DNA from: a virus
Reading direction: 5' to 3' (one strand)
IMG/VR virus record: IMGVR_UViG_3300047471_000544
Span: 1-55,434 of that record
DNA length: 55,434 nucleotides
The notes below the pieces were generated by a model, which searched no databases, had not been told where the DNA came from, and saw nothing but the letters and a program-made list of their open reading frames with translations. Positions 1 through 55,434 of this stretch are shown piece by piece (positions within the stretch are counted from its first letter, which is position 1; every line of letters begins with the position of its first letter). Both the position numbers and the translations under genes were made by a program.

Positions 1-153
1 CGCGAGGCGCTGCGCGAGCTGGCGATGCGCAAGCGGCTCTATCCGCGGTGGGTCGAGAAGGGCGCGATGACCGCGAAGGATGCCGCTCAAAAGATCGCGC
101 TCATGGAGGCGATCGCCGCCGACTACGCCAAGTTCACCGAGAAGCTGCTATGA
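1..153 (+). CDS. Phage protein, 3' end only
   Basis: The reading frame is open from the first base to the TGA at 151-153, giving the last 50 residues of a protein that starts outside the window. The visible part is charged and helical, with a stretch rich in Ala, Lys and Glu, and has no motif I can name. The stop overlaps the next start as ATGA, so it is co-translated with the early operon that follows. Small proteins of this kind are common in rhizobial phages, but the function is unknown to me. Confidence 0.6.
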   Translation, partial: REALRELAMRKRLYPRWVEKGAMTAKDAAQKIALMEAIAADYAKFTEKLL

Positions 154-545
154 GGTCCGTGCTGCCTGAGCGCCTCGAGCGCGGCAGGTTCACCAGCGGC
201 CGGCTGGCGAGCAATAGCTCCTACGGTCCAGAGGGCGCCTTCCGCATCCAGGGGCCATGCGGCGAGGAGCTCACGATCATCGCCAGCAGCGGCCAGTTAA
301 TCGCCGCCCGCGGGTGGGAGCACGTCAGCGTCTCGCTACGACGGCGCAATCCAAACTGGCAGGAAATGTGCTTTGTCAAAGACCTGTTCTGGGACAAGCA
401 CGAGACGGTCGTGCAATTCCATCCCGCTGAATCGGATTACGTCAACAATCACGCGCACTGCCTGCATTTGTGGAAGCACAAAGACGGACACGCGCTGCCG
501 CCGTCGTTGCTGGTCGGCGTCAAGGCGCTTGGAGTGCTGGCATGA
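150..545 (+). CDS. DUF7694-type phage protein
   Basis: 131 aa. The start at 150 is chosen because it overlaps the upstream stop (ATGA); an upstream in-frame ATG at 48 would run deep into the previous gene. The C-terminal two thirds contain the pattern W-E-H-V-S-V-S-L, then P-N-W-Q-E-M-C-F-V-K-D-L-F-W, then V-V-Q-F-H-P and a Y-V-N ... C-L-H-L-W block, which I recognise from the DUF7694 family of small phage proteins. The role is unknown. It sits in an early operon and its stop overlaps the resolvase start. There is no equivalent in front of the second operon copy, where a homing endonuclease occupies that place. Confidence 0.7.
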   Translation: MRSVLPERLERGRFTSGRLASNSSYGPEGAFRIQGPCGEELTIIASSGQLIAARGWEHVSVSLRRRNPNWQEMCFVKDLFWDKHETVVQFHPAESDYVNNHAHCLHLWKHKDGHALPPSLLVGVKALGVLA

Positions 546-1090
546 CCAACGTGCTCGCCCTCGACCTCGCGACCGTCACCGGCTATGCGCGCGGCGTCGT
601 CGGTGGCACGCCCATCGCCGGCTCGGTGCGCTTCGGTACGCGCGAGGCGAGCGACGGTGAGGTATTCGGCCAGGCCATCGGCTGGATGAGCAAGCTGTTG
701 GCGATGCAGGCGCTGCCGGACGTCATCGTGGTCGAGGCCATGCTGCCGCCCGGCGCCAAGGTCGGCGCGACCAATTCCTCGACCCGCGACCGGCTCGCCG
801 GCCTGCACGCCATCGTCCGCGGCGTCGCGCATATCCGCGGCATCAGCGAGATCGCCTGCTATTCGGTCGGCGACATCCGGCATCATTTCATCGGCGAGCG
901 CAGCTTGCGGCGCGCGCAGGCCAAGGCGGCGATCGTCTTGCGCTGCGAGATGCTTGGCTGGCAGGCCGTGGACAATAACGCTGCAGATGCGTTGGCCGCC
1001 TGGTCCTTTGCCTGCTCGCTCATCGATCCGACGCAGGCGCTCAAAGTGTCGCCGCTGTTCAACAAGCAACTGCGGGTGCATGTGCAATGA
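542..1090 (+). CDS. RuvC-like Holliday junction resolvase
   Basis: 182 aa with an RNase H-like fold. Likely catalytic acidic residues are D8 in VLALDLATVTG, E65 in VIVVEAML and D149 in NNAADALA, matching the spacing of RuvC-type endonucleases. Such phage enzymes resolve branched DNA made during replication and recombination before packaging. The start at 542 overlaps the DUF7694 stop and the stop overlaps the next ATG. A close homologue lies at 48778-49329; there the first codons have been replaced by different but synonymous codons next to a homing endonuclease gene. Family call is firm; substrate is inferred. Confidence 0.8.
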   Translation: MTNVLALDLATVTGYARGVVGGTPIAGSVRFGTREASDGEVFGQAIGWMSKLLAMQALPDVIVVEAMLPPGAKVGATNSSTRDRLAGLHAIVRGVAHIRGISEIACYSVGDIRHHFIGERSLRRAQAKAAIVLRCEMLGWQAVDNNAADALAAWSFACSLIDPTQALKVSPLFNKQLRVHVQ

Positions 1091-1278
1091 CCGAGCGCTA
1101 CCAATGGACCTATGCCTATGCCGCGCGCGGCGAGCGGCTCGAGGATTTTCTGCGGCTCGGCTGGACGCCGCACGACAGCCTGGCAAACACCGCGCATGAG
1201 CAATATGCCGTCCTGGTCGAATGGTTGTGCGATTGCCATTGCCCATTTCCGCCCAAAGTAGAACGGAACACTCGATGA
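1087..1278 (+). CDS. Small conserved early protein
   Basis: 63 aa, no recognised domain. It begins MTERYQWTYAYA and contains a C-D-C-H-C-P cluster near the C terminus that might bind metal. The start overlaps the resolvase stop (ATGA) and its stop overlaps the next start. In the second operon (49326) the same protein has lost its stop codon and runs in frame into a cytosine methyltransferase. Conservation in both copies supports it being translated; function unknown. Confidence 0.7.
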   Translation: MTERYQWTYAYAARGERLEDFLRLGWTPHDSLANTAHEQYAVLVEWLCDCHCPFPPKVERNTR

Positions 1279-1484
1279 CGACATCAGCCGAAACAACGGG
1301 ACGCCTGCGGCCGGCCTATCACCGCTGGCGCAAATGCCCTATTCGCCTCGAGGCCGAGGACTTCGCGCGACTCTGCCATGCCGCCGGCATGCGCGGCGTC
1401 GGGCCGGTCGAGCTGCTCGAGCGCATCGTCAAGGAAACGCTGCGCGCCAATCTCATCGATGCCGTGCTGGACGATAAGCAATGA
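1275..1484 (+). CDS. Small conserved early protein
   Basis: 69 aa, start overlapping the preceding stop. Basic N-terminal half followed by an amphipathic helix region (LLERIVKETLRANLIDAVL). It is nearly identical to the 70-residue protein at 50366-50578, which differs by one inserted residue near position 11. No domain recognised; it could be a small DNA-binding or partner protein of the adjacent replication ATPase, but nothing in the sequence proves that. Confidence 0.7.
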   Translation: MTTSAETTGRLRPAYHRWRKCPIRLEAEDFARLCHAAGMRGVGPVELLERIVKETLRANLIDAVLDDKQ

Positions 1485-1690
1485 GCGGCGATCGCATTGC
1501 GCCCGTTCTGGTCCTGCGTGCTCGAGCCGAGGCGTGGTCTTTGCTGTTTCGCTGCGGCGAATTCACGCTCGGCGACGCGCTCGACCCGCTGTTCGCCTAT
1601 GCCCATAAGGCCGGTCTGGTCAAAACGCTGGGCACGGAAGCGATTGAGAACATCGTCTACGACGCATTCGGAATCGAGCCTTCTGCATGA
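1481..1690 (+). CDS. Small conserved early protein
   Basis: 69 aa, overlapping both neighbours by 4 nt. Leucine-rich and mildly acidic in its second half (LGDALDPLFAYAHKAGLV). The copy at 50575-50784 is the same length with only a few changes. No domain recognised. Its position directly before the replication ATPase in both operons suggests a helper role in replication, which is inference only. Confidence 0.7.
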   Translation: MSGDRIAPVLVLRARAEAWSLLFRCGEFTLGDALDPLFAYAHKAGLVKTLGTEAIENIVYDAFGIEPSA

Positions 1691-3090
1691 CAGAACGAGG
1701 CCAATTCACGCGAGGTTTTGCGACATGGAAAAGCATCCTGGCGCCAGTCCAAGACGTTGAGCGTCGCATGGCGATCTTCGAAAGCATGGCGCTCGAGGTT
1801 GCTGGCTACGTTGCCAAGGGCCTCAATAAGGGAACGGCGATCGATGAACTCTACTCGACCGCGCAAGCCAATGGCCTGGTCGGACATTTCGGCGAGGACG
1901 GTGTGCAGGCGCGCATCGCACACGGCTTTGAGAAGGGTGAGCATATCGAAGAGCCGGGCAAGGCAAATGGCGTCAGGCCGCCGAAGCCGCTCAAGCCGCT
2001 GCCGATGATCAACGTCACGCTTTGGGAAGGCGTGTCGCCGCCCGAGCGCCGATGGATCGTGCGCAACCGAATTCCGGCACGCAACGTCACGCTGTTTTCA
2101 GGTGAAGGCGGCGTTGGCAAAACATTACTGACGATGCAGCTCGCGGTCGCCACCGTGCTCGGCCGTGATTGGATCGGCGAATTGCCAGAGCCAGGGCCGG
2201 TCATGTTCATCACAGCTGAAGACGACGAGGATGAAATCCACTTCCGTATGACAAAGATCGTCCAGCACTACGGCACCAGCTTTCGCGCACTCGGTGATCT
2301 GCACTTTCTCAGCCTCGCCGGCAAAGATGCCGTCATGGCCGTGGTCGATGGCAAAGGCATCGTGCGTCCAACACCGCTGTTCGCACAACTTCAAGCCACA
2401 GCGCGTGTGATACGCCCACGCTGGATCGGGCTCGATACCGCCGCCGATATTTTCATATGCGACGAGCGCAACCGCACCGAAGCGCGGCAATGCATCGGCC
2501 TATTGCGCGGCCTGTGCCTCGAGATCGATACCGCAATATTGCTGCTCTCGCATCCAAGCCTCTCAGGCATCGCCAGTGGTAGCGGCATGTCAGGCTCAAC
2601 TGCTTGGAATAATTCAGTCCGATCTAGGCTTTACCTCAAGGCGCCCAACAAGCAGGGCGACGAGGACGACGACGAGTCCGATGTCCGTGTCCTCGAAACC
2701 ATGAAGGCTAATTATGGACCGAAGGGCGAGCCGATCAGGCTGGTCTGGAAAGACGGCCTGCTATTGACTGAGCCCGGATCAACCTCGTTGGAAAAACTTT
2801 CGCACGAAGAAGACGCCAAAGCGATCTTTCTCGCCATCCTCGAGCGGTACAACAAGCAAGACCTGACCGCCAGCGCAACACCGACCGCGCGCAATTTCGC
2901 GCCTACCATTTTTGCCGATCAGCCGGAAGCAAAGGCGCTGCATGCGAAAAAAGCCACTCGCAAACACCTCCTCCGAGCGGCAATGGATTACCTCATGTTT
3001 CAGGATAAAATCTATCAAGCGAACGGGCCGCAATCGAAGCCGAAATCACTGCGGTCGCCATGCCTCTACAAGGCAGGCCAGATGCTATGA
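1687..3090 (+). CDS. RepA-like AAA ATPase / replicative helicase
   Basis: 467 aa. Walker A is GEGGVGKT at residues 139-146, followed by ITAEDDEDE at about 175-183; Walker B ends in D250 (RWIGLD), and a sensor-like LLLSHPS sits around 286-292, followed by GSTAWNNSVRSRL at 303-315. This layout is typical of AAA_25/RepA-type ATPases that act as replicative helicases in phages and plasmids. An extra N-terminal part of about 100 residues and a C-terminal helical part lie outside the core. The gene ends the early operon and is followed at once by a repeat cluster that could be its origin. Copy B is at 50781-52184. Confidence 0.82.
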   Translation: MTERGQFTRGFATWKSILAPVQDVERRMAIFESMALEVAGYVAKGLNKGTAIDELYSTAQANGLVGHFGEDGVQARIAHGFEKGEHIEEPGKANGVRPPKPLKPLPMINVTLWEGVSPPERRWIVRNRIPARNVTLFSGEGGVGKTLLTMQLAVATVLGRDWIGELPEPGPVMFITAEDDEDEIHFRMTKIVQHYGTSFRALGDLHFLSLAGKDAVMAVVDGKGIVRPTPLFAQLQATARVIRPRWIGLDTAADIFICDERNRTEARQCIGLLRGLCLEIDTAILLLSHPSLSGIASGSGMSGSTAWNNSVRSRLYLKAPNKQGDEDDDESDVRVLETMKANYGPKGEPIRLVWKDGLLLTEPGSTSLEKLSHEEDAKAIFLAILERYNKQDLTASATPTARNFAPTIFADQPEAKALHAKKATRKHLLRAAMDYLMFQDKIYQANGPQSKPKSLRSPCLYKAGQML

Positions 3091-3100
3091 GAGGGGGTTT

Positions 3101-3152
3101 CGCACATCTTCGCCACATGCCTTCTCCACATATGAAACTATCTTTTCCACAT
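3101..3152 (+). other. Candidate replication origin repeats, copy A
   Basis: Just after the helicase gene are three 11-mers of the form CTTNNCCACAT (3108-3118, 3121-3131, 3142-3152). The last, TTTTCCACA, fits a relaxed DnaA box and the second, TTCTCCACA, is one base away. A related and longer array with four copies is at the same place in the second operon. Placement next to a RepA-like gene fits an origin; the role is inferred. Confidence 0.45.
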
Positions 3153-3179
3153 CTTTCCTTCTTCCCCCCGTACCCCCAA

Positions 3180-3233
3180 CCCGACCAAAGGAAGAAGGTC
3201 GGGTGTGGAATACCCGACTTCCTTTGGGTCGGG
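3180..3233 (+). promoter_or_regulatory. Long bulged RNA hairpin before NusG-like gene, copy A
   Basis: CCCGACC and AAAGGAAG on the 5' side pair with CTTCCTTT and GGTCGGG on the 3' side, and an inner stem GTCGGGT/ACCCGAC closes a 7-nt loop. The total is about 22 bp with a 1-nt bulge and a 3-nt AAG bulge. A pyrimidine-rich tract precedes it and no T-run follows, so it does not look like an ordinary terminator. The Shine-Dalgarno-like AGGAAG lies inside the stem. The element is kept at 52284-52339. Confidence 0.7.
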
Positions 3234-3298
3234 TTCCCCTGGTATTCGCGCCCCAGAAATTTGACGCCCTCGCCGCAGTCGCGGTAAAGGCAATGGCC

Positions 3299-3826
3299 AT
3301 GACCTTTTGGGCAGTGGCGCAAACCGTCTCGCAGAGGGAAACCTCCGTCGGCATCCGCCTCGCCGAGGAAGGCTTCGAGATCTTCGCCCCGCGGATTCGG
3401 ATCCACATCAACGGTACGCCGCGCATCGTGGCGCTGTTTCCCAGCTACCTGTTCGTGCGGGTGGTCGACCGCTGGCGGGTCATAACCAAGACCATCGGCG
3501 TCCTCGGCCTGATCATGGCCGGCGACCATCCGGCAGCCTGCCCGGACGCCGAAATCGAGAAAATCAAGGGCGCCACCATGCGCAATGGATTGGTACGACT
3601 ACCGAAACCACCAAAAACGCGGGCCTTCAAGCCAGGCCAAAGCGTGCGAATTAACTCAGGCTCCTTCTGCGGCTTCACCGCGATTTACCAGGGTATGAGC
3701 CCCCGCGACCGCGAAATCGTCCTGCTCGAAATGTTCGGCCGCGAGACCCGCATCGAGCTCGGCGCCGGCGATCTCGTGCAATCCGCGGAGCTACCTATTG
3801 CGGTTTTGCCCAATCAGAGCTACTAG
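3299..3826 (+). CDS. NusG/RfaH-type transcription antiterminator
   Basis: 175 aa. Residues 1 to about 100 form an NGN-like domain (FWAVAQTVSQRE, GFEIFAPR, VALFPSYLFV, W-R-V-I-T-K-T-I-G-V), and the end carries a KOW-like part (FKPGQSVRINSGSFCGFTAIYQG, REIVLLEMFGRET). Specialised NusG paralogues ride on RNA polymerase and allow read-through of long operons. The ATG at 3299 is chosen because it is conserved in copy B, whereas ATG 3293 is not; a GTG at 3203 within the hairpin loop is an alternative that would add 32 residues. It ends the early operon and faces the late genes, a good position for a late-gene activator. Confidence 0.8.
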   Translation: MTFWAVAQTVSQRETSVGIRLAEEGFEIFAPRIRIHINGTPRIVALFPSYLFVRVVDRWRVITKTIGVLGLIMAGDHPAACPDAEIEKIKGATMRNGLVRLPKPPKTRAFKPGQSVRINSGSFCGFTAIYQGMSPRDREIVLLEMFGRETRIELGAGDLVQSAELPIAVLPNQSY

Positions 3827-4140
3827 TCGTAAAACGCGTTCAATCAAATCACCATCGCTCGCGTGTATTGGTTTCCTTACATTGTTGTTGGTTTCCATTC
3901 CTCGCATCTATTGAGGGCCAAAATTCACGCCCCTCGACCGCGCGGCGCGCGTTTCCAAATAAACCCCGAATTGCTGTTTCACGTGAAACCTTGTCCCCGC
4001 GCAGGCGGGGAGCCCACAGTTGGCCGCTGGTGCGTTTTGTGCCAAGCCGCTAGGTGGGTGGCGGCCCACCAGAACAAACGCATGGGCGCGCCTGTGGCTT
4101 TGAAGCCGGGGTAGCCTGTGTGCCGGATAGGTGAACCACC
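3827..4140 (+). other. Intergenic region between early and late genes, copy A
   Basis: 314 nt without a convincing gene. The first 200 nt are conserved in copy B, including a GT-rich stretch and the parS palindrome. Copy A has an extra palindromic segment of about 22 nt (CCCCGCGCAGGCGGGG) directly after parS. Homology to copy B stops near 4050. The rest leads to the GTG start at 4141; I see no clear promoter. Confidence 0.6.
3975..3989. promoter_or_regulatory. parS: parS-type palindrome, copy A
   Basis: TGTTTCACGTGAAAC matches 15 of the 16 positions of the chromosomal ParB-binding consensus TGTTTCACGTGAAACA; the 14-bp core GTTTCACGTGAAAC is a perfect palindrome. The same 15 bases occur at 53081-53095 in the other prophage. 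Binding by host ParB is inferred from the match. Confidence 0.7.
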
Positions 4141-5511
4141 GTGAAGCGCAGCCCGAGTAAAATAGCGAAGGAAACGAAGGCACAGCCGGCCGAGCGCGTC
4201 GAGACCCGGTCGCTGGCCGAAATCACGCCCTATCCGCAGAACGCGCGCACGCACACCGACCAGCAGATCGAGCTCCTCGCCAACCTGATGCTGCGCTATG
4301 GCGTCGACCAGCCGATCGTGGTCGACGAGGCCGGCGTCATCCTCAAGGGCCACGGCCGACGGCTGGCGGCGATCAAGGCTGGCTTCGAGTCGTTCCCGGT
4401 GGTGGTGCAGCGCGGGTTGTCCGATGACGACAAGCGCGCGTTGCGCATTGCCGATAACCAGGTCGCGCTGTTGGCCGGCTGGGATCAGCAATTGATGCAG
4501 CTCGAGTTGGGTGAGTTGAAGCTGCACGGGTTCGATCTGCCGCTGCTCGGGTTTGGCGATGCTGAGCTGGCGTCGTTCCTTAATCCGGCCAATCCGGGGC
4601 TGACCGATCCGGACGAGGTTCCGGCGGCGCCCGCGGTCCCGATCAGCAAGCCGGGCGACGTTTGGTTGCTCGGTCGGCACCGTCTGGCTTGCGGCGACGC
4701 GACGATCGCGGCCGATGTGGCTAAGGCGATGGATGGGGCGGAAGCGAATTACGTTTTCACTTCGCCGCCCTATGGGATTAACCTCGAATACGAGCGCGGC
4801 GACAGCCTGGAACAGTTGGTCGAGCTCATCGCTGCGGTAATTGGGACCATCGATACCATTGTTGCGCCTGATGCTTACGCGACTATGAATTACGCCGACA
4901 TCTTCCGCCCAGGCGATGCTGGCTTCACGCCGATGTCCGAGCACTACCACAAGCCGTTTGCGGCGCTGGGTTGGTGCCTGCGGGGCAATAGGGTGTGGTT
5001 CAAGCCGTTCGGGCGACTGTCGCTGGCGTACGGAACATCGACCACCATGAACCTACGCGAGTGGGAATATGTGCGAACTTGGCGGCGAGGTCGCGGTAAG
5101 GAGAAGCTGCGAGAGCATGGGTTGAGTCTGCGCGGCGTGTGGAAGACGTTCGGCGATGACGCCGTCTTGTTGGATTGGAAGCAATACGACACCACCACGG
5201 ATAAGGCGACGCATCCGGCAGCGTTCCCAGTTGTCCTGCCAGTGACGGGGATGCGCTGCTATACCGATGAGAATGGCATTGTGTTTGAGCCATTCTCTGG
5301 CTCGGGCACCACCATCATTGCGGCCGAGATGACCGGACGCGCCTGCCGCGCGCTCGAGATCAATCCGGCCTATGTCGATGTCGCGGTGCTGCGCTGGCAG
5401 AGTTTCACCGGCGAGCAGGCGACGCTGGACGGGCAAACGTTCGATGAGGTCAAGGCCGACCGGCTAGGTAAGCGCCAGCATCAACCCGCAGAGGCCGCGG
5501 TAACGGCATGA
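4141..5511 (+). CDS. ParB-domain DNA methyltransferase
   Basis: 456 aa, GTG start. Residues about 22-130 form a ParB/sulfiredoxin-like domain with the LKGHGRRLA motif (68-76). The remainder is an amino-methyltransferase of the DNA N4/N6 type, with TSPPYG at 207-212 (motif IV) and FSGSGTT at 385-391 (motif I, AdoMet binding). The motif order IV then I fits the beta class. Fused ParB-methyltransferases are frequent just before phage terminase genes and modify phage or host DNA. The stop overlaps the next ATG. The second prophage lacks it; there the P27-type terminase follows directly. Confidence 0.85.
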   Translation: MKRSPSKIAKETKAQPAERVETRSLAEITPYPQNARTHTDQQIELLANLMLRYGVDQPIVVDEAGVILKGHGRRLAAIKAGFESFPVVVQRGLSDDDKRALRIADNQVALLAGWDQQLMQLELGELKLHGFDLPLLGFGDAELASFLNPANPGLTDPDEVPAAPAVPISKPGDVWLLGRHRLACGDATIAADVAKAMDGAEANYVFTSPPYGINLEYERGDSLEQLVELIAAVIGTIDTIVAPDAYATMNYADIFRPGDAGFTPMSEHYHKPFAALGWCLRGNRVWFKPFGRLSLAYGTSTTMNLREWEYVRTWRRGRGKEKLREHGLSLRGVWKTFGDDAVLLDWKQYDTTTDKATHPAAFPVVLPVTGMRCYTDENGIVFEPFSGSGTTIIAAEMTGRACRALEINPAYVDVAVLRWQSFTGEQATLDGQTFDEVKADRLGKRQHQPAEAAVTA

Positions 5512-6047
5512 CGACGCCCCCCGATAAGCCATTCAACTTCGCCGACATTTCCAAATCCCCTGAGCCGTACAAACGCAAGTCGCGGGCGAAAGACCCAAAC
5601 AATCCCACCAAGGGTGGCCGGCCGGCCGGAGCGCTCAACAAGCGCACCATCGCGGCGATCGAGAAAGCCAGAGCGAACGCGCCGGCCGTGCAGAAACTCT
5701 CGCTCACGAGCCTGCGCGAGACCGCGCGCTATCTCGGCTCGGCGATGGCGCTCAAGCAACCGTGGCAGCCCGACGGCCAACCGCGACCAGGCGGCGACTA
5801 CAAGATGTTCATGGAGCTCGCCGTGCTGCAGTTGCGATATCTCGAGGCGATCACGCCTTACGAGGCGCCACGGCTGGCGGCGATCGCGATGATGCCGCAG
5901 GGCGAGCAGCGGCGGACCATCGTCAATTGCACGATTCTCGATGAGCGCGGCGGCAAGGTGTACAGCGACGCGACGATCGAGGGCGATGCAACGGAGGTAG
6001 GGGAAGAGCAGCCGGCCGCCGCCGGTGACGAAGAGGCCGCGGCGTGA
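5508..6047 (+). CDS. Probable terminase small subunit
   Basis: 179 aa, overlapping both neighbours by 4 nt. The N-terminal part has a GGRPAGALNKRT motif seen in phage DNA-packaging proteins of the DUF5681 kind, followed by helices and an acidic Ala-rich tail. Location directly before the large terminase supports a role in recognising phage DNA for packaging. It is unrelated to the P27-type small subunit at 53315. The functional call rests mainly on context. Confidence 0.6.
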   Translation: MTTPPDKPFNFADISKSPEPYKRKSRAKDPNNPTKGGRPAGALNKRTIAAIEKARANAPAVQKLSLTSLRETARYLGSAMALKQPWQPDGQPRPGGDYKMFMELAVLQLRYLEAITPYEAPRLAAIAMMPQGEQRRTIVNCTILDERGGKVYSDATIEGDATEVGEEQPAAAGDEEAAA

Positions 6048-7315
6048 TGCTCGAGCAGGTGCCGCAGGAGATCATCTATCAACGGCCGCCGTTGTATTCC
6101 AAGCAGATGGCGGCGATGTTCGATCCGCGCCGCATCTCCGTTATCGAGGCGAGCAGCAAGAGCGGCAAGACCGTCAGCGGCATTATCTGGCTGTACGAGA
6201 AGGCGCTGCAGGGTGCGCCCGGACAGAACTTCTGGTGGGTTGCGCCGGTGAGCCTGCAGGCGCGTATTGCGTTCAACCGCATGCGGCAGCATTTCGTCGA
6301 CCAGGACGGCCTGCCGATATTCGCCGTCAATCTCAGCGATCACACGCTGACTAACGCGCGCGGCGCCGTCATTGCGTTTCGCAGCGGCGATCATTCGGAC
6401 TCGCTCTACGGCGAGGACGTTTATGCGGCGGTGATCGACGAGGCGTCGCGCTTCAAACAGGAAAGCTGGCACGCCATCCGCTCGACCTTGACGGCAACGC
6501 GCGGGCCAATCCGCATCATCGGCAACGTCAAAGGTCGAAAGAACTGGTTTTACCAGCTCGCGCGCATGGCCGAGGCTGGCTCTCCGGAACTCGGTTACCA
6601 CAAGCTCACGGCCTATGACGCGGTGGCGGCGGGCGTGCTGGCCGACGCAGAGATCGAGTCGGCCAAGACGATGCTACCGGACCATGTGTTTCGCGAGTTG
6701 TATCTCGCCGAGCCGAGCGATGACGAAGGCAATCCGTTTGGCGCCGATCACATTCGCGCTTGCATTGCGCCGCTCTCCGGCAAACCGGCGGTAGCGTGGG
6801 GTTGGGATCTGGCACGCAAGCAAGACTGGACGGTTGGCATCGGGCTTGATGCCGAAGGCTGCGTCTGCGTAGCGCTGCGGTTTCAGAAGCCGTGGTCTGA
6901 GCAAGTCAAGATCATCAAGAAGTTTGTCCATAGCACGCCGGCGCTGATCGACGAGACTGGGGTTGGCGATCCCATCGTGGATGCAATCAAGCGGCCGGAC
7001 CACAGCAGGAGCGGCAATGGCGCCGACGTCTACGAGTTGTCGTGCCCGCGGCTGGAAGGTTTCCGGTTCACCAGCGCATCCAAGCAGATGCTGATGGAGG
7101 GCCTGGCGCTCGCCATCCACGAGCGCAAGATCCGCTTTCCGCAAGGCCCGATCAGCATCGAGTTGGACAATTTCGAATACGAGTTCACGCGGCTCGGCGT
7201 GCGCTATTCGGCGCCGGCGGGCCAGCATGACGACTGCGTTTGCGCGCTTGCGTTGGCGTGGGCGTGCTTCGAACGCAAGAAGCGCGGGTACAATCTCGAT
7301 GCTTTGGCCAGTTAA
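6044..7315 (+). CDS. terL: Terminase large subunit
   Basis: 423 aa. ATPase part: Walker A-like EASSKSGKT (35-43) and Walker B-like AAVIDEAS (128-135). Nuclease part: GWDLARKQDWT near 260, LIDETGVGD, and GQHDDCVCALALA starting at residue 393, the spacing of an RNase H-like gp17-type nuclease. The enzyme pumps DNA into the prohead and cuts it. Its sequence is clearly different from the large terminase at 53801, so the two prophages package with unrelated motors despite near-identical early operons. Confidence 0.85.
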   Translation: MMLEQVPQEIIYQRPPLYSKQMAAMFDPRRISVIEASSKSGKTVSGIIWLYEKALQGAPGQNFWWVAPVSLQARIAFNRMRQHFVDQDGLPIFAVNLSDHTLTNARGAVIAFRSGDHSDSLYGEDVYAAVIDEASRFKQESWHAIRSTLTATRGPIRIIGNVKGRKNWFYQLARMAEAGSPELGYHKLTAYDAVAAGVLADAEIESAKTMLPDHVFRELYLAEPSDDEGNPFGADHIRACIAPLSGKPAVAWGWDLARKQDWTVGIGLDAEGCVCVALRFQKPWSEQVKIIKKFVHSTPALIDETGVGDPIVDAIKRPDHSRSGNGADVYELSCPRLEGFRFTSASKQMLMEGLALAIHERKIRFPQGPISIELDNFEYEFTRLGVRYSAPAGQHDDCVCALALAWACFERKKRGYNLDALAS

Positions 7316-7331
7316 ACCACGGGAGAACTAC

Positions 7332-8096
7332 ATGAAGCGTCTATTAGCTACGGCCGCCATCCTGGCGGTGCTATCTGTGCCGGCCGCCGCCAGCACCGTC
7401 ACGCTGGGTGGCGTGACCTGGGACACCACCAACTCGGGCAGCCTGAACCTCGGCAACGTGGTGCCGGCCGGCAACCAGCCGCAGAACGCGCCGTGCGTCA
7501 TCTGCGGCGCGAACCAGCCGCAGCAGCCAGCGAACTTCGGCTACAATGACTACAGCAACAACGGAAGCGTGTCCTCGATCACCGCCTTTTCCGATCAAGG
7601 CAACGGCGGCCGCAACACGCTGGCCGACAACACCTTCGCCACCGGCTACACGGTAGGCGCTGGCAGTCCGTTCCTGGCTTTCCTGTTGCTCAACGGCGAC
7701 ACCACCCTCGGCTTTAGCATCGGCGTCGATGTCAACGATACCAACTCGCCGCAGACGTTGAACTCGTTTTTCTTCCTCGACTTCACCACGCATACCGTGC
7801 TGGCATCCTTTACCGGCGGCACCACCGGCAACGTGCCGTCGAAGAACAACGGCACCGGCTTCCCGGACTACAGCATCACCGGGGCGCTGCTCAATCTCAA
7901 CGACGTTCATGTGGGAGATACGATCGGTTTCGTAGCTCTCATGTCGGGGTTGAACGACGGGCCGGACTCGTTCTTCATCGAGGCGGCACCGGCAGCAGTC
8001 GTGACCCCATTGCCCGCGAGCCTGCCGTTCTTCGCCGCCGGTCTTGTTGGTTTGATTGGTCTGGTGCGCAGGAGGAAGTCCAACCGGATCGCGTAA
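7332..8096 (+). CDS. VPLPA-CTERM sorting domain exported protein
   Basis: 254 aa. Residues 1-20 are a signal peptide with a likely cut after PAAA; the middle is rich in Gly, Asn, Thr and Ser with two Cys near residue 60. The C terminus carries TPLPA (225-229), a hydrophobic segment and RRRK, the tripartite VPLPA/PEP-CTERM signal that exosortase processes. Start at 7332 follows a GGGAGAAC site; the frame is open further upstream, overlapping terL. This is not a phage structural family, so it looks like a cargo (moron) gene between terminase and portal. A second gene starting MKRLLAATAVL follows the other terminase at 55402. Confidence 0.85.
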   Translation: MKRLLATAAILAVLSVPAAASTVTLGGVTWDTTNSGSLNLGNVVPAGNQPQNAPCVICGANQPQQPANFGYNDYSNNGSVSSITAFSDQGNGGRNTLADNTFATGYTVGAGSPFLAFLLLNGDTTLGFSIGVDVNDTNSPQTLNSFFFLDFTTHTVLASFTGGTTGNVPSKNNGTGFPDYSITGALLNLNDVHVGDTIGFVALMSGLNDGPDSFFIEAAPAAVVTPLPASLPFFAAGLVGLIGLVRRRKSNRIA

Positions 8097-8185
8097 GCTG
8101 ACGCTGCTTCCCGCTCCGTCAGCTCACAGGCCCGCCGGGATGATACCGCCATCCATCGGCATCCCGCCCGGTGGGCCACTTGTCG

Positions 8186-8317
8186 ATGACCAGACACCGC
8201 CCCAACCGGAAACGACTCCATAGAGTAGTTGCTCATTGGCGGGTGATCCGCCACAAGAACGGCCGCATCAAGAAACGCATCCTGATTAGGAGTTGTCGAC
8301 GAGGGCGCGAAATGTGA
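8186..8317 (+). CDS. Small very basic protein
   Basis: 43 aa, starting MTRHRPNRKRLHRV and rich in Arg, Lys and His throughout. Its TGA overlaps the portal ATG as TGATG, which supports translation and coupling to the portal gene. Such a basic peptide may bind nucleic acid, but I recognise no family. The ATG at 8186 has no strong ribosome binding site. The rest of the 8097-8185 gap appears empty. Confidence 0.5.
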   Translation: MTRHRPNRKRLHRVVAHWRVIRHKNGRIKKRILIRSCRRGREM

Positions 8318-9807
8318 TGGCTGTGATCAACCTGAAACCCTTGCGCGACGGTTTTACCAATCTCCTGGCTGGCCTCGGCGTGCCTGGACGCGACAAGTTT
8401 GCGTCGCAGGAATACACGTTCGTGCCGATGTCGCTGGCTGAGTGCGAGATCGCCTATCGCGGCGATTGGATTGCGCGCAAGTGCATCGATATTCCGGCTT
8501 TCGACATGACGCGCGAATGGCGGGCGTGGCAGGCCGAACAGGATCAGATCACCAAGCTCGAGATGTGCGAGCGAAAGCTGTTCGTGCAGATGAAAGTGCA
8601 GCAGGCGCTCGTCAAGGCGCGCCTGTACGGCGGATCGGTCATCGTCATCGGCGTCGAGTCCGGTAATCCGGAGGAAGAGCTCGTCCCTGAAGCGGTTGGC
8701 GAAGGCGATCTGAAGTTCCTGCACGTGGTGCCGTGGCACTATTTGTCGATGGGCGACACCGTTTGGGACGTGAGCTCGCCATATTGGGGGCAGCCTAGTT
8801 GGTATCAGTTGCAGACGCAGTTCGATCGATTTGGCCGCCCCGCTCTGAGCAACGCCGCGTCGCTCGCACAGATGCCCGGTTCGCAAGTCAAGATGCACCC
8901 CTCGCGGGTCGTGCGCTTCGTTGGACTGCCGCCGCCCGACATCCTCACCTCGAGCACGTCATCGTTCGGCGACAGCGTGTTGCAGCCTATCAACAGCGCG
9001 ATCAAGGCGTGCGGGCTGATCGCTGGGTCTCTCGCGACGCTGATGTCGGAAATGAAGTTAGACGTCATCAAGGTGCCGAATCTGGGCGAGGAATTGTCGA
9101 CCGACAGCGGGACGCAGAAGATCATCAGCCGGTTTTCCAACGCCAACGCCGCGAAGTCGATTATCAACACCATCCTGCTGGATTCCAGCGAGGAATGGCA
9201 GCGTATCGGGACCAACCTGGCCGGCGCCGAGGCCCTACTGACGGCCTATTTGCAGATCACGTCGGGCGCCGCCGATATTCCGGCGTCGCGATTTCTTGGT
9301 CTGCCGCATCGCGGCCTCAACGCCACCGGCGAGGCCGATTTCCGCAATTATTACGATCGGCTTGCCAGCGAGCAGTCGGTGAACCTGACACCAGCGATGA
9401 ACATTCTCGACGAGGTGCTGATCCGCTCGTCGTTGGGCGATCGGCCGGACGAAATCTATTACGAGTGGAATTCGCTCTGGCAGCAGACCGACGGCGAGAA
9501 GGCTGACTTGGCGCTGAAGAAGGCGCAGACCTACAAGATCGATGCCGACGAGGGGCAGATCCCGCCGACCGCACTGGCGCACGCGCGTATCAATCAGTTA
9601 ATCGAGGACGGTTTCTATCCTGGGCTCGAGCAGGCGCTCGCTGACGCTGAGGCCGAGGGCGATACGGTCGAGGAGCACAACGCGCCGGCGCCGCCCCCGC
9701 CGCAACTGGCGCCGTTCACGGGGCAACCGCCCGATCCGAATGCGCCGCCGGCTGATCCCAAAGCACTACCGCCACCGCCAACACAAGCCGACCCCGCCGT
9801 GCCGTAA
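8317..9807 (+). CDS. Portal protein, DUF1073 type
   Basis: 496 aa from the ATG at 8317, which overlaps the stop of the small basic gene; GTG 8314 or TTG 8293 are possible earlier starts. The N-terminal two thirds match DUF1073 portals (I-A-Y-R-G-D-W-I-A-R-K-C-I-D-I-P, then a run ending L-P-H-R-G-L-N-A-T-G-E-A-D). The last 60 residues are Pro/Ala-rich and probably disordered. The portal forms the dodecameric ring through which DNA enters the head and to which the tail attaches. Confidence 0.85.
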   Translation: MAVINLKPLRDGFTNLLAGLGVPGRDKFASQEYTFVPMSLAECEIAYRGDWIARKCIDIPAFDMTREWRAWQAEQDQITKLEMCERKLFVQMKVQQALVKARLYGGSVIVIGVESGNPEEELVPEAVGEGDLKFLHVVPWHYLSMGDTVWDVSSPYWGQPSWYQLQTQFDRFGRPALSNAASLAQMPGSQVKMHPSRVVRFVGLPPPDILTSSTSSFGDSVLQPINSAIKACGLIAGSLATLMSEMKLDVIKVPNLGEELSTDSGTQKIISRFSNANAAKSIINTILLDSSEEWQRIGTNLAGAEALLTAYLQITSGAADIPASRFLGLPHRGLNATGEADFRNYYDRLASEQSVNLTPAMNILDEVLIRSSLGDRPDEIYYEWNSLWQQTDGEKADLALKKAQTYKIDADEGQIPPTALAHARINQLIEDGFYPGLEQALADAEAEGDTVEEHNAPAPPPPQLAPFTGQPPDPNAPPADPKALPPPPTQADPAVP

Positions 9808-9819
9808 GGAGATGAGCAG

Positions 9820-10188
9820 ATGTTGCAGGTTCTGAACGGCCCTTTCATCCAAGCCGGTGAATCGCTGTCGGACGCCATCGACTGTAGCGCCGGCGAATTG
9901 GTGCGGTTGACCATGCCGGGTGCCTGGACGGATGCCGCGCCGCTGACGTTTCAGATCAGCACGGATGGCGTGTTCTACAACGATCTATTCACGCTCGATG
10001 GCCATGAGCTCACGTTGCCGGTGGTCGTGCCGGGCGCGGCGGTGCTCGTTTCGCATGATGTCGGGCGCGCCATCGCGTTCATCAGGTTTCGGTCGGGTAC
10101 GCGGGCCGCTCCCGTGCCGCAGCAAGATCTCCGCGAGTTCGCGGTGGCGGTCAACGTGCCTGATGCCGCGGGTGGCGCCGCTCGGTGA
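9820..10188 (+). CDS. Hypothetical virion-region protein
   Basis: 122 aa, preceded by TAAGGAG 8-9 nt before the ATG. The sequence looks mostly beta-strand (LVRLTMPGAW, PLTFQIS, LTLPVVVPGAAVLV), suggesting a small jelly-roll or decoration-like fold. It overlaps the following GTG start. Similar small proteins often sit between portal and gpF-like genes; the role is unknown. Confidence 0.6.
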   Translation: MLQVLNGPFIQAGESLSDAIDCSAGELVRLTMPGAWTDAAPLTFQISTDGVFYNDLFTLDGHELTLPVVVPGAAVLVSHDVGRAIAFIRFRSGTRAAPVPQQDLREFAVAVNVPDAAGGAAR

Positions 10189-11459
10189 GCGACCCGACCG
10201 GTACCGCGGGCCTGCGGCGCTCATTCCTGGCCGAAGGCAACCGCCGCCTGACGCGGGTGCGCTCGCTCACGCATACGATGCTGGTCGAGCACGACGTGAT
10301 GGCGGCACGCGGCGACCCGCTGGCGCAGTTGCTGCCGCATCCGGGTAATCGGCTGGCGGCGTTCATGCAATGGTTCGAGCAGACGGTTAATGCCCAGTTG
10401 CTCGGCGGCCGATGGTGGGAGCGGTTCCTCGAGCGCGCCTATCGCTCCGGATTTGAGGCTGGCAGTGCGCTGACACACACGCCTCCCGGTGCCGCGCCAC
10501 TGCCGGCGGTGTTCCGCGAGCTCGCCGGTCGCGAGTTCGCGGGCATCGCGGCTGCGCTTGTGCAGCAGGTTACACGGCAGGCCGCCGGTGCCGCGCTCGG
10601 GCGGCGCAAGCCGCAGCCGATGTATCGCCAAGTGCTGCCGGTGCTGCGCAAGGTTGGCGACGCTCGCGTTCGGGCCGCGACCAATACGCTGACGGTCAAG
10701 CTGCATAACTCCGGCCGGCTGGCACAGTTTCGTGCCGCCGGCATCGCCCGTGTCGGCATCACGCCGGAACGCCTGGAGCCGCGCAAGCCTTCGCGGTTCT
10801 TGAAGCGGGATCATTCGCAGCACGACCATTCGCTGCATGATCGAGAAACCGCGGTGCAGAAAAGCCTCCGCGAGGTCAACGAGTTGTTAGCGAAGCAAAA
10901 ACGCCAACAGGAGGAAGAGCAGGCGCAGGCTGAAGCCGAGCTGGAATCCTACCGGGAGCGTCTAGCGGCCGAGATAGAATCCCACCAGGCGGGTGGTTTG
11001 GTGGGCGTGACGGCGGCGCAAGCCGAGACTCAATTGGCGGCGGCCCAGGCGCGGGCAGAGGAGGAAGTGGCGGCCGCCAAAGCCGCTACGGCCGAGCGGG
11101 AAGCGGCGGCGGCGGAAGCTTGGCAGAAAGTCCTCGCTGCCAGAAAAGAGGCAAGGGCGGCCGAGTATGCGGCGAAAGCCGCAGCCGCTGTCGAGGAGGA
11201 GGCCGCGCGAGCGGCCGAAGAGCCGGCGGTCGAGGAAGTCGGCGCGCCAGAGCCTGCCGCAGAAGAAGTGAACATCCAAACCGCGGGCGATGATCGTGTC
11301 TGCGACGAATGCGACGGCATCGCTGCTGCCGGTCCCTATACGCTCGACGAGGCTGACTTTCTGATTCCTGCACATCCGAATTGCCGCTGCAGCTTCGTTC
11401 CGGCCGGCGAAGATGCGGCCGATCCCGATCAACTGTCACTTCTGGAGACCAACGAATGA
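10185..11459 (+). CDS. gpF-like phage head morphogenesis protein
   Basis: 424 aa, GTG start overlapping the upstream stop. A helical N-terminal part is followed by a long Ala/Glu/Lys-rich coiled coil (about 220-365). The C-terminal module has D-R-V-C-D-E-C-D and H-P-N-C-R-C, the metal-binding end of Mu gpF-type minor head proteins (the SPP1 gp7 family). Members bind the portal and help start capsid assembly. The inserted coiled coil is longer than usual. The stop overlaps the next ATG. Confidence 0.75.
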   Translation: MSDPTGTAGLRRSFLAEGNRRLTRVRSLTHTMLVEHDVMAARGDPLAQLLPHPGNRLAAFMQWFEQTVNAQLLGGRWWERFLERAYRSGFEAGSALTHTPPGAAPLPAVFRELAGREFAGIAAALVQQVTRQAAGAALGRRKPQPMYRQVLPVLRKVGDARVRAATNTLTVKLHNSGRLAQFRAAGIARVGITPERLEPRKPSRFLKRDHSQHDHSLHDRETAVQKSLREVNELLAKQKRQQEEEQAQAEAELESYRERLAAEIESHQAGGLVGVTAAQAETQLAAAQARAEEEVAAAKAATAEREAAAAEAWQKVLAARKEARAAEYAAKAAAAVEEEAARAAEEPAVEEVGAPEPAAEEVNIQTAGDDRVCDECDGIAAAGPYTLDEADFLIPAHPNCRCSFVPAGEDAADPDQLSLLETNE

Positions 11460-12004
11460 CGATCGGCATTCGTTTGGTCGGGCCGCCGGTCGAAGCGCAA
11501 CTTAGCGCGAATCTTGCCAAGCAGAAGCAGAAAATCAGGCGGTCGGTTGATGCTGCGGCGATGAAACTCGGTAATTCAATCGTAGAAAAAGGCCGCGCTG
11601 ACATTGCATCGGCCGGTCAGTTCGGCCAGCGATGGACCCAGGGGCTAACCTCCGAAACGACTAACGAAGGCGATGCGCGCACCGTCATCACGATCCGGGA
11701 GGCGGTTCCGTATTGGCGCGTGTTCCAGGACGGCGCCATCATCCAAGGTAAGCCGCTGCTGTGGATACCGTTGAGCTTTGCAACGGAAGCACATGGCGTC
11801 AGCGCAAAGGACTATCCCGGTCGTCTGTTTCGCGTCGACCGCAAATCCGGCGGCGCTCCTCTGTTGTTGTCGGCGGATGACGGTGAGCCGAAATATTCCG
11901 GACACGAGAGCGTTCGCATTCCCAAGAAGTTCCACTTGATGGAAATCATCACCGCCGAGTCCAAGACATTTGGCGAATTGTACCGGGTCGAAATGACCAG
12001 ATAG
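11456..12004 (+). CDS. Putative virion assembly protein
   Basis: 182 aa starting at the ATG that overlaps the gpF-like stop. It has a helical N terminus (SANLAKQKQKIRRSVDAAAMKLG) and a central region with tryptophans and beta-strands. Size and position recall head-closure or tail-completion proteins of the HK97 gp10 kind, but the match is weak. Listed as a structural-module protein of unknown exact role. Confidence 0.5.
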   Translation: MTIGIRLVGPPVEAQLSANLAKQKQKIRRSVDAAAMKLGNSIVEKGRADIASAGQFGQRWTQGLTSETTNEGDARTVITIREAVPYWRVFQDGAIIQGKPLLWIPLSFATEAHGVSAKDYPGRLFRVDRKSGGAPLLLSADDGEPKYSGHESVRIPKKFHLMEIITAESKTFGELYRVEMTR

Positions 12005-12021
12005 CGGGAAAGGGACAGGCC

Positions 12022-12267
12022 ATGTCGCTAAGCGGCCTTGTGTTGGGCATCATCAATATCGCGATCGTGGTCGTGATCCTGCTCCTCGTCGGGGCGGTCA
12101 TTCTCTGGTTCTGCAACTGGCTGAACTTCCCGATTCCAGCGATGGTGCAGAAGCTCTACATCGCGGTGGTCGCCCTGATCGCGCTCTACATGCTGGTGGC
12201 ATTGGCGTTCGGCATCCCGTCGATCCGCATCATTTCGCATGCGGGCCTGGTGCCGCTTCTCGCCTGA
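12022..12267 (+). CDS. Small membrane protein
   Basis: 81 aa with two or three strongly hydrophobic segments (about residues 7-31 and 43-62, with a weaker one to the C terminus). The start has an AGGGAC site. The stop overlaps the start of the next tiny membrane gene (TGATG). Two-segment membrane proteins of this size can be holins, but its place in the head module, away from the amidase, leaves this open. Confidence 0.6.
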   Translation: MSLSGLVLGIINIAIVVVILLLVGAVILWFCNWLNFPIPAMVQKLYIAVVALIALYMLVALAFGIPSIRIISHAGLVPLLA

Positions 12268-12401
12268 TGCCCAGCGATCGGCAGTTTTTCTTTTCGGTCT
12301 TTGTACTGGTCGTGGCCGCAGTGCTCGCGCTGGCGGCCTACGGCTATTTCAGCGGCGCGTGGGATCGCAATCCCATCCCGCCGCCAGCCATCGTCGACTG
12401 A
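12267..12401 (+). CDS. Tiny single-span membrane protein
   Basis: 44 aa, starting MPSDRQFFFSVFVLVV and ending in a Pro-rich tail. One hydrophobic span (about 7-27). It starts within the stop of the previous membrane gene (TGATG), so the two are translationally coupled. Function unknown; a partner of the preceding membrane protein is plausible. Confidence 0.5.
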   Translation: MPSDRQFFFSVFVLVVAAVLALAAYGYFSGAWDRNPIPPPAIVD

Positions 12402-12413
12402 AAGGGTCATGCC

Positions 12414-13769
12414 ATGAACATGCTCGACAGGATCGAGGTCGAAGAGCGTTGCGACCTCAGCGACGCCGGTGCCAACATGCGGATAACCGCCGACGGCTAT
12501 CTGGTGGCGTCGCCGCGGATCGCTCGCACCGGCATCCAGATTTACAGCGGCCATGAGGTTGGCCGCGATGACCTGCAGATGGTGCGGGTCTATCGCCCGG
12601 CCGACCAGGTGTTCGATAAGGCGGCAATGGCATCGCTGGCGTGGCGGCCGGTCACGCTCGAGCACCCTGACGACGCCGTCACCGCGAAGAATTGGAAGCA
12701 GCACGCCGTTGGTCAGGTCACCGGTGAGGTCGCGCGCGACGGCGAGTTTATCCGGGTGCCATTGGCGCTGATGGACGCGGCCACAATCGATGCGGTGAAG
12801 TCCGGCAGGTCGCAACTATCCGTTGGCTATGGGGCGAAGCTCGTCTGGGGCGACGGCGTGACGCCGGCCGGCGAGCCGTACGACGCGATGCAGACCGACA
12901 TCCGTGCCAACCACGTCGCCATCGTCGCGACAGCGCGTGGCGGCGACAAACTCAAGATCGGGGACGAAACCGATCGCGAGTTCTCGATGGCTGAGCGCGA
13001 AGCAGCGGCCGAGAAGGGCCAGGCGATGTCCGGCGGCGGTTTCCCGATCAAATCGGAAAAGGATCTACGCAACGCGATCCAATCAATCGGACGTGCCAAG
13101 GATCCGGCTGCCACCAAGGCGCATATCAAGAAGCGGGCGAAGGCCCTGGGCCTGACATCGCTTATTCCCAAGCAGTGGGGCGATGCCGCCCCGAGAAAGG
13201 AGACCAACATGACCGTGAAGACAATTGATGGCGTGCAGATCGAGCTGGAGGACAAGGACGGTCAGATCCTCGACCGTTACCTCGGCAGTCTGCAGAGCAA
13301 GCTGGCCGATAACGAGAAGAAAGTCGGCGAGTTGACCGCGCAGCTCGCCACCCTCGGAAAATCCATCGAGGGCAAGGACGGCGAGATCGTCGGCCTTAAC
13401 AAGAAGCTGGCCGACGCTGAATGGACGCCGCAGAAGCGCGACCAGTCCATCCGTGAAAGCATGGAAGTCTTCGACCGCGCGCGCTGCGTGCTTGGGGACA
13501 AGTTGGTCACCGACGGCAAGACCGACATTCAAATCAAGCGCGAGGTCGTTGCCGCCGAAATTGGTGACGAGGACGCCAAGGCGATGTCGGATGAAGCCAT
13601 CAACGGCGTGTTCCGCGCCGTGACGCGGGAAGTCAAGAAAGGTGGACTGCAGCGCACGGTCGATGCTTGGTCCCGGCCAATGCCAAAGCCGAGCTTGAGT
13701 CCGTCCCAGGCGGCCTACGCGAAATACGTCGACGGCCTGACCAACGCCTACAAGGCCAAGAGTGCGTAA
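12414..13769 (+). CDS. DUF2213 prohead protease-like / scaffold fusion
   Basis: 451 aa. Residues 1 to about 185 match DUF2213 proteins (VTLEHPDDAVT, SVGYGAKLV, N-H-V-A-I-V), thought to be capsid maturation protease-like. A linker follows with the A-H-I-K-K-R-A-K-A-L-G-L motif common in phage proteins, then from residue 266 a coiled-coil scaffold-like part. An internal ATG with a strong ribosome binding site lies exactly at that boundary, so a separate scaffold is probably also made. Protease function is inferred from family and context. Confidence 0.75.
   Translation: MNMLDRIEVEERCDLSDAGANMRITADGYLVASPRIARTGIQIYSGHEVGRDDLQMVRVYRPADQVFDKAAMASLAWRPVTLEHPDDAVTAKNWKQHAVGQVTGEVARDGEFIRVPLALMDAATIDAVKSGRSQLSVGYGAKLVWGDGVTPAGEPYDAMQTDIRANHVAIVATARGGDKLKIGDETDREFSMAEREAAAEKGQAMSGGGFPIKSEKDLRNAIQSIGRAKDPAATKAHIKKRAKALGLTSLIPKQWGDAAPRKETNMTVKTIDGVQIELEDKDGQILDRYLGSLQSKLADNEKKVGELTAQLATLGKSIEGKDGEIVGLNKKLADAEWTPQKRDQSIRESMEVFDRARCVLGDKLVTDGKTDIQIKREVVAAEIGDEDAKAMSDEAINGVFRAVTREVKKGGLQRTVDAWSRPMPKPSLSPSQAAYAKYVDGLTNAYKAKSA
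13209..13769 (+). CDS. Nested scaffold protein from internal start
   Basis: 186 aa in the same frame as the DUF2213 gene. The ATG at 13209 is preceded by AAAGGAG at 13196-13202, a near-perfect ribosome binding site with a 6-nt gap. The product starts MTVKTIDGVQIE and holds a coiled coil (LQSKLADNEKKVGELTAQL). Lambda C/Nu3 shows the same arrangement, in which a protease and a shorter scaffold share an open frame. Strong by signal and analogy, but not proven. Confidence 0.65.
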   Translation: MTVKTIDGVQIELEDKDGQILDRYLGSLQSKLADNEKKVGELTAQLATLGKSIEGKDGEIVGLNKKLADAEWTPQKRDQSIRESMEVFDRARCVLGDKLVTDGKTDIQIKREVVAAEIGDEDAKAMSDEAINGVFRAVTREVKKGGLQRTVDAWSRPMPKPSLSPSQAAYAKYVDGLTNAYKAKSA

Positions 13770-13804
13770 CCCAAACATCAATCAACAGCGAAAGGAGGCA
13801 TGAC

Positions 13805-14275
13805 ATGCCTGCTGTTCAAACCACTTATAGCGCAACGCTCCAGCCTGGTCTGGAAGGCCAGGTCGCCAGCATGCTTGACGATGATGATATCGAGACGCGG
13901 CTGTGCGAAACCGCAGCGGGCATCGCTTTCGGGCGAGCGGTGTCGGAAGGCACCAATGCGCGCGGCGCCGTGCTTGGCGGAGCCACAAAATTCATCGGTA
14001 TTACGTGCATCGACACCACCCTAATCATCAAAGCCGGCCAGACCGTCGATCTGTATCAGCAGCGCGACAGCATGGCGGTGTTGAATGAGGGCGATATCTG
14101 GGTCCGTCCGGTTGCGGCTGTAACGCACGGATTGGCGGCGACCTACGACAGCACAACCGGGCAGCTCAATCCGGCTACCGCCGGTGTCGCGATTCCGGCC
14201 TCGCGCTACATCACGTCGGCAAGCGCCGGCCAGCTCGCGCTGTTGCGCCTGACCGCAACCGCTCCGGGTGCGTAA
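13805..14275 (+). CDS. Head decoration / structural cement protein, DUF2190-like
   Basis: 156 aa; AAAGGAGG precedes the ATG at 13805 (the ATG at 13800 is too close and out of frame). Mostly beta-strand, with G-I-A-F-G-R-A-V and P-A-S-R-Y-I-T-S-A-S-A-G-Q-L-A-L-L-R-L near the end. It stands directly before the major capsid gene, the usual place for a decoration protein that clamps capsomers. Family assignment is moderate. Confidence 0.6.
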   Translation: MPAVQTTYSATLQPGLEGQVASMLDDDDIETRLCETAAGIAFGRAVSEGTNARGAVLGGATKFIGITCIDTTLIIKAGQTVDLYQQRDSMAVLNEGDIWVRPVAAVTHGLAATYDSTTGQLNPATAGVAIPASRYITSASAGQLALLRLTATAPGA

Positions 14276-14299
14276 CCCAGCAAAGATGGAGACACCAAC

Positions 14300-15253
14300 A
14301 TGAGTTACCAATTCGGCGACGCTGCGCAGCAGGCACTCAGTTTTGTGATGCAGCAGGCGCAGTACATCGAACCTCAAGTTTATGAGATTGCCTACGCCGA
14401 GATCCAATACCCGAATCTCGTGCCGATCGACTCGTCAGGTAACGAGTGGATGAAATCGATCGCGTTCTTGTCGCTCGACAAGGTTGGTCAGGCAAACTGG
14501 TTCAATCATCTTGCGGCGGACGTTCCGTTCGCGGATGTCATGCTGAGCAAATTTGAGCAAGGCATCGAAATGGCCGCGATCGGCTATTACTGGACCTTGG
14601 AGGAAACGGGTCAGGAGGCGATGATTTCCGGCCCGACCATCAACAGAGTCATGGAACGCGCTAAGGCTGCGCGGCGAGCCTCCGAGGAAATGATCGATCG
14701 CATCGCGTTCTTCGGCGATACCACCAAGGGCTGGACCGGCCTTACCAACGACCCGAACGTCACGATCACCGGCGCGCCGGCAGACGGCACCGGCTCGTCG
14801 GCCTTATGGTCGACCAAAACAGCCAACCAGATGGCGCGCGACATCGGCCTGATCCTGTCGGGGGTTTATACCAACTCACTGACAACGGAAATTGCGGACA
14901 CGCTGCTGCTGCCGCCGGATCGGTTTACAGCGTTGGCACAATCGCTGGTCACCAACACGGCTGTGACTGGACTCAATCTCGTCCAGACCGGCAATGCTTA
15001 TACCGCGTTGACCGGCAATCCGCTCACGATCCGCACGGTGCGCGGACTTGAGACGGCGGGTGCTGGCGGTGTTGCCCGTGCCATCGCCTATCGGCGCGCT
15101 CCGGAAATTCTCAAACTGCATCTGCCGATGCCGTTCAACTTCCGCTCGCCGATGCAGGTCACGGCTCTCCGCTTCGACGTTCCGGGCATTTTCCGCACCG
15201 GCGGCGTCGAGGTGCGGCGGCCGAAGAGTATGCAATACCTTGATGGCATTTGA
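14300..15253 (+). CDS. Major capsid protein, DUF2184 type
   Basis: 317 aa. It starts MSYQFGDAAQQAL and has the DUF2184 pattern: W-N-H/W-F-N-H-L-A-A-D-V-P, E-M-A-A-I-G-Y-Y-W-T-L-E-E, R-I-A-F-F-G-D, G-W-T-G-L-T-N, and a C-terminal R-F-D-V-P-G-I-F-R-T-G-G-V. These proteins have the HK97 fold and build the icosahedral shell. A GGAGA site precedes the start and the DUF2190-like gene is immediately upstream. Confidence 0.85.
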   Translation: MSYQFGDAAQQALSFVMQQAQYIEPQVYEIAYAEIQYPNLVPIDSSGNEWMKSIAFLSLDKVGQANWFNHLAADVPFADVMLSKFEQGIEMAAIGYYWTLEETGQEAMISGPTINRVMERAKAARRASEEMIDRIAFFGDTTKGWTGLTNDPNVTITGAPADGTGSSALWSTKTANQMARDIGLILSGVYTNSLTTEIADTLLLPPDRFTALAQSLVTNTAVTGLNLVQTGNAYTALTGNPLTIRTVRGLETAGAGGVARAIAYRRAPEILKLHLPMPFNFRSPMQVTALRFDVPGIFRTGGVEVRRPKSMQYLDGI

Positions 15254-15264
15254 GGAGAACATCC

Positions 15265-15723
15265 ATGACCGAGCACAAGGAAGTTGCGAAGCAGACGATC
15301 AAAGTCAAGAACACCGGCAAGGCCCCGCATGTCCTGCATGCCGCCAGCGGTGAGGCAAAGGTAATCGGCCCTGGCCAAGAGGCCGAGGTCGAGGTTGCGG
15401 AGCCGCAGGCCAAGATACTGCAGGAGGCTTCCAAGCGCGGTAGCCATCTCACGGTATCGGGGCACGAGCCCGAGAAGGAAGAGCCGTCCGAGGTCGAGGC
15501 CGCGACGCCCGAAGAGCAGAAGTCGCGCCATGCATTGGCCGAGAAGGAAACCGAGCTGATGCAGGCCGGCCAGGAGGCCGGCAAGGACGCGCGCGAAAAG
15601 ATGGCCAAGAAAGACTGGCAGAAGCTCGCCGCCGAGACCGGCATCGGCATCATGGGCCGCGGCGGCGTCGATGCGCTCGAGACGGTTGCCGAGGCACCGG
15701 ACGCACCAGCCAAGAAGAAGTAA
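15265..15723 (+). CDS. Hypothetical Lys/Glu-rich protein
   Basis: 152 aa, GAGGAG before the ATG. The first 55 residues look like a small beta domain (TIKVKNTGKAPHVL, VIGPGQEAEVEV); the rest is highly charged and helical, ending in a Lys-rich tail. It follows the capsid gene. A head-associated role is possible from position; no family recognised. Confidence 0.6.
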   Translation: MTEHKEVAKQTIKVKNTGKAPHVLHAASGEAKVIGPGQEAEVEVAEPQAKILQEASKRGSHLTVSGHEPEKEEPSEVEAATPEEQKSRHALAEKETELMQAGQEAGKDAREKMAKKDWQKLAAETGIGIMGRGGVDALETVAEAPDAPAKKK

Positions 15724-15801
15724 GCGCCTGCGTTTCGTTTGGGGTGCCAGCGCTCGCCCCCTCTTTCTCTATTCCCAGCAGCATCATAGGAGGCCAGCGT
15801 C

Positions 15802-16431
15802 ATGGCAAACGCAGTTTATCCGCTATTCAAACAGTCGCTTCTGACCGAAGCCGACGCCAACAAGTCGCTCAATCAAACCGGCAGCAACGCGCCTTATGCA
15901 AGTTTGATCACGACCTCGAGCGGGTACGTGTATTCGGCGGCGCACCAGTTCTACTCGTCCTTGTCCAACATCGTCGGTACGCCGCAGCCGATTACCACGC
16001 CGACGGTGGTCAACGGCACGTTCGCGGGCGACAACGTGACCTTCACGGCGGTCTCGGGCACGGTGGTGGGCGCGATCGTGATCTATCGGCAAAACGCCGG
16101 CGCCAATACCACCTGGCGTCTGGTGCTGTTCGAGGATACATCGGTGACGGGCCTGCCGGTCACGCCAAACGGCGGCAACATCGTGATCACCTGGAACGCG
16201 TCCGGAATCTTCACCCTGTCCGATGCCGCAGCGAAGCAAGATATCATTCGCATCGGCGAGCTGCCGGACGGATTGCCGCTCTACAAATACCGCTACCGGC
16301 ATTCGGGCGAGGTGTCGGTCGGCGTGCTGGCGCACGAGGCCGCCAAAAATCATCCCAAGGCAGTCGGCCGCCGTGGTCGCTTCCAGGCTGTGAACTATCC
16401 GATGCTGATGGAGGCTGCCCTTGCCGGTTGA
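15802..16431 (+). CDS. Putative virion protein
   Basis: 209 aa with AGGAGG upstream. A beta-rich core (FAGDNVTFTAVSGTVVGAIVIY) precedes a basic C-terminal part. It lies between capsid and tail-fibre-like genes. I do not recognise the family; it may be a neck or head-fibre protein. Its end overlaps the TTG-started gene that follows by 11 nt. Confidence 0.55.
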   Translation: MANAVYPLFKQSLLTEADANKSLNQTGSNAPYASLITTSSGYVYSAAHQFYSSLSNIVGTPQPITTPTVVNGTFAGDNVTFTAVSGTVVGAIVIYRQNAGANTTWRLVLFEDTSVTGLPVTPNGGNIVITWNASGIFTLSDAAAKQDIIRIGELPDGLPLYKYRYRHSGEVSVGVLAHEAAKNHPKAVGRRGRFQAVNYPMLMEAALAG

Positions 16432-16747
16432 TCCCCTCAAAAACCTCCCCGGACAGGAAAAGCATCTGTTCGACATGTTCACCGCTATGGCGGTCGGCGT
16501 GGATTTGGATGCGGTGATGGGGGCGGCGATCAACATCCTGATCAATGCCATCCGACAGAACTATCCGCTGAGAGACGGGGCCGAGCAGAAATTCAACGAG
16601 CTGTTCGGCCGCGGCAAACAGCTCCTCCTTGCCAATCACTATGACAGCGTCACCGGCCGGCGTCGCTCGGTGATCCCGCACGATCAAATTATCCGCATGC
16701 CCTACGTCATGGACCCTGACGAGACCCGGAAACAGAACGGCCGGTGA
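16421..16747 (+). CDS. Small virion-module protein
   Basis: 108 aa from a TTG at 16421 after a GGAGG site. Helical N-terminal two thirds (HLFDMFTAMAVGVDLDAVMGAAINILINAI) and a basic end. The TTG start is uncertain; no nearby ATG would keep the conserved-looking N terminus. Function unknown. Confidence 0.5.
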   Translation: MPVDPLKNLPGQEKHLFDMFTAMAVGVDLDAVMGAAINILINAIRQNYPLRDGAEQKFNELFGRGKQLLLANHYDSVTGRRRSVIPHDQIIRMPYVMDPDETRKQNGR

Positions 16748-16755
16748 TAAAATAA

Positions 16756-18246
16756 ATGGCATTCGCCGTGGCTGATCGTGTACTTGAGTCGGTGGCCTCG
16801 TTCGGAGGCGGGACCGGTGTGGTCACACTTCCCGCCGTTGCGGCTCCCGGTGCGTTTCAGTCATTTCTATCTGGGTGGGGCTCGAGTGGAAGCGGTTGGT
16901 ATGCTCTCGTTAATGGCGTTTCCGGTCAGTGGGAGACTGGTCTCGGGACGTTGAATGCAGCCGGTACCGTTCTTACCAGGACGACACCTTTCAACGGCTC
17001 GAGCGGGGTTGGTGTCGCGGTGAACTTCACAACTGGTCCGTTGGATTGTTTCGGCACCCTGCCAGCAAATGAAATCACGCAATTGCAATCTGATATTGCC
17101 GCGCGGGTGCGCTACGATGCGGTGCAATCGCTGACGAGCGCGCAGCAAGTCCAGGCCCGGCAGAACATCTACGCTGCCCCGCTCGACGCCTTGGCATTCA
17201 GCGGCATTCAAATCAATGGTGCTTTCGAAATCAGCCAGGAGCTCGGCGGCGCCGGTAGAGCGACGCCCGGCTATATCTGCGACGGATGGATGCTATCTTT
17301 TAGCGGCTCCATGGCGCTGCGCGGTACATTGTTTGCGAACGGCGCCATCGCTGGCCTGCCGGGCTCGATCGCCGCCACCGTAGTTACGGCGCAGGGCGCG
17401 CTCGCTGTCAACGACTACGCCACGGTTTTTCAGAGGATCGAGGGATACCGGTTTGCTCGCCTGGCATTCGGTACGGCAAATGCGCAACCGATTTCGATCG
17501 GGTTTTGGACCGCTCATCATCGCACTGGCGTCTACGGCGGCGTCCTCCGCAACATCGCGGCCAATCGCACTTGTCCTTTCAGCTACACGCAAAATGCAAG
17601 CGACACCTATCAATACAATATCGTCACTTTCCCCGGCGACACCGCCGGTACATGGAATATCGATAACAGCATTGCAGCCGAGATGTATTTCACGATAGCT
17701 GCCGGCTCCAATCAGCAGGCGCCGTCAGCCGGCGCGTGGCTGGCGGGCGGTTGGGTGACCGGACCCGGACAAGTCAATGCCGTTGCCGCGATATCGGACG
17801 TCTTCCGACTGGCCGGCGTCATCATAGTTCCAGGTAATCAGGCGCCGCTGATTACCTCGCCAGCGGTGATGCGGACTTTTGATTATGAGCTCCCGCTGTG
17901 TCAGCGTTACTACCGGAAAAGCTATCCCTACGCGACGGCGCTCTCGGCCACCGGAGCCGCCTCCTGTCCGAATTACTTTGTCATCGTTCCATCAGTGACC
18001 GGCGCCAAACAGTTTTTGCAAGCCATCAACCTGATGCCTTCCATGCGAGCGGCTCCAAGCGTTGCTTTTTACTCATCAAACAGCGGATCAGGCGGAACAG
18101 TTTATGATGCAGGCAGCGGAACTGACGTGGCCGCGAGTGCCATCAACATCTCGGAAAAAGTTTTCACCTTGAATACGAGCAGCGCCGCCTCATCCGGTAC
18201 TTCCTTAAACATCCAGTATCATTGGACAGCGGACGCGAGGCTGTGA
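16756..18246 (+). CDS. Tail/neck fibre-like protein
   Basis: 496 aa. The N terminus (MAFAVADRVLESVASFG, then VTLPAVAAPGAFQSF and ALVNG...WETGLGTL) matches a module found at the start of many phage fibre and neck appendage proteins. The rest is a beta-rich, Gly/Ser/Thr-rich domain that probably binds surface sugars. Its location in the head module suggests a head or neck fibre. Weak ribosome binding site. Confidence 0.6.
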   Translation: MAFAVADRVLESVASFGGGTGVVTLPAVAAPGAFQSFLSGWGSSGSGWYALVNGVSGQWETGLGTLNAAGTVLTRTTPFNGSSGVGVAVNFTTGPLDCFGTLPANEITQLQSDIAARVRYDAVQSLTSAQQVQARQNIYAAPLDALAFSGIQINGAFEISQELGGAGRATPGYICDGWMLSFSGSMALRGTLFANGAIAGLPGSIAATVVTAQGALAVNDYATVFQRIEGYRFARLAFGTANAQPISIGFWTAHHRTGVYGGVLRNIAANRTCPFSYTQNASDTYQYNIVTFPGDTAGTWNIDNSIAAEMYFTIAAGSNQQAPSAGAWLAGGWVTGPGQVNAVAAISDVFRLAGVIIVPGNQAPLITSPAVMRTFDYELPLCQRYYRKSYPYATALSATGAASCPNYFVIVPSVTGAKQFLQAINLMPSMRAAPSVAFYSSNSGSGGTVYDAGSGTDVAASAINISEKVFTLNTSSAASSGTSLNIQYHWTADARL

Positions 18247-18524
18247 TGGCAGACTACAGGCTAACGGCGACCGATATCGTCATCCGCAGCGCGGACAACG
18301 CCAACATTCCGGCTGATCCAATCAATAGTGACCGCATGGAATACGAAACGTGGCTCGCTGATGGCGGCGTGCCCGATCCCTACGTGCCGCCCGAGCCGGT
18401 GCCGCCGACGCCGACCGGAGAGCAGACGACGCTCTACGACCACGAGAACCGGCTGCGCGCGATCGAGGGCGCGCCGCCGCTGACGCTGGTGGAGTTCTTC
18501 CAGAAGACAGGGTCATTTGAATAG
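18246..18524 (+). CDS. Small protein downstream of fibre, assembly-like
   Basis: 92 aa; starts on the ATG overlapping the fibre stop region. It contains Y-E-T-W-L-A-D-G-G-V-P-D-P-Y and a proline-rich linker, as in small fibre-assembly or fibre-associated proteins. Partner of the fibre by position; no firm family. Confidence 0.5.
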   Translation: MADYRLTATDIVIRSADNANIPADPINSDRMEYETWLADGGVPDPYVPPEPVPPTPTGEQTTLYDHENRLRAIEGAPPLTLVEFFQKTGSFE

Positions 18525-19460
18525 ATGTTTGGCTTCATCTCAATTTCCGAAGCACCGGTCTCAGCTATCAGGGCCGATCAGAAGCTCATCCCTGCGCTTT
18601 ACGTGGAGGTGGATGCTTTCTTTGGCCCGGTCTTTGCCGGGAGCGTTGTGCTGCAGCCTCCCCTATTTGTAGCTGACGATAATATCGCGCCCCCCGGCAT
18701 TCTTCTCACAAGTCAGTTCATCGCCCCTGTCCTTGTTCTGGACCCAGCGGAAACGATCCACTCGGCTGGCGTTGCCATGGGCGGCTCATTGCTGCCGATC
18801 CCGTGGGTCGAAACCGACGTGTTTTTCGTCCCGCACATGGTTGTTGGCGCGGTCTCACTGCAGCCTGCCGCGCTACAGGACGGCGATGCCGTCCACCTTG
18901 CGGGCATTGGCAGCAGTTCAAAACTTGCCTCATCGCTGCTCGTCGACAGCGACAGCATCCATGCGGCGATCGCGGCTGTCGGTGCTGCAACTATTGCGCC
19001 AGTAGTTTTTTCAGACACCGATCTGCTTTATGTTTCGGCGCTCGTGCCGGGCGGCGTTGGTTTGTCGGCCGGGCATGTGGATGACAGCGAATCTTTCATG
19101 GTCTCGACGGTTGCGCCGCAGGCCGCGTTTCTTCAACCGCATGCCTATCAAGACGTCGGCGACATTCCCGCGCCAGGGCTCATCCAGGGAATTGGACTCG
19201 ATACCCTGCGGCCAGCTTGGCTGTTCGACATCGACAAAATCTCGCGGCCAACAGTCACGGGGGGCAAAAAGCCTGTATCAAAACCACCTCTATATGGTTC
19301 CGTATCGGATCAGAACTTGCGCGGATCATGCAAGTCTCCTGCGTACATGATTGGCAGCGTCATACCCAATGCGTTGCTGGGGTCGGGTAAATCGCCCGCT
19401 TACATGATCGGTAGCGCGGGGTCACCTAAGCTCAAAGGCTCGACCAGGGACGCAGCATGA
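18525..19460 (+). CDS. D-x-D repeat virion protein 1
   Basis: 311 aa starting right after the previous stop. It is built from about nine imperfect units of roughly 25 residues with the pattern L-x-P-x-x-x-x-D-x-D-x-[IFL]-x-x-P/A. The C terminus switches to a shorter repeat in which K-S-P-A-Y-M-I-G-S occurs twice. The same kind of unit makes up the protein at 29469. The repeats suggest a beta-solenoid or fibrous part of the particle. Function unknown. Confidence 0.6.
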   Translation: MFGFISISEAPVSAIRADQKLIPALYVEVDAFFGPVFAGSVVLQPPLFVADDNIAPPGILLTSQFIAPVLVLDPAETIHSAGVAMGGSLLPIPWVETDVFFVPHMVVGAVSLQPAALQDGDAVHLAGIGSSSKLASSLLVDSDSIHAAIAAVGAATIAPVVFSDTDLLYVSALVPGGVGLSAGHVDDSESFMVSTVAPQAAFLQPHAYQDVGDIPAPGLIQGIGLDTLRPAWLFDIDKISRPTVTGGKKPVSKPPLYGSVSDQNLRGSCKSPAYMIGSVIPNALLGSGKSPAYMIGSAGSPKLKGSTRDAA

Positions 19461-20176
19461 CCGAGCTTCGGCAAAACTTCAGTCTGATCGCGGGCGATGA
19501 CACCGATGTCGATTATGGCATCGTGCCGCCGCCTGAGCCGCCGTTCGATATGACGCAGGCCAATATGACCTGGACCGCCTATCCGCAGGTGCGTGGGGTT
19601 GCCGACAAAACCATGTCGGTTGTCATCAAGACCTCGGCCGACGGAAGCATCGTTGTCGAGGACGCGCCGTCATATACCTTTTCGGTGCTGCTTGCGTCCG
19701 CCGATACCATGGCCCTATCCGGCAACTATTATTACGAGATCGTCATCGTCGACCCGTTGAACGACAACCGGCGCTCGACGCCGACCATCGGAACGATGAC
19801 GGTGATCGACACCGCAACCCCGATCAATGTTGTCGCCTTCAAATCCATGTTCCCGGAGTTCATGACGGTCGACGACAGCGTGGTGCAGACGGCCTTGGAC
19901 GAGGCCGCCCTGTTCGTCGGCGACGATTGGGCTCCGGTGGACGCGCAGGCTGCCACCTTTTATCTCGCGGCCCATTTCATAGCACAAGGCCAGGCGGCGG
20001 CGGGTGGGGCAGGGCGAGTTGTCACGTCGGAACACATCGGACAGATTTCAGTCCAGTATGCTGCGGCCTCCGCTACTTCCAGCGGTTCGGCCTATCCGTC
20101 GCTGGCCAATTCATCCTATGGCTTGATGTTCCTGGCGGTAATGCGTCGCAACAGTCCGGGCATTGCGGTGGTCTGA
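19457..20176 (+). CDS. Head-tail connector, DUF4054, with extra N-terminal domain
   Basis: 239 aa. Residues about 130-235 match DUF4054 head-tail adaptors (F-K-S-M-F-P-E-F, A-A-L-F-V-G-D-D-W, A-T-F-Y-L-A-A-H-F-I-A). The first 120 residues form a separate beta-rich domain starting RQNFSLIAGDD, similar to fibre/BppU-type N-terminal modules, so this is a fusion. Overlaps neighbours on both sides. The adaptor sits under the portal. Confidence 0.7.
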   Translation: MTELRQNFSLIAGDDTDVDYGIVPPPEPPFDMTQANMTWTAYPQVRGVADKTMSVVIKTSADGSIVVEDAPSYTFSVLLASADTMALSGNYYYEIVIVDPLNDNRRSTPTIGTMTVIDTATPINVVAFKSMFPEFMTVDDSVVQTALDEAALFVGDDWAPVDAQAATFYLAAHFIAQGQAAAGGAGRVVTSEHIGQISVQYAAASATSSGSAYPSLANSSYGLMFLAVMRRNSPGIAVV

Positions 20177-20514
20177 TGGACTATTCGCGGGAGATCGCCA
20201 TCGCCGACGCCATGATCCGCAAATACGGAACGGCCGCGATCCTGCGTCGCGAGGATGGGGATCGATCCTGCATCGTTTTTATCTCGAGCTACTCGCCGCA
20301 GGAAAGGGCGGGGAGATTGGTCAACATGACCGATCGCAGGGCGTTGGTGTCGGCTGTCGGCCTTACGGTCGAGCCCGACAGCGAGCAGGACAAGTTGGTG
20401 ACGCTCAATCCGGTCACCGGCGCCGAAAACGAGACCCTGCGGATCATCGCGCCGATCGGGAAATTGGCACCGACCGGGATCGTGATCTATTGGGAACTGC
20501 AGATCCGGGGCTGA
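20176..20514 (+). CDS. Head-tail joining (stopper) protein
   Basis: 112 aa; its ATG overlaps the DUF4054 stop (TGATG). A helical start (DYSREIAIADAMIRKYG) is followed by strands, ending I-V-I-Y-W-E-L-Q. Order after the adaptor and before the tail terminator fits a head-closure protein. Assigned mainly by gene order. Confidence 0.55.
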   Translation: MDYSREIAIADAMIRKYGTAAILRREDGDRSCIVFISSYSPQERAGRLVNMTDRRALVSAVGLTVEPDSEQDKLVTLNPVTGAENETLRIIAPIGKLAPTGIVIYWELQIRG

Positions 20515-20515
20515 G

Positions 20516-20989
20516 ATGCAGGACAAGCGCGAGCTCATTCTTACCCGGTTGCTGGCGTTGTTGGGAACGGTGAACGGCACCGCAGATCCCTTGAACGTGT
20601 TCCGCAATCGCGCCGAAATCCCCACCGAGAAGTTGCCTGCTCTGGTTTTGCTGGACGGTAGTGAGACCCTCAAAAACCCGCAGGCGGTACACACTCGTGG
20701 CGGCGCGCGTGTCGCCGGCATCTTCGAGTTAACACCGCAGGTGTTTATCGTCCTCAAGCCGCGCGACACCATAGACAACCCCGGCGTCGGCGAGGAGTTG
20801 TCCGGACTGCGGATGCAGGTGCTCAAAGCGTTCACCAAAGATGACGAGCTGTGGGCGTTGCTCGGCGCGAACGGGGAGTTGATACACTCTGGCCACATTA
20901 CGGATTTGCAGACCGGGTCGACTGTAGTCGGTCAAATGCAACTTAACTTCCGACTGAGCTATGTCCTCGACCCGAGCGATTTCAACTGA
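20516..20989 (+). CDS. Tail terminator-like protein
   Basis: 157 aa. N-terminal helix (KRELILTRLLALLG), then alternating strands with P-A-L-V-L-L-D-G and a final F-R-L-S-Y-V-L-D-P. The composition and the position just before the tail tube gene fit the gpU/HK97 gp10-like tail terminator ring that caps the tail tube. Moderate confidence. Confidence 0.6.
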   Translation: MQDKRELILTRLLALLGTVNGTADPLNVFRNRAEIPTEKLPALVLLDGSETLKNPQAVHTRGGARVAGIFELTPQVFIVLKPRDTIDNPGVGEELSGLRMQVLKAFTKDDELWALLGANGELIHSGHITDLQTGSTVVGQMQLNFRLSYVLDPSDFN

Positions 20990-21009
20990 AAGAGAAGGAG
21001 AATCGAACC

Positions 21010-21861
21010 ATGGCTTACGGTGTCAGTAGCCCAGACGTTAGCAACCTTGCAGTGGGAAAAGGGTTCATACTTTTTAAGCCCGTCGATCAGCTCAACTTCT
21101 TTCATGTCGGCAACGTGCCGACGTTTACTTTTACGCCGAAGGTGACGTTGCTCGATCATTATTCGTCGATGGCGGGCTCGCGCATCAAGGACTTGACCAT
21201 CATCACCGAGAAGTCGGGCGAGGTGAAGATGGACCTTGAGGAACTGACGGCGCAGAACCTCGCGATGCTGCTGATGGGCGATGTCGGCAACGACGGTGGT
21301 ACGCCGCCAAATCCGCAGGTGCAGATCTTCTCTCGCAGTTCGTTCATCGGTGAGTTGAAGTTCTATGCCACCAACGAAGTAGGGCCGCGGTGGTACGTCG
21401 ATCTGCTGAGCGTCAATTTGACGCCGTCAGGCGACTTCTCGCCAATCATCGACAATGCCTTCGTCAAGATGGTGGTCAGCGGTTCGGTGCAGTCGATCGA
21501 TGGCGTGTTCGGGACCATGACGCTGATGCCGCCGGTGAATTCCATAGCGCCGTCAAACGTGCTACTGCCGACGATCACGGGTGGCGCTTCCGTTACTACG
21601 CCTGGCGCGCCTAAGGTTGGGGATGTTCTGACCGCGACCATCGGCGGTTGGACGGGAGCGCACAGCTATACTTATGCGTGGCAGAGCGTTACGGGCACGA
21701 CTGGCCCGTGGGTCCCGATCTCTCCACCACAGACAGGCAAGACTTACACGGTGGTCGCCGGGGACACCGGCAAATCATTCAAGGTGATCGTCACTGGCGT
21801 CAATTCGATTGGCAGTACGCCGGCGACCAGCACGAATACGCTGGTAGCGGCGGCAACGTAA
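21010..21861 (+). CDS. Major tail tube protein with Ig-like domain
   Basis: 283 aa; GAAGGAG upstream. Residues 1 to about 180 form the tube domain (N-F-F-H-V-G-N-V-P-T-F-T-F-T, then W-Y-V-D-L-L-S-V-N). After a Pro-rich linker, residues about 190-283 look like an Ig-like domain with paired Gly-Trp and V-T-V/V-T-G strands (YTYAWQS, SFKVIVTGVN). Such add-on domains decorate the outside of phage tails and may stick to surfaces. No sheath gene follows, so the tail is non-contractile. Confidence 0.75.
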   Translation: MAYGVSSPDVSNLAVGKGFILFKPVDQLNFFHVGNVPTFTFTPKVTLLDHYSSMAGSRIKDLTIITEKSGEVKMDLEELTAQNLAMLLMGDVGNDGGTPPNPQVQIFSRSSFIGELKFYATNEVGPRWYVDLLSVNLTPSGDFSPIIDNAFVKMVVSGSVQSIDGVFGTMTLMPPVNSIAPSNVLLPTITGGASVTTPGAPKVGDVLTATIGGWTGAHSYTYAWQSVTGTTGPWVPISPPQTGKTYTVVAGDTGKSFKVIVTGVNSIGSTPATSTNTLVAAAT

Positions 21862-21879
21862 ACAAAGGAGCAAGGGCAA

Positions 21880-22353
21880 ATGAACAGCCTGCTTGATTTC
21901 GGCCCGTTGACCGAGGAAGTCGACATCCGCGGTGTCAAACTGACGGTGCGAGGACTGACGGCTGCCAGTCTGTTCAAATTGTTTGCCGAGTTCCCCAATA
22001 TGCATCAAGCGCTCGCGGAAATGGGCACTACCAGCTCCGGTTTGTTGGAGTTGGCGCCTGATCTGTTCGCGAAGGTGATCGCGATTGCGACCGGGTCGCC
22101 GGACGATGCGGCCGTTATTGCAAAGGCGAGAGAACTCGGGGCAGCCGATCAAATGGCGATCTTGTCGGTGGTGCAGAAGCTATCGTTTCCGCAGGGCTTC
22201 GGCCCTTTCGTCGATCAGATGACCCGGTTGATGGTAACGGGTGCGCCGACCCAGTCGAGCGGGCAGGGGAACTCATCGCACGCGCCATCCAACGCAGCAT
22301 TGCAGACGGACTCTCCTGGTCTGACGCGTGGGGACTCACCCTCCGCCAATTAG
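21880..22353 (+). CDS. Tail assembly chaperone (gpG-like)
   Basis: 157 aa, strong AAAGGAG site. Helical, starting NSLLDFGPLTEEVDIRG, with a C-terminal Ser/Gly/Asn-rich end of low complexity in this frame. It sits between tube and tape measure, the place of the G/GT chaperones that coat the tape measure protein. The -1 frame stays open past this stop and encodes a better-looking domain, so the natural product is probably both this protein and a frameshifted longer form. Confidence 0.7.
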   Translation: MNSLLDFGPLTEEVDIRGVKLTVRGLTAASLFKLFAEFPNMHQALAEMGTTSSGLLELAPDLFAKVIAIATGSPDDAAVIAKARELGAADQMAILSVVQKLSFPQGFGPFVDQMTRLMVTGAPTQSSGQGNSSHAPSNAALQTDSPGLTRGDSPSAN

Positions 22354-22487
22354 CGTGTTGGATCAGATTGTCCGAACGCAACCGCCAGATCGATCGCGCC
22401 CATGAGTTTGCCAACCTGTGCAACGCACAGGGAGACGGTAAGCACATGCAGCAGCACATGACAAAATTGTTGCAGGGAACGGAGTAG
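22266..22487 (+). CDS. Probable -1 frameshift extension (gpT-like)
   Basis: No ATG start is needed: read in the -1 frame from the GGGGAA run at 22266-22271, this gives E-L-I-A-R-A-I-Q-R-S-I-A-D-G-L-S-W, then W-G-L-T-L-R-Q-L-A-C-W and R-A-H-E-F-A-N-L-C, ending at TAG 22485-22487. This resembles the helical T part of phage GT fusions. It ends 5 nt before the tape measure gene. The slip site is not a canonical heptamer, so the exact position is uncertain. Confidence 0.6.
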   Translation, partial: GELIARAIQRSIADGLSWSDAWGLTLRQLACWIRLSERNRQIDRAHEFANLCNAQGDGKHMQQHMTKLLQGTE

Positions 22488-22492
22488 ATAAC

Positions 22493-24100
22493 ATGGCCAG
22501 CGACGATATTGTCCAGACGATAAAGATCGAGGTCGAGGGCGAGGACAAGGCAGCCGACGCCCTCAAGGGCGTCGCCGATGCCTCGCGAGACGTTAATACG
22601 GCAGCGGGACAGGCCGGGAAGGGAACGGAAAGTCTTGGCGGCGGATTAGATCAGGTCACTAAAAAGGGCGGCCTCTCCAGGACCGAGATGCGGGCGCTCG
22701 GCGGGGTGATGCGGGAGTTGGGCCTCGGTGAGGCTGCCGGCCTGGGAATACAGCTCACCAGAATGGCCGCCGCGTTTGGGGCGCTCGGCGTGGCGGTGCT
22801 CGCTTCTGCTGCTGCGTGGTCCTACTTCACGGGCAGGCTCAAGGAGGCGGAGGGGCAGGCGAAACAGACCGCCGCGTCGTTAGCCAACTTGGCTAAAATC
22901 AGCGCGGAAATGCATGCGGAAACTGAGGCCTCAGGGAGGACTGCGTACACCTTGATTGCAGGCGATCCGGTTGCAATGAAGGAGAACGCAAACAATTTGG
23001 GTCACGTAGCCGATCAGCTCAAGAGAATAGAAAGCGGAGCAAGCGAGATCATCAGCCCGATGACCTCGGTGGATACGCTGCTAAAAGCCCTCGTCCTGAA
23101 CACCGAGAAATTGACTGGCCTGCGCTTCGACAAACTCACGGGCGGCACCAAAGAGTTGAATGCTGCGATGTACCAACTGCAGCTCGAAGCCGCGCGGACA
23201 TACGAGAAGATGGACGTGATCCAAAAGGCAAATTTTGAAGAAGCAATGAAGAAAGCGAAATGGCCAGACGACGTCATCAAGAGCATCGAAAAGGGGGCGG
23301 ATGCATTCAAGAAAGCCCACGACGAAGCCGAAGCGTTCAAGGCCAGTGCTCCGGGGCAAGCCCTGGATGAGTTCGACGCGGCCGTCGAACGATCTCAAAA
23401 ACAGCTGGAGGACTGGGGGCAAGCCCTGAAGATTTGGTTCGTCAAGGAGGTTCTTGAAATAAAGGCGATGCCGCAAGCCATCTCCGAAGCGGCCATCGCT
23501 ATGGCTAATTCCGTGATGGACAACTTCATCAACCCGTTGGTGGATGCCTTCAATAGGTTCGTGCAAACAATCGAGAACGCGTTCACCAGTGTCTCGGAGA
23601 CCATCACCAATGCCTTCAACGCGATCTGGGGGCCGATCCAATCGGTGCTGGACCAGATCGGTTCTGCGATCGATTACCTGGTCGGCAAGGCACAGGCCCT
23701 GATGTCGGCCATTGGAGGCTTGCTGGGCGGTGGCGGCGGCGGTGAAGTTCAAGGACATGCGGCCGGCGGTGTCGTGGGCGGCGCACCTGGGGTCGACCAA
23801 AACCTCGCCCTCCTGTCGCGCGGGGAATTCGTCCTCAAGGTCGCGGCCGTGCAAAAGTATGGGTTGGGGTTTCTGCACGGTCTCAACACGTTGCAGGCTC
23901 CGCGCTTCGCCGCCGGCGGCCTCAATGTGGGTGCGATTGGCCACTCCGCTGCCACCTCCCCGCGCGTCCTCAATCTGACGATTGAAGGGCAATCATTCGC
24001 GGGGATGTCGGTGCCTGAGAACACGGCCGCTGCGTTGGAGCGGTTCGCGGTGCATTCGCAGATCGCTTCAACTGGCCGAAAACAATCTTGGCGCAGGTGA
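22493..24100 (+). CDS. Tail tape measure protein
   Basis: 535 aa. Long helical and coiled-coil regions, a hydrophobic span near residues 90-112 (GALGVAVLASAAAWSYF), a Gly-rich linker (GGLLGGGGGGE) and a C-terminal G-G-x-V-x-G-A-P-G-V-D-x-x-L-A-L-L-S-R-G-E-F-V motif typical of tape measures. At about 0.15 nm per residue the tail would be near 80 nm, which is short for a siphovirus. Confidence 0.8.
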   Translation: MASDDIVQTIKIEVEGEDKAADALKGVADASRDVNTAAGQAGKGTESLGGGLDQVTKKGGLSRTEMRALGGVMRELGLGEAAGLGIQLTRMAAAFGALGVAVLASAAAWSYFTGRLKEAEGQAKQTAASLANLAKISAEMHAETEASGRTAYTLIAGDPVAMKENANNLGHVADQLKRIESGASEIISPMTSVDTLLKALVLNTEKLTGLRFDKLTGGTKELNAAMYQLQLEAARTYEKMDVIQKANFEEAMKKAKWPDDVIKSIEKGADAFKKAHDEAEAFKASAPGQALDEFDAAVERSQKQLEDWGQALKIWFVKEVLEIKAMPQAISEAAIAMANSVMDNFINPLVDAFNRFVQTIENAFTSVSETITNAFNAIWGPIQSVLDQIGSAIDYLVGKAQALMSAIGGLLGGGGGGEVQGHAAGGVVGGAPGVDQNLALLSRGEFVLKVAAVQKYGLGFLHGLNTLQAPRFAAGGLNVGAIGHSAATSPRVLNLTIEGQSFAGMSVPENTAAALERFAVHSQIASTGRKQSWRR

Positions 24101-24127
24101 ACAATACTCGCAGACAGAGGCGCTGAG

Positions 24128-24586
24128 TTGCCCGCCCCGCTCTATCCAGGCGCACCGCCGAACAATCAGACCACGCTATCGATCAGCGTGATGGGAGTCC
24201 CATTGTATTCGGCGCGCGGGTTGTCGCAGACATTGGAACCGATCGATGCGGCAAAAAACATGCGGCGGTCGATCAATGGGATCTTGACCGACGTTGCCCA
24301 CCAACAGTTTCGCAAATACAAGTCCAAGATCACCTGCACTGATGCGCGCGTCCCGTCATTCGACGGGATATGGCCCGGCCTGACGGTCACGGTCGATTGC
24401 GTTGCGTTTTTGAGTTATCCCGTCGGTGGATCGCCGCAGCGTTTGGTCATTGTCGGGTCCAATTTCACTGAAGGAAGTTTCGTCTTCTACCGGCCGCGGC
24501 TGACCATGTTGGTGGTGACCAACACGGCTCAGGTTGATGAGTGGGCGGGAACGGTACCCTGGGAACTGGATCTCGAAGAGGTTTAA
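24128..24586 (+). CDS. Distal tail-like protein
   Basis: 152 aa from a TTG at 24128. Strands such as LSISVMGVPLYSARGLSQTL and LTVTVDCVAFLSYP suggest the beta-sandwich of distal tail proteins, which follow the tape measure in many siphoviruses. Start codon uncertain. Role inferred from order. Confidence 0.5.
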   Translation: MPAPLYPGAPPNNQTTLSISVMGVPLYSARGLSQTLEPIDAAKNMRRSINGILTDVAHQQFRKYKSKITCTDARVPSFDGIWPGLTVTVDCVAFLSYPVGGSPQRLVIVGSNFTEGSFVFYRPRLTMLVVTNTAQVDEWAGTVPWELDLEEV

Positions 24587-24590
24587 TATA

Positions 24591-26561
24591 GTGCCGTTCT
24601 ATTTCGCATGGTGTGGTCCGGGTGAGGCCTTCAGCGGCACTCATATGCGTGAGGACGAGGCGGTCTTGTCGTTCGACATCGCCCACGCCGAGGGACAAAT
24701 CCCGACACTCGATGTTGAGGTCAAGAATCCGCATGTCGGATTGTTGGCGCCAGGCAGATTGCAATGGACGTGGTTTTCCTGGCAGTCACCGGCCGACGGA
24801 AGGGTGACGCCGTTATTTTACGGTCGGCTGGTTGCATTGCCGTCGAACTTGTTGGGGGAGGTGGTCACACTAAAATTTGTGGCCCGTCCGGCAAACTATG
24901 CTGCGCAGAAGCAAGCCGTCGCCGAGACCTTGAAGGTGTCACCGTTTTACGATCCGATCTGGATCGATCAATCTCATTTCGATGATCCGGATACCATACT
25001 CGAGACCTACACCTCGTCCTGGCACGTGGACCGGTTTGCGCAGACGGTCAGCATCAGCGACATAACATTCGGTGAGGATGGGACCGAAGAATTCAAATTG
25101 GAGGATTCCTATTACGACAGCGTTGCCATTTCCTTTGCGCAGGCTCCGCAGAACATGGTCATATTCGACGGTACGATCAACTGGACGCAGCAGGATGTCG
25201 GTCTGGTCGGGGTACCGACCACCAGTATCCCCGCTGTCAACGCCGATCAGGTTGCCCTTGATTGGCCGAAGTCCGGCGACCAATTGGGTGGCGGTGTCAG
25301 TGTCGCCAGCAGCTCGATTGCTGTCGGCGGGGGTGGTGGGACGGTGACCCAGGATGCCCCGCAGAATGTGAGTATCCAAATCAAGAACTTTTCGGCGCAC
25401 CATTCGGACGGTGACTTGTTGTCCTACAATTTGTCGATTAGCGGTTATTTGGACGGAGCACCCATCAATGTCAATGGCGCCAGTGTTTCCGGCGACCCGG
25501 CGACGGGACAAGCTGGGGAGGGGTTTTATAACGCCCAATACGCAGGGATCCGATATGTTACCGGAAGTGGTGGTGGGAACAATGTTCAAGGGAACATGAC
25601 GCTGCAGTACGAGATGCAACGCGGACGTACCGAGACACTCAAGTTCGTGGTCACCAGTCTCCTTCAACAAATCATCACTGTGTCGGAGGACGAGCCGTTC
25701 AATCCGATCAAGATTTCGCTGCAAGGTTCGGATGTCAATCTTGAATTGGCGGGCCAGCCGCCGCCGTTGGGCTATTCCGGGCGAAGCACGTTCTTCCCCA
25801 CCGATCGCGGACTGCAATCCATGATCTATCCGATGTTGCTCGCCCGCGCCCATTTGATGATGTCCGCGCGTGCGGTCAAGGTGTCTTTTGATTGCACGTT
25901 CGAGCGGGCGTTGAACCTCAGTTGTCGGAAGAACGCCATGTTGCACGATCCGCGGCTACCGGGTGGCCAGATCTTCGGTAAGATTACCGATTATCACATC
26001 AAGGGCGCAGGCGACACCGGAACATTGATGGGGACGATCCAATTGGAATCCACCATCGGCACCGGGGATACGATTTTTGTTTCGGAAGGAAGCCCGACCT
26101 ATGTCGACGAAGATTATGCCGCGGTGGGTTATCAGTTTTACACCAATGCCGATTTGGTACCTCCGACCGATGATCTGACGGTCGAGATACCAGCATCATT
26201 CAATGTCGATGACGGTTTGGTGACACCCCTTACGTTCGATCAATTGGTCACGAGGTTCGAAATCCATCACGGTGCGCAGGTCAATGACATCACCGCGTCG
26301 CAGTCGTTCTCACCAGATTTTTCGATCCCCGACGCCAACACCATCGATACTTTTGCTCCCGTCGGGGTTCAATATCAAACGGCAACAAACACCAGCACCG
26401 CTGTCTGGCAGTCCTATGCAGACGCGATACGCTACAATCCGACCTGGCTTGAAATCAACATAGCCCCAGTCGCCGGTCAATCGTATCACGCTGAGTACGA
26501 TCTCGGTGTGGGGATTTTGGTTATTCCAAAACTGATCGACCTGGAGGCGCCCAATGCCTAG
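24591..26561 (+). CDS. Tail tip / hub protein
   Basis: 656 aa, GTG start 4 nt after the previous stop. The N-terminal 130 residues (EDEAVLSFDIAHAEGQIPTLDVEV, WTWFSW) look like the first domain of phage tail-hub proteins. A long beta-rich middle with Gly runs (around 245) and a C-terminal part with H-A-E-Y-D-L-G-V follow. It would form the baseplate hub. Overlaps the next ATG by 8 nt. Confidence 0.6.
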   Translation: MPFYFAWCGPGEAFSGTHMREDEAVLSFDIAHAEGQIPTLDVEVKNPHVGLLAPGRLQWTWFSWQSPADGRVTPLFYGRLVALPSNLLGEVVTLKFVARPANYAAQKQAVAETLKVSPFYDPIWIDQSHFDDPDTILETYTSSWHVDRFAQTVSISDITFGEDGTEEFKLEDSYYDSVAISFAQAPQNMVIFDGTINWTQQDVGLVGVPTTSIPAVNADQVALDWPKSGDQLGGGVSVASSSIAVGGGGGTVTQDAPQNVSIQIKNFSAHHSDGDLLSYNLSISGYLDGAPINVNGASVSGDPATGQAGEGFYNAQYAGIRYVTGSGGGNNVQGNMTLQYEMQRGRTETLKFVVTSLLQQIITVSEDEPFNPIKISLQGSDVNLELAGQPPPLGYSGRSTFFPTDRGLQSMIYPMLLARAHLMMSARAVKVSFDCTFERALNLSCRKNAMLHDPRLPGGQIFGKITDYHIKGAGDTGTLMGTIQLESTIGTGDTIFVSEGSPTYVDEDYAAVGYQFYTNADLVPPTDDLTVEIPASFNVDDGLVTPLTFDQLVTRFEIHHGAQVNDITASQSFSPDFSIPDANTIDTFAPVGVQYQTATNTSTAVWQSYADAIRYNPTWLEINIAPVAGQSYHAEYDLGVGILVIPKLIDLEAPNA

Positions 26562-26784
26562 CTTGGAACAGATCATCCGACCGTTCGTGGTCATGGATAC
26601 GACACCTCCCGCCGTTGCCCAAACCGCACCTGCCGCACCCTCGACACCGACCACGTTAAATATTGGGTTGGGAGCGGGGGCCGCTGGCGGGAGCACCACG
26701 ATGCAACAAACGTCGGGGAGCTATTCGCGTGATTGGAAGAAGTACATGACTTCCGTTGTCAAGGAGAAGAAGACCAGTGGTTGA
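26554..26784 (+). CDS. Small tail-tip region protein
   Basis: 76 aa, starting inside the end of the hub gene. N-terminal LEQIIRPFV, a Pro/Ala/Thr-rich centre, and a charged end S-Y-S-R-D-W-K-K-Y. Short proteins in this position are common in rhizobial siphophages. No function assigned. Confidence 0.5.
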   Translation: MPSLEQIIRPFVVMDTTPPAVAQTAPAAPSTPTTLNIGLGAGAAGGSTTMQQTSGSYSRDWKKYMTSVVKEKKTSG

Positions 26785-26798
26785 GAGGTTCAATTGAG

Positions 26799-27638
26799 AT
26801 GCCGATTATTTATCGAACGGCTGGACCCTGGGGCGCCGGTAAGGGAGCCAACCTCGTCGCTGGTGAGGTCGATGGCAATTTTTACGACATCAACAATCGG
26901 CTGACCGTCACGGAAGGAAGCATTCCCACACTAGTCTCGATTTCGTCGTTCGAGGTCAGTGGGAACGTCTTCTACATCCATATGAGCAACGGCACCATTC
27001 AAGGGCCGTTCACCTTGCCGCAAATGGCTTGGAACTTTCGCGGAGCGTGGACTACCAACACTTTGTACAACGTCAATGACGTCGTCACCATCAATGGCGG
27101 CACCTATATGGTGTTGTTCAATCATATCAGTGTGACCCCGTTCGACCCATACGCCAATGACGGAGCCGGGCATTTTTACTACGGATTGTTGCTGACCAAT
27201 CCTTCTAACACCATCCCTGTCGGTGGGGAGGCGGGACAATACCTCTACAAGTTTTCGGATACCGATTACGACATGGGTTGGGCAACGCCTGTAGTATACC
27301 CGTCCCAAGCCTTGCGTGAGGCTGCTAATCCGACCTATGCCTTGACGTTGGACAACATCGCCAGTTACGTGCGTTGCGTCAATGGTTCGGGATGCACCAT
27401 TCAGATCCCGAATGACACGGCATTGAACTTGCCGATTTCCAGTGAGATCACGTTTCGCCAATGCACCAACGCCCCTGTTACCCTGCAGGTGGCATCCGGG
27501 GTGACCATCAACACGATCGCCGGTTATTTATTCAGTGACGGTAGTGTGCAGACGGGACGTTATGGTGCGGTGATCACGGCGAAGAAGGTCGCTCCCAACA
27601 ATTGGGACGTGTTTGGTTTGTTGGCGACAGGGGTGTGA
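26799..27638 (+). CDS. Tail fibre / baseplate protein
   Basis: 279 aa. It begins PIIYRTAGPWGAGKGANL followed by E-V-D-G-N-F-Y-D-I, an N-terminal signature of phage fibre proteins. A middle domain with W-N-F-R-G-A-W and Y-N-V-N-D-V-V resembles carbohydrate-binding modules of chitinase type. The C-terminal half is beta-rich. Probably adheres to the cell surface. Confidence 0.6.
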   Translation: MPIIYRTAGPWGAGKGANLVAGEVDGNFYDINNRLTVTEGSIPTLVSISSFEVSGNVFYIHMSNGTIQGPFTLPQMAWNFRGAWTTNTLYNVNDVVTINGGTYMVLFNHISVTPFDPYANDGAGHFYYGLLLTNPSNTIPVGGEAGQYLYKFSDTDYDMGWATPVVYPSQALREAANPTYALTLDNIASYVRCVNGSGCTIQIPNDTALNLPISSEITFRQCTNAPVTLQVASGVTINTIAGYLFSDGSVQTGRYGAVITAKKVAPNNWDVFGLLATGV

Positions 27639-27644
27639 GATCTC

Positions 27645-28238
27645 ATGGCAAGTGAGATTCGGGTCAGTATCATCAAACGCATCTATCAGGACGACGACAA
27701 GGACAGCGGGACGTGGGTCGATATCGAGCGCGTCTCGGAAATGACCGTGACCGCACCTCACCCTGATGGTTATGGCTTGCAAACGGTGCATTATTCCTTC
27801 GATTGGGACCAGTTCGACAGCAATGTGAAGGCTGCCAATGGTAGTGATACGGACTACATCGAGTTCAAGGAAATCGCCGATCCAAATGATGAGTCCAGCA
27901 CGATCAAAATCCCATTGCGACTTCAGGTCGTCATCAAGGATGCAAACAATAGCTATCGTCTGTTTTTTGAAAACGGCGAGGACAACAAAACCCGCAAGGT
28001 TCATGTGAAGCGCGTCTATGGTTACGACATCGCCGATAGTCAACTCGATGCGCAAGGACAGCCGCCGAGCGATGCCAAGCAGTATAAAAACCTTCTGCTG
28101 GACGACATCAAGAACGAGGGTCATTACATCGATGTCGAGATCATCGACAAGCACGTGCTCGAGCAGAACAGGGGGATGACCTACTCCAAGAAGAATTGGG
28201 CGCAGGACATCAATGCTATCCTAACCGAGGGCCTGTGA
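27645..28238 (+). CDS. Hypothetical tail-region protein
   Basis: 197 aa, 6 nt after the previous gene. Mixed strands and helices, many Asp/Lys residues, no recognised domain. The stop overlaps the next ATG. Tail function is by position only. Confidence 0.5.
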   Translation: MASEIRVSIIKRIYQDDDKDSGTWVDIERVSEMTVTAPHPDGYGLQTVHYSFDWDQFDSNVKAANGSDTDYIEFKEIADPNDESSTIKIPLRLQVVIKDANNSYRLFFENGEDNKTRKVHVKRVYGYDIADSQLDAQGQPPSDAKQYKNLLLDDIKNEGHYIDVEIIDKHVLEQNRGMTYSKKNWAQDINAILTEGL

Positions 28239-29452
28239 TGTCGAATGGGAGTGGCGAGATCGACCCTCCGTGGCGATTGGATCCGTTGCAGAACATCGTC
28301 AACGTGCATTGGGGCGGTCTTGCTGCGGAATTTTTGGATGGTGACAACTATCTGAGTTATTCGGCTGGTGTCGATGATTTCAGCGAGGCAGTGATCTCAC
28401 TGTGGTTTCGGGTACCGCAGGAATCGATTGACGCCGCAGCCGCAGCATATAAGTCGGATTCCTCCCTTCCCTTCAATGGAATCATCCCGCTTGTGGTCAT
28501 GGGAAAGAAAGGAAATACGGCAGGCGGGGACAGCCTAGACCCTACCTATATCGGGTTGGTTTGCGGTCTAGGTCCAGAGGATAAAAATACTGCCGGCTTG
28601 TTTGCGAACTTCGAGACTTGCGCGGAGCCGGATATAAATATCGACCACCTAAAAGAAGGCAGTTCGACCGCGTCGATTAGTACTCATGCCGCAATTACCG
28701 CGGACTCGTGGCACCATATGCTGGTTTCCGTCAAGCTCGATGACATGTCGAGCACCGGTTGGGCTTTTGATGACGAAGATATAGCAGGAGGAGATATTAC
28801 CGGTCACTTTGGAGGTTTATCGCATGTCTACATGGCGATTGATGATGTCAATCTCCTCGGGTCCGACCTGACCGGTGACTACCCCGAGGGATATGATGAC
28901 AAAAACGCGGTTGCTGCGTCAGATTGTATAGAAATTGCCAACGAAATACAGCCTAGTGAAGTGCCACCAGGTTCTCCCCTTGGCACTCCAGCAGAACCAA
29001 CCGGCCCGGTACCGTCTTATTCGGTGAGCAGCCTCACGGTCCCGGGCGGGGGGAATCCGATTGGGCTTCCCGCAACCTCGGAGTTCGCAAGTAGTATCCT
29101 TCGTGTCGAGATGGCCGAGTTTCAAATGTGGACCGGGGTATCTATGGACACCAGTGACGAGACGTTTCGACGCGCCTTCATCGACGCGGATGGCAAGCCG
29201 GTGCCTCCGGATAGGAAGAGGGGTGATGGTGAAAGCTCGGGCTCCATCGAGTTGATGGGATCGCGACCGAATGTTCTTTTCAACGGGTCCGGTAATTGGA
29301 TCAATGGTAAAAACACCGGCCCCCCTCCTGACGCAACCCCCTCCGGACCACCACCGGTAGGACCGCCACCCCCTGGATCGTTCGATTTTACCCCGACCGG
29401 TACGATCAAGGCATACAAGCCCGATCCAAGTTTACATGGACCGCAGAGTTGA
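28238..29452 (+). CDS. Putative LamG/concanavalin-like adhesin
   Basis: 404 aa. The pattern F-L-D-G-D-N-Y-L-S-Y-S, A-V-I-S-L-W-F-R-V and S-W-H-H-M-L-V-S-V resembles LamG/concanavalin A-like lectin folds. The C terminus is Pro/Gly-rich with a P-P-P-x-G run. Likely part of the receptor-binding set. Fold call is moderate; target unknown. Confidence 0.55.
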   Translation: MSNGSGEIDPPWRLDPLQNIVNVHWGGLAAEFLDGDNYLSYSAGVDDFSEAVISLWFRVPQESIDAAAAAYKSDSSLPFNGIIPLVVMGKKGNTAGGDSLDPTYIGLVCGLGPEDKNTAGLFANFETCAEPDINIDHLKEGSSTASISTHAAITADSWHHMLVSVKLDDMSSTGWAFDDEDIAGGDITGHFGGLSHVYMAIDDVNLLGSDLTGDYPEGYDDKNAVAASDCIEIANEIQPSEVPPGSPLGTPAEPTGPVPSYSVSSLTVPGGGNPIGLPATSEFASSILRVEMAEFQMWTGVSMDTSDETFRRAFIDADGKPVPPDRKRGDGESSGSIELMGSRPNVLFNGSGNWINGKNTGPPPDATPSGPPPVGPPPPGSFDFTPTGTIKAYKPDPSLHGPQS

Positions 29453-29468
29453 TTGAAAGTATGTTGGG

Positions 29469-30782
29469 ATGCTCAATGGTGTCATTGCCGAAGAACTGTT
29501 ATTGGCGTTGGCAACGACGCCGGCGGACGGTATCGTCGATGCGGACATGTTTCCGCCGCCGACGGTCTCCGTTCCGGGCTTCCTATTGTTTGAAGGTCTG
29601 TTTCCCGCAGACGACATCTTCTATCCAGCGTATGTCGGCGACATCAATCTCAGCATCCACCCGAACCTGTTGGTCGACCCCGACGCAATCTATCCCTTTA
29701 CCACGACGCGCAGCATTGCCATCGTTCCATCGTTGTTTACGGACATCGATGTCATTTACGCGCCGGTCGTCAACAACAAGGTCCTGGCACCGCAACTGTT
29801 CATCGATGTGGAGCTCTTTGGTGGTCTCAAGAAGCTTCAACAAGGCCAGGCGACCATCAACCAGCAGTTCCCGATCGATAGGGTCATAGATGTTGATAAC
29901 GTCTACGGCGCGGTCATCGGATTTGCCGGTATTACCCTCATCACCCAACAGGCATTGTTGGCGGGCTCGGATGATGTCGTCTATCTTAATGAGACCACCA
30001 GTCGCGATACCGTGTTGCAATTCGGATCGTTCGTTCATGAAACGGCCGCGTACACGGCACCCCCATCCGGCGCGCTGTTGGCCCATCTGGTTGTCGATAC
30101 CGACACCATCCCGATACCGAATCTATTGGGATCGCTCGGACCCCCGCTGTTCCAGGACATCGATGCCTTTTACGGCCCGGCCAGACTTTACACATTACAA
30201 CCAGGTGCTGTCCTTGACAGCGATGTGGTTTTCGCCCCGCGTGTGGGCCGTCAACTGCTACCGGACGTCGTCTCGGATCAAGACACCTTCAACGGCCCGA
30301 CCTTCACCTTGCCTGGTTCGTTCGCCTTGTTCGTCGATCCGGCGGAATCCATACCAGCCCCGACTGTTACCCCGCAGCGGGCGACGATTTTGCCGCCCTT
30401 GCTCAATGACGTTGACGCGTTCACCACGGCAAGGCTCGATGCGGCAATCATCGCGCCCATTCTGCCGGACGATACTATCTTCCGAGTTCCGGTTACCAGT
30501 ATCGGGCCACTCACACCGGTGGTCTCGGTCATCGATCCCGAGCCATTCTTTGCGCCCGTCATCGGCGATGCCCCACACGTGCCAAGCCTCGTCTTGGATA
30601 CGGACGTCTTCCTGGCACCGAGTATCGGCATCACACGGGTACTCACAGTAGGGATTGTCACCGACAGTGACGGGTTCTACGCACCGGCCGCGGCCCAGTC
30701 CGGCTTTGACGGCACACTCGTCCTCGACGGGCCGATCATGCCGTCGACCCCACAGCCTACCGTGATCTTCATCGAGGGTTAG
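29469..30782 (+). CDS. D-x-D repeat virion protein 2
   Basis: 437 aa made of about 15 imperfect units near 25 residues, pattern L-x-P-x-L-x-x-D-x-D-x-[FIV]-[FY]-x-P-x-[VI]. Examples are VPSLVLDTDVFLAPSIG and LPDVVSDQDTFNGPTFT. The same unit builds the protein at 18525, so the particle carries two related repeat proteins. Regular Asp pairs could bind calcium. No enzyme motif seen. Confidence 0.6.
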   Translation: MLNGVIAEELLLALATTPADGIVDADMFPPPTVSVPGFLLFEGLFPADDIFYPAYVGDINLSIHPNLLVDPDAIYPFTTTRSIAIVPSLFTDIDVIYAPVVNNKVLAPQLFIDVELFGGLKKLQQGQATINQQFPIDRVIDVDNVYGAVIGFAGITLITQQALLAGSDDVVYLNETTSRDTVLQFGSFVHETAAYTAPPSGALLAHLVVDTDTIPIPNLLGSLGPPLFQDIDAFYGPARLYTLQPGAVLDSDVVFAPRVGRQLLPDVVSDQDTFNGPTFTLPGSFALFVDPAESIPAPTVTPQRATILPPLLNDVDAFTTARLDAAIIAPILPDDTIFRVPVTSIGPLTPVVSVIDPEPFFAPVIGDAPHVPSLVLDTDVFLAPSIGITRVLTVGIVTDSDGFYAPAAAQSGFDGTLVLDGPIMPSTPQPTVIFIEG

Positions 30783-30786
30783 GTTC

Positions 30787-32589
30787 ATGGCATTCTACGA
30801 TCTTGCCTGGTACTGCAACGCCGGGGATCAATCGACCACCGGCCATTATGCAGTTGCGAAGTGGGCCGCTACTACCGCAATTGCGGCTGGCGCGCTGCGT
30901 CGGCAACTCACCGCGCCTGCGGTCGGAAGCGAACGGGTGTTTGTTTGCATCGTTGCCGGTACGACCGGCTCCACCGAGCCTACCTGGGTTCTGACGCGCG
31001 GCGCCAAGACCACCGACGGCACTGTTACTTGGATGGAATGCACGGGTGCATCCGCCGTCAATGGCGATCTGACCAATACAGTGAACTGGACGGCAGCCAA
31101 GGCGATCGGTGCTCCCTCGCTGGGTGCGATCATCCAACGAAATTCCGGCGCGAGCTGCCAGATTTGCACGACGGCCGGGACGATGGGAGCTTCCGAACCG
31201 GCGTTCAGCAACACGGCTGGCGTGACGACTTCGGAAAGCGGTGGGACGGCTGTTTGGACCTCGTTGGGCGCAGTCGGCAATTTCACCGGAGGACAGGCCC
31301 CGCACGCGCGCCTCCCCAATGCCTGCGCACCCACTTGGTGGGTCGCTGGCAACACGATCTATGTCGGTGACAATCACGCCGAGTCGCAGGCCACGGCCAT
31401 TACCATCAATCCGGCGTTGACCCAGGCGACGGTCGGCAAGATCGTTTGCCACGACCATGTTGGCAGCTATCCACCAACATCGTCCAATTTGAAAACCACG
31501 GCAACGATATCAACGACGGCGGCAGTAGCTATCAATTTCAATCCTGTCAGTGGGGCAATCTACGTTTATGGACTGACGTTTATTTCCGGGGTCGGACAAT
31601 CGGCCGGATCATCAAACATAGCGTTGTTCCCTAATTCAGCCTTCTATTATTTCGACGCCTGCAATTTCAAGTTGGCTTCCACTGCAGCGAACACCCAGAT
31701 TGTGCTGAACACGACCAGTGCCGGTGCCATTGTCTGGAACAACGGCCAGGTCAGCTTTGCCAACATTGCGCAATTTGTGGCTTTTGGTACTACCAGTTTT
31801 ATTTGGCAGAACACCGGGCAGGTTTTGGTAAGCGGTTCGTCGGTGCCCACGAATCTCCTTGGTCAATTGGTTCCCGCTGGTCTCAGCAGCGTCACACTCG
31901 AAGCGCTTGATCTCAGTCAGGTCACTTCTGTTTTTGCAACAGCCACCATTTCGATTGGCAATTGGGTCGTCAAGGACTGCAAGCTCAATGCTTCCGTGAC
32001 GTTCTCGAATCCATCGAATGTCGGTCAAATAGTCCAGTCTATTCGGGCCGACGGCGGTGCTACAGCTTACAAGTCCGCCCGCTATGCCTACGAAGGCACC
32101 GAGACGACGGAGACGAGCGTTACTCGTGTCGGCGGCGCGAGTGATCCGACCGGGCAGGCGCAAAGCCGTAAGATTGCCACCACAGCGAATTCGCAATGGC
32201 TGCGGCCGTTCAAAGCCGAGCCTTACGCGATCTGGAATCCGACCACCGGGTCGACTGTCACGGTGACGGTGTACGGCACCATCAACGCGGGCGCGCTGCC
32301 GAACAACGATGACATTTGGCTGGAGGTCGAGTATCTCGGATCGGCGTCATTCCCGGTCGGAACGATTGTCGCGACGACCAAGTCCAACCTGCTCGCCGCC
32401 AATGCGGCAGTGGCATCGGACGGCTCGACCTGGAACGGCGGCGGGTCGGGTGCCGGCTGGTCACCGTTCAAGCTCGTCGCCACGCTGTCGTCGCCCCAAC
32501 CCGGCATGGCCGGTTATCTGCACGCGCGAGTGCGTGCTGCCAAGCCGTCCACGACCTTCTACATCGATCCCAAGATTGTCCTGACGTGA
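30787..32589 (+). CDS. Tail spike, beta-helix type
   Basis: 600 aa starting MAFYDLAWYCNAGDQ. Residues about 200-420 show pectate-lyase-like spacing of short hydrophobic strands and Asn/Ser/Thr turns, and residues about 440-600 look like a C-terminal beta-sandwich. Such spikes bind or cut surface polysaccharide. It is the last of the fibre genes. The stop overlaps the next GTG. Confidence 0.6.
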   Translation: MAFYDLAWYCNAGDQSTTGHYAVAKWAATTAIAAGALRRQLTAPAVGSERVFVCIVAGTTGSTEPTWVLTRGAKTTDGTVTWMECTGASAVNGDLTNTVNWTAAKAIGAPSLGAIIQRNSGASCQICTTAGTMGASEPAFSNTAGVTTSESGGTAVWTSLGAVGNFTGGQAPHARLPNACAPTWWVAGNTIYVGDNHAESQATAITINPALTQATVGKIVCHDHVGSYPPTSSNLKTTATISTTAAVAINFNPVSGAIYVYGLTFISGVGQSAGSSNIALFPNSAFYYFDACNFKLASTAANTQIVLNTTSAGAIVWNNGQVSFANIAQFVAFGTTSFIWQNTGQVLVSGSSVPTNLLGQLVPAGLSSVTLEALDLSQVTSVFATATISIGNWVVKDCKLNASVTFSNPSNVGQIVQSIRADGGATAYKSARYAYEGTETTETSVTRVGGASDPTGQAQSRKIATTANSQWLRPFKAEPYAIWNPTTGSTVTVTVYGTINAGALPNNDDIWLEVEYLGSASFPVGTIVATTKSNLLAANAAVASDGSTWNGGGSGAGWSPFKLVATLSSPQPGMAGYLHARVRAAKPSTTFYIDPKIVLT

Positions 32590-32771
32590 GGAACGCGCTC
32601 GAGGTCTATTTGATCGTAGGGGCGCTCACCGGATTGGTGGTGGTGTTTAATAATACCCGGCCAATGGGTTCGCTCGTCTACGCGACATCACTCCTGGTTC
32701 TGATTCTGCTGTGGCCGTTATGTCTCCTCGGCGGGGCGATCAAGATGAGCAGAAAGAGCGGGAAGGCATGA
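32586..32771 (+). CDS. Small two-span membrane protein
   Basis: 61 aa from a GTG overlapping the spike stop (GTGA). Two hydrophobic spans (about 6-21 and 30-50) and a basic tail (K-M-S-R-K-S-G-K). The form fits a class II holin, but the amidase is 4 kb downstream, so this stays tentative. The stop overlaps the next ATG. Confidence 0.5.
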   Translation: MRNALEVYLIVGALTGLVVVFNNTRPMGSLVYATSLLVLILLWPLCLLGGAIKMSRKSGKA

Positions 32772-33343
32772 TGCAGGAACGCATTACCGCGCCAGGACGT
32801 CAGTGCGGCTCCTGCTCGCTGTGCTGCAAGCTGCTGCGCGTGCTCGAGCTCGACAAGCCGGCGAATGAGTGGTGCCAGCATTGCCAGCCCGGTCACGGGG
32901 GCTGCACGATCCACGAAAGCCGCCCACAAATCTGCCGCGGCTATTACTGCGGCTGGATGTTGTCGGATCGCGTCGGCGACGAATGGTACCCGCTGACCTG
33001 CCACATGGTCCTGTCGATCGGACGGATCGACGGGGTCCAAATGGTGACGGTGACGGTCGACGGCAAATATCCGCTGACCTGGCGCGAGCCAAAATATCAC
33101 CAGCAATTGGTGCGCATGGCGCACGGCGGCCTAAAAGTCGACGATCCGGAGAAGGTCTACATCGTGCAAGTGCGGGTCGACAATCGGGTGTGGCTGGTCC
33201 TGCCCGACCGCGACATCGAGATCACCAAGTGTTCATACATCCTGAAATTGGCACGCCCTGGGGAATGGGAGGTCGAGCAGTTCCCAGATAGCGAAGCAGC
33301 GGCTGATAGGGTTGCGGCGCTGACCGGTGCCAATGCAGCCTAG
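32768..33343 (+). CDS. YkgJ-like cysteine cluster protein
   Basis: 191 aa. Cysteines are arranged as C-G-S-C-S-L-C-C near residue 13, then W-C-Q-H-C, G-C-T-I-H and I-C-R-G-Y-Y-C-G-W, the pattern of YkgJ-type zinc/iron cluster proteins. The function of this family is not settled. It is the last rightward gene before a convergent block, and its stop lies in a perfect palindrome. Confidence 0.7.
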   Translation: MMQERITAPGRQCGSCSLCCKLLRVLELDKPANEWCQHCQPGHGGCTIHESRPQICRGYYCGWMLSDRVGDEWYPLTCHMVLSIGRIDGVQMVTVTVDGKYPLTWREPKYHQQLVRMAHGGLKVDDPEKVYIVQVRVDNRVWLVLPDRDIEITKCSYILKLARPGEWEVEQFPDSEAAADRVAALTGANAA

Positions 33344-33350
33344 CTAGGCT
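33337..33350. terminator. Palindrome holding two convergent stops
   Basis: AGCCTAGCTAGGCT is a perfect 14-bp palindrome. It contains the TAG of the rightward gene (33341-33343) and the TAG of the leftward gene (33344-33346), back to back. It may be a small bidirectional terminator; no T-run is present, so this is weak. Confidence 0.35.
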
Positions 33351-33703
33351 TTGACCACTCTCACCTCTGTAAACGACCAGGTCAATGCAATGACCCAGCC
33401 TAAAACCGTCCAACCCAGGAACGCGTTGATTATGAAGATAGCCGCATCATTCTGGTGGCGTCTTTTGGCGGCGATTATGGTCGGGAGGAAATACAACACG
33501 AAGGCACACGCAGCGAAGATTAGAGCTGCTATGCGCTGACTTGCATCTCCATTGGCAATTATGCCGATGAGCGATGCTCCACCAACCATTATGACCAAAA
33601 ACCAAGCAATGGCTTTGAAGCATCTCACGGCCAAAGACTTGCTTTTTATTGACGTGATCAGTACAAGGGCGGGTACCAAGAAGACGAATAGTAAAAGCTC
33701 CAT
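33344..33703 (-). CDS. Superinfection immunity protein
   Basis: 119 aa with three to four hydrophobic spans. The C-terminal part L-P-T-I-I-A-A-K-R-R-H-Q-N, then I-F-I-I-N-A-F-L-G-W-T-V-L-G-W-V-I-A-L-T-W matches the superinfection immunity (Imm-like) family, which sits in the inner membrane and blocks DNA entry of related phages. It is on the strand opposite to the late genes, next to the recombination operon, so it may be expressed in the prophage state. Confidence 0.8.
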   Translation of the reverse strand: MELLLFVFLVPALVLITSIKSKSLAVRCFKAIAWFLVIMVGGASLIGIIANGDASQRIAALIFAACAFVLYFLPTIIAAKRRHQNDAAIFIINAFLGWTVLGWVIALTWSFTEVRVVKA

Positions 33704-33791
33704 GTTCTCTCTCTTTGTGTTTTGTCATCATGACACGTGAAATTTGCGACTGGCTTGTTCGCCGGGGCCAAAGGTTTGCTTCCTGATGCCA

Positions 33792-34691
33792 TTATGTCGC
33801 GCCGGCGAGCTTCTTGCGCGCCGCCTCGACGTTCGCCTCGATCCGGGTATGGATTTTCGCCGCGTTCGTCTTGATGTCGGCCAGCGTGGCCTTGTTGAGC
33901 TTTTGCCACTTGTCGACATCGCCCGCCGTCCTGGCCGTGCCGATGGCCGCGAGGTAGGAGCTGCCCCATTGCACGTACCGCCGCCATTGGGTGTCGGCTT
34001 TTGGCAACGCGATGGTGTGGGGGGCCTCGATCTCTCCGGTCTCCGGATTGTGCGGAGGTACGACGGGAGCCGGCACTGGCGAGGGCGGCGTGCCACCGGC
34101 GTCGACCGGTGGATTGACGGGCGGGAGCTGCTCGAGCCGCGCGTTGCCTTTGCTGGTAGCCTCGTCAAACTCTTCCGGCGAGAACACACCCAGCATCATT
34201 TCCGGCATGTGCCGACGCGCCCACACCCTGGTCCCGTGGTACATCAGTTGCTGGTCCGGTTGCTTGCCCCATTGCGTGTTCGAGGTCTTGGCGTCCTTGA
34301 GCGTGACCGTCACGCTGCGGACCTCGTCCTCGCCGCGCACGCGGCCGCTCACCGTGATGGTGCGGTCGTCGCCTTTGCCTTCATAGGCGAACGACAGTCG
34401 TTCAGCGAGGTTGCCTCGCACGTTGATGACTGCGGCAACGAGTTTGCCCGAATACATCAGCTTGCCCTGGATGACGCTGCACTCCTGCGCCACCGCGAAC
34501 GGGTCCATCTGCCAGCGCACCGCTTGCTGGATCACCATCAGGCAATCGGGCGCCGATTTTTGCAGTGCGACCGGCACCAGCCGGGCGCCGGCCATGACGT
34601 CGGCAAGCTGCATGGCCTCTTTCAGCGTGGCTGGGATGAGGCCCTGCATCGGTCGCGAGACCGCCGCCGGATCGAATTGGATGACGTTCAT
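33792..34691 (-). CDS. RecT/Bet-like single-strand annealing protein
   Basis: 299 aa. The start at 34691 overlaps the exonuclease stop (ATGA); the frame is open further upstream but would overlap that gene fully. The core (Q-Q-A-V-R-W-Q-M-D-P-F-A-V-A-Q, G-K-L-M-Y-S-G-K-L, Y-H-G-T-R-V-W-A-R-R-H) matches RecT/Bet annealases. A Pro-rich linker and a helical tail follow. With the YqaJ nuclease it forms a double-strand break annealing system. It is different in sequence from the RecT protein at 44459. Confidence 0.8.
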   Translation of the reverse strand: MNVIQFDPAAVSRPMQGLIPATLKEAMQLADVMAGARLVPVALQKSAPDCLMVIQQAVRWQMDPFAVAQECSVIQGKLMYSGKLVAAVINVRGNLAERLSFAYEGKGDDRTITVSGRVRGEDEVRSVTVTLKDAKTSNTQWGKQPDQQLMYHGTRVWARRHMPEMMLGVFSPEEFDEATSKGNARLEQLPPVNPPVDAGGTPPSPVPAPVVPPHNPETGEIEAPHTIALPKADTQWRRYVQWGSSYLAAIGTARTAGDVDKWQKLNKATLADIKTNAAKIHTRIEANVEAARKKLAGAT

Positions 34692-35491
34692 ACGCGCGAC
34701 TCCTTGAGTGACAGACGACCGGCGCGATCGCGGCGGATTTCGATGCCGTGGCCGTGGCAACGCACGGCGTCGAGCGGGACGAGGCCTTTGAGGTCTTTCT
34801 CGGCGGCCAGTGCCATGCGGGCCGCGATGCGGTTGTCGAGCCACGTGACCGCCTCTGACGCCCAGAGGTTGTCGCCGGTCATGTCGTAGGTCTTCATGGG
34901 TTTGACCCGCGGCGGGAGCGGCGGAACCGCTACTCGCTCCACCGGCTCGGTCAGCGTCTCGACGCAATGCCAAAAGCTGTCGACCCGCTCCCACAATGCA
35001 TGCTCGTAATCGGCTTCCCACTCGACCAGGCGCTCGACCGGCTCCTGCCCGCCGTGCACGATCAAGAGCGCGGCCCGGTCCGCTCCCAGGCAGGCACGCT
35101 GGCCGATCAGTTGCGGCGTGTAATAGGCCTCGACCTCATCGAGCTTGCGCCAGGGGCCGGGCGCCTTGCAGTCGATCACGGTGGCGTCGTCGGCGCGGAA
35201 CGCATCGAGCGTGCAGCAAAAGTACGGCCGCTCGGGATGATGCACGACGTCGCCGCGGTGGGTGAGCGCGCGGCCGGTTTTGCGTTCGTGCCAGTCGAGT
35301 GCGAAGGGCTCGATCCAGGATCCGAATTGCACCGCCCACTTGTCGTCGAGGTCTTCCGGCTCCCAGGCCGGATCGCCGACAAGGCGCTGCCATTCGCGCA
35401 TGATCTCCGGCTCGTCCCAGGCCATGAGCTTAGGCAGGAACGAGGCGGTCAGGCAGCCTTCGCGGGCCGCGAGTTGGAGGGGGCTCAGCAT
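34688..35491 (-). CDS. YqaJ-type exonuclease
   Basis: 267 aa. Nuclease motifs: G-S-W-I-E-P-F early, then T-L-D-A-F with V-I-D-C-K-A-P-G downstream (the D...ExK-like core, here D-C-K) and Q-L-I-G-Q. This is the lambda-exonuclease/YqaJ family that resects DNA ends for the RecT partner downstream. Overlaps both neighbours, so it is one leftward operon. Confidence 0.75.
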   Translation of the reverse strand: MLSPLQLAAREGCLTASFLPKLMAWDEPEIMREWQRLVGDPAWEPEDLDDKWAVQFGSWIEPFALDWHERKTGRALTHRGDVVHHPERPYFCCTLDAFRADDATVIDCKAPGPWRKLDEVEAYYTPQLIGQRACLGADRAALLIVHGGQEPVERLVEWEADYEHALWERVDSFWHCVETLTEPVERVAVPPLPPRVKPMKTYDMTGDNLWASEAVTWLDNRIAARMALAAEKDLKGLVPLDAVRCHGHGIEIRRDRAGRLSLKESRV

Positions 35492-35889
35492 CAGGCGAAC
35501 CTCCGCGGCGCGTAATGATCGCGCAGCTCCTCGCGGAGAGCCGCGGCCGCGTTCTCGATCTCGAAAAAGGCATTGCCTTCGATGGTCGCGAGCAGCGGGG
35601 CCGCGAACAGGCTCAGGTCGATCTTGGTCGTGGCGTTCTCAGCCACATGGTCGCCGATCGCGGTCATGTAGTCGTCGACGACCTCTGCGATGTCCAGCAT
35701 GTGCTGGCCCAGGGCGTCGAAATGCGCCGGCTCGTTATCCGCGGGAATGACCGGGACGACGAGGCGGGCGAGCCCGGCGAGCATCGCGGCATGGGCGAGC
35801 TCGATCGGCTGAAGCTGGGGACGGGCGCCGGCCCCCGCTGACGGGGCGGGCGGAATCGTAGTACGGCTAGGGGTAGCCTGGGGTGCCAT
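35491..35889 (-). CDS. Hypothetical protein of recombination operon
   Basis: 132 aa, first gene of the leftward operon; its stop overlaps the exonuclease start. A Pro/Ala-rich N terminus is followed by an acidic helical part (HMLDIAEVVDDYMTAIGDHV). No domain recognised. A GGAGG-like site lies before the start (GGTTACC on the other strand). Confidence 0.55.
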   Translation of the reverse strand: MAPQATPSRTTIPPAPSAGAGARPQLQPIELAHAAMLAGLARLVVPVIPADNEPAHFDALGQHMLDIAEVVDDYMTAIGDHVAENATTKIDLSLFAAPLLATIEGNAFFEIENAAAALREELRDHYAPRRFA

Positions 35890-35958
35890 GGGTAACCTCC
35901 TTGGCGGTCTGGGTTAGGGATGGAGCGAGGTGGAGGCCTTGCTTCATCCCGACATTTG

Positions 35959-36001
35959 CTATATAGACTATTCGCCATGGCGAAGTCAATAGTCTATATA
36001 G
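35959..36001. promoter_or_regulatory. Perfect inverted repeat over RHH start codon
   Basis: CTATATAGACTATT (35959-35972) and its exact complement AATAGTCTATATAG (35988-36001) flank 15 bp that contain the ATG at 35977. It lies between the divergent recombination operon and the ribbon-helix-helix gene, so it is a likely operator for that repressor. Exact 14-bp arms make chance unlikely. Confidence 0.7.
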
Positions 36002-36207
36002 AAAAAAGACGGGGACGGGGGCGTCCAGCCACCTTTTCGACCCATGTTCTCACGGCGTTACGGCCGGAATTGCTGGCCGATCTCGACGCCTGGCGCGGCC
36101 AGCAGGGCGACAGCCCGTCCCGGCCCGAGGCGATCCGGCGACTGCTCGTGCAGGCGCTGTCCGGGCGGCGGCGCCGACGGTCGGTCAAGAATGATGGCAC
36201 GGATTAG
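35977..36207 (+). CDS. Ribbon-helix-helix (CopG-like) regulator
   Basis: 76 aa from the ATG at 35977. A basic strand region (IEKRRGRGRPATF) precedes a helix pair (LRPELLADLDAWRGQQ, S-R-P-E-A-I-R-R-L-L), the pattern of RHH DNA-binding proteins. Its start codon lies inside a 14-bp inverted repeat that is probably its own operator; binding there could control both this gene and the divergent recT operon. Confidence 0.65.
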   Translation: MAKSIVYIEKRRGRGRPATFSTHVLTALRPELLADLDAWRGQQGDSPSRPEAIRRLLVQALSGRRRRRSVKNDGTD

Positions 36208-36292
36208 ATTTTGGCGGGCACGAGGCGAGGCGCTGGGTCAGCGGCGCTGCCGGGAGGGTAGGTGCTCTCCGGATGAAACCGAGATCACATGA
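36194..36292 (+). CDS. Possible 32-residue protein
   Basis: Starts MARIRFWRARGEALG within the end of the RHH gene, and its TGA overlaps the ATG of the next gene (ATGA). Basic, with two Cys. Coupling at both ends is the only support; it could be a translated linker or nothing. Confidence 0.3.
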   Translation: MARIRFWRARGEALGQRRCREGRCSPDETEIT

Positions 36293-36564
36293 TGACCTCC
36301 GTCAAATCGTGGTTCAACGAAAACCAGGCGCTGGTCTATTTTCTGGTAGCGCAGGGAATAGCCATCGGCGCGGCTGTGCTGAGCATGACCGCATACATGG
36401 TTGAGCTTGAATCGCGGGTGATGACGTTGGAAGTCCGCGGGTCACCGCACCTCGCGGAGATCAACAACCGGCTGACCGTGACCGAGAAAGAGACGCAGGC
36501 GAACCACGACAGTCTCCAACGAGTGATCGATATTATGACACGCGAGCTGGGGAAGAAGCCATGA
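36289..36564 (+). CDS. Membrane-anchored coiled-coil protein
   Basis: 91 aa. One hydrophobic span (about 14-37, VYFLVAQGIAIGAAVLSMTAYMV) and a charged coiled coil after it. The next gene overlaps it by 4 nt and is also a membrane protein, then the amidase follows. The set looks like a lysis cassette, and this shape fits a spanin- or holin-like part. Confidence 0.55.
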   Translation: MMTSVKSWFNENQALVYFLVAQGIAIGAAVLSMTAYMVELESRVMTLEVRGSPHLAEINNRLTVTEKETQANHDSLQRVIDIMTRELGKKP

Positions 36565-36686
36565 TGGATCGTTTCAAGGAGTTTTTGTACGTGCACCAAG
36601 CTGGCTTGGTAACGGCCGCCGTCTTGCTGGTGGTCGTCGCCGCCGGCATCTACCTCGCGATTTACTGGCTGGGAGGAGCACAATGA
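36561..36686 (+). CDS. Tiny membrane protein of lysis cassette
   Basis: 41 aa, MMDRFKEFLYVHQ then one strong hydrophobic span (about 16-36). Its ATG overlaps the upstream stop, and a GGGAGGAG site inside its end serves the amidase, whose ATG overlaps its stop. Size and position suggest a holin or holin regulator. Confidence 0.55.
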   Translation: MMDRFKEFLYVHQAGLVTAAVLLVVVAAGIYLAIYWLGGAQ

Positions 36687-37633
36687 GCTACGGTCGGATC
36701 GTGATCAGCAGCGGCCACGGCAAATATGTCCGCGGCGCCAGCGGGTTGCTCGACGAGGTCGAGGAGGCCCGCAACGTGGTCAACCGGCTTGCCGACCGGC
36801 TGCGCGACCGCGGCGTGAACGTCAAAATATTCCACGACGACACGTCCCGATCGCAGGACGAGAACCTCAAGACCATCGTCGAGGCGCACAACGCGCAGCA
36901 GCGCGACCTCGATGTCTCGGTGCATTTCAACGCCTATGTCGAAACGGCGAAGCCGATGGGGACCGAGGTGCTGTACATCACGCAGAACGCGCTCGCCGGC
37001 CAGGTGGCGGCGGCGATCGCCTCGTGCGGCTTCACTAATCGTGGCCCCAAAAAGCGCACCGACCTTTATTTTCTCAACAACACGACGATGCCGGCGATCC
37101 TGATCGAGACGTGCTTCGTCGACAGCGCGGCCGATGCCGAACTCTACAACGAGGAATTCGATGCGATCTGCCGCGCCATTGCCGGCGTCCTGGCCGGCGG
37201 CGAGGAAGCGCAAGCGCCCGAAGCCTCGTTGTGCGGCAAGGTTTCGTGGTTTGGCGGCCCGAATGACAAGGGAGTGTCACCAGATGAGGGACTGGCTTTT
37301 ATTGATGAGGTCGAGGATGCACCGCATCTCTTTCTTCATCGACAGCCTCCGCAAACTACGGGCCTCGCGCGTCGACTGGATCCCCACGCCCACTATATCG
37401 CTTGCCGATGGGACTACGACAAAACACCCAAGCCGACCCTACTCGAGGGTGTAGCATTGGTGCGGGCGATCAAGACCGACCGATCCCTTACCGCCTACCC
37501 CGCCGACTGGGGACCGCATGAGGGCACGGGTCGGGTCGCTGACATCTCACCCGGGCTCATGGAAGCCCTCGGCATTCAAACGGATGACGAGGTCGAAGTC
37601 ATTTTCCCTTACGAGAAATTGTCGATAAGATAA
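36683..37633 (+). CDS. N-acetylmuramoyl-L-alanine amidase (endolysin)
   Basis: 316 aa. Amidase_3 zinc site: H12 (SSGHGK), E25 (LLDEVEEAR), H81 (VSVHFNA) and catalytic E142 (LIETCFVD). Residues about 208-316 form a second domain starting GKVSWFGGPNDKGVS, seen also in other phage proteins, perhaps a wall-binding or barrel domain. It cuts the stem peptide from glycan strands during lysis. No signal peptide, so it needs a holin. Confidence 0.85.
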   Translation: MSYGRIVISSGHGKYVRGASGLLDEVEEARNVVNRLADRLRDRGVNVKIFHDDTSRSQDENLKTIVEAHNAQQRDLDVSVHFNAYVETAKPMGTEVLYITQNALAGQVAAAIASCGFTNRGPKKRTDLYFLNNTTMPAILIETCFVDSAADAELYNEEFDAICRAIAGVLAGGEEAQAPEASLCGKVSWFGGPNDKGVSPDEGLAFIDEVEDAPHLFLHRQPPQTTGLARRLDPHAHYIACRWDYDKTPKPTLLEGVALVRAIKTDRSLTAYPADWGPHEGTGRVADISPGLMEALGIQTDDEVEVIFPYEKLSIR

Positions 37634-37656
37634 CGATTGTTACCCCCCATGACTTG

Positions 37657-37680
37657 GCCCCGCCTTGCGGGGCTTTTTTT
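37657..37680 (+). terminator. Rho-independent terminator after amidase
   Basis: GCCCCGC-CTT-GCGGGGC, a 7-bp perfect stem with a 3-nt loop, followed by a run of seven T. It ends the late operon and lies at the end of the convergent LuxR-type gene. Confidence 0.9.
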
Positions 37681-38023
37681 ATTTCTTCGGCTTGTTGTTC
37701 AACAATCCCAACTGCATGGCGATGACGGCGGCGTTAGTGCGGTTGGTGGCGCCGAGATGGGTCTTGATGCGCTCGATGTGATCGAGGACCGTGGTCGTGG
37801 ACACGCCGAGCTCGCGAGCGATGGCCTTGGCGGTTTTACCGTCCGCGATGAGGCGCAAGACGTGCCGTTGGCGCTCTGTCAGCGTCATCGACGGAGGGCG
37901 CGCGCGCTTTGGTCTATGGGGCATTTCAACCCCATGGTAGTGCTGGACCATTCGAGTATGCGCCCCTAACAAATTAGGGGTCAATTTAACGTGAGATTCG
38001 CGCAAAGGAATCATAATTGACAC
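37679..38023 (-). CDS. LuxR-type HTH regulator
   Basis: 114 aa from the furthest ATG; the ATG 32 codons further in (MPHRPKRARPP) would also keep the domain. Residues about 46-108 are a GerE helix-turn-helix (LTERQRHVLRLIADGKTAKAIARELGVSTTTVLDHIERI). No receiver or ligand domain, so it is a bare DNA-binding protein. It converges on the late operon and may control lysogeny or lysis. Confidence 0.75.
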   Translation of the reverse strand: MSIMIPLRESHVKLTPNLLGAHTRMVQHYHGVEMPHRPKRARPPSMTLTERQRHVLRLIADGKTAKAIARELGVSTTTVLDHIERIKTHLGATNRTNAAVIAMQLGLLNNKPKK

Positions 38024-38216
38024 AACCCATGGATGGCGGGCGCTGGGCGAGCCGCTATCGGCGGCGGCTATAAGTGGAAATGGGAGTCATATAGCTACAA
38101 GTTTTGGTGGCAATGAGTGTCATCCTGACTTCATATTGGATCGGGGCGGAAACGACGGCTGGAGAAAAATACCGGGGATCAATCACACGCAACTTAACTC
38201 AAGAGGAGCGACGGTG

Positions 38217-38534
38217 ATGGGCCAGGTAATCAGCAAAAGACAGGTTCTCGGCAAGCGGATCAAGCAGATCCGCGAGCATCGCCTCATGACGCAGGCCGCG
38301 CTCGGCCAGGCGATCGGGGTCAGCAAGCACGCCATCTACCGTATTGAGAAGGGTGATAGGTGGATCACGCTCGAGGTGCTTGAGCTGCTGGCGCGCGCGC
38401 TGCGCTGCAAAATGAAGGACTTGCGGATGGACCCGGCGGAAGCCGACCCGCCGCTCGTGCGGGCCGTGCCGCGCATCCGGCCGAAGCTGTGGGGGGATCA
38501 TGCAAGAGCGCGACCACCCGACGACCAGGGCTGA
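38217..38534 (+). CDS. XRE-family (Cro/CI-like) regulator
   Basis: 105 aa from the ATG at 38217, with AAGAGGAG 8 nt before it. HTH: R-I-K-Q-I-R-E-H-R-L-M-T-Q-A-A-L-G-Q-A-I-G-V-S then Y-R-I-E-K-G. A Pro/Arg-rich tail follows. A plausible phage repressor, placed before the integrase. Confidence 0.75.
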   Translation: MGQVISKRQVLGKRIKQIREHRLMTQAALGQAIGVSKHAIYRIEKGDRWITLEVLELLARALRCKMKDLRMDPAEADPPLVRAVPRIRPKLWGDHARARPPDDQG

Positions 38535-38679
38535 GCCCGCCGACGGCGCCCCGCGTCTGCGCTGCCCGCACGCCGGCGACGGGGAATGCCGCTATCGATG
38601 TGCGGCCCGCGTTCGCCGCTGCCTCATCGCGGACGTCATCGCGGTGGCGGTCCTGGCCGAGAACGACGAAACCACCTAG
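38500..38679 (+). CDS. Small Cys-containing protein
   Basis: 59 aa, MQERDHPTTRAEPADG..., overlapping the end of the XRE gene, with GGGGGG before the ATG. Four Cys (C-P-H, C-R-Y-R-C, C-L-I) suggest metal binding. Support is limited to coupling and the ribosome binding site. Confidence 0.4.
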   Translation: MQERDHPTTRAEPADGAPRLRCPHAGDGECRYRCAARVRRCLIADVIAVAVLAENDETT

Positions 38680-38855
38680 CGCGGCTTTTGCCCGAGCCTT
38701 CAGGCTGGCCCGTGGTGCGCCCGGCCCCCTGGGAAGATGGGTAGCGGGCGCGTGCGGAACGCGCACGGGTGGCCGCTTGTGGGGCTTTGGGAGCATTCCT
38801 ACCCTGGGGCCTACTTCGGCCCTTCCTGCGCCCTACCCGGCGCCCATCTGCGCAA

Positions 38856-38879
38856 AAACCCTACCCATGCCCTACCCAG
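38856..38879 (+). repeat. 24-bp direct repeat, left copy
   Basis: Identical to 39108-39131 over 24 bp; core CCCTACCC twice with CATG between. Possible integrase arm-type sites or regulator sites. Confidence 0.75.
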
Positions 38880-38899
38880 GCGCTTTTCCTGGGTAGGGC
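38869..38899. repeat. 12-bp stem hairpin
   Basis: GCCCTACCCAGG (38869-38880), 7-nt loop, CCTGGGTAGGGC (38888-38899). The left arm is part of the direct repeat. No T-run follows, so a terminator is not evident. Confidence 0.65.
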
Positions 38900-38917
38900 G
38901 CCTCATGCTAAGTATTT

Positions 38918-38945
38918 GAGATATTGTCTATATTAGACATATCTC
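38918..38945. promoter_or_regulatory. Inverted repeat upstream of integrase
   Basis: GAGATATTGTCTA-TAT-TAGACATATCTC: arms pair fully except for one extra T. The GTCTATAT core also occurs in the inverted repeat over the RHH start codon (35993-36000), hinting at a shared regulator. Confidence 0.55.
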
Positions 38946-39107
38946 AGCCGCGAACACGCACATAGCTTCTGGGAATACGACACTTGCAATGCATGGCGAG
39001 GAACTGCTATGCTTGGAAATATGATGCAAGAAAGATCGATGTATCAAGGACAACTCGCCCACTAGCGTTGAAGCCAATGGAAATGGATGGAAGCCAATAT
39101 CTGAGCT

Positions 39108-39131
39108 AAACCCTACCCATGCCCTACCCAG
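39108..39131 (+). repeat. 24-bp direct repeat, right copy
   Basis: Second copy of the repeat at 38856-38879, 252 bp downstream and 22 bp before the integrase start. Confidence 0.75.
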
Positions 39132-39153
39132 AAACACACAAAGGCTCTTACGA

Positions 39154-40395
39154 ATGAAGCTCTCCGACAAGACGATCCGCACCCTGGCCTGCCCGGCCGG
39201 CAAGACCGACACGACGTTCTGGGACGAGGGCATCCCCGGCTTCGGGCTCCGCGTCCGCGCCAGCGGCGCCCGGACCTGGACCGTCATGTACGAGGTCGAT
39301 GGCCGGGGGCGGAAGATATCGCTGGGCTCGCCGGCGATCGTTCCCGCGGCCGCGGCGCGCGCCAAGGCCAAGGACATCATGGCGGCCCGCCGGCTCGGCG
39401 GCGACCCGGCCGGCGACAAGACCACCTCCCGTGCCGAGGCGGCCACGACGATCGGCGCCCTGCTGCCGCGGTATCTCGTTTGGAAAGCGCCGCGGCTCAA
39501 GCCGAAGACCGTGCGCGAGACCACCCGCCACCTCAACAAGTGCCTGCGGCCGCTGCACCGCGAACCGATCACCGCCGTGACCCGCGCCATGATCGCCCGG
39601 CGCCTCACCGAGCTCAGCGCGTCCAACGGCTCGGGCGAGGCGACCCGGGCGCGCGCCTCCTGGTCCGCGTTCTTCATGTGGGCATGCCGGGAAGGGCTGA
39701 TCGAGAGCAACCCGGTTGCCTTCACGAATCCGCCGCGCGAGCCCGTCGTCCGCGACCGCGCCGTCACCGATCCCGAGCTCGGCGCCATCTGGCGCGCGCT
39801 CGACGGCGATGACGTGGACGCCGATTATGCGGCCATCGTCCGGCTTCTGATCCTCACCGGCGCGCGGCGCGATGAGATCACCAGCCTGCGGCGCGGCGAG
39901 ATCGATATCGGGGCGGCGTTGATTACCCTGCCGGGCGCCCGCGTCAAGAACAGCCGCGAGCATGTCATCCCGCTCTCGGCGCCGGCGCGCGCCATCCTCG
40001 CGGCCCGGCTGCAGCACCGGCCCGATAGGGATCTGGTGTTCGGCTACGGCGAAGGCCCGTTCTCCGGCTTCGCCAAGGCGAAAAAAGAGCTTGACGCCAA
40101 GCTCGGCCCCGCCGTCGCGCCCTGGCGCCTGCACGACTTCCGGCGCTCGATATCGACCGCCTTGCACGAGCGCTTCGACGTGCCGCCCCATATCGTGGAG
40201 ACCATCCTCGGCCACGTCGGCGGCCACAAGAGCGGCGTGGGCGGCGTCTACAATAAGGCCCTCTACCTCGACCAACGCCGCGCCGCGCTCGAACGGTGGG
40301 CCGCACATGTCATGCAGCTCGCCGGCAACCGAATTGGGCGTCCGCGCCGCGCGGCGCTCGCTGACAACGTCGTCGCGCTCACCACCGGAGTTTGA
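39154..40395 (+). CDS. int: Tyrosine integrase
   Basis: 413 aa. An N-terminal DUF4102-like arm-binding domain (DKTIRTLACPAGKTD, WDEGIPGFGLRV), a core-binding part, and a catalytic domain with R238 (GARRDE), H327-x-x-R330 (LHDFRR), H354 (LGH) and the nucleophile Y366 or Y371. It cuts and joins att sites to integrate or excise the prophage. It lies between the two prophages, so it could belong to either. The upstream gap with repeats is a candidate att/arm region. Confidence 0.88.
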   Translation: MKLSDKTIRTLACPAGKTDTTFWDEGIPGFGLRVRASGARTWTVMYEVDGRGRKISLGSPAIVPAAAARAKAKDIMAARRLGGDPAGDKTTSRAEAATTIGALLPRYLVWKAPRLKPKTVRETTRHLNKCLRPLHREPITAVTRAMIARRLTELSASNGSGEATRARASWSAFFMWACREGLIESNPVAFTNPPREPVVRDRAVTDPELGAIWRALDGDDVDADYAAIVRLLILTGARRDEITSLRRGEIDIGAALITLPGARVKNSREHVIPLSAPARAILAARLQHRPDRDLVFGYGEGPFSGFAKAKKELDAKLGPAVAPWRLHDFRRSISTALHERFDVPPHIVETILGHVGGHKSGVGGVYNKALYLDQRRAALERWAAHVMQLAGNRIGRPRRAALADNVVALTTGV

Positions 40396-40464
40396 AAATG
40401 GCTATCATGATGGCGAAGCTCTACCTAATGGGGCGTTCAACAAGTTGCGGATGGGAGTTGTGAA

Positions 40465-40665
40465 ATGCAATGGGGAGAGCCATGGCCGACCAAACGTGAG
40501 CGTTATCGTATCATGGGTGACGATGAATGGAGGCTCTGGTGGGCGTGGTACCCGGTAACTATACGGCTAGAGAACACGTGGGCTTGGTTGGAAATGGTTG
40601 AATATAACCAGCCTATGAGATTTAACTTGCCGGAGTATCGTATGCCACGAGCAGAACGTCGATGA
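40465..40665 (+). CDS. Hypothetical Trp-rich small protein
   Basis: 66 aa, MQWGEPWPTKRERYRIMGDDE..., with ten percent Trp and many charged residues. No domain recognised; weak ribosome binding site. It is isolated after the integrase. A real gene is plausible but not proven. Confidence 0.4.
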   Translation: MQWGEPWPTKRERYRIMGDDEWRLWWAWYPVTIRLENTWAWLEMVEYNQPMRFNLPEYRMPRAERR

Positions 40666-40749
40666 ACAACGTCTTTGATCAATGAGTATGGAACAAATAA
40701 CACTTGAGGCTGATTGCGACCAATCTGGCCATGACGATCGCAATCCTGT

Positions 40750-41073
40750 TCAAGACGTTTCTATAGCCTGGTGGGTCAGGCCCGCCAGTAACTGCGCCTG
40801 TAGCGTTACCAAAGTAGGGTGGTAGTTGTTGACGTTAAATAGCGCCAATGTTGACCATCCGTCCTTGAGCGCCGTCCGCAGTTGCTCGATATCGGCTTCC
40901 AGCGCAGCAATATCACGCTCGCGGTTGCCGATAAGCGCGTGCAACAGCGCGTTGGCATTCATCAGGTCATCGCGTTCGGCTCGCAGCCGGTCGATCTCGG
41001 CCGCCAAGCAGATTGGGCACATTCCGTCTGCGACCGCTGCCTCGGATTCCCAGTGCGAGTGCCTGCATGGCAT
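40750..41073 (-). CDS. Small coiled-coil protein with Cys pair
   Basis: 107 aa. Early H and a C-P-I-C pair suggest a small zinc knuckle, then a coiled coil (AAEIDRLRAERDDLMNANALL). It is the last gene of the leftward operon of phage B. No function known to me. Confidence 0.55.
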   Translation of the reverse strand: MPCRHSHWESEAAVADGMCPICLAAEIDRLRAERDDLMNANALLHALIGNRERDIAALEADIEQLRTALKDGWSTLALFNVNNYHPTLVTLQAQLLAGLTHQAIETS

Positions 41074-41091
41074 TTGGAATCTTCCCCTCTC

Positions 41092-41295
41092 TCAAGGAGA
41101 CTGCCCAATCATCCGCGACCTAAGAGCTTCTGTTGTCGGCTCCTCGCCGGTTCCACGGCAATTCTCGCATCGCGTTACCCTCGGATTGGTCGGCGGCTCA
41201 TCCCGGCCATCGTCGGGCCAGTAAGCTCCGTCGCGCACCCAAAAACGACCCATTCCCAAACACGAGTTACATGGCCTTTTGGTAATTCCGTTCAT
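41092..41295 (-). CDS. Small zinc-ribbon-like protein
   Basis: 67 aa. C-N-S-C-L-G-M-G and C-E-N-C-R-G-T-G form a DnaJ-type CxxCxGxG pair, expected to bind one zinc. Short phage proteins of this form are common in early operons. Role unknown. Confidence 0.6.
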   Translation of the reverse strand: MNGITKRPCNSCLGMGRFWVRDGAYWPDDGRDEPPTNPRVTRCENCRGTGEEPTTEALRSRMIGQSP

Positions 41296-41325
41296 TGGTG
41301 ACTACTTTTGACAGGTCGCAAAAAT

Positions 41326-41538
41326 TCAACCCAAATGAACTCTGGCGCACGGCGCCCAGCACCGATCGACGATCTTTCCGGTCGGATCGAGCAGCCTCAC
41401 CTCTCCCTGTCGTAAGTCGCGCTTGATCGTTTCAAATACTGGCCTCACTGACGCTTCGTCCGGTCCTACGGCGCGAACCTTGCGTGTATCAGAGTAGCGC
41501 CCGCCGTGCCGATCAACGATCCATGGATTAGACGTCAC
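41326..41538 (-). CDS. Small hypothetical protein, GTG start
   Basis: 70 aa starting at GTG 41538, which lies 11 nt inside the upstream gene; the longer frame would be Arg/Ser-rich antisense-like sequence and is rejected. Sequence has W-I-V-D-R-H-G-G-R-Y and R-L-L-D-P-T-G-K-I-V. No family recognised. Confidence 0.5.
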   Translation of the reverse strand: MTSNPWIVDRHGGRYSDTRKVRAVGPDEASVRPVFETIKRDLRQGEVRLLDPTGKIVDRCWAPCARVHLG

Positions 41539-41851
41539 CGCCGTTCCCCTTCTTCGGCTCGCCGGCGTCGAGGCGCTCCTGCAACGCGCGGATGGTTTCG
41601 ATGACGTTGGTCGAGCGGTTGACGAAGTCGGCGACCTGCTCGCCGGCGATCTTGCTGTGCTCGCGCACGGCGGCGGCGAGCTTGCGCAGCTTCGTGCCGA
41701 TCTCGCCCGCGGCCAGCTCGACCGCCGCTGCCGCTTCCTCGATCTCGTGCGCGGCGGACTCGCCGATTTGATCGACAGCTTGAACAGTGACGCCGGCGAG
41801 CGCCAGCGGGTCACGAGCTCGCGGCGGTATGTAGTCTTGCTCGGTGGTCAT
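41528..41851 (-). CDS. Hypothetical helical protein
   Basis: 107 aa starting MTTEQDYIPPR; the ATG overlaps the methyltransferase stop (ATGA). The middle is an Ala/Glu helix region (HEIEEAAAAVELAAGEIGTKL) that could form a coiled coil. Function unknown. Confidence 0.6.
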   Translation of the reverse strand: MTTEQDYIPPRARDPLALAGVTVQAVDQIGESAAHEIEEAAAAVELAAGEIGTKLRKLAAAVREHSKIAGEQVADFVNRSTNVIETIRALQERLDAGEPKKGNGGDV

Positions 41852-42900
41852 GTGCTCCTCATTGGCTGTTGGAACGTCCGCGCGATATGGCGGGCGAGCG
41901 GCTGCGGTATCTTGGCGATCATGGCCGAGGCGAACTTGCGGGTTTTTCCAATGTGCTGGCGCTTGTCGTCTGCGGTGCGCCGGTATTGCGCGCCCTCGAC
42001 CATGTGACCGAATTCCCGAGCGTTGGCGACATTGAAGCCCACTGCGGACAGGTCGATGCCGGGTTGTTTCAGTCCATCGTCGTATTTTTTGCCCTTCTGG
42101 CCGCCTTGCCGCGTCGGACATGTTGGATCGCGAAACCAGTCGCCAGCGTGTTTCCGCCCATCCGGGTTGCGGCCTTTGCCGCTGGTCGTGTTGTGGGCGA
42201 CGGCGAACCACGAGCCGCCGGTGTTCTTGATGTCCTCGCGCAGCCGTCGCTCAGCGGTGGTATTGAACGCCTGCGCCTTGTAGCCGGGTGTCCCGTAGCC
42301 GTTGAAGTAGATGCCGCCGACTTTGGAGCCAATCGATGCGGATTGAATGATATGCCCTGGAGACCCATTGAATGGGCGCCGGACATAGCCCGGTTTCTCT
42401 GCGTTGTTTGGCTGCCCATTTACAAGCGGAACCTTCGGTTCTCTCAAACGCGATGTGACCGGCATGAGCGCCGGCACGTCGCCCCACAGATAGAACGAGC
42501 CGAAGTTCCAGCGCGCCCGCCCGACCCATTTCTGCGCGCCGCGCACGTTCTCGACGATCATCGGCACATGCCGGCCGGCCGCCTCGCACGCCTCCCGCTG
42601 GATGCGGAAACACGCCTCGAACAGCGTGTTCTCGGGTGGCGGGAGCGCCCTGGCGCGCTTCCACGGCATGGCGCGGTAGCTGTAGGCTTGGCAGGGCGGG
42701 CTGGCCACGATCAGCGCAGCGTCCCGGAACTGGCTCCCGTGCAGTGTGGTCACGTCCTGCAACACGAGCTGGGCCGGATAGCGGTGGTCGCCGTAGACAT
42801 GCCGCTCGATGTCGAAGCCGACCACGTCGTAGCCCTCAGCCAGCAGCGCCTCGGTCCAGCCGCCCAGGCCGCAGAAGAGGTCGATGGCGAGCGGTTTCAT
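41848..42900 (-). CDS. C5 cytosine DNA methyltransferase
   Basis: 350 aa. Motif I DLFCGLGGWTEAL (7-19), motif IV with catalytic Cys in SPPCQ (67-71), motif VI ENVRG (117-121), and a conserved end KFASAMIAKIP. It methylates cytosine, perhaps to shield phage DNA from restriction. The middle 150 residues hold glycine-rich blocks that occur in reversed order in the paralogue at 49551. Its first 145 residues are almost identical to that paralogue. A strong divergent promoter lies 33 bp upstream. Confidence 0.85.
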   Translation of the reverse strand: MKPLAIDLFCGLGGWTEALLAEGYDVVGFDIERHVYGDHRYPAQLVLQDVTTLHGSQFRDAALIVASPPCQAYSYRAMPWKRARALPPPENTLFEACFRIQREACEAAGRHVPMIVENVRGAQKWVGRARWNFGSFYLWGDVPALMPVTSRLREPKVPLVNGQPNNAEKPGYVRRPFNGSPGHIIQSASIGSKVGGIYFNGYGTPGYKAQAFNTTAERRLREDIKNTGGSWFAVAHNTTSGKGRNPDGRKHAGDWFRDPTCPTRQGGQKGKKYDDGLKQPGIDLSAVGFNVANAREFGHMVEGAQYRRTADDKRQHIGKTRKFASAMIAKIPQPLARHIARTFQQPMRST

Positions 42901-42932
42901 GGCTTTTGCGCCAAAGTCGGCAAAATATCCCC

Positions 42933-42961
42933 TTGACAGGCAGGGCCATTGGCCCTATATT
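42933..42961 (+). promoter_or_regulatory. Sigma70-type promoter with internal operator-like repeat
   Basis: TTGACA (42933-42938), 17-bp spacer, TATATT (42956-42961). The spacer holds GGGCC-ATT-GGCCC (42943-42955), a perfect inverted repeat that could be an operator. It points at the gene pair 43005-43450. Confidence 0.8.
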
Positions 42962-43004
42962 CAATCCATCGCAAGGGCAATCCTGCCCGGTGATGGAGCG
43001 CAAA

Positions 43005-43232
43005 ATGACCAACCTCGCAGCATTCACCCACAAGCCCAAAGGCCACCTTGACGGCGTTTACTTTCACCCCATCAATACCAAGGCGCTTTGGGACAAGGTT
43101 TGGGCCGAAGCCCGCAAGCAGGATTGGTTTCCTGCCGACGAGAAGAGCATCGGCTACGTTGGCAATAAGGACGGCTATTTTTATTTTCAGATCAGCGGAC
43201 TGAAGACGGGGTTTGCCCGCATCAAGGTCTGA
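43005..43232 (+). CDS. Small hypothetical protein under strong promoter
   Basis: 75 aa from ATG 43005 with GGAG 6 nt upstream (ATG 42993 also in frame). Contains D-G-V-Y-F-H-P-I and Y-F-Y-F-Q-I-S-G. The stop overlaps the start of the HTH gene. With its partner it forms the only rightward unit inside the leftward operon, driven by a consensus promoter. Function unknown. Confidence 0.6.
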   Translation: MTNLAAFTHKPKGHLDGVYFHPINTKALWDKVWAEARKQDWFPADEKSIGYVGNKDGYFYFQISGLKTGFARIKV

Positions 43233-43450
43233 TGATGACCCCCGACGAATACCGCACCATAATTGAGAGGCTTGGGCTGTCGCAGGTTGCGGCGGCCCAT
43301 TTGCTTGGCGTGAACGCGCGTACATCCCGGCGGTGGGCATCCGGCGAGCGGGACATTCCACCGCCAGCGCAGCGTTTCCTGCGCTTCCTGATCGTGACCG
43401 GGAAGTCTGGAGAATATGCGATGAGGCGGCTTGCCTCATTCCCAGACTGA
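43232..43450 (+). CDS. Small helix-turn-helix protein
   Basis: 72 aa. L-G-L-S-Q-V-A-A-A-H-L-L-G-V-N-A-R-T-S-R-R-W-A-S-G-E-R is a clear HTH of the XRE-like type found in short phage and plasmid regulators. Coupled to the previous gene; ATG 43235 is an alternative start. It may repress the promoter at 42933 through the palindrome in its spacer. Confidence 0.7.
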   Translation: MMTPDEYRTIIERLGLSQVAAAHLLGVNARTSRRWASGERDIPPPAQRFLRFLIVTGKSGEYAMRRLASFPD

Positions 43451-43547
43451 AGCCAAGCGGCTGCGTTATCTCACGCATCGCCAATACCTCCAGCCGTTAT
43501 CTTTCGTGTACCAAGTGCGTCCGCGTGCTGGTGGCGCCGCTGACTCA

Positions 43548-43727
43548 TCACAATAGTTCTCCCTCTTTCTTGATAGGCTGATTGTCGGCGAGCACATATT
43601 TAACGGGCATAGCGCCACATTCCTCGCATCCATGGCCCCAGACATTGTCCTTACACCATAGACGGTCGGCGCTTTCGCACGTTTGGCACTGAGGCGCCAG
43701 CCAAATGATTGGATGGTTATTGTTCAT
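43548..43727 (-). CDS. Small Cys-rich protein
   Basis: 59 aa from the ATG at 43727, which overlaps the upstream stop (ATGA). C-Q-T-C near the start, C-K, and C-E-E-C later give two CxxC pairs, so a zinc-binding fold is likely. No known role. Confidence 0.55.
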   Translation of the reverse strand: MNNNHPIIWLAPQCQTCESADRLWCKDNVWGHGCEECGAMPVKYVLADNQPIKKEGELL

Positions 43728-44071
43728 CGATTGCACCTCCAAAAGCGCCAACCATTCTCGCGGGTGTACCAGGTGCGGCCCTTGGCGCCGCAGACCGGAT
43801 CCCCGCCTTCGCGGGGGGTGGGCGGCTTCAGCGGCGGCGCGATTGACGGCTCGGCCGCGGGCGCAACGATCGCCACCGGCTTCGGCTGCGGCGGCTCGAC
43901 TATTGGCTCGGCCGCGGGTAGTAGGAGCCGATCGGACTTGCCTTCGGCGATGATAGGCGCCTGGCGCTCAACGGGCGCTGCGGGCGCGACCGCAGCGGGG
44001 CGGGCGATATAGACGCCGAGCACCGCAGCGGTCGCCGCGATCCCGAACGTCGCCGCGCCGAGATGGGTCAT
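43724..44071 (-). CDS. Membrane-anchored Pro-rich protein
   Basis: 115 aa. Residues about 5-27 are a signal anchor, followed by a Pro/Ala/Val-rich stretch and a compact end C-G-A-K-G-R-T-W-Y-T-R-E-N-G-W-R-F-W-R-C. The end resembles short C-terminal modules in rhizobial phage proteins. Probably exposed to the periplasm; role unknown. Confidence 0.6.
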   Translation of the reverse strand: MTHLGAATFGIAATAAVLGVYIARPAAVAPAAPVERQAPIIAEGKSDRLLLPAAEPIVEPPQPKPVAIVAPAAEPSIAPPLKPPTPREGGDPVCGAKGRTWYTRENGWRFWRCNR

Positions 44072-44256
44072 GGCACCAGCAGCCTCGATCGTCGCTGCGT
44101 CAGGGCGGCGGCAATCTCCACTTGCATCTGGCCGACCCCGAATGCGGTGGCCAAGAGCGCGGCGAGGTCCATGACATCTTGCTCGTCGCGCAGGCGCTCG
44201 ATGCGGCTGTCGGACATCAAGTCGACGATCTCGTCGGCGAAGATCTCGCTGGTCAT
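44068..44256 (-). CDS. Small helical protein
   Basis: 62 aa, overlapping both neighbours by 4 nt. Acidic first half, hydrophobic helix in the middle (MDLAALLATAFGVGQMQVEIAAAL). No domain recognised; translation supported by double coupling. Confidence 0.55.
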   Translation of the reverse strand: MTSEIFADEIVDLMSDSRIERLRDEQDVMDLAALLATAFGVGQMQVEIAAALTQRRSRLLVP

Positions 44257-44462
44257 GGCTCGTTCCGATCTTTGATCCGCAGGGCGTCGCGCAGGCGCAT
44301 GCCGATCCGGCCAGGGCTGATCTGAATCACCTTGTCGGGGTGACTGTCCTTGAGCGTCCGCTCGCTGATGCCGGCCAATTGCGCGGCCTGCTTGATGCTG
44401 ACGATCCGCATCATATACACGGCGTCCGGCAGCTCGATGTCCTCGACCCGTTTTCTGCTCAC
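44253..44462 (-). CDS. Excisionase-like HTH protein
   Basis: 69 aa. V-S-I-K-Q-A-A-Q-L-A-G-I-S-E-R-T-L-K-D fits a MerR/excisionase-like winged helix start, and a basic end follows. Could help the integrase during excision or be a small regulator. Overlaps the RecT stop. Confidence 0.55.
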   Translation of the reverse strand: MSRKRVEDIELPDAVYMMRIVSIKQAAQLAGISERTLKDSHPDKVIQISPGRIGMRLRDALRIKDRNEP

Positions 44463-45298
44463 TTTGGCATATCCTCTGTCATCGTCTCGGATTGCGGTGG
44501 CACAGTCGGCGTCGCCTCCGTCGCCTCCGTCGAAGGCTGGTCCGCGGTCGTCCCGGCAAAATGATCAAGCACGTTGCCGAATGCCGCGCCGCGCTGGTCG
44601 TCGATCGCGTGGACGGTTTCGACGCCGAGCGATTCCGCCTCGTCGCGCTGCAAGAACACGTCGATGTCGCTCGACTGCGGCAACAGTTTCGAGAGCACGC
44701 GCAGCGCCGTTTTCTTCATCATCTCGTCCGGCCACTGCTTCCAAGGTGCGTCGTCACGCGAGGCGCGGCTCATCGCGCGGCGCTTGTTGATGTCAGCCAG
44801 CGAGAGGTCAGCAATAAAAATCCCGCCGTCCTTGGTGGTTGCCAGCGAATAGACGCGCCGCACCTTGCGATCTGGATTGTCGTTGCTCGGTACGTGCTTA
44901 AAATGCTCGCCGTTTTCATCGATCCAGTGTTCGAACACTTCACCGTCATAGACGACGCCGGCGGTGATCCATTTGAATTGCCCGCTGTTGCGGAACTTGC
45001 GCAGCAATCCCTGATACATCGGAAGGTATTGGGCCTTCTGCTTGTAGGCGACGATCGCCGCGTCCTTGCCGTCCGGCAATAGCCCATCCTGCGCCGCGCG
45101 CATACAGGCGAGCCACAACGAGCGCCGTTCGCATGCGAGCAAGTCGGGGTTCAACTGCACCGCGGTCATCACCGATGAAATGAACCGCTCGGGCTTCATA
45201 TGCGGAGGCAACGCCGAGCGCAGCGAATCGACGCGCTCTCGCAGATAGGTGTCGAGCACGACCAGCGGGTGGGTTTGTTTGGTTGCGGCTTCGGTCAT
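44459..45298 (-). CDS. recT: RecT recombinase (annealase)
   Basis: 279 aa. Classical RecT features: F-I-S-S-V-M-T-A-V-Q-L-N-P-D-L, Q-D-G-L-L-P-D-G-K-D-A-A, Y-L-P-M-Y-Q-G-L-L-R-K-F-R-N-S-G and a W-P-D-E-M-M-K-K-T-A-L-R stretch. It anneals single strands made by the YqaJ exonuclease upstream. It belongs to a different RecT branch from the 299-residue protein of phage A. A stem-loop separates it from the exonuclease gene. Confidence 0.88.
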   Translation of the reverse strand: MTEAATKQTHPLVVLDTYLRERVDSLRSALPPHMKPERFISSVMTAVQLNPDLLACERRSLWLACMRAAQDGLLPDGKDAAIVAYKQKAQYLPMYQGLLRKFRNSGQFKWITAGVVYDGEVFEHWIDENGEHFKHVPSNDNPDRKVRRVYSLATTKDGGIFIADLSLADINKRRAMSRASRDDAPWKQWPDEMMKKTALRVLSKLLPQSSDIDVFLQRDEAESLGVETVHAIDDQRGAAFGNVLDHFAGTTADQPSTEATEATPTVPPQSETMTEDMPK

Positions 45299-45325
45299 CT
45301 CATTTCCTCGTTGGTTAAAGATGGT

Positions 45326-45377
45326 GCGCGCCCGGCAGCTTAAAGTTGGGCTTCACATGTGCCGTGGCCGGGCGCGC
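45326..45377. repeat. Stem-loop element, copy 1
   Basis: GCGCGCCCGGC (45326-45336) and GCCGGGCGCGC (45367-45377) are exact complements 30 nt apart. The same arms with the same 30-nt gap occur at 47470-47521. It lies between the exonuclease and recT genes. The rest of 45299-45429 shows no gene. Confidence 0.65.
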
Positions 45378-45429
45378 GCGGTCGCACGCGCCAGGAGGGC
45401 TTCATCGCATCGCTGGCGACCGCAAACTT

Positions 45430-46356
45430 TCATTGCTTGTTCTCCGCGCGATGATGGATGCGCAGCGTTCGGATGTCCTTCGCCTTCATGACGTACTCTG
45501 CTCTGTGCGTCGTCTTCCAGGTGATGTTCCAATCCGGCAAGCCGACGACACTTTCGGCGTCGCGCATGCGAAATTTGATCGCCGTCTCGATTTCGTCCTT
45601 GCGGGCTTCGTAGCCCTTCATTGCCACCATGATCTCGGCGCGCAGATCGAGCAGTGCGGGCAACTCGTTGTCGCCGCTCAGGTCGACCGTCGTACCGACA
45701 ACCTCGCGCGGCGCGATCATCTTGAGCAGTTCGGCGTCCTTGCCATAGTCGGGATCGGGCTCGCGGCCGGCGGCGACGTCCGCCCAAAACCTGGTGACTG
45801 CTTCGATGATGCGCTGCTCCGCAGCAGGGTGGCGCGGCACCTCGACGATGCTCAGGGCCATGTCGAAGGCATTGATTTCAAGGACGGCGACAACAGCGAA
45901 TGCGGCCTTGGTCAGCATCGCTTCGGTCAACGCTTGCAACTGGATCCAGAATGGCACCGTGGTGCCGCCTTCCCAGTCGCGCTGAAAAATGTGCGGCGCC
46001 GCGGTCTTTGCTTGCAATATGCCGAGGCCGCGCGGGTCGTTGTTAACCACAAAATCAGGCGTTGCGCCAAGCCGCAGATCCGGGTCGCGATAGTAGGAAT
46101 TGCATTTCTCAACGTGCCAACTTGGCCGGTCTTCGGCGACCGCGAGCGCAACCGCCGGCTCCATCAACCGGCCGCGCCGAAACACACGATTGTCAGCCTC
46201 GTCGAACTCGATCCCCGAATGCATGAGATAAAGTTTGAGTGAAGACACGTAAGGATGGGCGCCGAAAAGCGCAGCAACCACGCTGGCGGTCACGTCGTTT
46301 TTGCGCAGCGCGAGCCATTGCTCGCGGCCGGTGATCTCGATGCGCTCGATCGTCAT
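45430..46356 (-). CDS. YqaJ viral recombinase-type exonuclease
   Basis: 308 aa. R-E-Q-W-L-A-L-R-K-N-D-V-T-A-S near the N terminus, R-R-G-R-L-M-E-P, then G-A-T-P-D-F with L-Q-A-K-T-A downstream and W-I-Q-L-Q-A-L make the YqaJ pattern (E, D, Q-x-K). It degrades DNA ends to give single strands for RecT. Different sequence from the phage A exonuclease at 34688. Confidence 0.85.
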   Translation of the reverse strand: MTIERIEITGREQWLALRKNDVTASVVAALFGAHPYVSSLKLYLMHSGIEFDEADNRVFRRGRLMEPAVALAVAEDRPSWHVEKCNSYYRDPDLRLGATPDFVVNNDPRGLGILQAKTAAPHIFQRDWEGGTTVPFWIQLQALTEAMLTKAAFAVVAVLEINAFDMALSIVEVPRHPAAEQRIIEAVTRFWADVAAGREPDPDYGKDAELLKMIAPREVVGTTVDLSGDNELPALLDLRAEIMVAMKGYEARKDEIETAIKFRMRDAESVVGLPDWNITWKTTHRAEYVMKAKDIRTLRIHHRAENKQ

Positions 46357-46393
46357 CGCGGACAGCTCCGGTCAAAGTGCGGTCACCGATGTT

Positions 46394-46846
46394 TTAGGTC
46401 ACATCCGTTGCTTTCGTTTCGGGCCGCAAGATCGACAGCGCGAGATCATATCGCTCGGCAGAAAGCTCACCGCGGTTCGCCAATTTATTGAGCTTGGAGG
46501 TGATGGATTGTCGTTCTTGCTCCGATGTCGGATCGTACATCTTGACAGCCTGCGCGCGACTCCGCGGGGGGCCGTATTCGGTCACCATGAGACAGCCGTG
46601 ATTGATCAGAATATAGTCCCACAGCTTTGATAGATTTCTTCGCACACGCTGTTTGTTGGTGGGCATATTTTGTCCCCAGGCGACGGACGCCAATTCACCT
46701 GTGGTAATCCATCTCGTCCTGCCATGAAGCAAGACGTAATCAGCAATGATTGTATGGTTCCAATGTCCGGTTGAAATGACCTGCCTCTTGCCAATCGTCG
46801 TTAGCTCAGGCTTGGCGCGCTCGGTGGTTTTTGCTAGCTCACTCAT
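46394..46846 (-). CDS. Hypothetical early protein
   Basis: 150 aa from the ATG at 46846, which has an AGGAGGGG site upstream; an ATG 7 codons earlier is less well placed. Regions W-I-T-T-G-E-L-A-S-V-A-W-G and V-R-R-N-L-S-K-L-W suggest a winged helix. Located upstream of the exonuclease. Function unknown. Confidence 0.55.
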   Translation of the reverse strand: MSELAKTTERAKPELTTIGKRQVISTGHWNHTIIADYVLLHGRTRWITTGELASVAWGQNMPTNKQRVRRNLSKLWDYILINHGCLMVTEYGPPRSRAQAVKMYDPTSEQERQSITSKLNKLANRGELSAERYDLALSILRPETKATDVT

Positions 46847-46863
46847 TGTTGTTCCCCTCCTAT

Positions 46864-47445
46864 TCAAGCATGTTGCCTCAATCGGTCGCGCACGCGACCG
46901 AGGCGCTGCATTGCGTCTCGCGAACCGCCTTTGTCGGGATGCAGCTCCTTAGCGAGAATTCGGTAACCAATATCGATTAGGCGCAGCGCGAGCTTTTGCT
47001 CTGCCTCACGCTCTTGTTGACGGGTCAGACTTTCTTCGCGAACACGCTCTGCCTCGCGTCGCGCCCGCTCGATGTTCTCCTGAACGCCATCGTGCCAAGC
47101 CTTTTTTCTCGTTACGTCAACGTGTCTGGGGTCACCAATTTCTCCGAGATATTTATTCAGACTGCCGCCTTCTCGAATTCGAGAACTAGTTGCGCCTGCA
47201 ACCTTCATATAATCACAGGCCTGGGCGTAGCCCAAATTAAAATTGCGTCTGAGCCATGCTCTGAATTCCGGATTAGTTTGTTGGGGCTTTGCCTCTAGCA
47301 TCTTCTCCCCAGCGGCAGCGTAGTAAGGTAGGCTGACGCGTTGCGCCGCCTCGCGCGCTAGCTCCAAATCTTTCTTGATCAACGGCACGAGCACGCTTAA
47401 TGGGCGAGCGACCTTGCCTTCAGAATGTGTGGCTATAGCAGTCAT
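46864..47445 (-). CDS. DUF3102-like protein with J-domain-like end
   Basis: 193 aa. The middle (FRAWLRRNFNLGYAQACDYMKVA) is like DUF3102 phage proteins. A charged coiled coil follows, then I-D-I-G-Y-R-I-L-A-K-E-L-H-P-D-K-G-G-S, a J-domain signature with HPD. J-domains recruit and activate DnaK; a phage replication protein using the host chaperone would be a reasonable model. Near the start of the leftward operon. Confidence 0.6.
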   Translation of the reverse strand: MTAIATHSEGKVARPLSVLVPLIKKDLELAREAAQRVSLPYYAAAGEKMLEAKPQQTNPEFRAWLRRNFNLGYAQACDYMKVAGATSSRIREGGSLNKYLGEIGDPRHVDVTRKKAWHDGVQENIERARREAERVREESLTRQQEREAEQKLALRLIDIGYRILAKELHPDKGGSRDAMQRLGRVRDRLRQHA

Positions 47446-47446
47446 A

Positions 47447-47620
47447 TTATTTATCCTTCTCTTTAAAGTGCGCGCCCGGCGTAGTCGTTCTGGCCATTGC
47501 TAGCCTTCTGGCCGGGCGCGCGGCGCTTGTGGCGGACAGGTAGTAGCGTGTCAGGTTCATCCGCGGCGAGCGCATCAGGTTTCCACTCATTGTTATTGGT
47601 TGCTTCTTATTTCCACTCAT
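47447..47620 (-). CDS. Possible small leader protein
   Basis: 57 aa, MSGNKKQPITMSGNLMRSP..., basic, ending just before the next leftward start. The ribosome binding site is poor and the stem-loop at 47470-47521 lies within it, so coding is doubtful. The longer frame to 47761 is less likely. Confidence 0.3.
   Translation of the reverse strand: MSGNKKQPITMSGNLMRSPRMNLTRYYLSATSAARPARRLAMARTTTPGAHFKEKDK
47470..47521. repeat. Stem-loop element, copy 2
   Basis: Same 11-bp arms and 30-nt spacing as at 45326-45377, with an unrelated loop. It lies shortly before the first leftward gene (47445). Confidence 0.65.
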
Positions 47621-47939
47621 CGCCACTATTCGCAGCCTATTTGGCGCTGCATTTCCACCAATCAACTTTCGCTCAGGAAAATAAATAGTCAAGGCGGGCG
47701 CGGCGCAGGCGCAGCGGACAGCGCGACTCCGGCGTACTTCGCAGTCGCGGCGCAGAGGCACTATTGCGCGATAATCATTGGAAAATCCGCAACGAGTCAG
47801 TAGCCAAAACGGTCACCAATAATTTTTTTCCGGCCGGAAATGTACCAGCGCGCCCGAGTCTTGACGCCCGCGCAAGATCGGGACCAAGGTGGGCGCTCGC
47901 GAACATTCCCGTCACGACCAAATCAATCAAGCAGGCCGC
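47621..47939 (+). other. Divergent intergenic region of phage B
   Basis: About 320 nt between leftward and rightward operons, without a convincing gene. It should hold the divergent early promoters and operators of phage B, but I cannot point to clear -35/-10 pairs. AT-richer patches lie at 47640-47690 and near 47820. Confidence 0.4.
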
Positions 47940-48803
47940 ATGACCACCGTGCTCGCCCTCGACGTCGCGACCGTGCCGCAGCGCAAACGATATATCTATG
48001 CGCTTTACGCTGGTCGGCAGTTGCTACCTTGTTACGTTGGAATCGGTACCGGCGATCGCATGCATCGCCACCTATCGGAAGCAAAGCGCGCGGATCGAAA
48101 AGAGAGCCGGAAATATCGAGTCCTACGGGCCTGCATCAAACGCGGGATTCCCATAAAGGCGTTCAAACTTGCGTCGAATTTAACCATAGACGAGGCGTGC
48201 GCGTTCGAACGGTTTTTGATCAACGTCTTCGGGCGACGTGACCTTCAAACCGGTTGCCTTTTGAATGCTTGTGCCGGGGGTCTCGGTGTTCGAAACGTGG
48301 CGCCGAGCACAAAGAAGAAATTGGCGGAGGCTGGTCGTCGTCACATGGCGCGACCAGAAATCCAGCAAATGCTCAATGAACGGAAAAACACGCCAGAGGC
48401 GCGCGCTCGTCAGGCGGCAGGGGTTACAGGCAAGAACCCATCCGATGAAGCGCGCGCGAAAATGTCTGACGCGCGACGAAGACGCAATGAGCGATTTCCC
48501 GAAGAGATGCTATGGCGCAGCAGTTTTTTGCATCCTCCCGCCAAGGGCAGCTTCAAGCATTCGGAGGCAACAAAGCATTTAATTGCCGAAGCCTCTCGTG
48601 ATCAATGGAATGACTCGATCATTCGTGAACAACGATCAGCTTTCTTTCGAAACCCACCACCCGAGGTAAAGGCCAAGATTGATGCCGCTCGTTTCGGTCG
48701 CAAGACTACGCTCGGGAAAAGGTGGTCCGCGGAAACGCGTGCTAAAATGTCTGCATCGCAAAAAGAAAGACGAGCAAATGAGCGCGCTGGTATTGGCCAT
48801 TGA
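47940..48803 (+). CDS. GIY-YIG homing endonuclease
   Basis: 287 aa. GIY motif at Y18-I-Y, Y-V-G at 33-35, conserved Arg in the DRMHRHL helix, catalytic E90 (CAFERFLI) and N109 (LLNACAGG). Two NUMOD3-like DNA-binding repeats follow (EARAKMSDARRRR; ETRAKMSASQKER). Its first 12 codons, MTTVLALDVATV, match the start of the resolvase gene of phage A, then the sequence switches to the nuclease. So the gene sits inside the 5' end of the resolvase and borrowed its start. Its base use is less GC-rich than its neighbours. Confidence 0.85.
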   Translation: MTTVLALDVATVPQRKRYIYALYAGRQLLPCYVGIGTGDRMHRHLSEAKRADRKESRKYRVLRACIKRGIPIKAFKLASNLTIDEACAFERFLINVFGRRDLQTGCLLNACAGGLGVRNVAPSTKKKLAEAGRRHMARPEIQQMLNERKNTPEARARQAAGVTGKNPSDEARAKMSDARRRRNERFPEEMLWRSSFLHPPAKGSFKHSEATKHLIAEASRDQWNDSIIREQRSAFFRNPPPEVKAKIDAARFGRKTTLGKRWSAETRAKMSASQKERRANERAGIGH

Positions 48804-49329
48804 TTTAGCGACTGTCACGGGGTGGGCAAGAGGCGTCGTCGGCGGCACACCGATCGCCGGCTCGGTGCGCTTCGGTACGCGCGAGGCCAGCGAAGGCGAG
48901 GTCTTCAGCCAGGCCATCGGTTGGATGAGCAAGGTGCTCCAGATGCAACCGCGGCCGGACGTGATCGTGGTCGAGGCCATGCTGCCGCCCGGCGCCAAGG
49001 TCGGACAAACGAATTCCTCTACGCGCGACCGGCTCGCCGGCCTGCACGCCATCGTCCGCGGCGTCGCGCACATCCGCGGCATCAGCGAGATCGCCTGCTA
49101 TTCGGTCGCCGACATCCGGCAGCATTTCATCGGCGAGCGCAGCCTCAAGCGGGCGCAGGCCAAGGCGGCGATCGTGTTGCGCTGCGAAATGCTCGGCTGG
49201 CAGGCCGTGGACAATAACGCTGCAGACGCGTTGGCCGCGTGGAGCTTTGCTTGTTCCCTGATTGACCCGACACAGGCGCTCAAGGTGTCGCCGCTGTTTA
49301 ACCAGCGATTGCGGGTTCATGTGCAATGA
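48778..49329 (+). CDS. RuvC-like resolvase with rebuilt 5' end
   Basis: 183 aa from the ATG at 48778, which overlaps the end of the homing endonuclease gene by 26 nt. D9 in VLAIDLATVTG, E66 in VIVVEAML and D150 in NNAADALA are kept, so it should be active. Codons 1-19 differ from the phage A gene mostly at silent positions and are AT-richer, while the rest is nearly identical. The stop overlaps the next ATG. Confidence 0.82.
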   Translation: MSALVLAIDLATVTGWARGVVGGTPIAGSVRFGTREASEGEVFSQAIGWMSKVLQMQPRPDVIVVEAMLPPGAKVGQTNSSTRDRLAGLHAIVRGVAHIRGISEIACYSVADIRQHFIGERSLKRAQAKAAIVLRCEMLGWQAVDNNAADALAAWSFACSLIDPTQALKVSPLFNQRLRVHVQ

Positions 49330-50369
49330 CCGAGCGCTACCAATGGACCTATGCCTATGCTCAGCGCAACGAAGGGACTGGGACGAGCCGGCTCGACGAC
49401 TTCCTAGCACTCGGCTGGTTGCCGCACGACAGCCTGGCGAACACCGCACACGAGCAATATGCCGTTCTCGTCGAATGGCTATGCGATTGCCATTGCCCAT
49501 TTCCGCCCAAAGTAGAACGGAACACCGCATCAGGCGCAAAGGGAGCGGCCATGAAGCCGCTCGCCATTGACCTGTTCTGTGGGCTCGGCGGCTGGACCGA
49601 GGCGCTGCTGGCCGAGGGCTTCGACGTGGTGGGCTTCGACATCGAGCGGCACCACTACGGCGACCACCGCTATCCGGCCCAGCTCGTGCTGCAGGACGTG
49701 CTGACGCTGCACGGGAGCCAGTTCCGGGACGCCGCGCTGATCGTGGCGAGCCCGCCCTGCCAGGCCTACAGCTACCGCGCCATGCCGTGGAAGCGCGCCA
49801 GGGCGTTGCCGCCGCCGGACAACAGCCTGTTCGAGGCGTGCTTCCGCATCCAGCGCGAGGCCAGCGAGGCGGCCGGGCGGCACGTCCCGCTCATCGTGGA
49901 GAACGTGCGCGGGGCTCAGAAATGGGTCGGGCGCGCGCGCTGGAACTTCGGCTCGTTCTATCTGTGGGGCGACGTGCCGGCGCTGATGCCGGTGACAATG
50001 CGGCGCGAGGCCACCAAGGCCCCCGGCTGCGCGGCGAATGTGCCCGGCATCGGCTGGACCGGCTTTGCCAATGAAGGCTGGCGCGACCATCACGCCACGA
50101 AGAACGCCGGCGGCTCGTGGTTCGCCATCGCCCACAACACGACCAGCGGCAAGGGGCAAAACCCGGATGGGCGCAAGGTCGGCGGCATTGACTTCAACGG
50201 CTACGGAACGCCCGGCTACAAGGCGCAGGCGTTCAACACCACGGCGCAGAAACGGATTGGCGGCACCCGCAAGTTCGCCTCGGCCATGATCGCCAAGATT
50301 CCCGCCCCGCTCGCCCGCCATATCGCGCGGACGTTCAAAGCAATCCAGCAAGAATGGGAGCGGCCATGA
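49326..50369 (+). CDS. C5 cytosine methyltransferase fused to small early protein
   Basis: 347 aa. Residues 1-75 match the 63-residue protein at 1087, whose stop is missing here; residues 76-347 are a C5 methyltransferase (272 aa) with DLFCGLGGWTEAL, SPPCQ and ENVRG. A GGGAG site before the ATG at 49551 suggests that the enzyme is also made alone. The first 145 residues of the enzyme match the one at 41848, but the middle is shorter and its blocks are in another order. The coding cassette is flanked by 14-bp direct repeats. Confidence 0.85.
   Translation: MTERYQWTYAYAQRNEGTGTSRLDDFLALGWLPHDSLANTAHEQYAVLVEWLCDCHCPFPPKVERNTASGAKGAAMKPLAIDLFCGLGGWTEALLAEGFDVVGFDIERHHYGDHRYPAQLVLQDVLTLHGSQFRDAALIVASPPCQAYSYRAMPWKRARALPPPDNSLFEACFRIQREASEAAGRHVPLIVENVRGAQKWVGRARWNFGSFYLWGDVPALMPVTMRREATKAPGCAANVPGIGWTGFANEGWRDHHATKNAGGSWFAIAHNTTSGKGQNPDGRKVGGIDFNGYGTPGYKAQAFNTTAQKRIGGTRKFASAMIAKIPAPLARHIARTFKAIQQEWERP
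49541..49554 (+). repeat. Cassette-flanking direct repeat, left
   Basis: GGGAGCGGCCATGA, identical to 50356-50369. It provides the ribosome binding site and start of the methyltransferase part. Confidence 0.8.
50356..50369 (+). repeat. Cassette-flanking direct repeat, right
   Basis: Second GGGAGCGGCCATGA. It contains the methyltransferase stop and the ATG of the following gene. Confidence 0.8.
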
Positions 50370-50578
50370 CCACATCGACCGAAACGACGGGACGCAGCCT
50401 GCGGCCGGCCTATCACCGCTGGCGCAAATGTCCCATTCGCCTCGAGGCCGAGGACTTCGCGCGGCTCTGCCACGCCGCAGGCATGCGCGGCGTCGGGCCG
50501 CTCGAGCTGCTCGAGCGCATCGTCAAGGAAACGCTGCGCGCCAATCTCATCGATGCCGTGCTGGACGATAAGCAATGA
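50366..50578 (+). CDS. Small conserved early protein, copy B
   Basis: 70 aa, counterpart of 1275-1484 with one extra residue near position 11. Start overlaps the methyltransferase stop. In phage A the same gene directly follows the 63-residue protein, showing where the cassette was added or lost. Confidence 0.7.
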   Translation: MTTSTETTGRSLRPAYHRWRKCPIRLEAEDFARLCHAAGMRGVGPLELLERIVKETLRANLIDAVLDDKQ

Positions 50579-50784
50579 CCGGCGATCGCGTTGCGCCAGT
50601 TCTGGCCTTGCGCGCTCGAGCCGAGGCGCGGTCTTTGCTGTTTCGCTGCGGCGAATTCACGCTCGGCGAGGCGCTCGACCCGCTGTTCGCCTATGCCTAC
50701 AAGGCCGGCCTGGTCAACATGCTGGGCACGGAAGCGATTGAGAACATCGTCTATGACGCATTCGGAATTGAGCCTTCTGCATGA
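50575..50784 (+). CDS. Small conserved early protein, copy B
   Basis: 69 aa, counterpart of 1481-1690, differing at a few residues (for example K-T-L to N-M-L). Overlaps both neighbours by 4 nt. No domain recognised. Confidence 0.7.
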   Translation: MTGDRVAPVLALRARAEARSLLFRCGEFTLGEALDPLFAYAYKAGLVNMLGTEAIENIVYDAFGIEPSA

Positions 50785-52184
50785 CAGAACGAGGTCAATT
50801 CACGCGAGGCTTCGCGACATGGAAAAGCATCCTGGCGCCTGTCCAGGACGTTGAGCGTCGCATGGCGATCTTCGAAAGCATGGCGCTCGAGGTTGCCGGC
50901 TACGTTGCCAAGGGCCTCGATAAGGGAACGGCGATCGACGAACTCTACTCGACCGCGCAAGCCAATGGCCTGGTCGGACATTTCGGCGAGGACGGTGTGC
51001 AGGCGCGTATCGCACACGGCTTCGAGAAGGGTGAGCATATCGAAGAGCCGGGCAAGGCAAATGGCGTCAGGCCGCCGAAGCCGCTCAAGCCGCTGCCGAT
51101 GATCAACGTCACGCTTTGGGAAGGCGTGTCGCCGCCCGAGCGCCGATGGATCGTGCGCAACCGAATTCCGGCACGCAACGTCACGCTGTTTTCAGGTGAA
51201 GGCGGCGTTGGCAAAACCTTGCTGACGATGCAGCTCGCGGTCGCCACCGTGCTCGGCCGTGATTGGATCGGCGAATTGCCCGAGCCTGGCCCGGTCATGT
51301 TCATCACGGCTGAAGACGACGAGGATGAAATCCACTTCCGTATGACAAAGATTGTCCAGCACTACGGCACCAGCTTTCGCGCACTCGGTGATCTGCACTT
51401 TCTCAGCCTCGCCGGCAAGGATGCCGTGATGGCCGTAGTCGATGGCAAAGGCATCGTGTGCCCAACGCCGCTATTCGCACAGCTCCAGGCCACCGCGCGT
51501 GAGATACGTCCACGCTGGATCGGACTCGACACCGCTGCCGATATATTCGTGGTCGACGAGCGCAATCGAACCGAAGCGCGTCAATGCATCGGCCTGTTGC
51601 GCGGCCTGTGCCTCGAGATCGATACCGCAATATTGCTGCTCTCGCATCCAAGCCTCTCAGGCATCGCCAGCGGTAGCGGCATGTCCGGCTCAACCGCCTG
51701 GAATAATTCAGTCCGATCTAGGCTTTACCTTAAGGCGCCCAACAAGCAGGGCGACGAGGACGACGACGAGTCCGAAATCCGCGTCCTCGAAACCATGAAG
51801 GCCAATTATGGGCCAAAGGGCGAGCCGATCAGACTGACCTGGCGTGACGGTTTACTGTTGTCCGAGGCGAGGCCGACGTCGCTGGAGAAACTCTCGCAAG
51901 AGGAAAACGCCAAAACCATCTTTCTCACCATCCTCGAGCGGTACAATAAGCAAGACCTCACCGTCAGCATAACCCCCACCGCGCGCAATTTCGCGCCCAC
52001 CGTCTTTGCCGATCAGCCTGAAGCAAAGGCGCTGCATGCGAAAAAAGCCCCCCGCAGGCACCTCCTCCGAGCGGCAATGGATTACCTCATGTTCCAGAAT
52101 AAAATTTATCAGGCGAACGGGCCGCAATCCAAACCAAAATCAAAGCGGTCGCCATGCCTCTATAAGGCAGGCCAGATGCTATGA
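50781..52184 (+). CDS. RepA-like AAA ATPase, copy B
   Basis: 467 aa, same length as the phage A protein. Walker A GEGGVGKT (139-146), Walker B ending in D250 and the SHPS sensor are unchanged. Differences cluster near the C terminus (for example N-A-K-T-I-F-L-T versus D-A-K-A-I-F-L-A). Followed by a four-copy repeat array. Same inferred role as replicative helicase. Confidence 0.82.
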   Translation: MTERGQFTRGFATWKSILAPVQDVERRMAIFESMALEVAGYVAKGLDKGTAIDELYSTAQANGLVGHFGEDGVQARIAHGFEKGEHIEEPGKANGVRPPKPLKPLPMINVTLWEGVSPPERRWIVRNRIPARNVTLFSGEGGVGKTLLTMQLAVATVLGRDWIGELPEPGPVMFITAEDDEDEIHFRMTKIVQHYGTSFRALGDLHFLSLAGKDAVMAVVDGKGIVCPTPLFAQLQATAREIRPRWIGLDTAADIFVVDERNRTEARQCIGLLRGLCLEIDTAILLLSHPSLSGIASGSGMSGSTAWNNSVRSRLYLKAPNKQGDEDDDESEIRVLETMKANYGPKGEPIRLTWRDGLLLSEARPTSLEKLSQEENAKTIFLTILERYNKQDLTVSITPTARNFAPTVFADQPEAKALHAKKAPRRHLLRAAMDYLMFQNKIYQANGPQSKPKSKRSPCLYKAGQML

Positions 52185-52201
52185 GAGGGGGTTCCACACA
52201 T

Positions 52202-52256
52202 CTTCCCCACATACCTGCTCCACATCGAAAATACCTTCTCCACATCTTCTCCACAT
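52202..52256 (+). other. Candidate replication origin repeats, copy B
   Basis: Four CCACAT-ended repeats: 52202-52212, 52214-52225, 52234-52245 and 52245-52256, two of them with TTCTCCACA, close to a DnaA box. One repeat more than in copy A and with different spacing, although the flanking genes are nearly identical. Confidence 0.45.
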
Positions 52257-52283
52257 GTTCCCTTCTTCCCCCCGTACCCCCCA

Positions 52284-52339
52284 CCCGACCAAAGGAAGAA
52301 GGTCGGGTGTGTGGAACACCCGACTTCCTTTGGGTCGGG
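52284..52339 (+). promoter_or_regulatory. Long bulged RNA hairpin before NusG-like gene, copy B
   Basis: Same outer stem and same two bulges as copy A. The inner stem is longer, GTCGGGTGT/ACACCCGAC with a 5-nt loop: a 2-nt insertion and a paired change keep and extend the pairing. This supports selection on RNA structure. Confidence 0.72.
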
Positions 52340-52404
52340 TTCCCCTGGTATTCGCGCCCCAGAAATTTGACGCCCTCGCCGCCGCCGCGCTAAAGGCAAA
52401 ACCC

Positions 52405-52932
52405 ATGACCTTTTGGGCAGTGGCGCAAACCGTCTCGCAGAGGGAAACCTGCGTCGGCATCCGCATCGCCAGCGAAGGCTTTGAGATCTACGCCCCGCGG
52501 ATTCGGATCCACCTCAACGGTACGCCGCGCATCGTGGCGCTGTTTCCCAGCTATCTGTTCGTGCGGATCGTCGACCGCTGGCGCATCATAACCAAAACCA
52601 TCGGCGTGCTCGGCCTGATCATGGCCGGCGACCATCCGGCCTGCTGCCCGGACGCCGAAATCGAGAAAATCAAGGGCGCAACCATGCGCAACGGTTTGGT
52701 AAAGCTACCGAAACCACCGAAGGCGAGGTCGTTCAAGCCAGGCCAGAACGTGCGAATTACCTCGGGATCGTTCTGTGGATTCAACGCGATCTACCAGGGC
52801 ATGAGCGCCCGCGACCGCGAAATCGTCCTGCTCGAGATGTTCGGCCGTGAGACCCGCCTCGAGCTCGGAGCCGGCGATATCATCCAATCGGCAGAGCTAC
52901 CTATTGCGGGTTCGTCCCATACGAGCTACTAA
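52405..52932 (+). CDS. NusG/RfaH-type antiterminator, copy B
   Basis: 175 aa, same length as the phage A protein. NGN and KOW features are kept (FWAVAQTVSQRE, ALFPSYLFVRIVDRW, FKPGQNVRITSGSFCGF). The ATG at 52405 aligns with 3299, and the residues just before it differ, which supports this start. It precedes a different terminase module, so its target must be in the shared DNA or be general. Confidence 0.8.
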   Translation: MTFWAVAQTVSQRETCVGIRIASEGFEIYAPRIRIHLNGTPRIVALFPSYLFVRIVDRWRIITKTIGVLGLIMAGDHPACCPDAEIEKIKGATMRNGLVKLPKPPKARSFKPGQNVRITSGSFCGFNAIYQGMSARDREIVLLEMFGRETRLELGAGDIIQSAELPIAGSSHTSY

Positions 52933-53219
52933 TCGCAAGTCGCGATCAATCAAAGTTCCATCGGTCGCGTGCATTGGTTGCTTTGCATTGTTGTTGGTTT
53001 CCATTCCTCGCATCTATTGAGGGCCGAAATCCACGTCCCTCGACCGCGCGGCGCGCGTTTCCAAATACACCCCGAATTGCTGTTTCACGTGAAACGCCCA
53101 CAGTTGGCCACTGATGCGTCTTGTGCTTTGCCGCTATCCAAGTAGTCGCTATCGCGAATAACGCACCAGCGACCTCCGGGCGGCCTTGGCGGCCATGTCT
53201 GCAATGCCGGGGGGGGGAG
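52933..53219 (+). other. Intergenic region between early and late genes, copy B
   Basis: About 290 nt with no convincing gene. The first 190 nt match copy A and hold parS; the rest is unique and ends in a run of nine G (53210-53218). Confidence 0.55.
53081..53095. promoter_or_regulatory. parS: parS-type palindrome, copy B
   Basis: TGTTTCACGTGAAAC, identical to 3975-3989. The palindromic GC-rich insert that follows it in copy A is absent here. Confidence 0.7.
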
Positions 53220-53318
53220 ATGCTAAAATTAGATCCCCCGGCAGGCTATGAGCGCCGTCTTAGTCCAATTTTTGAACTTGCACATAGTTTTGGCACTGAG
53301 AAAAAGGAGGCGGTATGA
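53220..53318 (+). CDS. Possible 32-residue leader protein
   Basis: MLKLDPPAGYERRL..., ending in a TGA that overlaps the small terminase ATG. A G-rich sequence precedes it but too close for a good ribosome binding site. Weak candidate supported only by the overlap. Confidence 0.3.
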   Translation: MLKLDPPAGYERRLSPIFELAHSFGTEKKEAV

Positions 53319-53797
53319 AGCGTGGACCAAAGCCGCAGGCGACGCACCTCAAGCTGCTGCGGGGCAATCCTGGCATGGCGCTGAATCGGCTGAACTTCAA
53401 CGAACCGAAGCCCGATGCGCTTGCCGATGTGCCCGGCCCGCCTTCGTTTTTGGTTGGGCCTGGTGCCGAGGAGTGGCGCGTCGTTTGCGAGCAGCTTAGG
53501 CGACTTGGGATGCTGGTGAAGGTCGATTTGCCTGTGTTGGCCGCCTATTGCCATGCCTTTCAGCAATGGCGCGCGGCGGTGGATATCCTAGCGATGATGG
53601 CGGCGGACGATCCGATGACGCGCGGCCTGCTTATCGAGGGAAAGCCGAACCCGCTGATAGCGGTTGCGCATCGGGCTTCGATCGACATGGTGCGGTTTGC
53701 CAACGAGTTTGGGTTCACGCCGGTCGCGCGCGTGCGCATCCAGGCGCCGGCTGATGGCGGCAAGCCCAGCAAGTTCGGCGAGCTCCTGGCGGATTAA
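53315..53797 (+). CDS. terS: P27-family terminase small subunit
   Basis: 160 aa with AAAAGGAGG upstream. N terminus KRGPKPQATHLKLLRGNPG is the P27 family signature; A-A-Y-C-H-A-F-Q-Q-W and N-E-F-G-F-T-P-V-A-R complete it. It recognises DNA for packaging with the large subunit that follows 3 nt later. Unrelated to the packaging genes of phage A. Confidence 0.85.
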   Translation: MKRGPKPQATHLKLLRGNPGMALNRLNFNEPKPDALADVPGPPSFLVGPGAEEWRVVCEQLRRLGMLVKVDLPVLAAYCHAFQQWRAAVDILAMMAADDPMTRGLLIEGKPNPLIAVAHRASIDMVRFANEFGFTPVARVRIQAPADGGKPSKFGELLAD

Positions 53798-53800
53798 GCC

Positions 53801-55381
53801 GTGCTTGCACCTCAAGCAAAGCGCAGCGCGTATGGCAGGAAGCGCGCCGAGAACGTGATCAGTTTTATCGAGAAGCTGACGGTTCCATCCGGGACCGGGC
53901 AAGGTAAGCCGTTCAAGCTGCAGACTTGGCAGAAGGCGTTCATCAAGGACTGTTACGAGCCGCACATCGGGCGCCGGCGAGCGGTGCGTCGCGCGATCCT
54001 GTCGGTGGCGAGGAAGAACGGCAAGACCGCGCTCATCGCGACCATTGCGCTGGCGCACCTGATCGGTCCCGAGGCGCTCATCAACGGGGAGATTTACTCG
54101 GCCGCCAATGATCGCGACCAGGCGGCGATCGTTTTCAAATTTGCGCGGCAGATTGTCGAGAGCGAGCCTGAGCTGGCCAAAGAGATCGAGATCATCACCT
54201 CGACCAAGACCATGTTCGTGCGACGCACTGGATCGATCTATCGGGCGGTGAGCGCGGAGGCCGGCACCAAGCATGGGTATTTGCCGAGCGTTGTGATCTA
54301 CGACGAGCTGGCGCAGGCCAAGAACCGCAATTTGTACGATGTGCTCGATACCAGTTTCGGCGCCCGCGAAGAGCCGTTGTTCATCGCCATCTCGACGCAG
54401 AGCAATGATCCTGAGCATATCCTCTCAAAGCTGATTGACGACGGTATGGCCGGCGCCGACCCGGCGATCGTCTGCCATCTGCACGCCGCGGCCGAGGGCT
54501 GCGACCTCGACGACGAGGTGCAATGGGCAAAGGCCAATCCGGCGCTCGGCAAGTTCCGCGACCGGGAGGATTTGGTGGCCGCGGTGCGCCAGGCCAAGCG
54601 CATGCCGGCGCACGAGCCCAAAGTCCGCAACCTGTTTTTGAATCAGCGGGTGGCGCCGGTCGCCTCGCTGATCTCGCGCGCCGAGTGGATGTTATGCGTC
54701 GGCGATGCCAGGATCGACGACGGCGAGGAGGTCTATCTATCGCTCGATCTCTCGAGCGTCGTCGACCTCACCGCGCTGATGGTCGGCTCGGTATCTGATC
54801 CGCTGCGCGTCGTGCCGTATTTCTGGAAGCCAACCGACCACCTGACCGAGCATTCCAATCGCGACTTCGGCAGCGGCACGCACCGCTATCAGCAATGGGC
54901 CGAGGCCGGACATCTGCGGCTCTGCCAGGGCAAGACCATCGATCCCGAGACGATCGCGCGGTTCATCGCCGATCTGACGATGCGCTACCGCGTCAAGGGC
55001 CTCGCGTATGACCGCTGGCGCATCAACGATCTGTTGCGCGAGTTCGACCGCGTCGGTCTGCAGGCTTACGAGGACGGCGAGAAGGGCGGCGACGGGTTGC
55101 GCCTCGTCCCTTGGGGACAGGGCTTCAAGGAGATGGGGCCGGCGATCGACGCGCTCGAGCACGTTGTGATGGAGCGCAAGCTCGTCCATCCGGGCAATCC
55201 GATCCTGAATTGGAATTTTGCCAACGCGGTCGCGGTGCTCGACCCGGCCGGCAACCGCAAGCTCGACAAAGACAAGGCGCGGTTTCGGATCGACGGCGCG
55301 GTCGCGCTCGCCATGCTCGCGGGATTGCGGGCACGCGATTGCCGGGCCAAGCCGGTCGATATCGAAAGTTTGATTGGATGA
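53801..55381 (+). CDS. terL: Terminase large subunit (HK97-like)
   Basis: 526 aa, GTG start. Walker A-like S-V-A-R-K-N-G-K-T (about 69-77), Walker B V-V-I-Y-D-E-L-A, motif III-like I-A-I-S-T-Q-S-N, and nuclease Asp residues in Y-L-S-L-D-L-S and near the end R-F-R-I-D-G-A-V-A-L-A-M. This is the Terminase_1 (HK97/P27-partner) family. Its different family from 6044-7315 shows a module swap. Confidence 0.88.
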   Translation: MLAPQAKRSAYGRKRAENVISFIEKLTVPSGTGQGKPFKLQTWQKAFIKDCYEPHIGRRRAVRRAILSVARKNGKTALIATIALAHLIGPEALINGEIYSAANDRDQAAIVFKFARQIVESEPELAKEIEIITSTKTMFVRRTGSIYRAVSAEAGTKHGYLPSVVIYDELAQAKNRNLYDVLDTSFGAREEPLFIAISTQSNDPEHILSKLIDDGMAGADPAIVCHLHAAAEGCDLDDEVQWAKANPALGKFRDREDLVAAVRQAKRMPAHEPKVRNLFLNQRVAPVASLISRAEWMLCVGDARIDDGEEVYLSLDLSSVVDLTALMVGSVSDPLRVVPYFWKPTDHLTEHSNRDFGSGTHRYQQWAEAGHLRLCQGKTIDPETIARFIADLTMRYRVKGLAYDRWRINDLLREFDRVGLQAYEDGEKGGDGLRLVPWGQGFKEMGPAIDALEHVVMERKLVHPGNPILNWNFANAVAVLDPAGNRKLDKDKARFRIDGAVALAMLAGLRARDCRAKPVDIESLIG

Positions 55382-55401
55382 AACCAACGGAGAATAAACC
55401 T

Positions 55402-55434
55402 ATGAAGCGACTTCTTGCTGCGACCGCCGTCCTG
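55402..55434 (+). CDS. Start of second CTERM-type exported protein
   Basis: Only 11 codons are visible: MKRLLAATAVL after a GGAGAATAA site. They match the signal peptide start of the VPLPA-CTERM protein at 7332 (MKRLLATAAIL), and the position just after terL is the same. Truncated by the window edge, so the C-terminal sorting signal cannot be checked. Confidence 0.55.
   Translation, partial: MKRLLAATAVL

Follow-up and report, generated by a model that had tools for sequence, protein, structure and literature searches.

Hairpin and NusG gene as probably separate neighbors

A long hairpin and a gene for a NusG paralogue lie side by side in the phage DNA analyzed here, and on balance we favor reading them as two separate neighbors. 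The hairpin would be part of a Rep-linked replication origin, or of a Rep-bound control region, behind the gene for a RepA-type helicase, and the NusG paralogue would act as a late-gene factor in the manner of lambda Q. As judged from the relatives compared, the hairpin is not a signal required by this NusG family; it tracks the type of the upstream repA gene.

Organization of the two phage copies

The window, i.e., the whole stretch of DNA that was analyzed, is an IMG/VR virus record of 55,434 nucleotides (IMGVR_UViG_3300047471_000544). It holds a tandem pair of related phages with about 49.1 kb between matching stretches. The genes of copy A run in the order RuvC-like, RepA-type helicase, nusG, ParB-N/methylase, terminase, and portal, beyond which are those for a head protease, a major head protein, a tape measure protein, and an endolysin; the integrase gene is at 39154. 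The matching stretch of copy B starts near 48.7 kb and ends, cut, past its terminase gene.

The helicase gene of copy A (1687–3090, + strand), here called type 1, encodes an AAA_25 replicative helicase (PF13481, E 6e-30; phrog_906/239, primase-helicase) that is 33% identical to RepA of Wolbachia phage WO. Behind it come a C-rich, G-poor stretch with CCACAT and TTNNCCACA repeats (3108–3165), which is DnaA-box-like and also rut-like, and then the hairpin (3178–3235). The NusG/RfaH-family gene (3299–3826, +) is followed by a conserved non-coding block (3864–3989), a candidate late-control region that ends in a perfect parS-type palindrome, GTTTCACGTGAAAC (3976–3989). The first late gene of copy A encodes a fusion of ParB-N and a DNA methyltransferase (4141–5511, +), and the terminase large subunit is encoded at 6044–7315 (+). 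In copy B, the RepA-type helicase gene lies at 50781–52184 (+), the hairpin at 52282–52341, the NusG-family gene at 52405–52932 (+; its protein is 87% identical to that of copy A), and the conserved block at 52970–53095 with parS at 53082–53095; the first late gene is that for the terminase small subunit (53315–53797, +). The early regions also carry a pair of related genes for DNA methyltransferases that are inverted relative to each other (41848–42900, − strand, and 49326–50369, + strand), with arms that are 84–91% complementary.

The NusG paralogue and its late-switch position

The initial annotation assigned the gene to the NusG family, and profile searches bore this out (PF02357, E 2e-12; phrog_6386, "transcription antiterminator," E 3e-17). 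An NGN domain (PF02357, residues 6–91) is followed by KOW, as in the NusG/RfaH superfamily, and a profile aligns through the KOW of the RfaH (PDB 2oug) and NusG (2jvv) structures with an E value of 1e-10. The score is 78.2 bits with the RfaH model TIGR01955 (curated cut-off 144.5) and 23.4 bits with the LoaP model NF033641 (curated cut-off 125), and the protein is also under the cut-off of the NusG model. The most likely start of nusG is the ATG at 3299, with an SD-like AAAGG just 5′ of it. A GTG start inside the hairpin, as suggested previously, is not credible: relatives with other leaders have no in-frame upstream start beyond a second ATG two codons earlier, and in locus L013 a stop codon stands just 5′ of this point. 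Variation at third codon positions of nusG is at least double that at the other positions, and the protein is, as judged from its sequence variation, under selection.

Close relatives of this NusG are encoded on 16 viral contigs. Scans of genome contigs for relatives found none, and phage and plasmid collections yielded distant NusG/RfaH matches only. In four loci (L187, L188, L190, and L209), nusG is a mosaic: the N-terminal half resembles that of L014, and the C-terminal half has diverged and ends in a longer tail; the DNA 3′ of nusG differs in these loci, and parS is retained.

The position of nusG between replication and late genes was confirmed, with the AAA_25 helicase gene 5′ and terminase and head genes 3′. 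The order repA, array, nusG, optional methylase, TerS, and TerL is conserved down to 43% NusG identity, and nusG-(MT)-TerS-TerL was found in L007, L012, L013, L016, L190, and L206, the last at 43% identity. This synteny across relatives supports a late-switch position like that of lambda Q. As read from its position, the NusG paralogue could plausibly be a Q-like late antitermination factor: it would serve as a late-gene elongation factor that carries RNA polymerase through the virion genes, and any loading signal would be expected in the block 3′ of nusG and not in the upstream hairpin.

Compared to known systems, the phage protein shows both likenesses and differences. As with lambda Q, the phage gene lies past the replication genes and before the terminase gene and late operon, and a conserved cis block then follows; the protein family of Q, however, is unrelated to the phage NusG. 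RfaH, which is recruited via the ops element (PMC7819879), resembles the phage protein in a full-length match over NGN and KOW (78 bits), but the phage protein falls below the cut-off of 144.5 and is phage-encoded between replication and terminase genes. A literature search of incomplete coverage found no description of a NusG paralogue that regulates late genes in a phage.

Structure and variation of the hairpin

A stable hairpin before nusG had been reported in both copies, and this was upheld: none of 200 shuffled sequences was as stable, at −41.2 kcal/mol in copy A (z −4.7) and −43.7 in copy B (z −4.8). From the earlier description of a 22-bp stem with 1-nt and 3-nt bulges, the 1-nt bulge was retained; folding now gives a stem of 24 bp, and the other bulge is of 4 nt. 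The arms are made of four alternating ACCCGAC heptamers, and the hairpin includes two tandem inverted repeats, ACCCGACC-N10-GGTCGGGT and ACCCGAC-N9-GTCGGGT, which are found elsewhere in the window only as their copy B counterparts. The apical part of the folded hairpin is GUGUGGAAUAC and has no UNCG loop.

Just two distinct hairpin sequences exist. Copy B differs by a GT insertion and one G·U to G-C change, with no two-sided changes and no compensatory pair change between the copies; the statement that structure is conserved more than sequence was not confirmed. The minus strand of the hairpin folds nearly as well (−39.3). The DNA of the hairpin is thus nearly palindromic, and its folding does not demonstrate an RNA function; for the same reason, the covariance model described below also matches the opposite strand. 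When an RNA of 150 nt (3091–3240) is folded, the best structure in copies A and B is one in which the CCACAT/pyrimidine tract pairs with the 5′ arm, not the hairpin (−52.0 versus −48.8 in A; −51.0 versus −49.5 in B), and in the RNA of L007 the hairpin is favored over this alternative.

The hairpin accompanies the type of helicase gene

The leaders of the close NusG relatives sort into types. The hairpin is present solely in loci with a type-1 repA, namely the two copies of the window, L007, and L008 (L006 is cut), and the type-1 RepA genes are about 96% identical. Where RepA shares only 35–43% identity with type 1, the leader is of another kind, though NusG is 77–93% identical. The check suggested in the initial annotation, a search with a covariance model for the hairpin near further phage NusG genes, covered 37 sources; only type-1 loci scored above noise, and the outcome is negative. 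The proposal that NusG reads its own leader hairpin is not supported by these observations: the hairpin is missing before NusG genes of 77–93% identity, it goes with the helicase type, and in some phages with no NusG match this slot holds iterons. On the evidence of the relatives' leaders and the covariance model, the hairpin was rejected as a NusG-linked RNA element.

In L009, a type-2 leader is fused to type-1 sequence right before nusG, as a recombination joint would produce. Such a joint just 5′ of nusG would yield an identical linkage, whatever the role of the hairpin. No type-1 repA phage without this NusG was found, and the linkage for type 1 therefore depends on type 2 as an analogue and on a small number of sequences.

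A candidate replication origin behind repA

Rep-linked origins usually take the form of a repeat array that accompanies the rep gene. A search with type-2 RepA led to 29 loci. Four to eight copies of GGGACA/TGTCCC lie within 400 nt past repA in 15 of the 19 RepA-2 loci tested (0 of 500 shuffles each), and in two of the remaining four, L185 and L188, inspection of 900 nt placed the repeats about 600–800 nt out, past an inserted gene or stretch. In 11 RepA-2 records (16–61 kb, possibly fragments), the array is present with no NusG match anywhere in the record. Since the array persists with or without nusG, the repeats behind repA go with the helicase in these relatives. For a more distant primase-helicase, in L063, ATGTCGTTGATT iterons follow the gene (0 of 300 shuffles); L205 encodes a related protein in which a Toprim-like region and an AAA_25 helicase are joined.

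By analogy with these relatives, the slot after repA is probably best read as a RepA-linked replication origin. In type 1, four copies of ACCCGAC were reached in 5 of 300 shuffles, those copies being the hairpin arms, and the count of CCACAT repeats alone is not beyond chance. Because this repeat evidence is weaker, the origin reading of the hairpin itself is drawn by analogy. Replication would start at the slot, where the ACCCGAC heptamers, preceded by the CCACAT repeats, may be bound by proteins or may form a hairpin for single-strand initiation. Local minima of the cumulative GC skew fall at 3998 (first 20 kb) and 53177 (last 15 kb), and the maximum is at 38793; the minima agree with an origin near the hairpin but are confounded by gene direction. 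The region resembles the iteron origins that adjoin RepA-type phage helicase genes in its AAA_25 helicase, 33% identical to RepA of Wolbachia phage WO, and in the arrays that relatives carry 3′ of the gene. This putative origin differs in that type 1 has a long hairpin and few repeats instead of a clear direct-repeat array. L015 and L201 are one 49.5-kb contig in which repA is cut at one end and nusG lies close to the opposite end, which would fit a circular or permuted genome that was opened within the repA–origin–nusG stretch.

The conserved block and parS

The block 3′ of nusG has the same length, 126 bp, in all 18 near-family copies, and about 22% of its sites vary, versus 55% of nusG third codon positions in these copies. 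Each phage copy has it once, and a search of the viral collection for the core motif with flanks found it only behind this NusG. An Rfam search gave no match, and no sigma-70 consensus promoter was found in 3000–4200. The block is a better candidate than the upstream hairpin for the place to seek a loading or promoter signal. Two other identities were tried and rejected for it: as a small protein, its variable sites are distributed 11/12/7 by codon position and a stop is present in L013; as a structured RNA, it is no better than shuffles in copy A (z 0.1 and 0.3) and weak in L014 (z −1.0).

The block ends in GTTTCACGTGAAAC, which agrees without mismatch with the core of TGTTTCACGTGAAACA, the parS consensus (PMC10197239). 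Among near NusG relatives, parS is retained whatever gene comes next, even without the ParB-like methylase, and capture by host ParB is conceivable. Viral contigs often contain the parS pattern: at least 120 viral stretches (IMG/VR contigs, L064–L182) have exact TGTTTCACGTGAAAC, with several copies in L078, L090, and L134, and none of the parS loci L064–L142 encodes this NusG. Phages of the L188 type have an L014-like N-terminal NusG domain and retain parS with the block core absent, and L203 and L206 (43% NusG) have neither; both patterns count against a simple partnership of NusG and the block. It is rather improbable that NusG replaces lambda Q, loads at the block, and drives the late operon while parS ties late transcription or the phage DNA to host ParB.

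Alternative explanations for the hairpin

The C-rich tract and hairpin could together be a terminator or attenuator, of a Rho-type or two-state kind, that closes the early operon and is later overridden by NusG. We think this unlikely. A rut-like composition, 36 C and 4 G over 80 nt, would suit it, as would the two mutually exclusive folds of similar energy and a short stem with a T-rich tail at the same place in the type-2 locus L005. However, the + strand has no T-run past the type-1 hairpin, L005 exceeds the shuffle mean for terminator-like counts by only about 1.6 sd, and the C-rich tract is missing from type-2 leaders, where the maximum of C minus G is 13–15. The heptamers might also be operators for a phage DNA-binding regulator of nusG and the late genes, with no part in an origin. 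The two tandem inverted repeats, unique in the window but for their copy B counterparts, are in keeping with this explanation, to which we give little probability; the counterpart repeats in type-2 loci follow repA and persist without nusG.

The initial annotation put forward a LoaP-like mechanism, with NusG first binding the RNA of its own leader hairpin and afterwards taking RNA polymerase through the late genes; this is very improbable. Its appeal is that a stable hairpin is kept beside nusG in copies A and B and that LoaP, itself a NusG paralogue, requires a hairpin in the leader (PMC12691694). LoaP of Bacillus velezensis is indeed alike in being a NusG paralogue with a hairpin near its gene, but it reads a small hairpin with a UNCG loop in the leader of its target operon (PMC12691694), whereas the phage hairpin precedes nusG itself, lacks such a loop, and is not kept with NusG, being absent before nusG in all type-2 leader loci. 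In addition, the LoaP model score is 23 against a cut-off of 125, and two of three copies slightly favor the alternative fold.

Significance

In the favored reading, with the hairpin belonging to the Rep-linked region and the NusG paralogue acting separately, a hairpin that adjoins a NusG gene need not be that gene's signal. The conserved block offers a defined place to look for a NusG loading signal. If the NusG paralogue is the late switch, this phage family, in which synteny is clear, would have a NusG-based equivalent of lambda Q.

What the first reader, a model, noticed from the sequence alone, without database searches (positions are those of the whole stretch)
47940..49329. GIY-YIG homing endonuclease inserted in a RuvC gene, with the target gene's 5' end rebuilt
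In phage A the resolvase starts MTNVLALDLATV-TGYA. In phage B the same start (MTTVLALDVATV, nearly the same DNA) runs straight into a GIY-YIG nuclease, and a second resolvase start lies at the nuclease's 3' end. That second start encodes the same protein in different, AT-richer codons for about 19 codons; after this the DNA is nearly identical to phage A again. So the element brought its own recoded copy of the target's beginning. It keeps the resolvase intact and would destroy the cut site in cis. The insertion point is visible to the base, just after GCGACCGT.
Basis: partly seen in the sequence, partly recalled or inferred. Interest (0 to 1): 0.8.

Follow-up and report, generated by a model that had tools for sequence, protein, structure and literature searches.

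The report
Nuclease gene inside a rebuilt gene
In a bacterial virus, a DNA-cutting (homing-type) gene sits inside the start of a DNA-repair gene and carries a differently spelled replacement for the start it displaced; a related virus has an unrelated gene at the same spot with its own respelled replacement, so the spot looks like a recurrent break-and-repair site.

Summary
At 47940 a 35-nt stub of the ruvC start (12 codons, including the catalytic Asp) runs into a GIY-YIG/NUMOD3 endonuclease. At its 3' end ruvC restarts (48778) with codons 2-17 respelled, then returns to the phage A sequence. A second phage (L008) has the same insert: nuclease plus respelled tract are 98% identical between the two, then identity drops to 88.6% at codon 24, so they travel as one unit.

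The interpretation needs widening. Of 11 distinct close relatives only two carry the nuclease. A third (L029) has an unrelated MT-A70 DNA methyltransferase joined to the same stub within one base, also followed by a silently respelled ruvC start. Two cargo-free relatives (L010, L013) have respelled starts too. Respelling is therefore not private to the nuclease; it most simply marks repair of breaks near codon 12 from divergent phages, with starts that might also resist re-cutting.

Known parallels: fungal mitochondrial elements (endonuclease plus divergent copy of the target's 3' end) and T4 intronless homing. I found no report of this at a gene's 5' end in a phage, though the library is partial. 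Cleavage is untested. The window appears to hold two tandem prophages.

The parts
542..1090 (+). Unbroken (empty-site) ruvC-like resolvase of prophage A, canonical start
   Evidence: PHROG RuvC-like resolvase 2.9e-7; codon table
47940..47974 (+). ruvC stub: first 35 nt (12 codons) of a canonical ruvC, now the start of the nuclease ORF
   Evidence: 94.6% identical to 540-576 of phage A; codon table
47940..48803 (+). GIY-YIG / NUMOD3 homing-type endonuclease ORF, 287 aa, fused to the stub; codon 12 (GTG) could be its older start
   Evidence: Pfam and PHROG matches; active-site residues; 98.4% DNA identity to L008
48778..48848 (+). Replacement, differently spelled start of ruvC (codons 2-17 respelled; tract shared with L008 up to about codon 24)
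   Evidence: Codon table; change point at 48849 between B and L008
48778..49329 (+). Complete ruvC-like resolvase of prophage B, 183 aa
   Evidence: PHROG RuvC-like resolvase 6e-10; 92% identical to phage A protein

Best explanation
A free-standing GIY-YIG homing endonuclease probably cuts the conserved catalytic-motif DNA of ruvC near codon 12 (core probably codons 7-12). Repair copies in a block from another phage in the same cell: the nuclease gene plus the beginning of that phage's own, differently spelled ruvC. On the right the join is by homology inside ruvC (about codons 17-24). On the left, where these phages share little beyond the ruvC start, the broken end itself (...GCGACCGT) is joined to about the first codon of the incoming gene. 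The result is stub, cargo, respelled start: the cargo uses ruvC's start codon, and ruvC stays whole with a start that no longer matches the stub. Shown: anatomy, block transfer with a sharp right edge, presence and absence among relatives, the same junction with another cargo. Inferred: cleavage by this enzyme, a break at the junction, resistance of respelled starts, homing in vivo.
For: Nuclease family and active-site residues. Same insert in a second phage; nuclease 98.4% and respelled tract 97.2% identical but ruvC body 88.6%, change point at 48849, p=6e-14. B's nearest ruvC body is A, L008's is L009. Empty sites in eight of 11 alleles, including L010 which shares B's leader at 92.7% over 454 bp and runs unbroken into ruvC. 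The junction lies inside the most conserved motif of the protein. A methyltransferase is joined to the same stub within one base in L029, with a silently respelled ruvC start. Phage B encodes RecE and RecT.
Against: No cleavage data. Only two nuclease carriers and one methyltransferase case are known. Respelled starts occur without cargo (L010, L013). If the tandem prophages are real, phage A keeps a canonical ruvC 47 kb from the nuclease gene, so the enzyme must be silent there, inactive, or unable to cut A. The GIY-YIG Pfam hit is only at its cut-off.
Confidence: 0.55

Rival explanations
1. Ordinary phage mosaicism. The boundary just upstream of ruvC is a hot spot for gene exchange. RecE/RecT-type recombination joined cargo-plus-ruvC blocks from divergent phages to the resident ruvC start with no site-specific break; the nuclease is simply one of several cargos and in-frame joins survived selection.
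For: Almost every close relative has a different gene in front of ruvC: DUF7694 protein, HNH endonuclease, MT-A70 methyltransferase, gene U and others. The first 20 codons of ruvC are among the most silently divergent parts even among alleles without inserts (0.35-0.49). B carries another fusion with a methyltransferase just after ruvC (49326-50369). Phage B has RecE and RecT.
Against: Two unrelated cargos are joined within one base of each other (about 0.5% by chance over the gene, 5% over its first 20 codons), and the point lies in the catalytic motif rather than at the gene edge. Other upstream cargos (A, L026) begin at the ruvC start codon and leave no stub.
Confidence: 0.33
2. The respelled start is not foreign but was tuned after insertion for translation: an AT-richer start within the nuclease 3' end helps ribosomes begin, and it avoids a direct repeat that would delete the insert.
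For: Starts of 20 ORFs in this window are slightly AT-richer than their bodies (56% against 61% GC). Stub and new start share at most 5 consecutive bases in B, 8 in L008, 9 in L029.
Against: The changes form a compact block that ends abruptly and is nearly identical in two phages whose ruvC bodies differ by 11%. L010 and L013 have respelled starts without an insert, and most relatives keep GC-rich starts.
Confidence: 0.08
3. The insert is a group I intron or similar element with the nuclease in frame with the upstream exon, and the stub is spliced back onto ruvC.
For: The nuclease is in frame with the stub, as in many intron-encoded nucleases.
Against: No intron family matches at E up to 1 in 47600-49400; ruvC already has a complete second start, so splicing would be unnecessary.
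Confidence: 0.03

Closest known systems
Fungal mitochondrial mobile endonuclease ORFs with a duplicated gene end (Allomyces and Glomus atp6, Glomus atp9, cox2, nad3; PMC3630166)
   Same: Endonuclease ORF inserted in a protein gene together with a divergent copy of the gene end that it displaced; the foreign end replaces the native one in the expressed gene; in Glomus atp9 the nuclease is GIY-YIG
   Different: There the carboxy-terminal end is resupplied and the native end is left downstream. Here the 5' end is resupplied, the native start remains upstream as a stub, and the nuclease takes over its start codon. Phage, not mitochondrion.
T4 Seg and Mob free-standing endonucleases, intronless homing (PMC2988022)
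   Same: Free-standing GIY-YIG nuclease next to a conserved DNA-metabolism gene; transfer with co-conversion of neighbouring DNA
   Different: Seg genes lie between genes and typically cut hundreds or thousands of bases away; here the nuclease is inside the coding start with a target-gene stub at its front.
mobE insertion splitting nrdA in phage Aeh1 (PMC2988022)
   Same: Homing gene inside a conserved phage gene that keeps its function
   Different: There the protein is made in two pieces; here the full protein is restored by a second start.
Engineered home-and-rescue gene drives (PMC7968924)
   Same: Nuclease inserted in a target gene together with a recoded rescue of that gene (analogy only)
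   Different: Engineered, CRISPR-based, in insects; no common descent implied. Here the recoding is natural divergence and resistance is untested.

Membership tests
GIY-YIG homing endonuclease | GIY-YIG domain with its active-site residues | tested here: met
   Pfam LEM-3_GIY-YIG 5.2e-6 (at cut-off), PHROG homing endonuclease 2e-15; Y20, Y32, G34, R40, E90, N109 invariant with two phage relatives
GIY-YIG homing endonuclease | Modular DNA-binding region such as NUMOD repeats | tested here: met
   NUMOD3 2.2e-7
GIY-YIG homing endonuclease | Gene present in some and absent from other closely related genomes at one site | tested here: met
   2 of 11 distinct close alleles
GIY-YIG homing endonuclease | Transfer with co-converted flanking sequence | tested here: met
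   Shared block of nuclease plus ruvC start in divergent ruvC bodies, edge at codon 24; inferred from two sequences, not observed in a cross
GIY-YIG homing endonuclease | Site-specific cleavage of the empty allele | not testable with these tools
   Needs purified enzyme
Intronless homing of the T4 Seg type | Gene lies between genes, away from its cut site | tested here: inconclusive
   It lies inside the ruvC coding start; the cut site is unknown
Fungal endonuclease element with duplicated gene end | Divergent copy of the target gene's end carried with the nuclease | tested here: met
   Respelled 5' end travels with the nuclease
Fungal endonuclease element with duplicated gene end | The copied end is the carboxy-terminal (3') end | tested here: not met
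   Here it is the 5' end; so it works like these elements but is not filed as one
Group I intron with nuclease ORF | Intron core structure at the insertion | tested here: not met
   No Rfam intron match at E up to 1 over 47600-49400

The most novel reading that the evidence does not exclude
A site-specific break at ruvC codon 12 acts as a common landing site in this phage group: whatever gene lies in front of a resistant, respelled ruvC in the donor (a GIY-YIG nuclease, an MT-A70 methyltransferase) is carried in and expressed from the stub, while cargo-free respelled alleles persist as natural resistance. This would be a natural counterpart of home-and-rescue drives and their resistance alleles, including passengers that are not nucleases.
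Probability: 0.35. Interest if true: 0.72.

Novelty: new variant of a known kind. Interest (0 to 1): 0.57.

Why it matters
If true, it shows how a homing gene can invade the coding sequence of a conserved gene without intron or intein and without breaking it, by bringing a differently spelled start. It offers putatively sensitive and resistant alleles of one target in one phage group, so the arms race between a homing gene and silent resistance changes could be tested with short DNA substrates. The methyltransferase at the same junction suggests that homing breaks may also move unrelated genes.

Tried and rejected
Intron: no Rfam match. Structure of the nuclease: AlphaFold with two sequences gave pLDDT 45, not used. 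No relative of the nuclease in plasmids, in solved structures, or in 397 sampled genomes of one bacterial order (no positive control there, so weak). No close ruvC relative in 392 genomes of the family of a Bradyrhizobium genome. Gene U, upstream of ruvC in several relatives, starts MTD[IV]LALA like ruvC; considered as an older stub capture, but a distant relative starts differently and seven residues are too few. Single-gene tree of ruvC bodies unresolved. Respelling as pure start tuning: starts in this window are only slightly AT-richer than gene bodies, so at most a partial cause. A CNNNG motif (the preference I remember for I-TevI) lies at the junction but also in respelled starts, so it was not used. 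Several family-search calls failed on wrong frames and were repeated.

Full report
WHAT IS THERE. The window is a 55,434-bp virus record that reads as two tandem prophages. Prophage A covers about 1-39 kb (ruvC 542-1090, helicase, antiterminator, terminase, head, tail, endolysin). Prophage B runs from an integrase (39154-40395) through RecT and RecE on the minus strand to its own ruvC operon and a different terminase at 53801-55381. An assembly chimera is not excluded. In A, ruvC is unbroken. In B, the first 35 nt of ruvC (47940-47974) run into a 287-aa ORF with GIY-YIG and NUMOD3 domains, and a complete ruvC starts again at 48778, overlapping the nuclease stop by 26 nt. The GIY-YIG active-site residues are present. 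The GIY-YIG Pfam hit only reaches its cut-off; the PHROG 'homing endonuclease' match (2e-15) and NUMOD3 support it.

THE RESPELLED START. Against phage A, codons 2-17 of B's second start are respelled, and from codon 18 the DNA is nearly the same again. Of same-residue codons in the first 20, 10 of 16 differ, against 33/142 in the rest of ruvC (p=0.002) and 11/53 in the first 20 codons of the next three genes of the same two phages (p=0.004). The stub and the second start share at most 5 consecutive bases.

THE UNIT MOVES. One other IMG/VR contig (L008, 3300047508_000187) has the same insert at the same base. Between B and L008 the nuclease is 98.4% identical (13/803 differences), the respelled tract 97.2% (2/71), the stub 91.4% (3/35) and the ruvC body 88.6% (55/481). 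A one-change-point fit puts the edge at 48849 (codon 24); Fisher p=6e-14 for the two sides. Upstream of the start codon the two are largely different, but L008's contig begins only 98 bp upstream and has a 20-bp match to B's leader. A nuclease better conserved than its neighbours, in ruvC bodies that are not each other's nearest relatives (B's nearest is A, L008's is L009), indicates transfer of nuclease plus new start as one block. The ruvC tree itself is unresolved.

EMPTY AND OTHER SITES. Eleven distinct close ruvC alleles were found. Two carry the nuclease and eight have no stub. The eleventh, L029 (3300046788_000246), was the surprise: a ruvC start identical to phage A over 36 nt runs into an MT-A70 DNA methyltransferase (Pfam 5.8e-25), followed by a ruvC whose first 12 codons encode exactly the same residues with 10 silent base changes, all in codons 3-9. 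The left junction is within one base of B's. In a distant relative (L042) the same methyltransferase family stands upstream of ruvC with its own start, ATG CTG CCG GCA, so both cargos join the stub at about their own first codons. L010 has B's leader (92.7% over 454 bp) running unbroken into ruvC, with codons 7-22 respelled and no cargo; L013/L014 have codons 5-13 respelled and no cargo. All these respelled alleles share changes in codons 7-9, just before the junction. Among 78 distinct ruvC loci no further stub was found.

MECHANISM. The parts fit repair of a break near codon 12. The right side is joined by homology within ruvC, which carries in the donor's differently spelled start. The left side, where the phages' upstream DNA is unlike, is joined at the broken end, leaving the stub. 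The junction interrupts the first catalytic Asp motif, among the most conserved stretches of the protein, so the gene can be kept only if a new start comes with the cargo. RecE/RecT in phage B suit short-homology repair. Shown: anatomy, block transfer, empty sites, same junction with another cargo. Inferred: that this nuclease makes the break, that the break lies at the junction, and that respelled starts resist it.

ALTERNATIVES. The region upstream of ruvC is generally a hot spot for gene exchange in these phages, and B has another fusion just downstream (49326-50369), so recombination without any nuclease could produce such joins. Two unrelated cargos joined within one base of each other is about 0.5% by chance over the whole gene, or 5% over its first 20 codons: suggestive, not decisive. 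Translation-start tuning may favour AT-richer starts slightly (56% against 61% GC). If the tandem prophages are real, the canonical ruvC of A persists 47 kb from B's nuclease gene, so the enzyme is silent there, inactive, or does not cut A.

KNOWN PARALLELS. Fungal mitochondrial endonuclease ORFs that carry a divergent copy of the target's 3' end (PMC3630166) are the closest architecture. T4 intronless homing with co-conversion, and the homing-gene insertion splitting nrdA in phage Aeh1 (PMC2988022), are the closest phage cases. I found no description of a phage element that resupplies the 5' end and takes over the target's start codon; the library holds only part of the literature. I rate it a new variant of a known kind.

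Noticed in passing
L029:2357-2995: MT-A70 DNA methyltransferase fused to a 12-codon ruvC stub at the same position as the nuclease in the window, followed by a silently respelled ruvC start.
   Followed up: yes
window 49326-50369 and 41848-42900 (minus strand): The small gene after ruvC is fused in B to a DNA methyltransferase (A has only a 63-aa ORF, 1087-1278); a second copy of this methyltransferase, about 90% identical in DNA over its first part, lies on the other strand 7 kb away.
   Followed up: partly
window 1-55434: Two related prophages appear to lie in tandem, with different terminases and a canonical ruvC in A about 47 kb from B's nuclease gene.
   Followed up: partly
L026:2360-2995 (also L027, L028): An HNH endonuclease lies directly before a ruvC with a GTG start and leaves no stub: a second kind of homing-type nuclease at the same gene boundary.
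   Followed up: partly
L029:2154-2360, L011 3789-3995, L013 3789-3995: Gene U, just upstream of ruvC, starts MTD[IV]LALA, close to the ruvC start; possibly an older stub capture or coincidence.
   Followed up: partly
ruvC codons 140-160 across the close family: A second peak of silent divergence (0.47-0.49), as high as in the first 20 codons.
   Followed up: no
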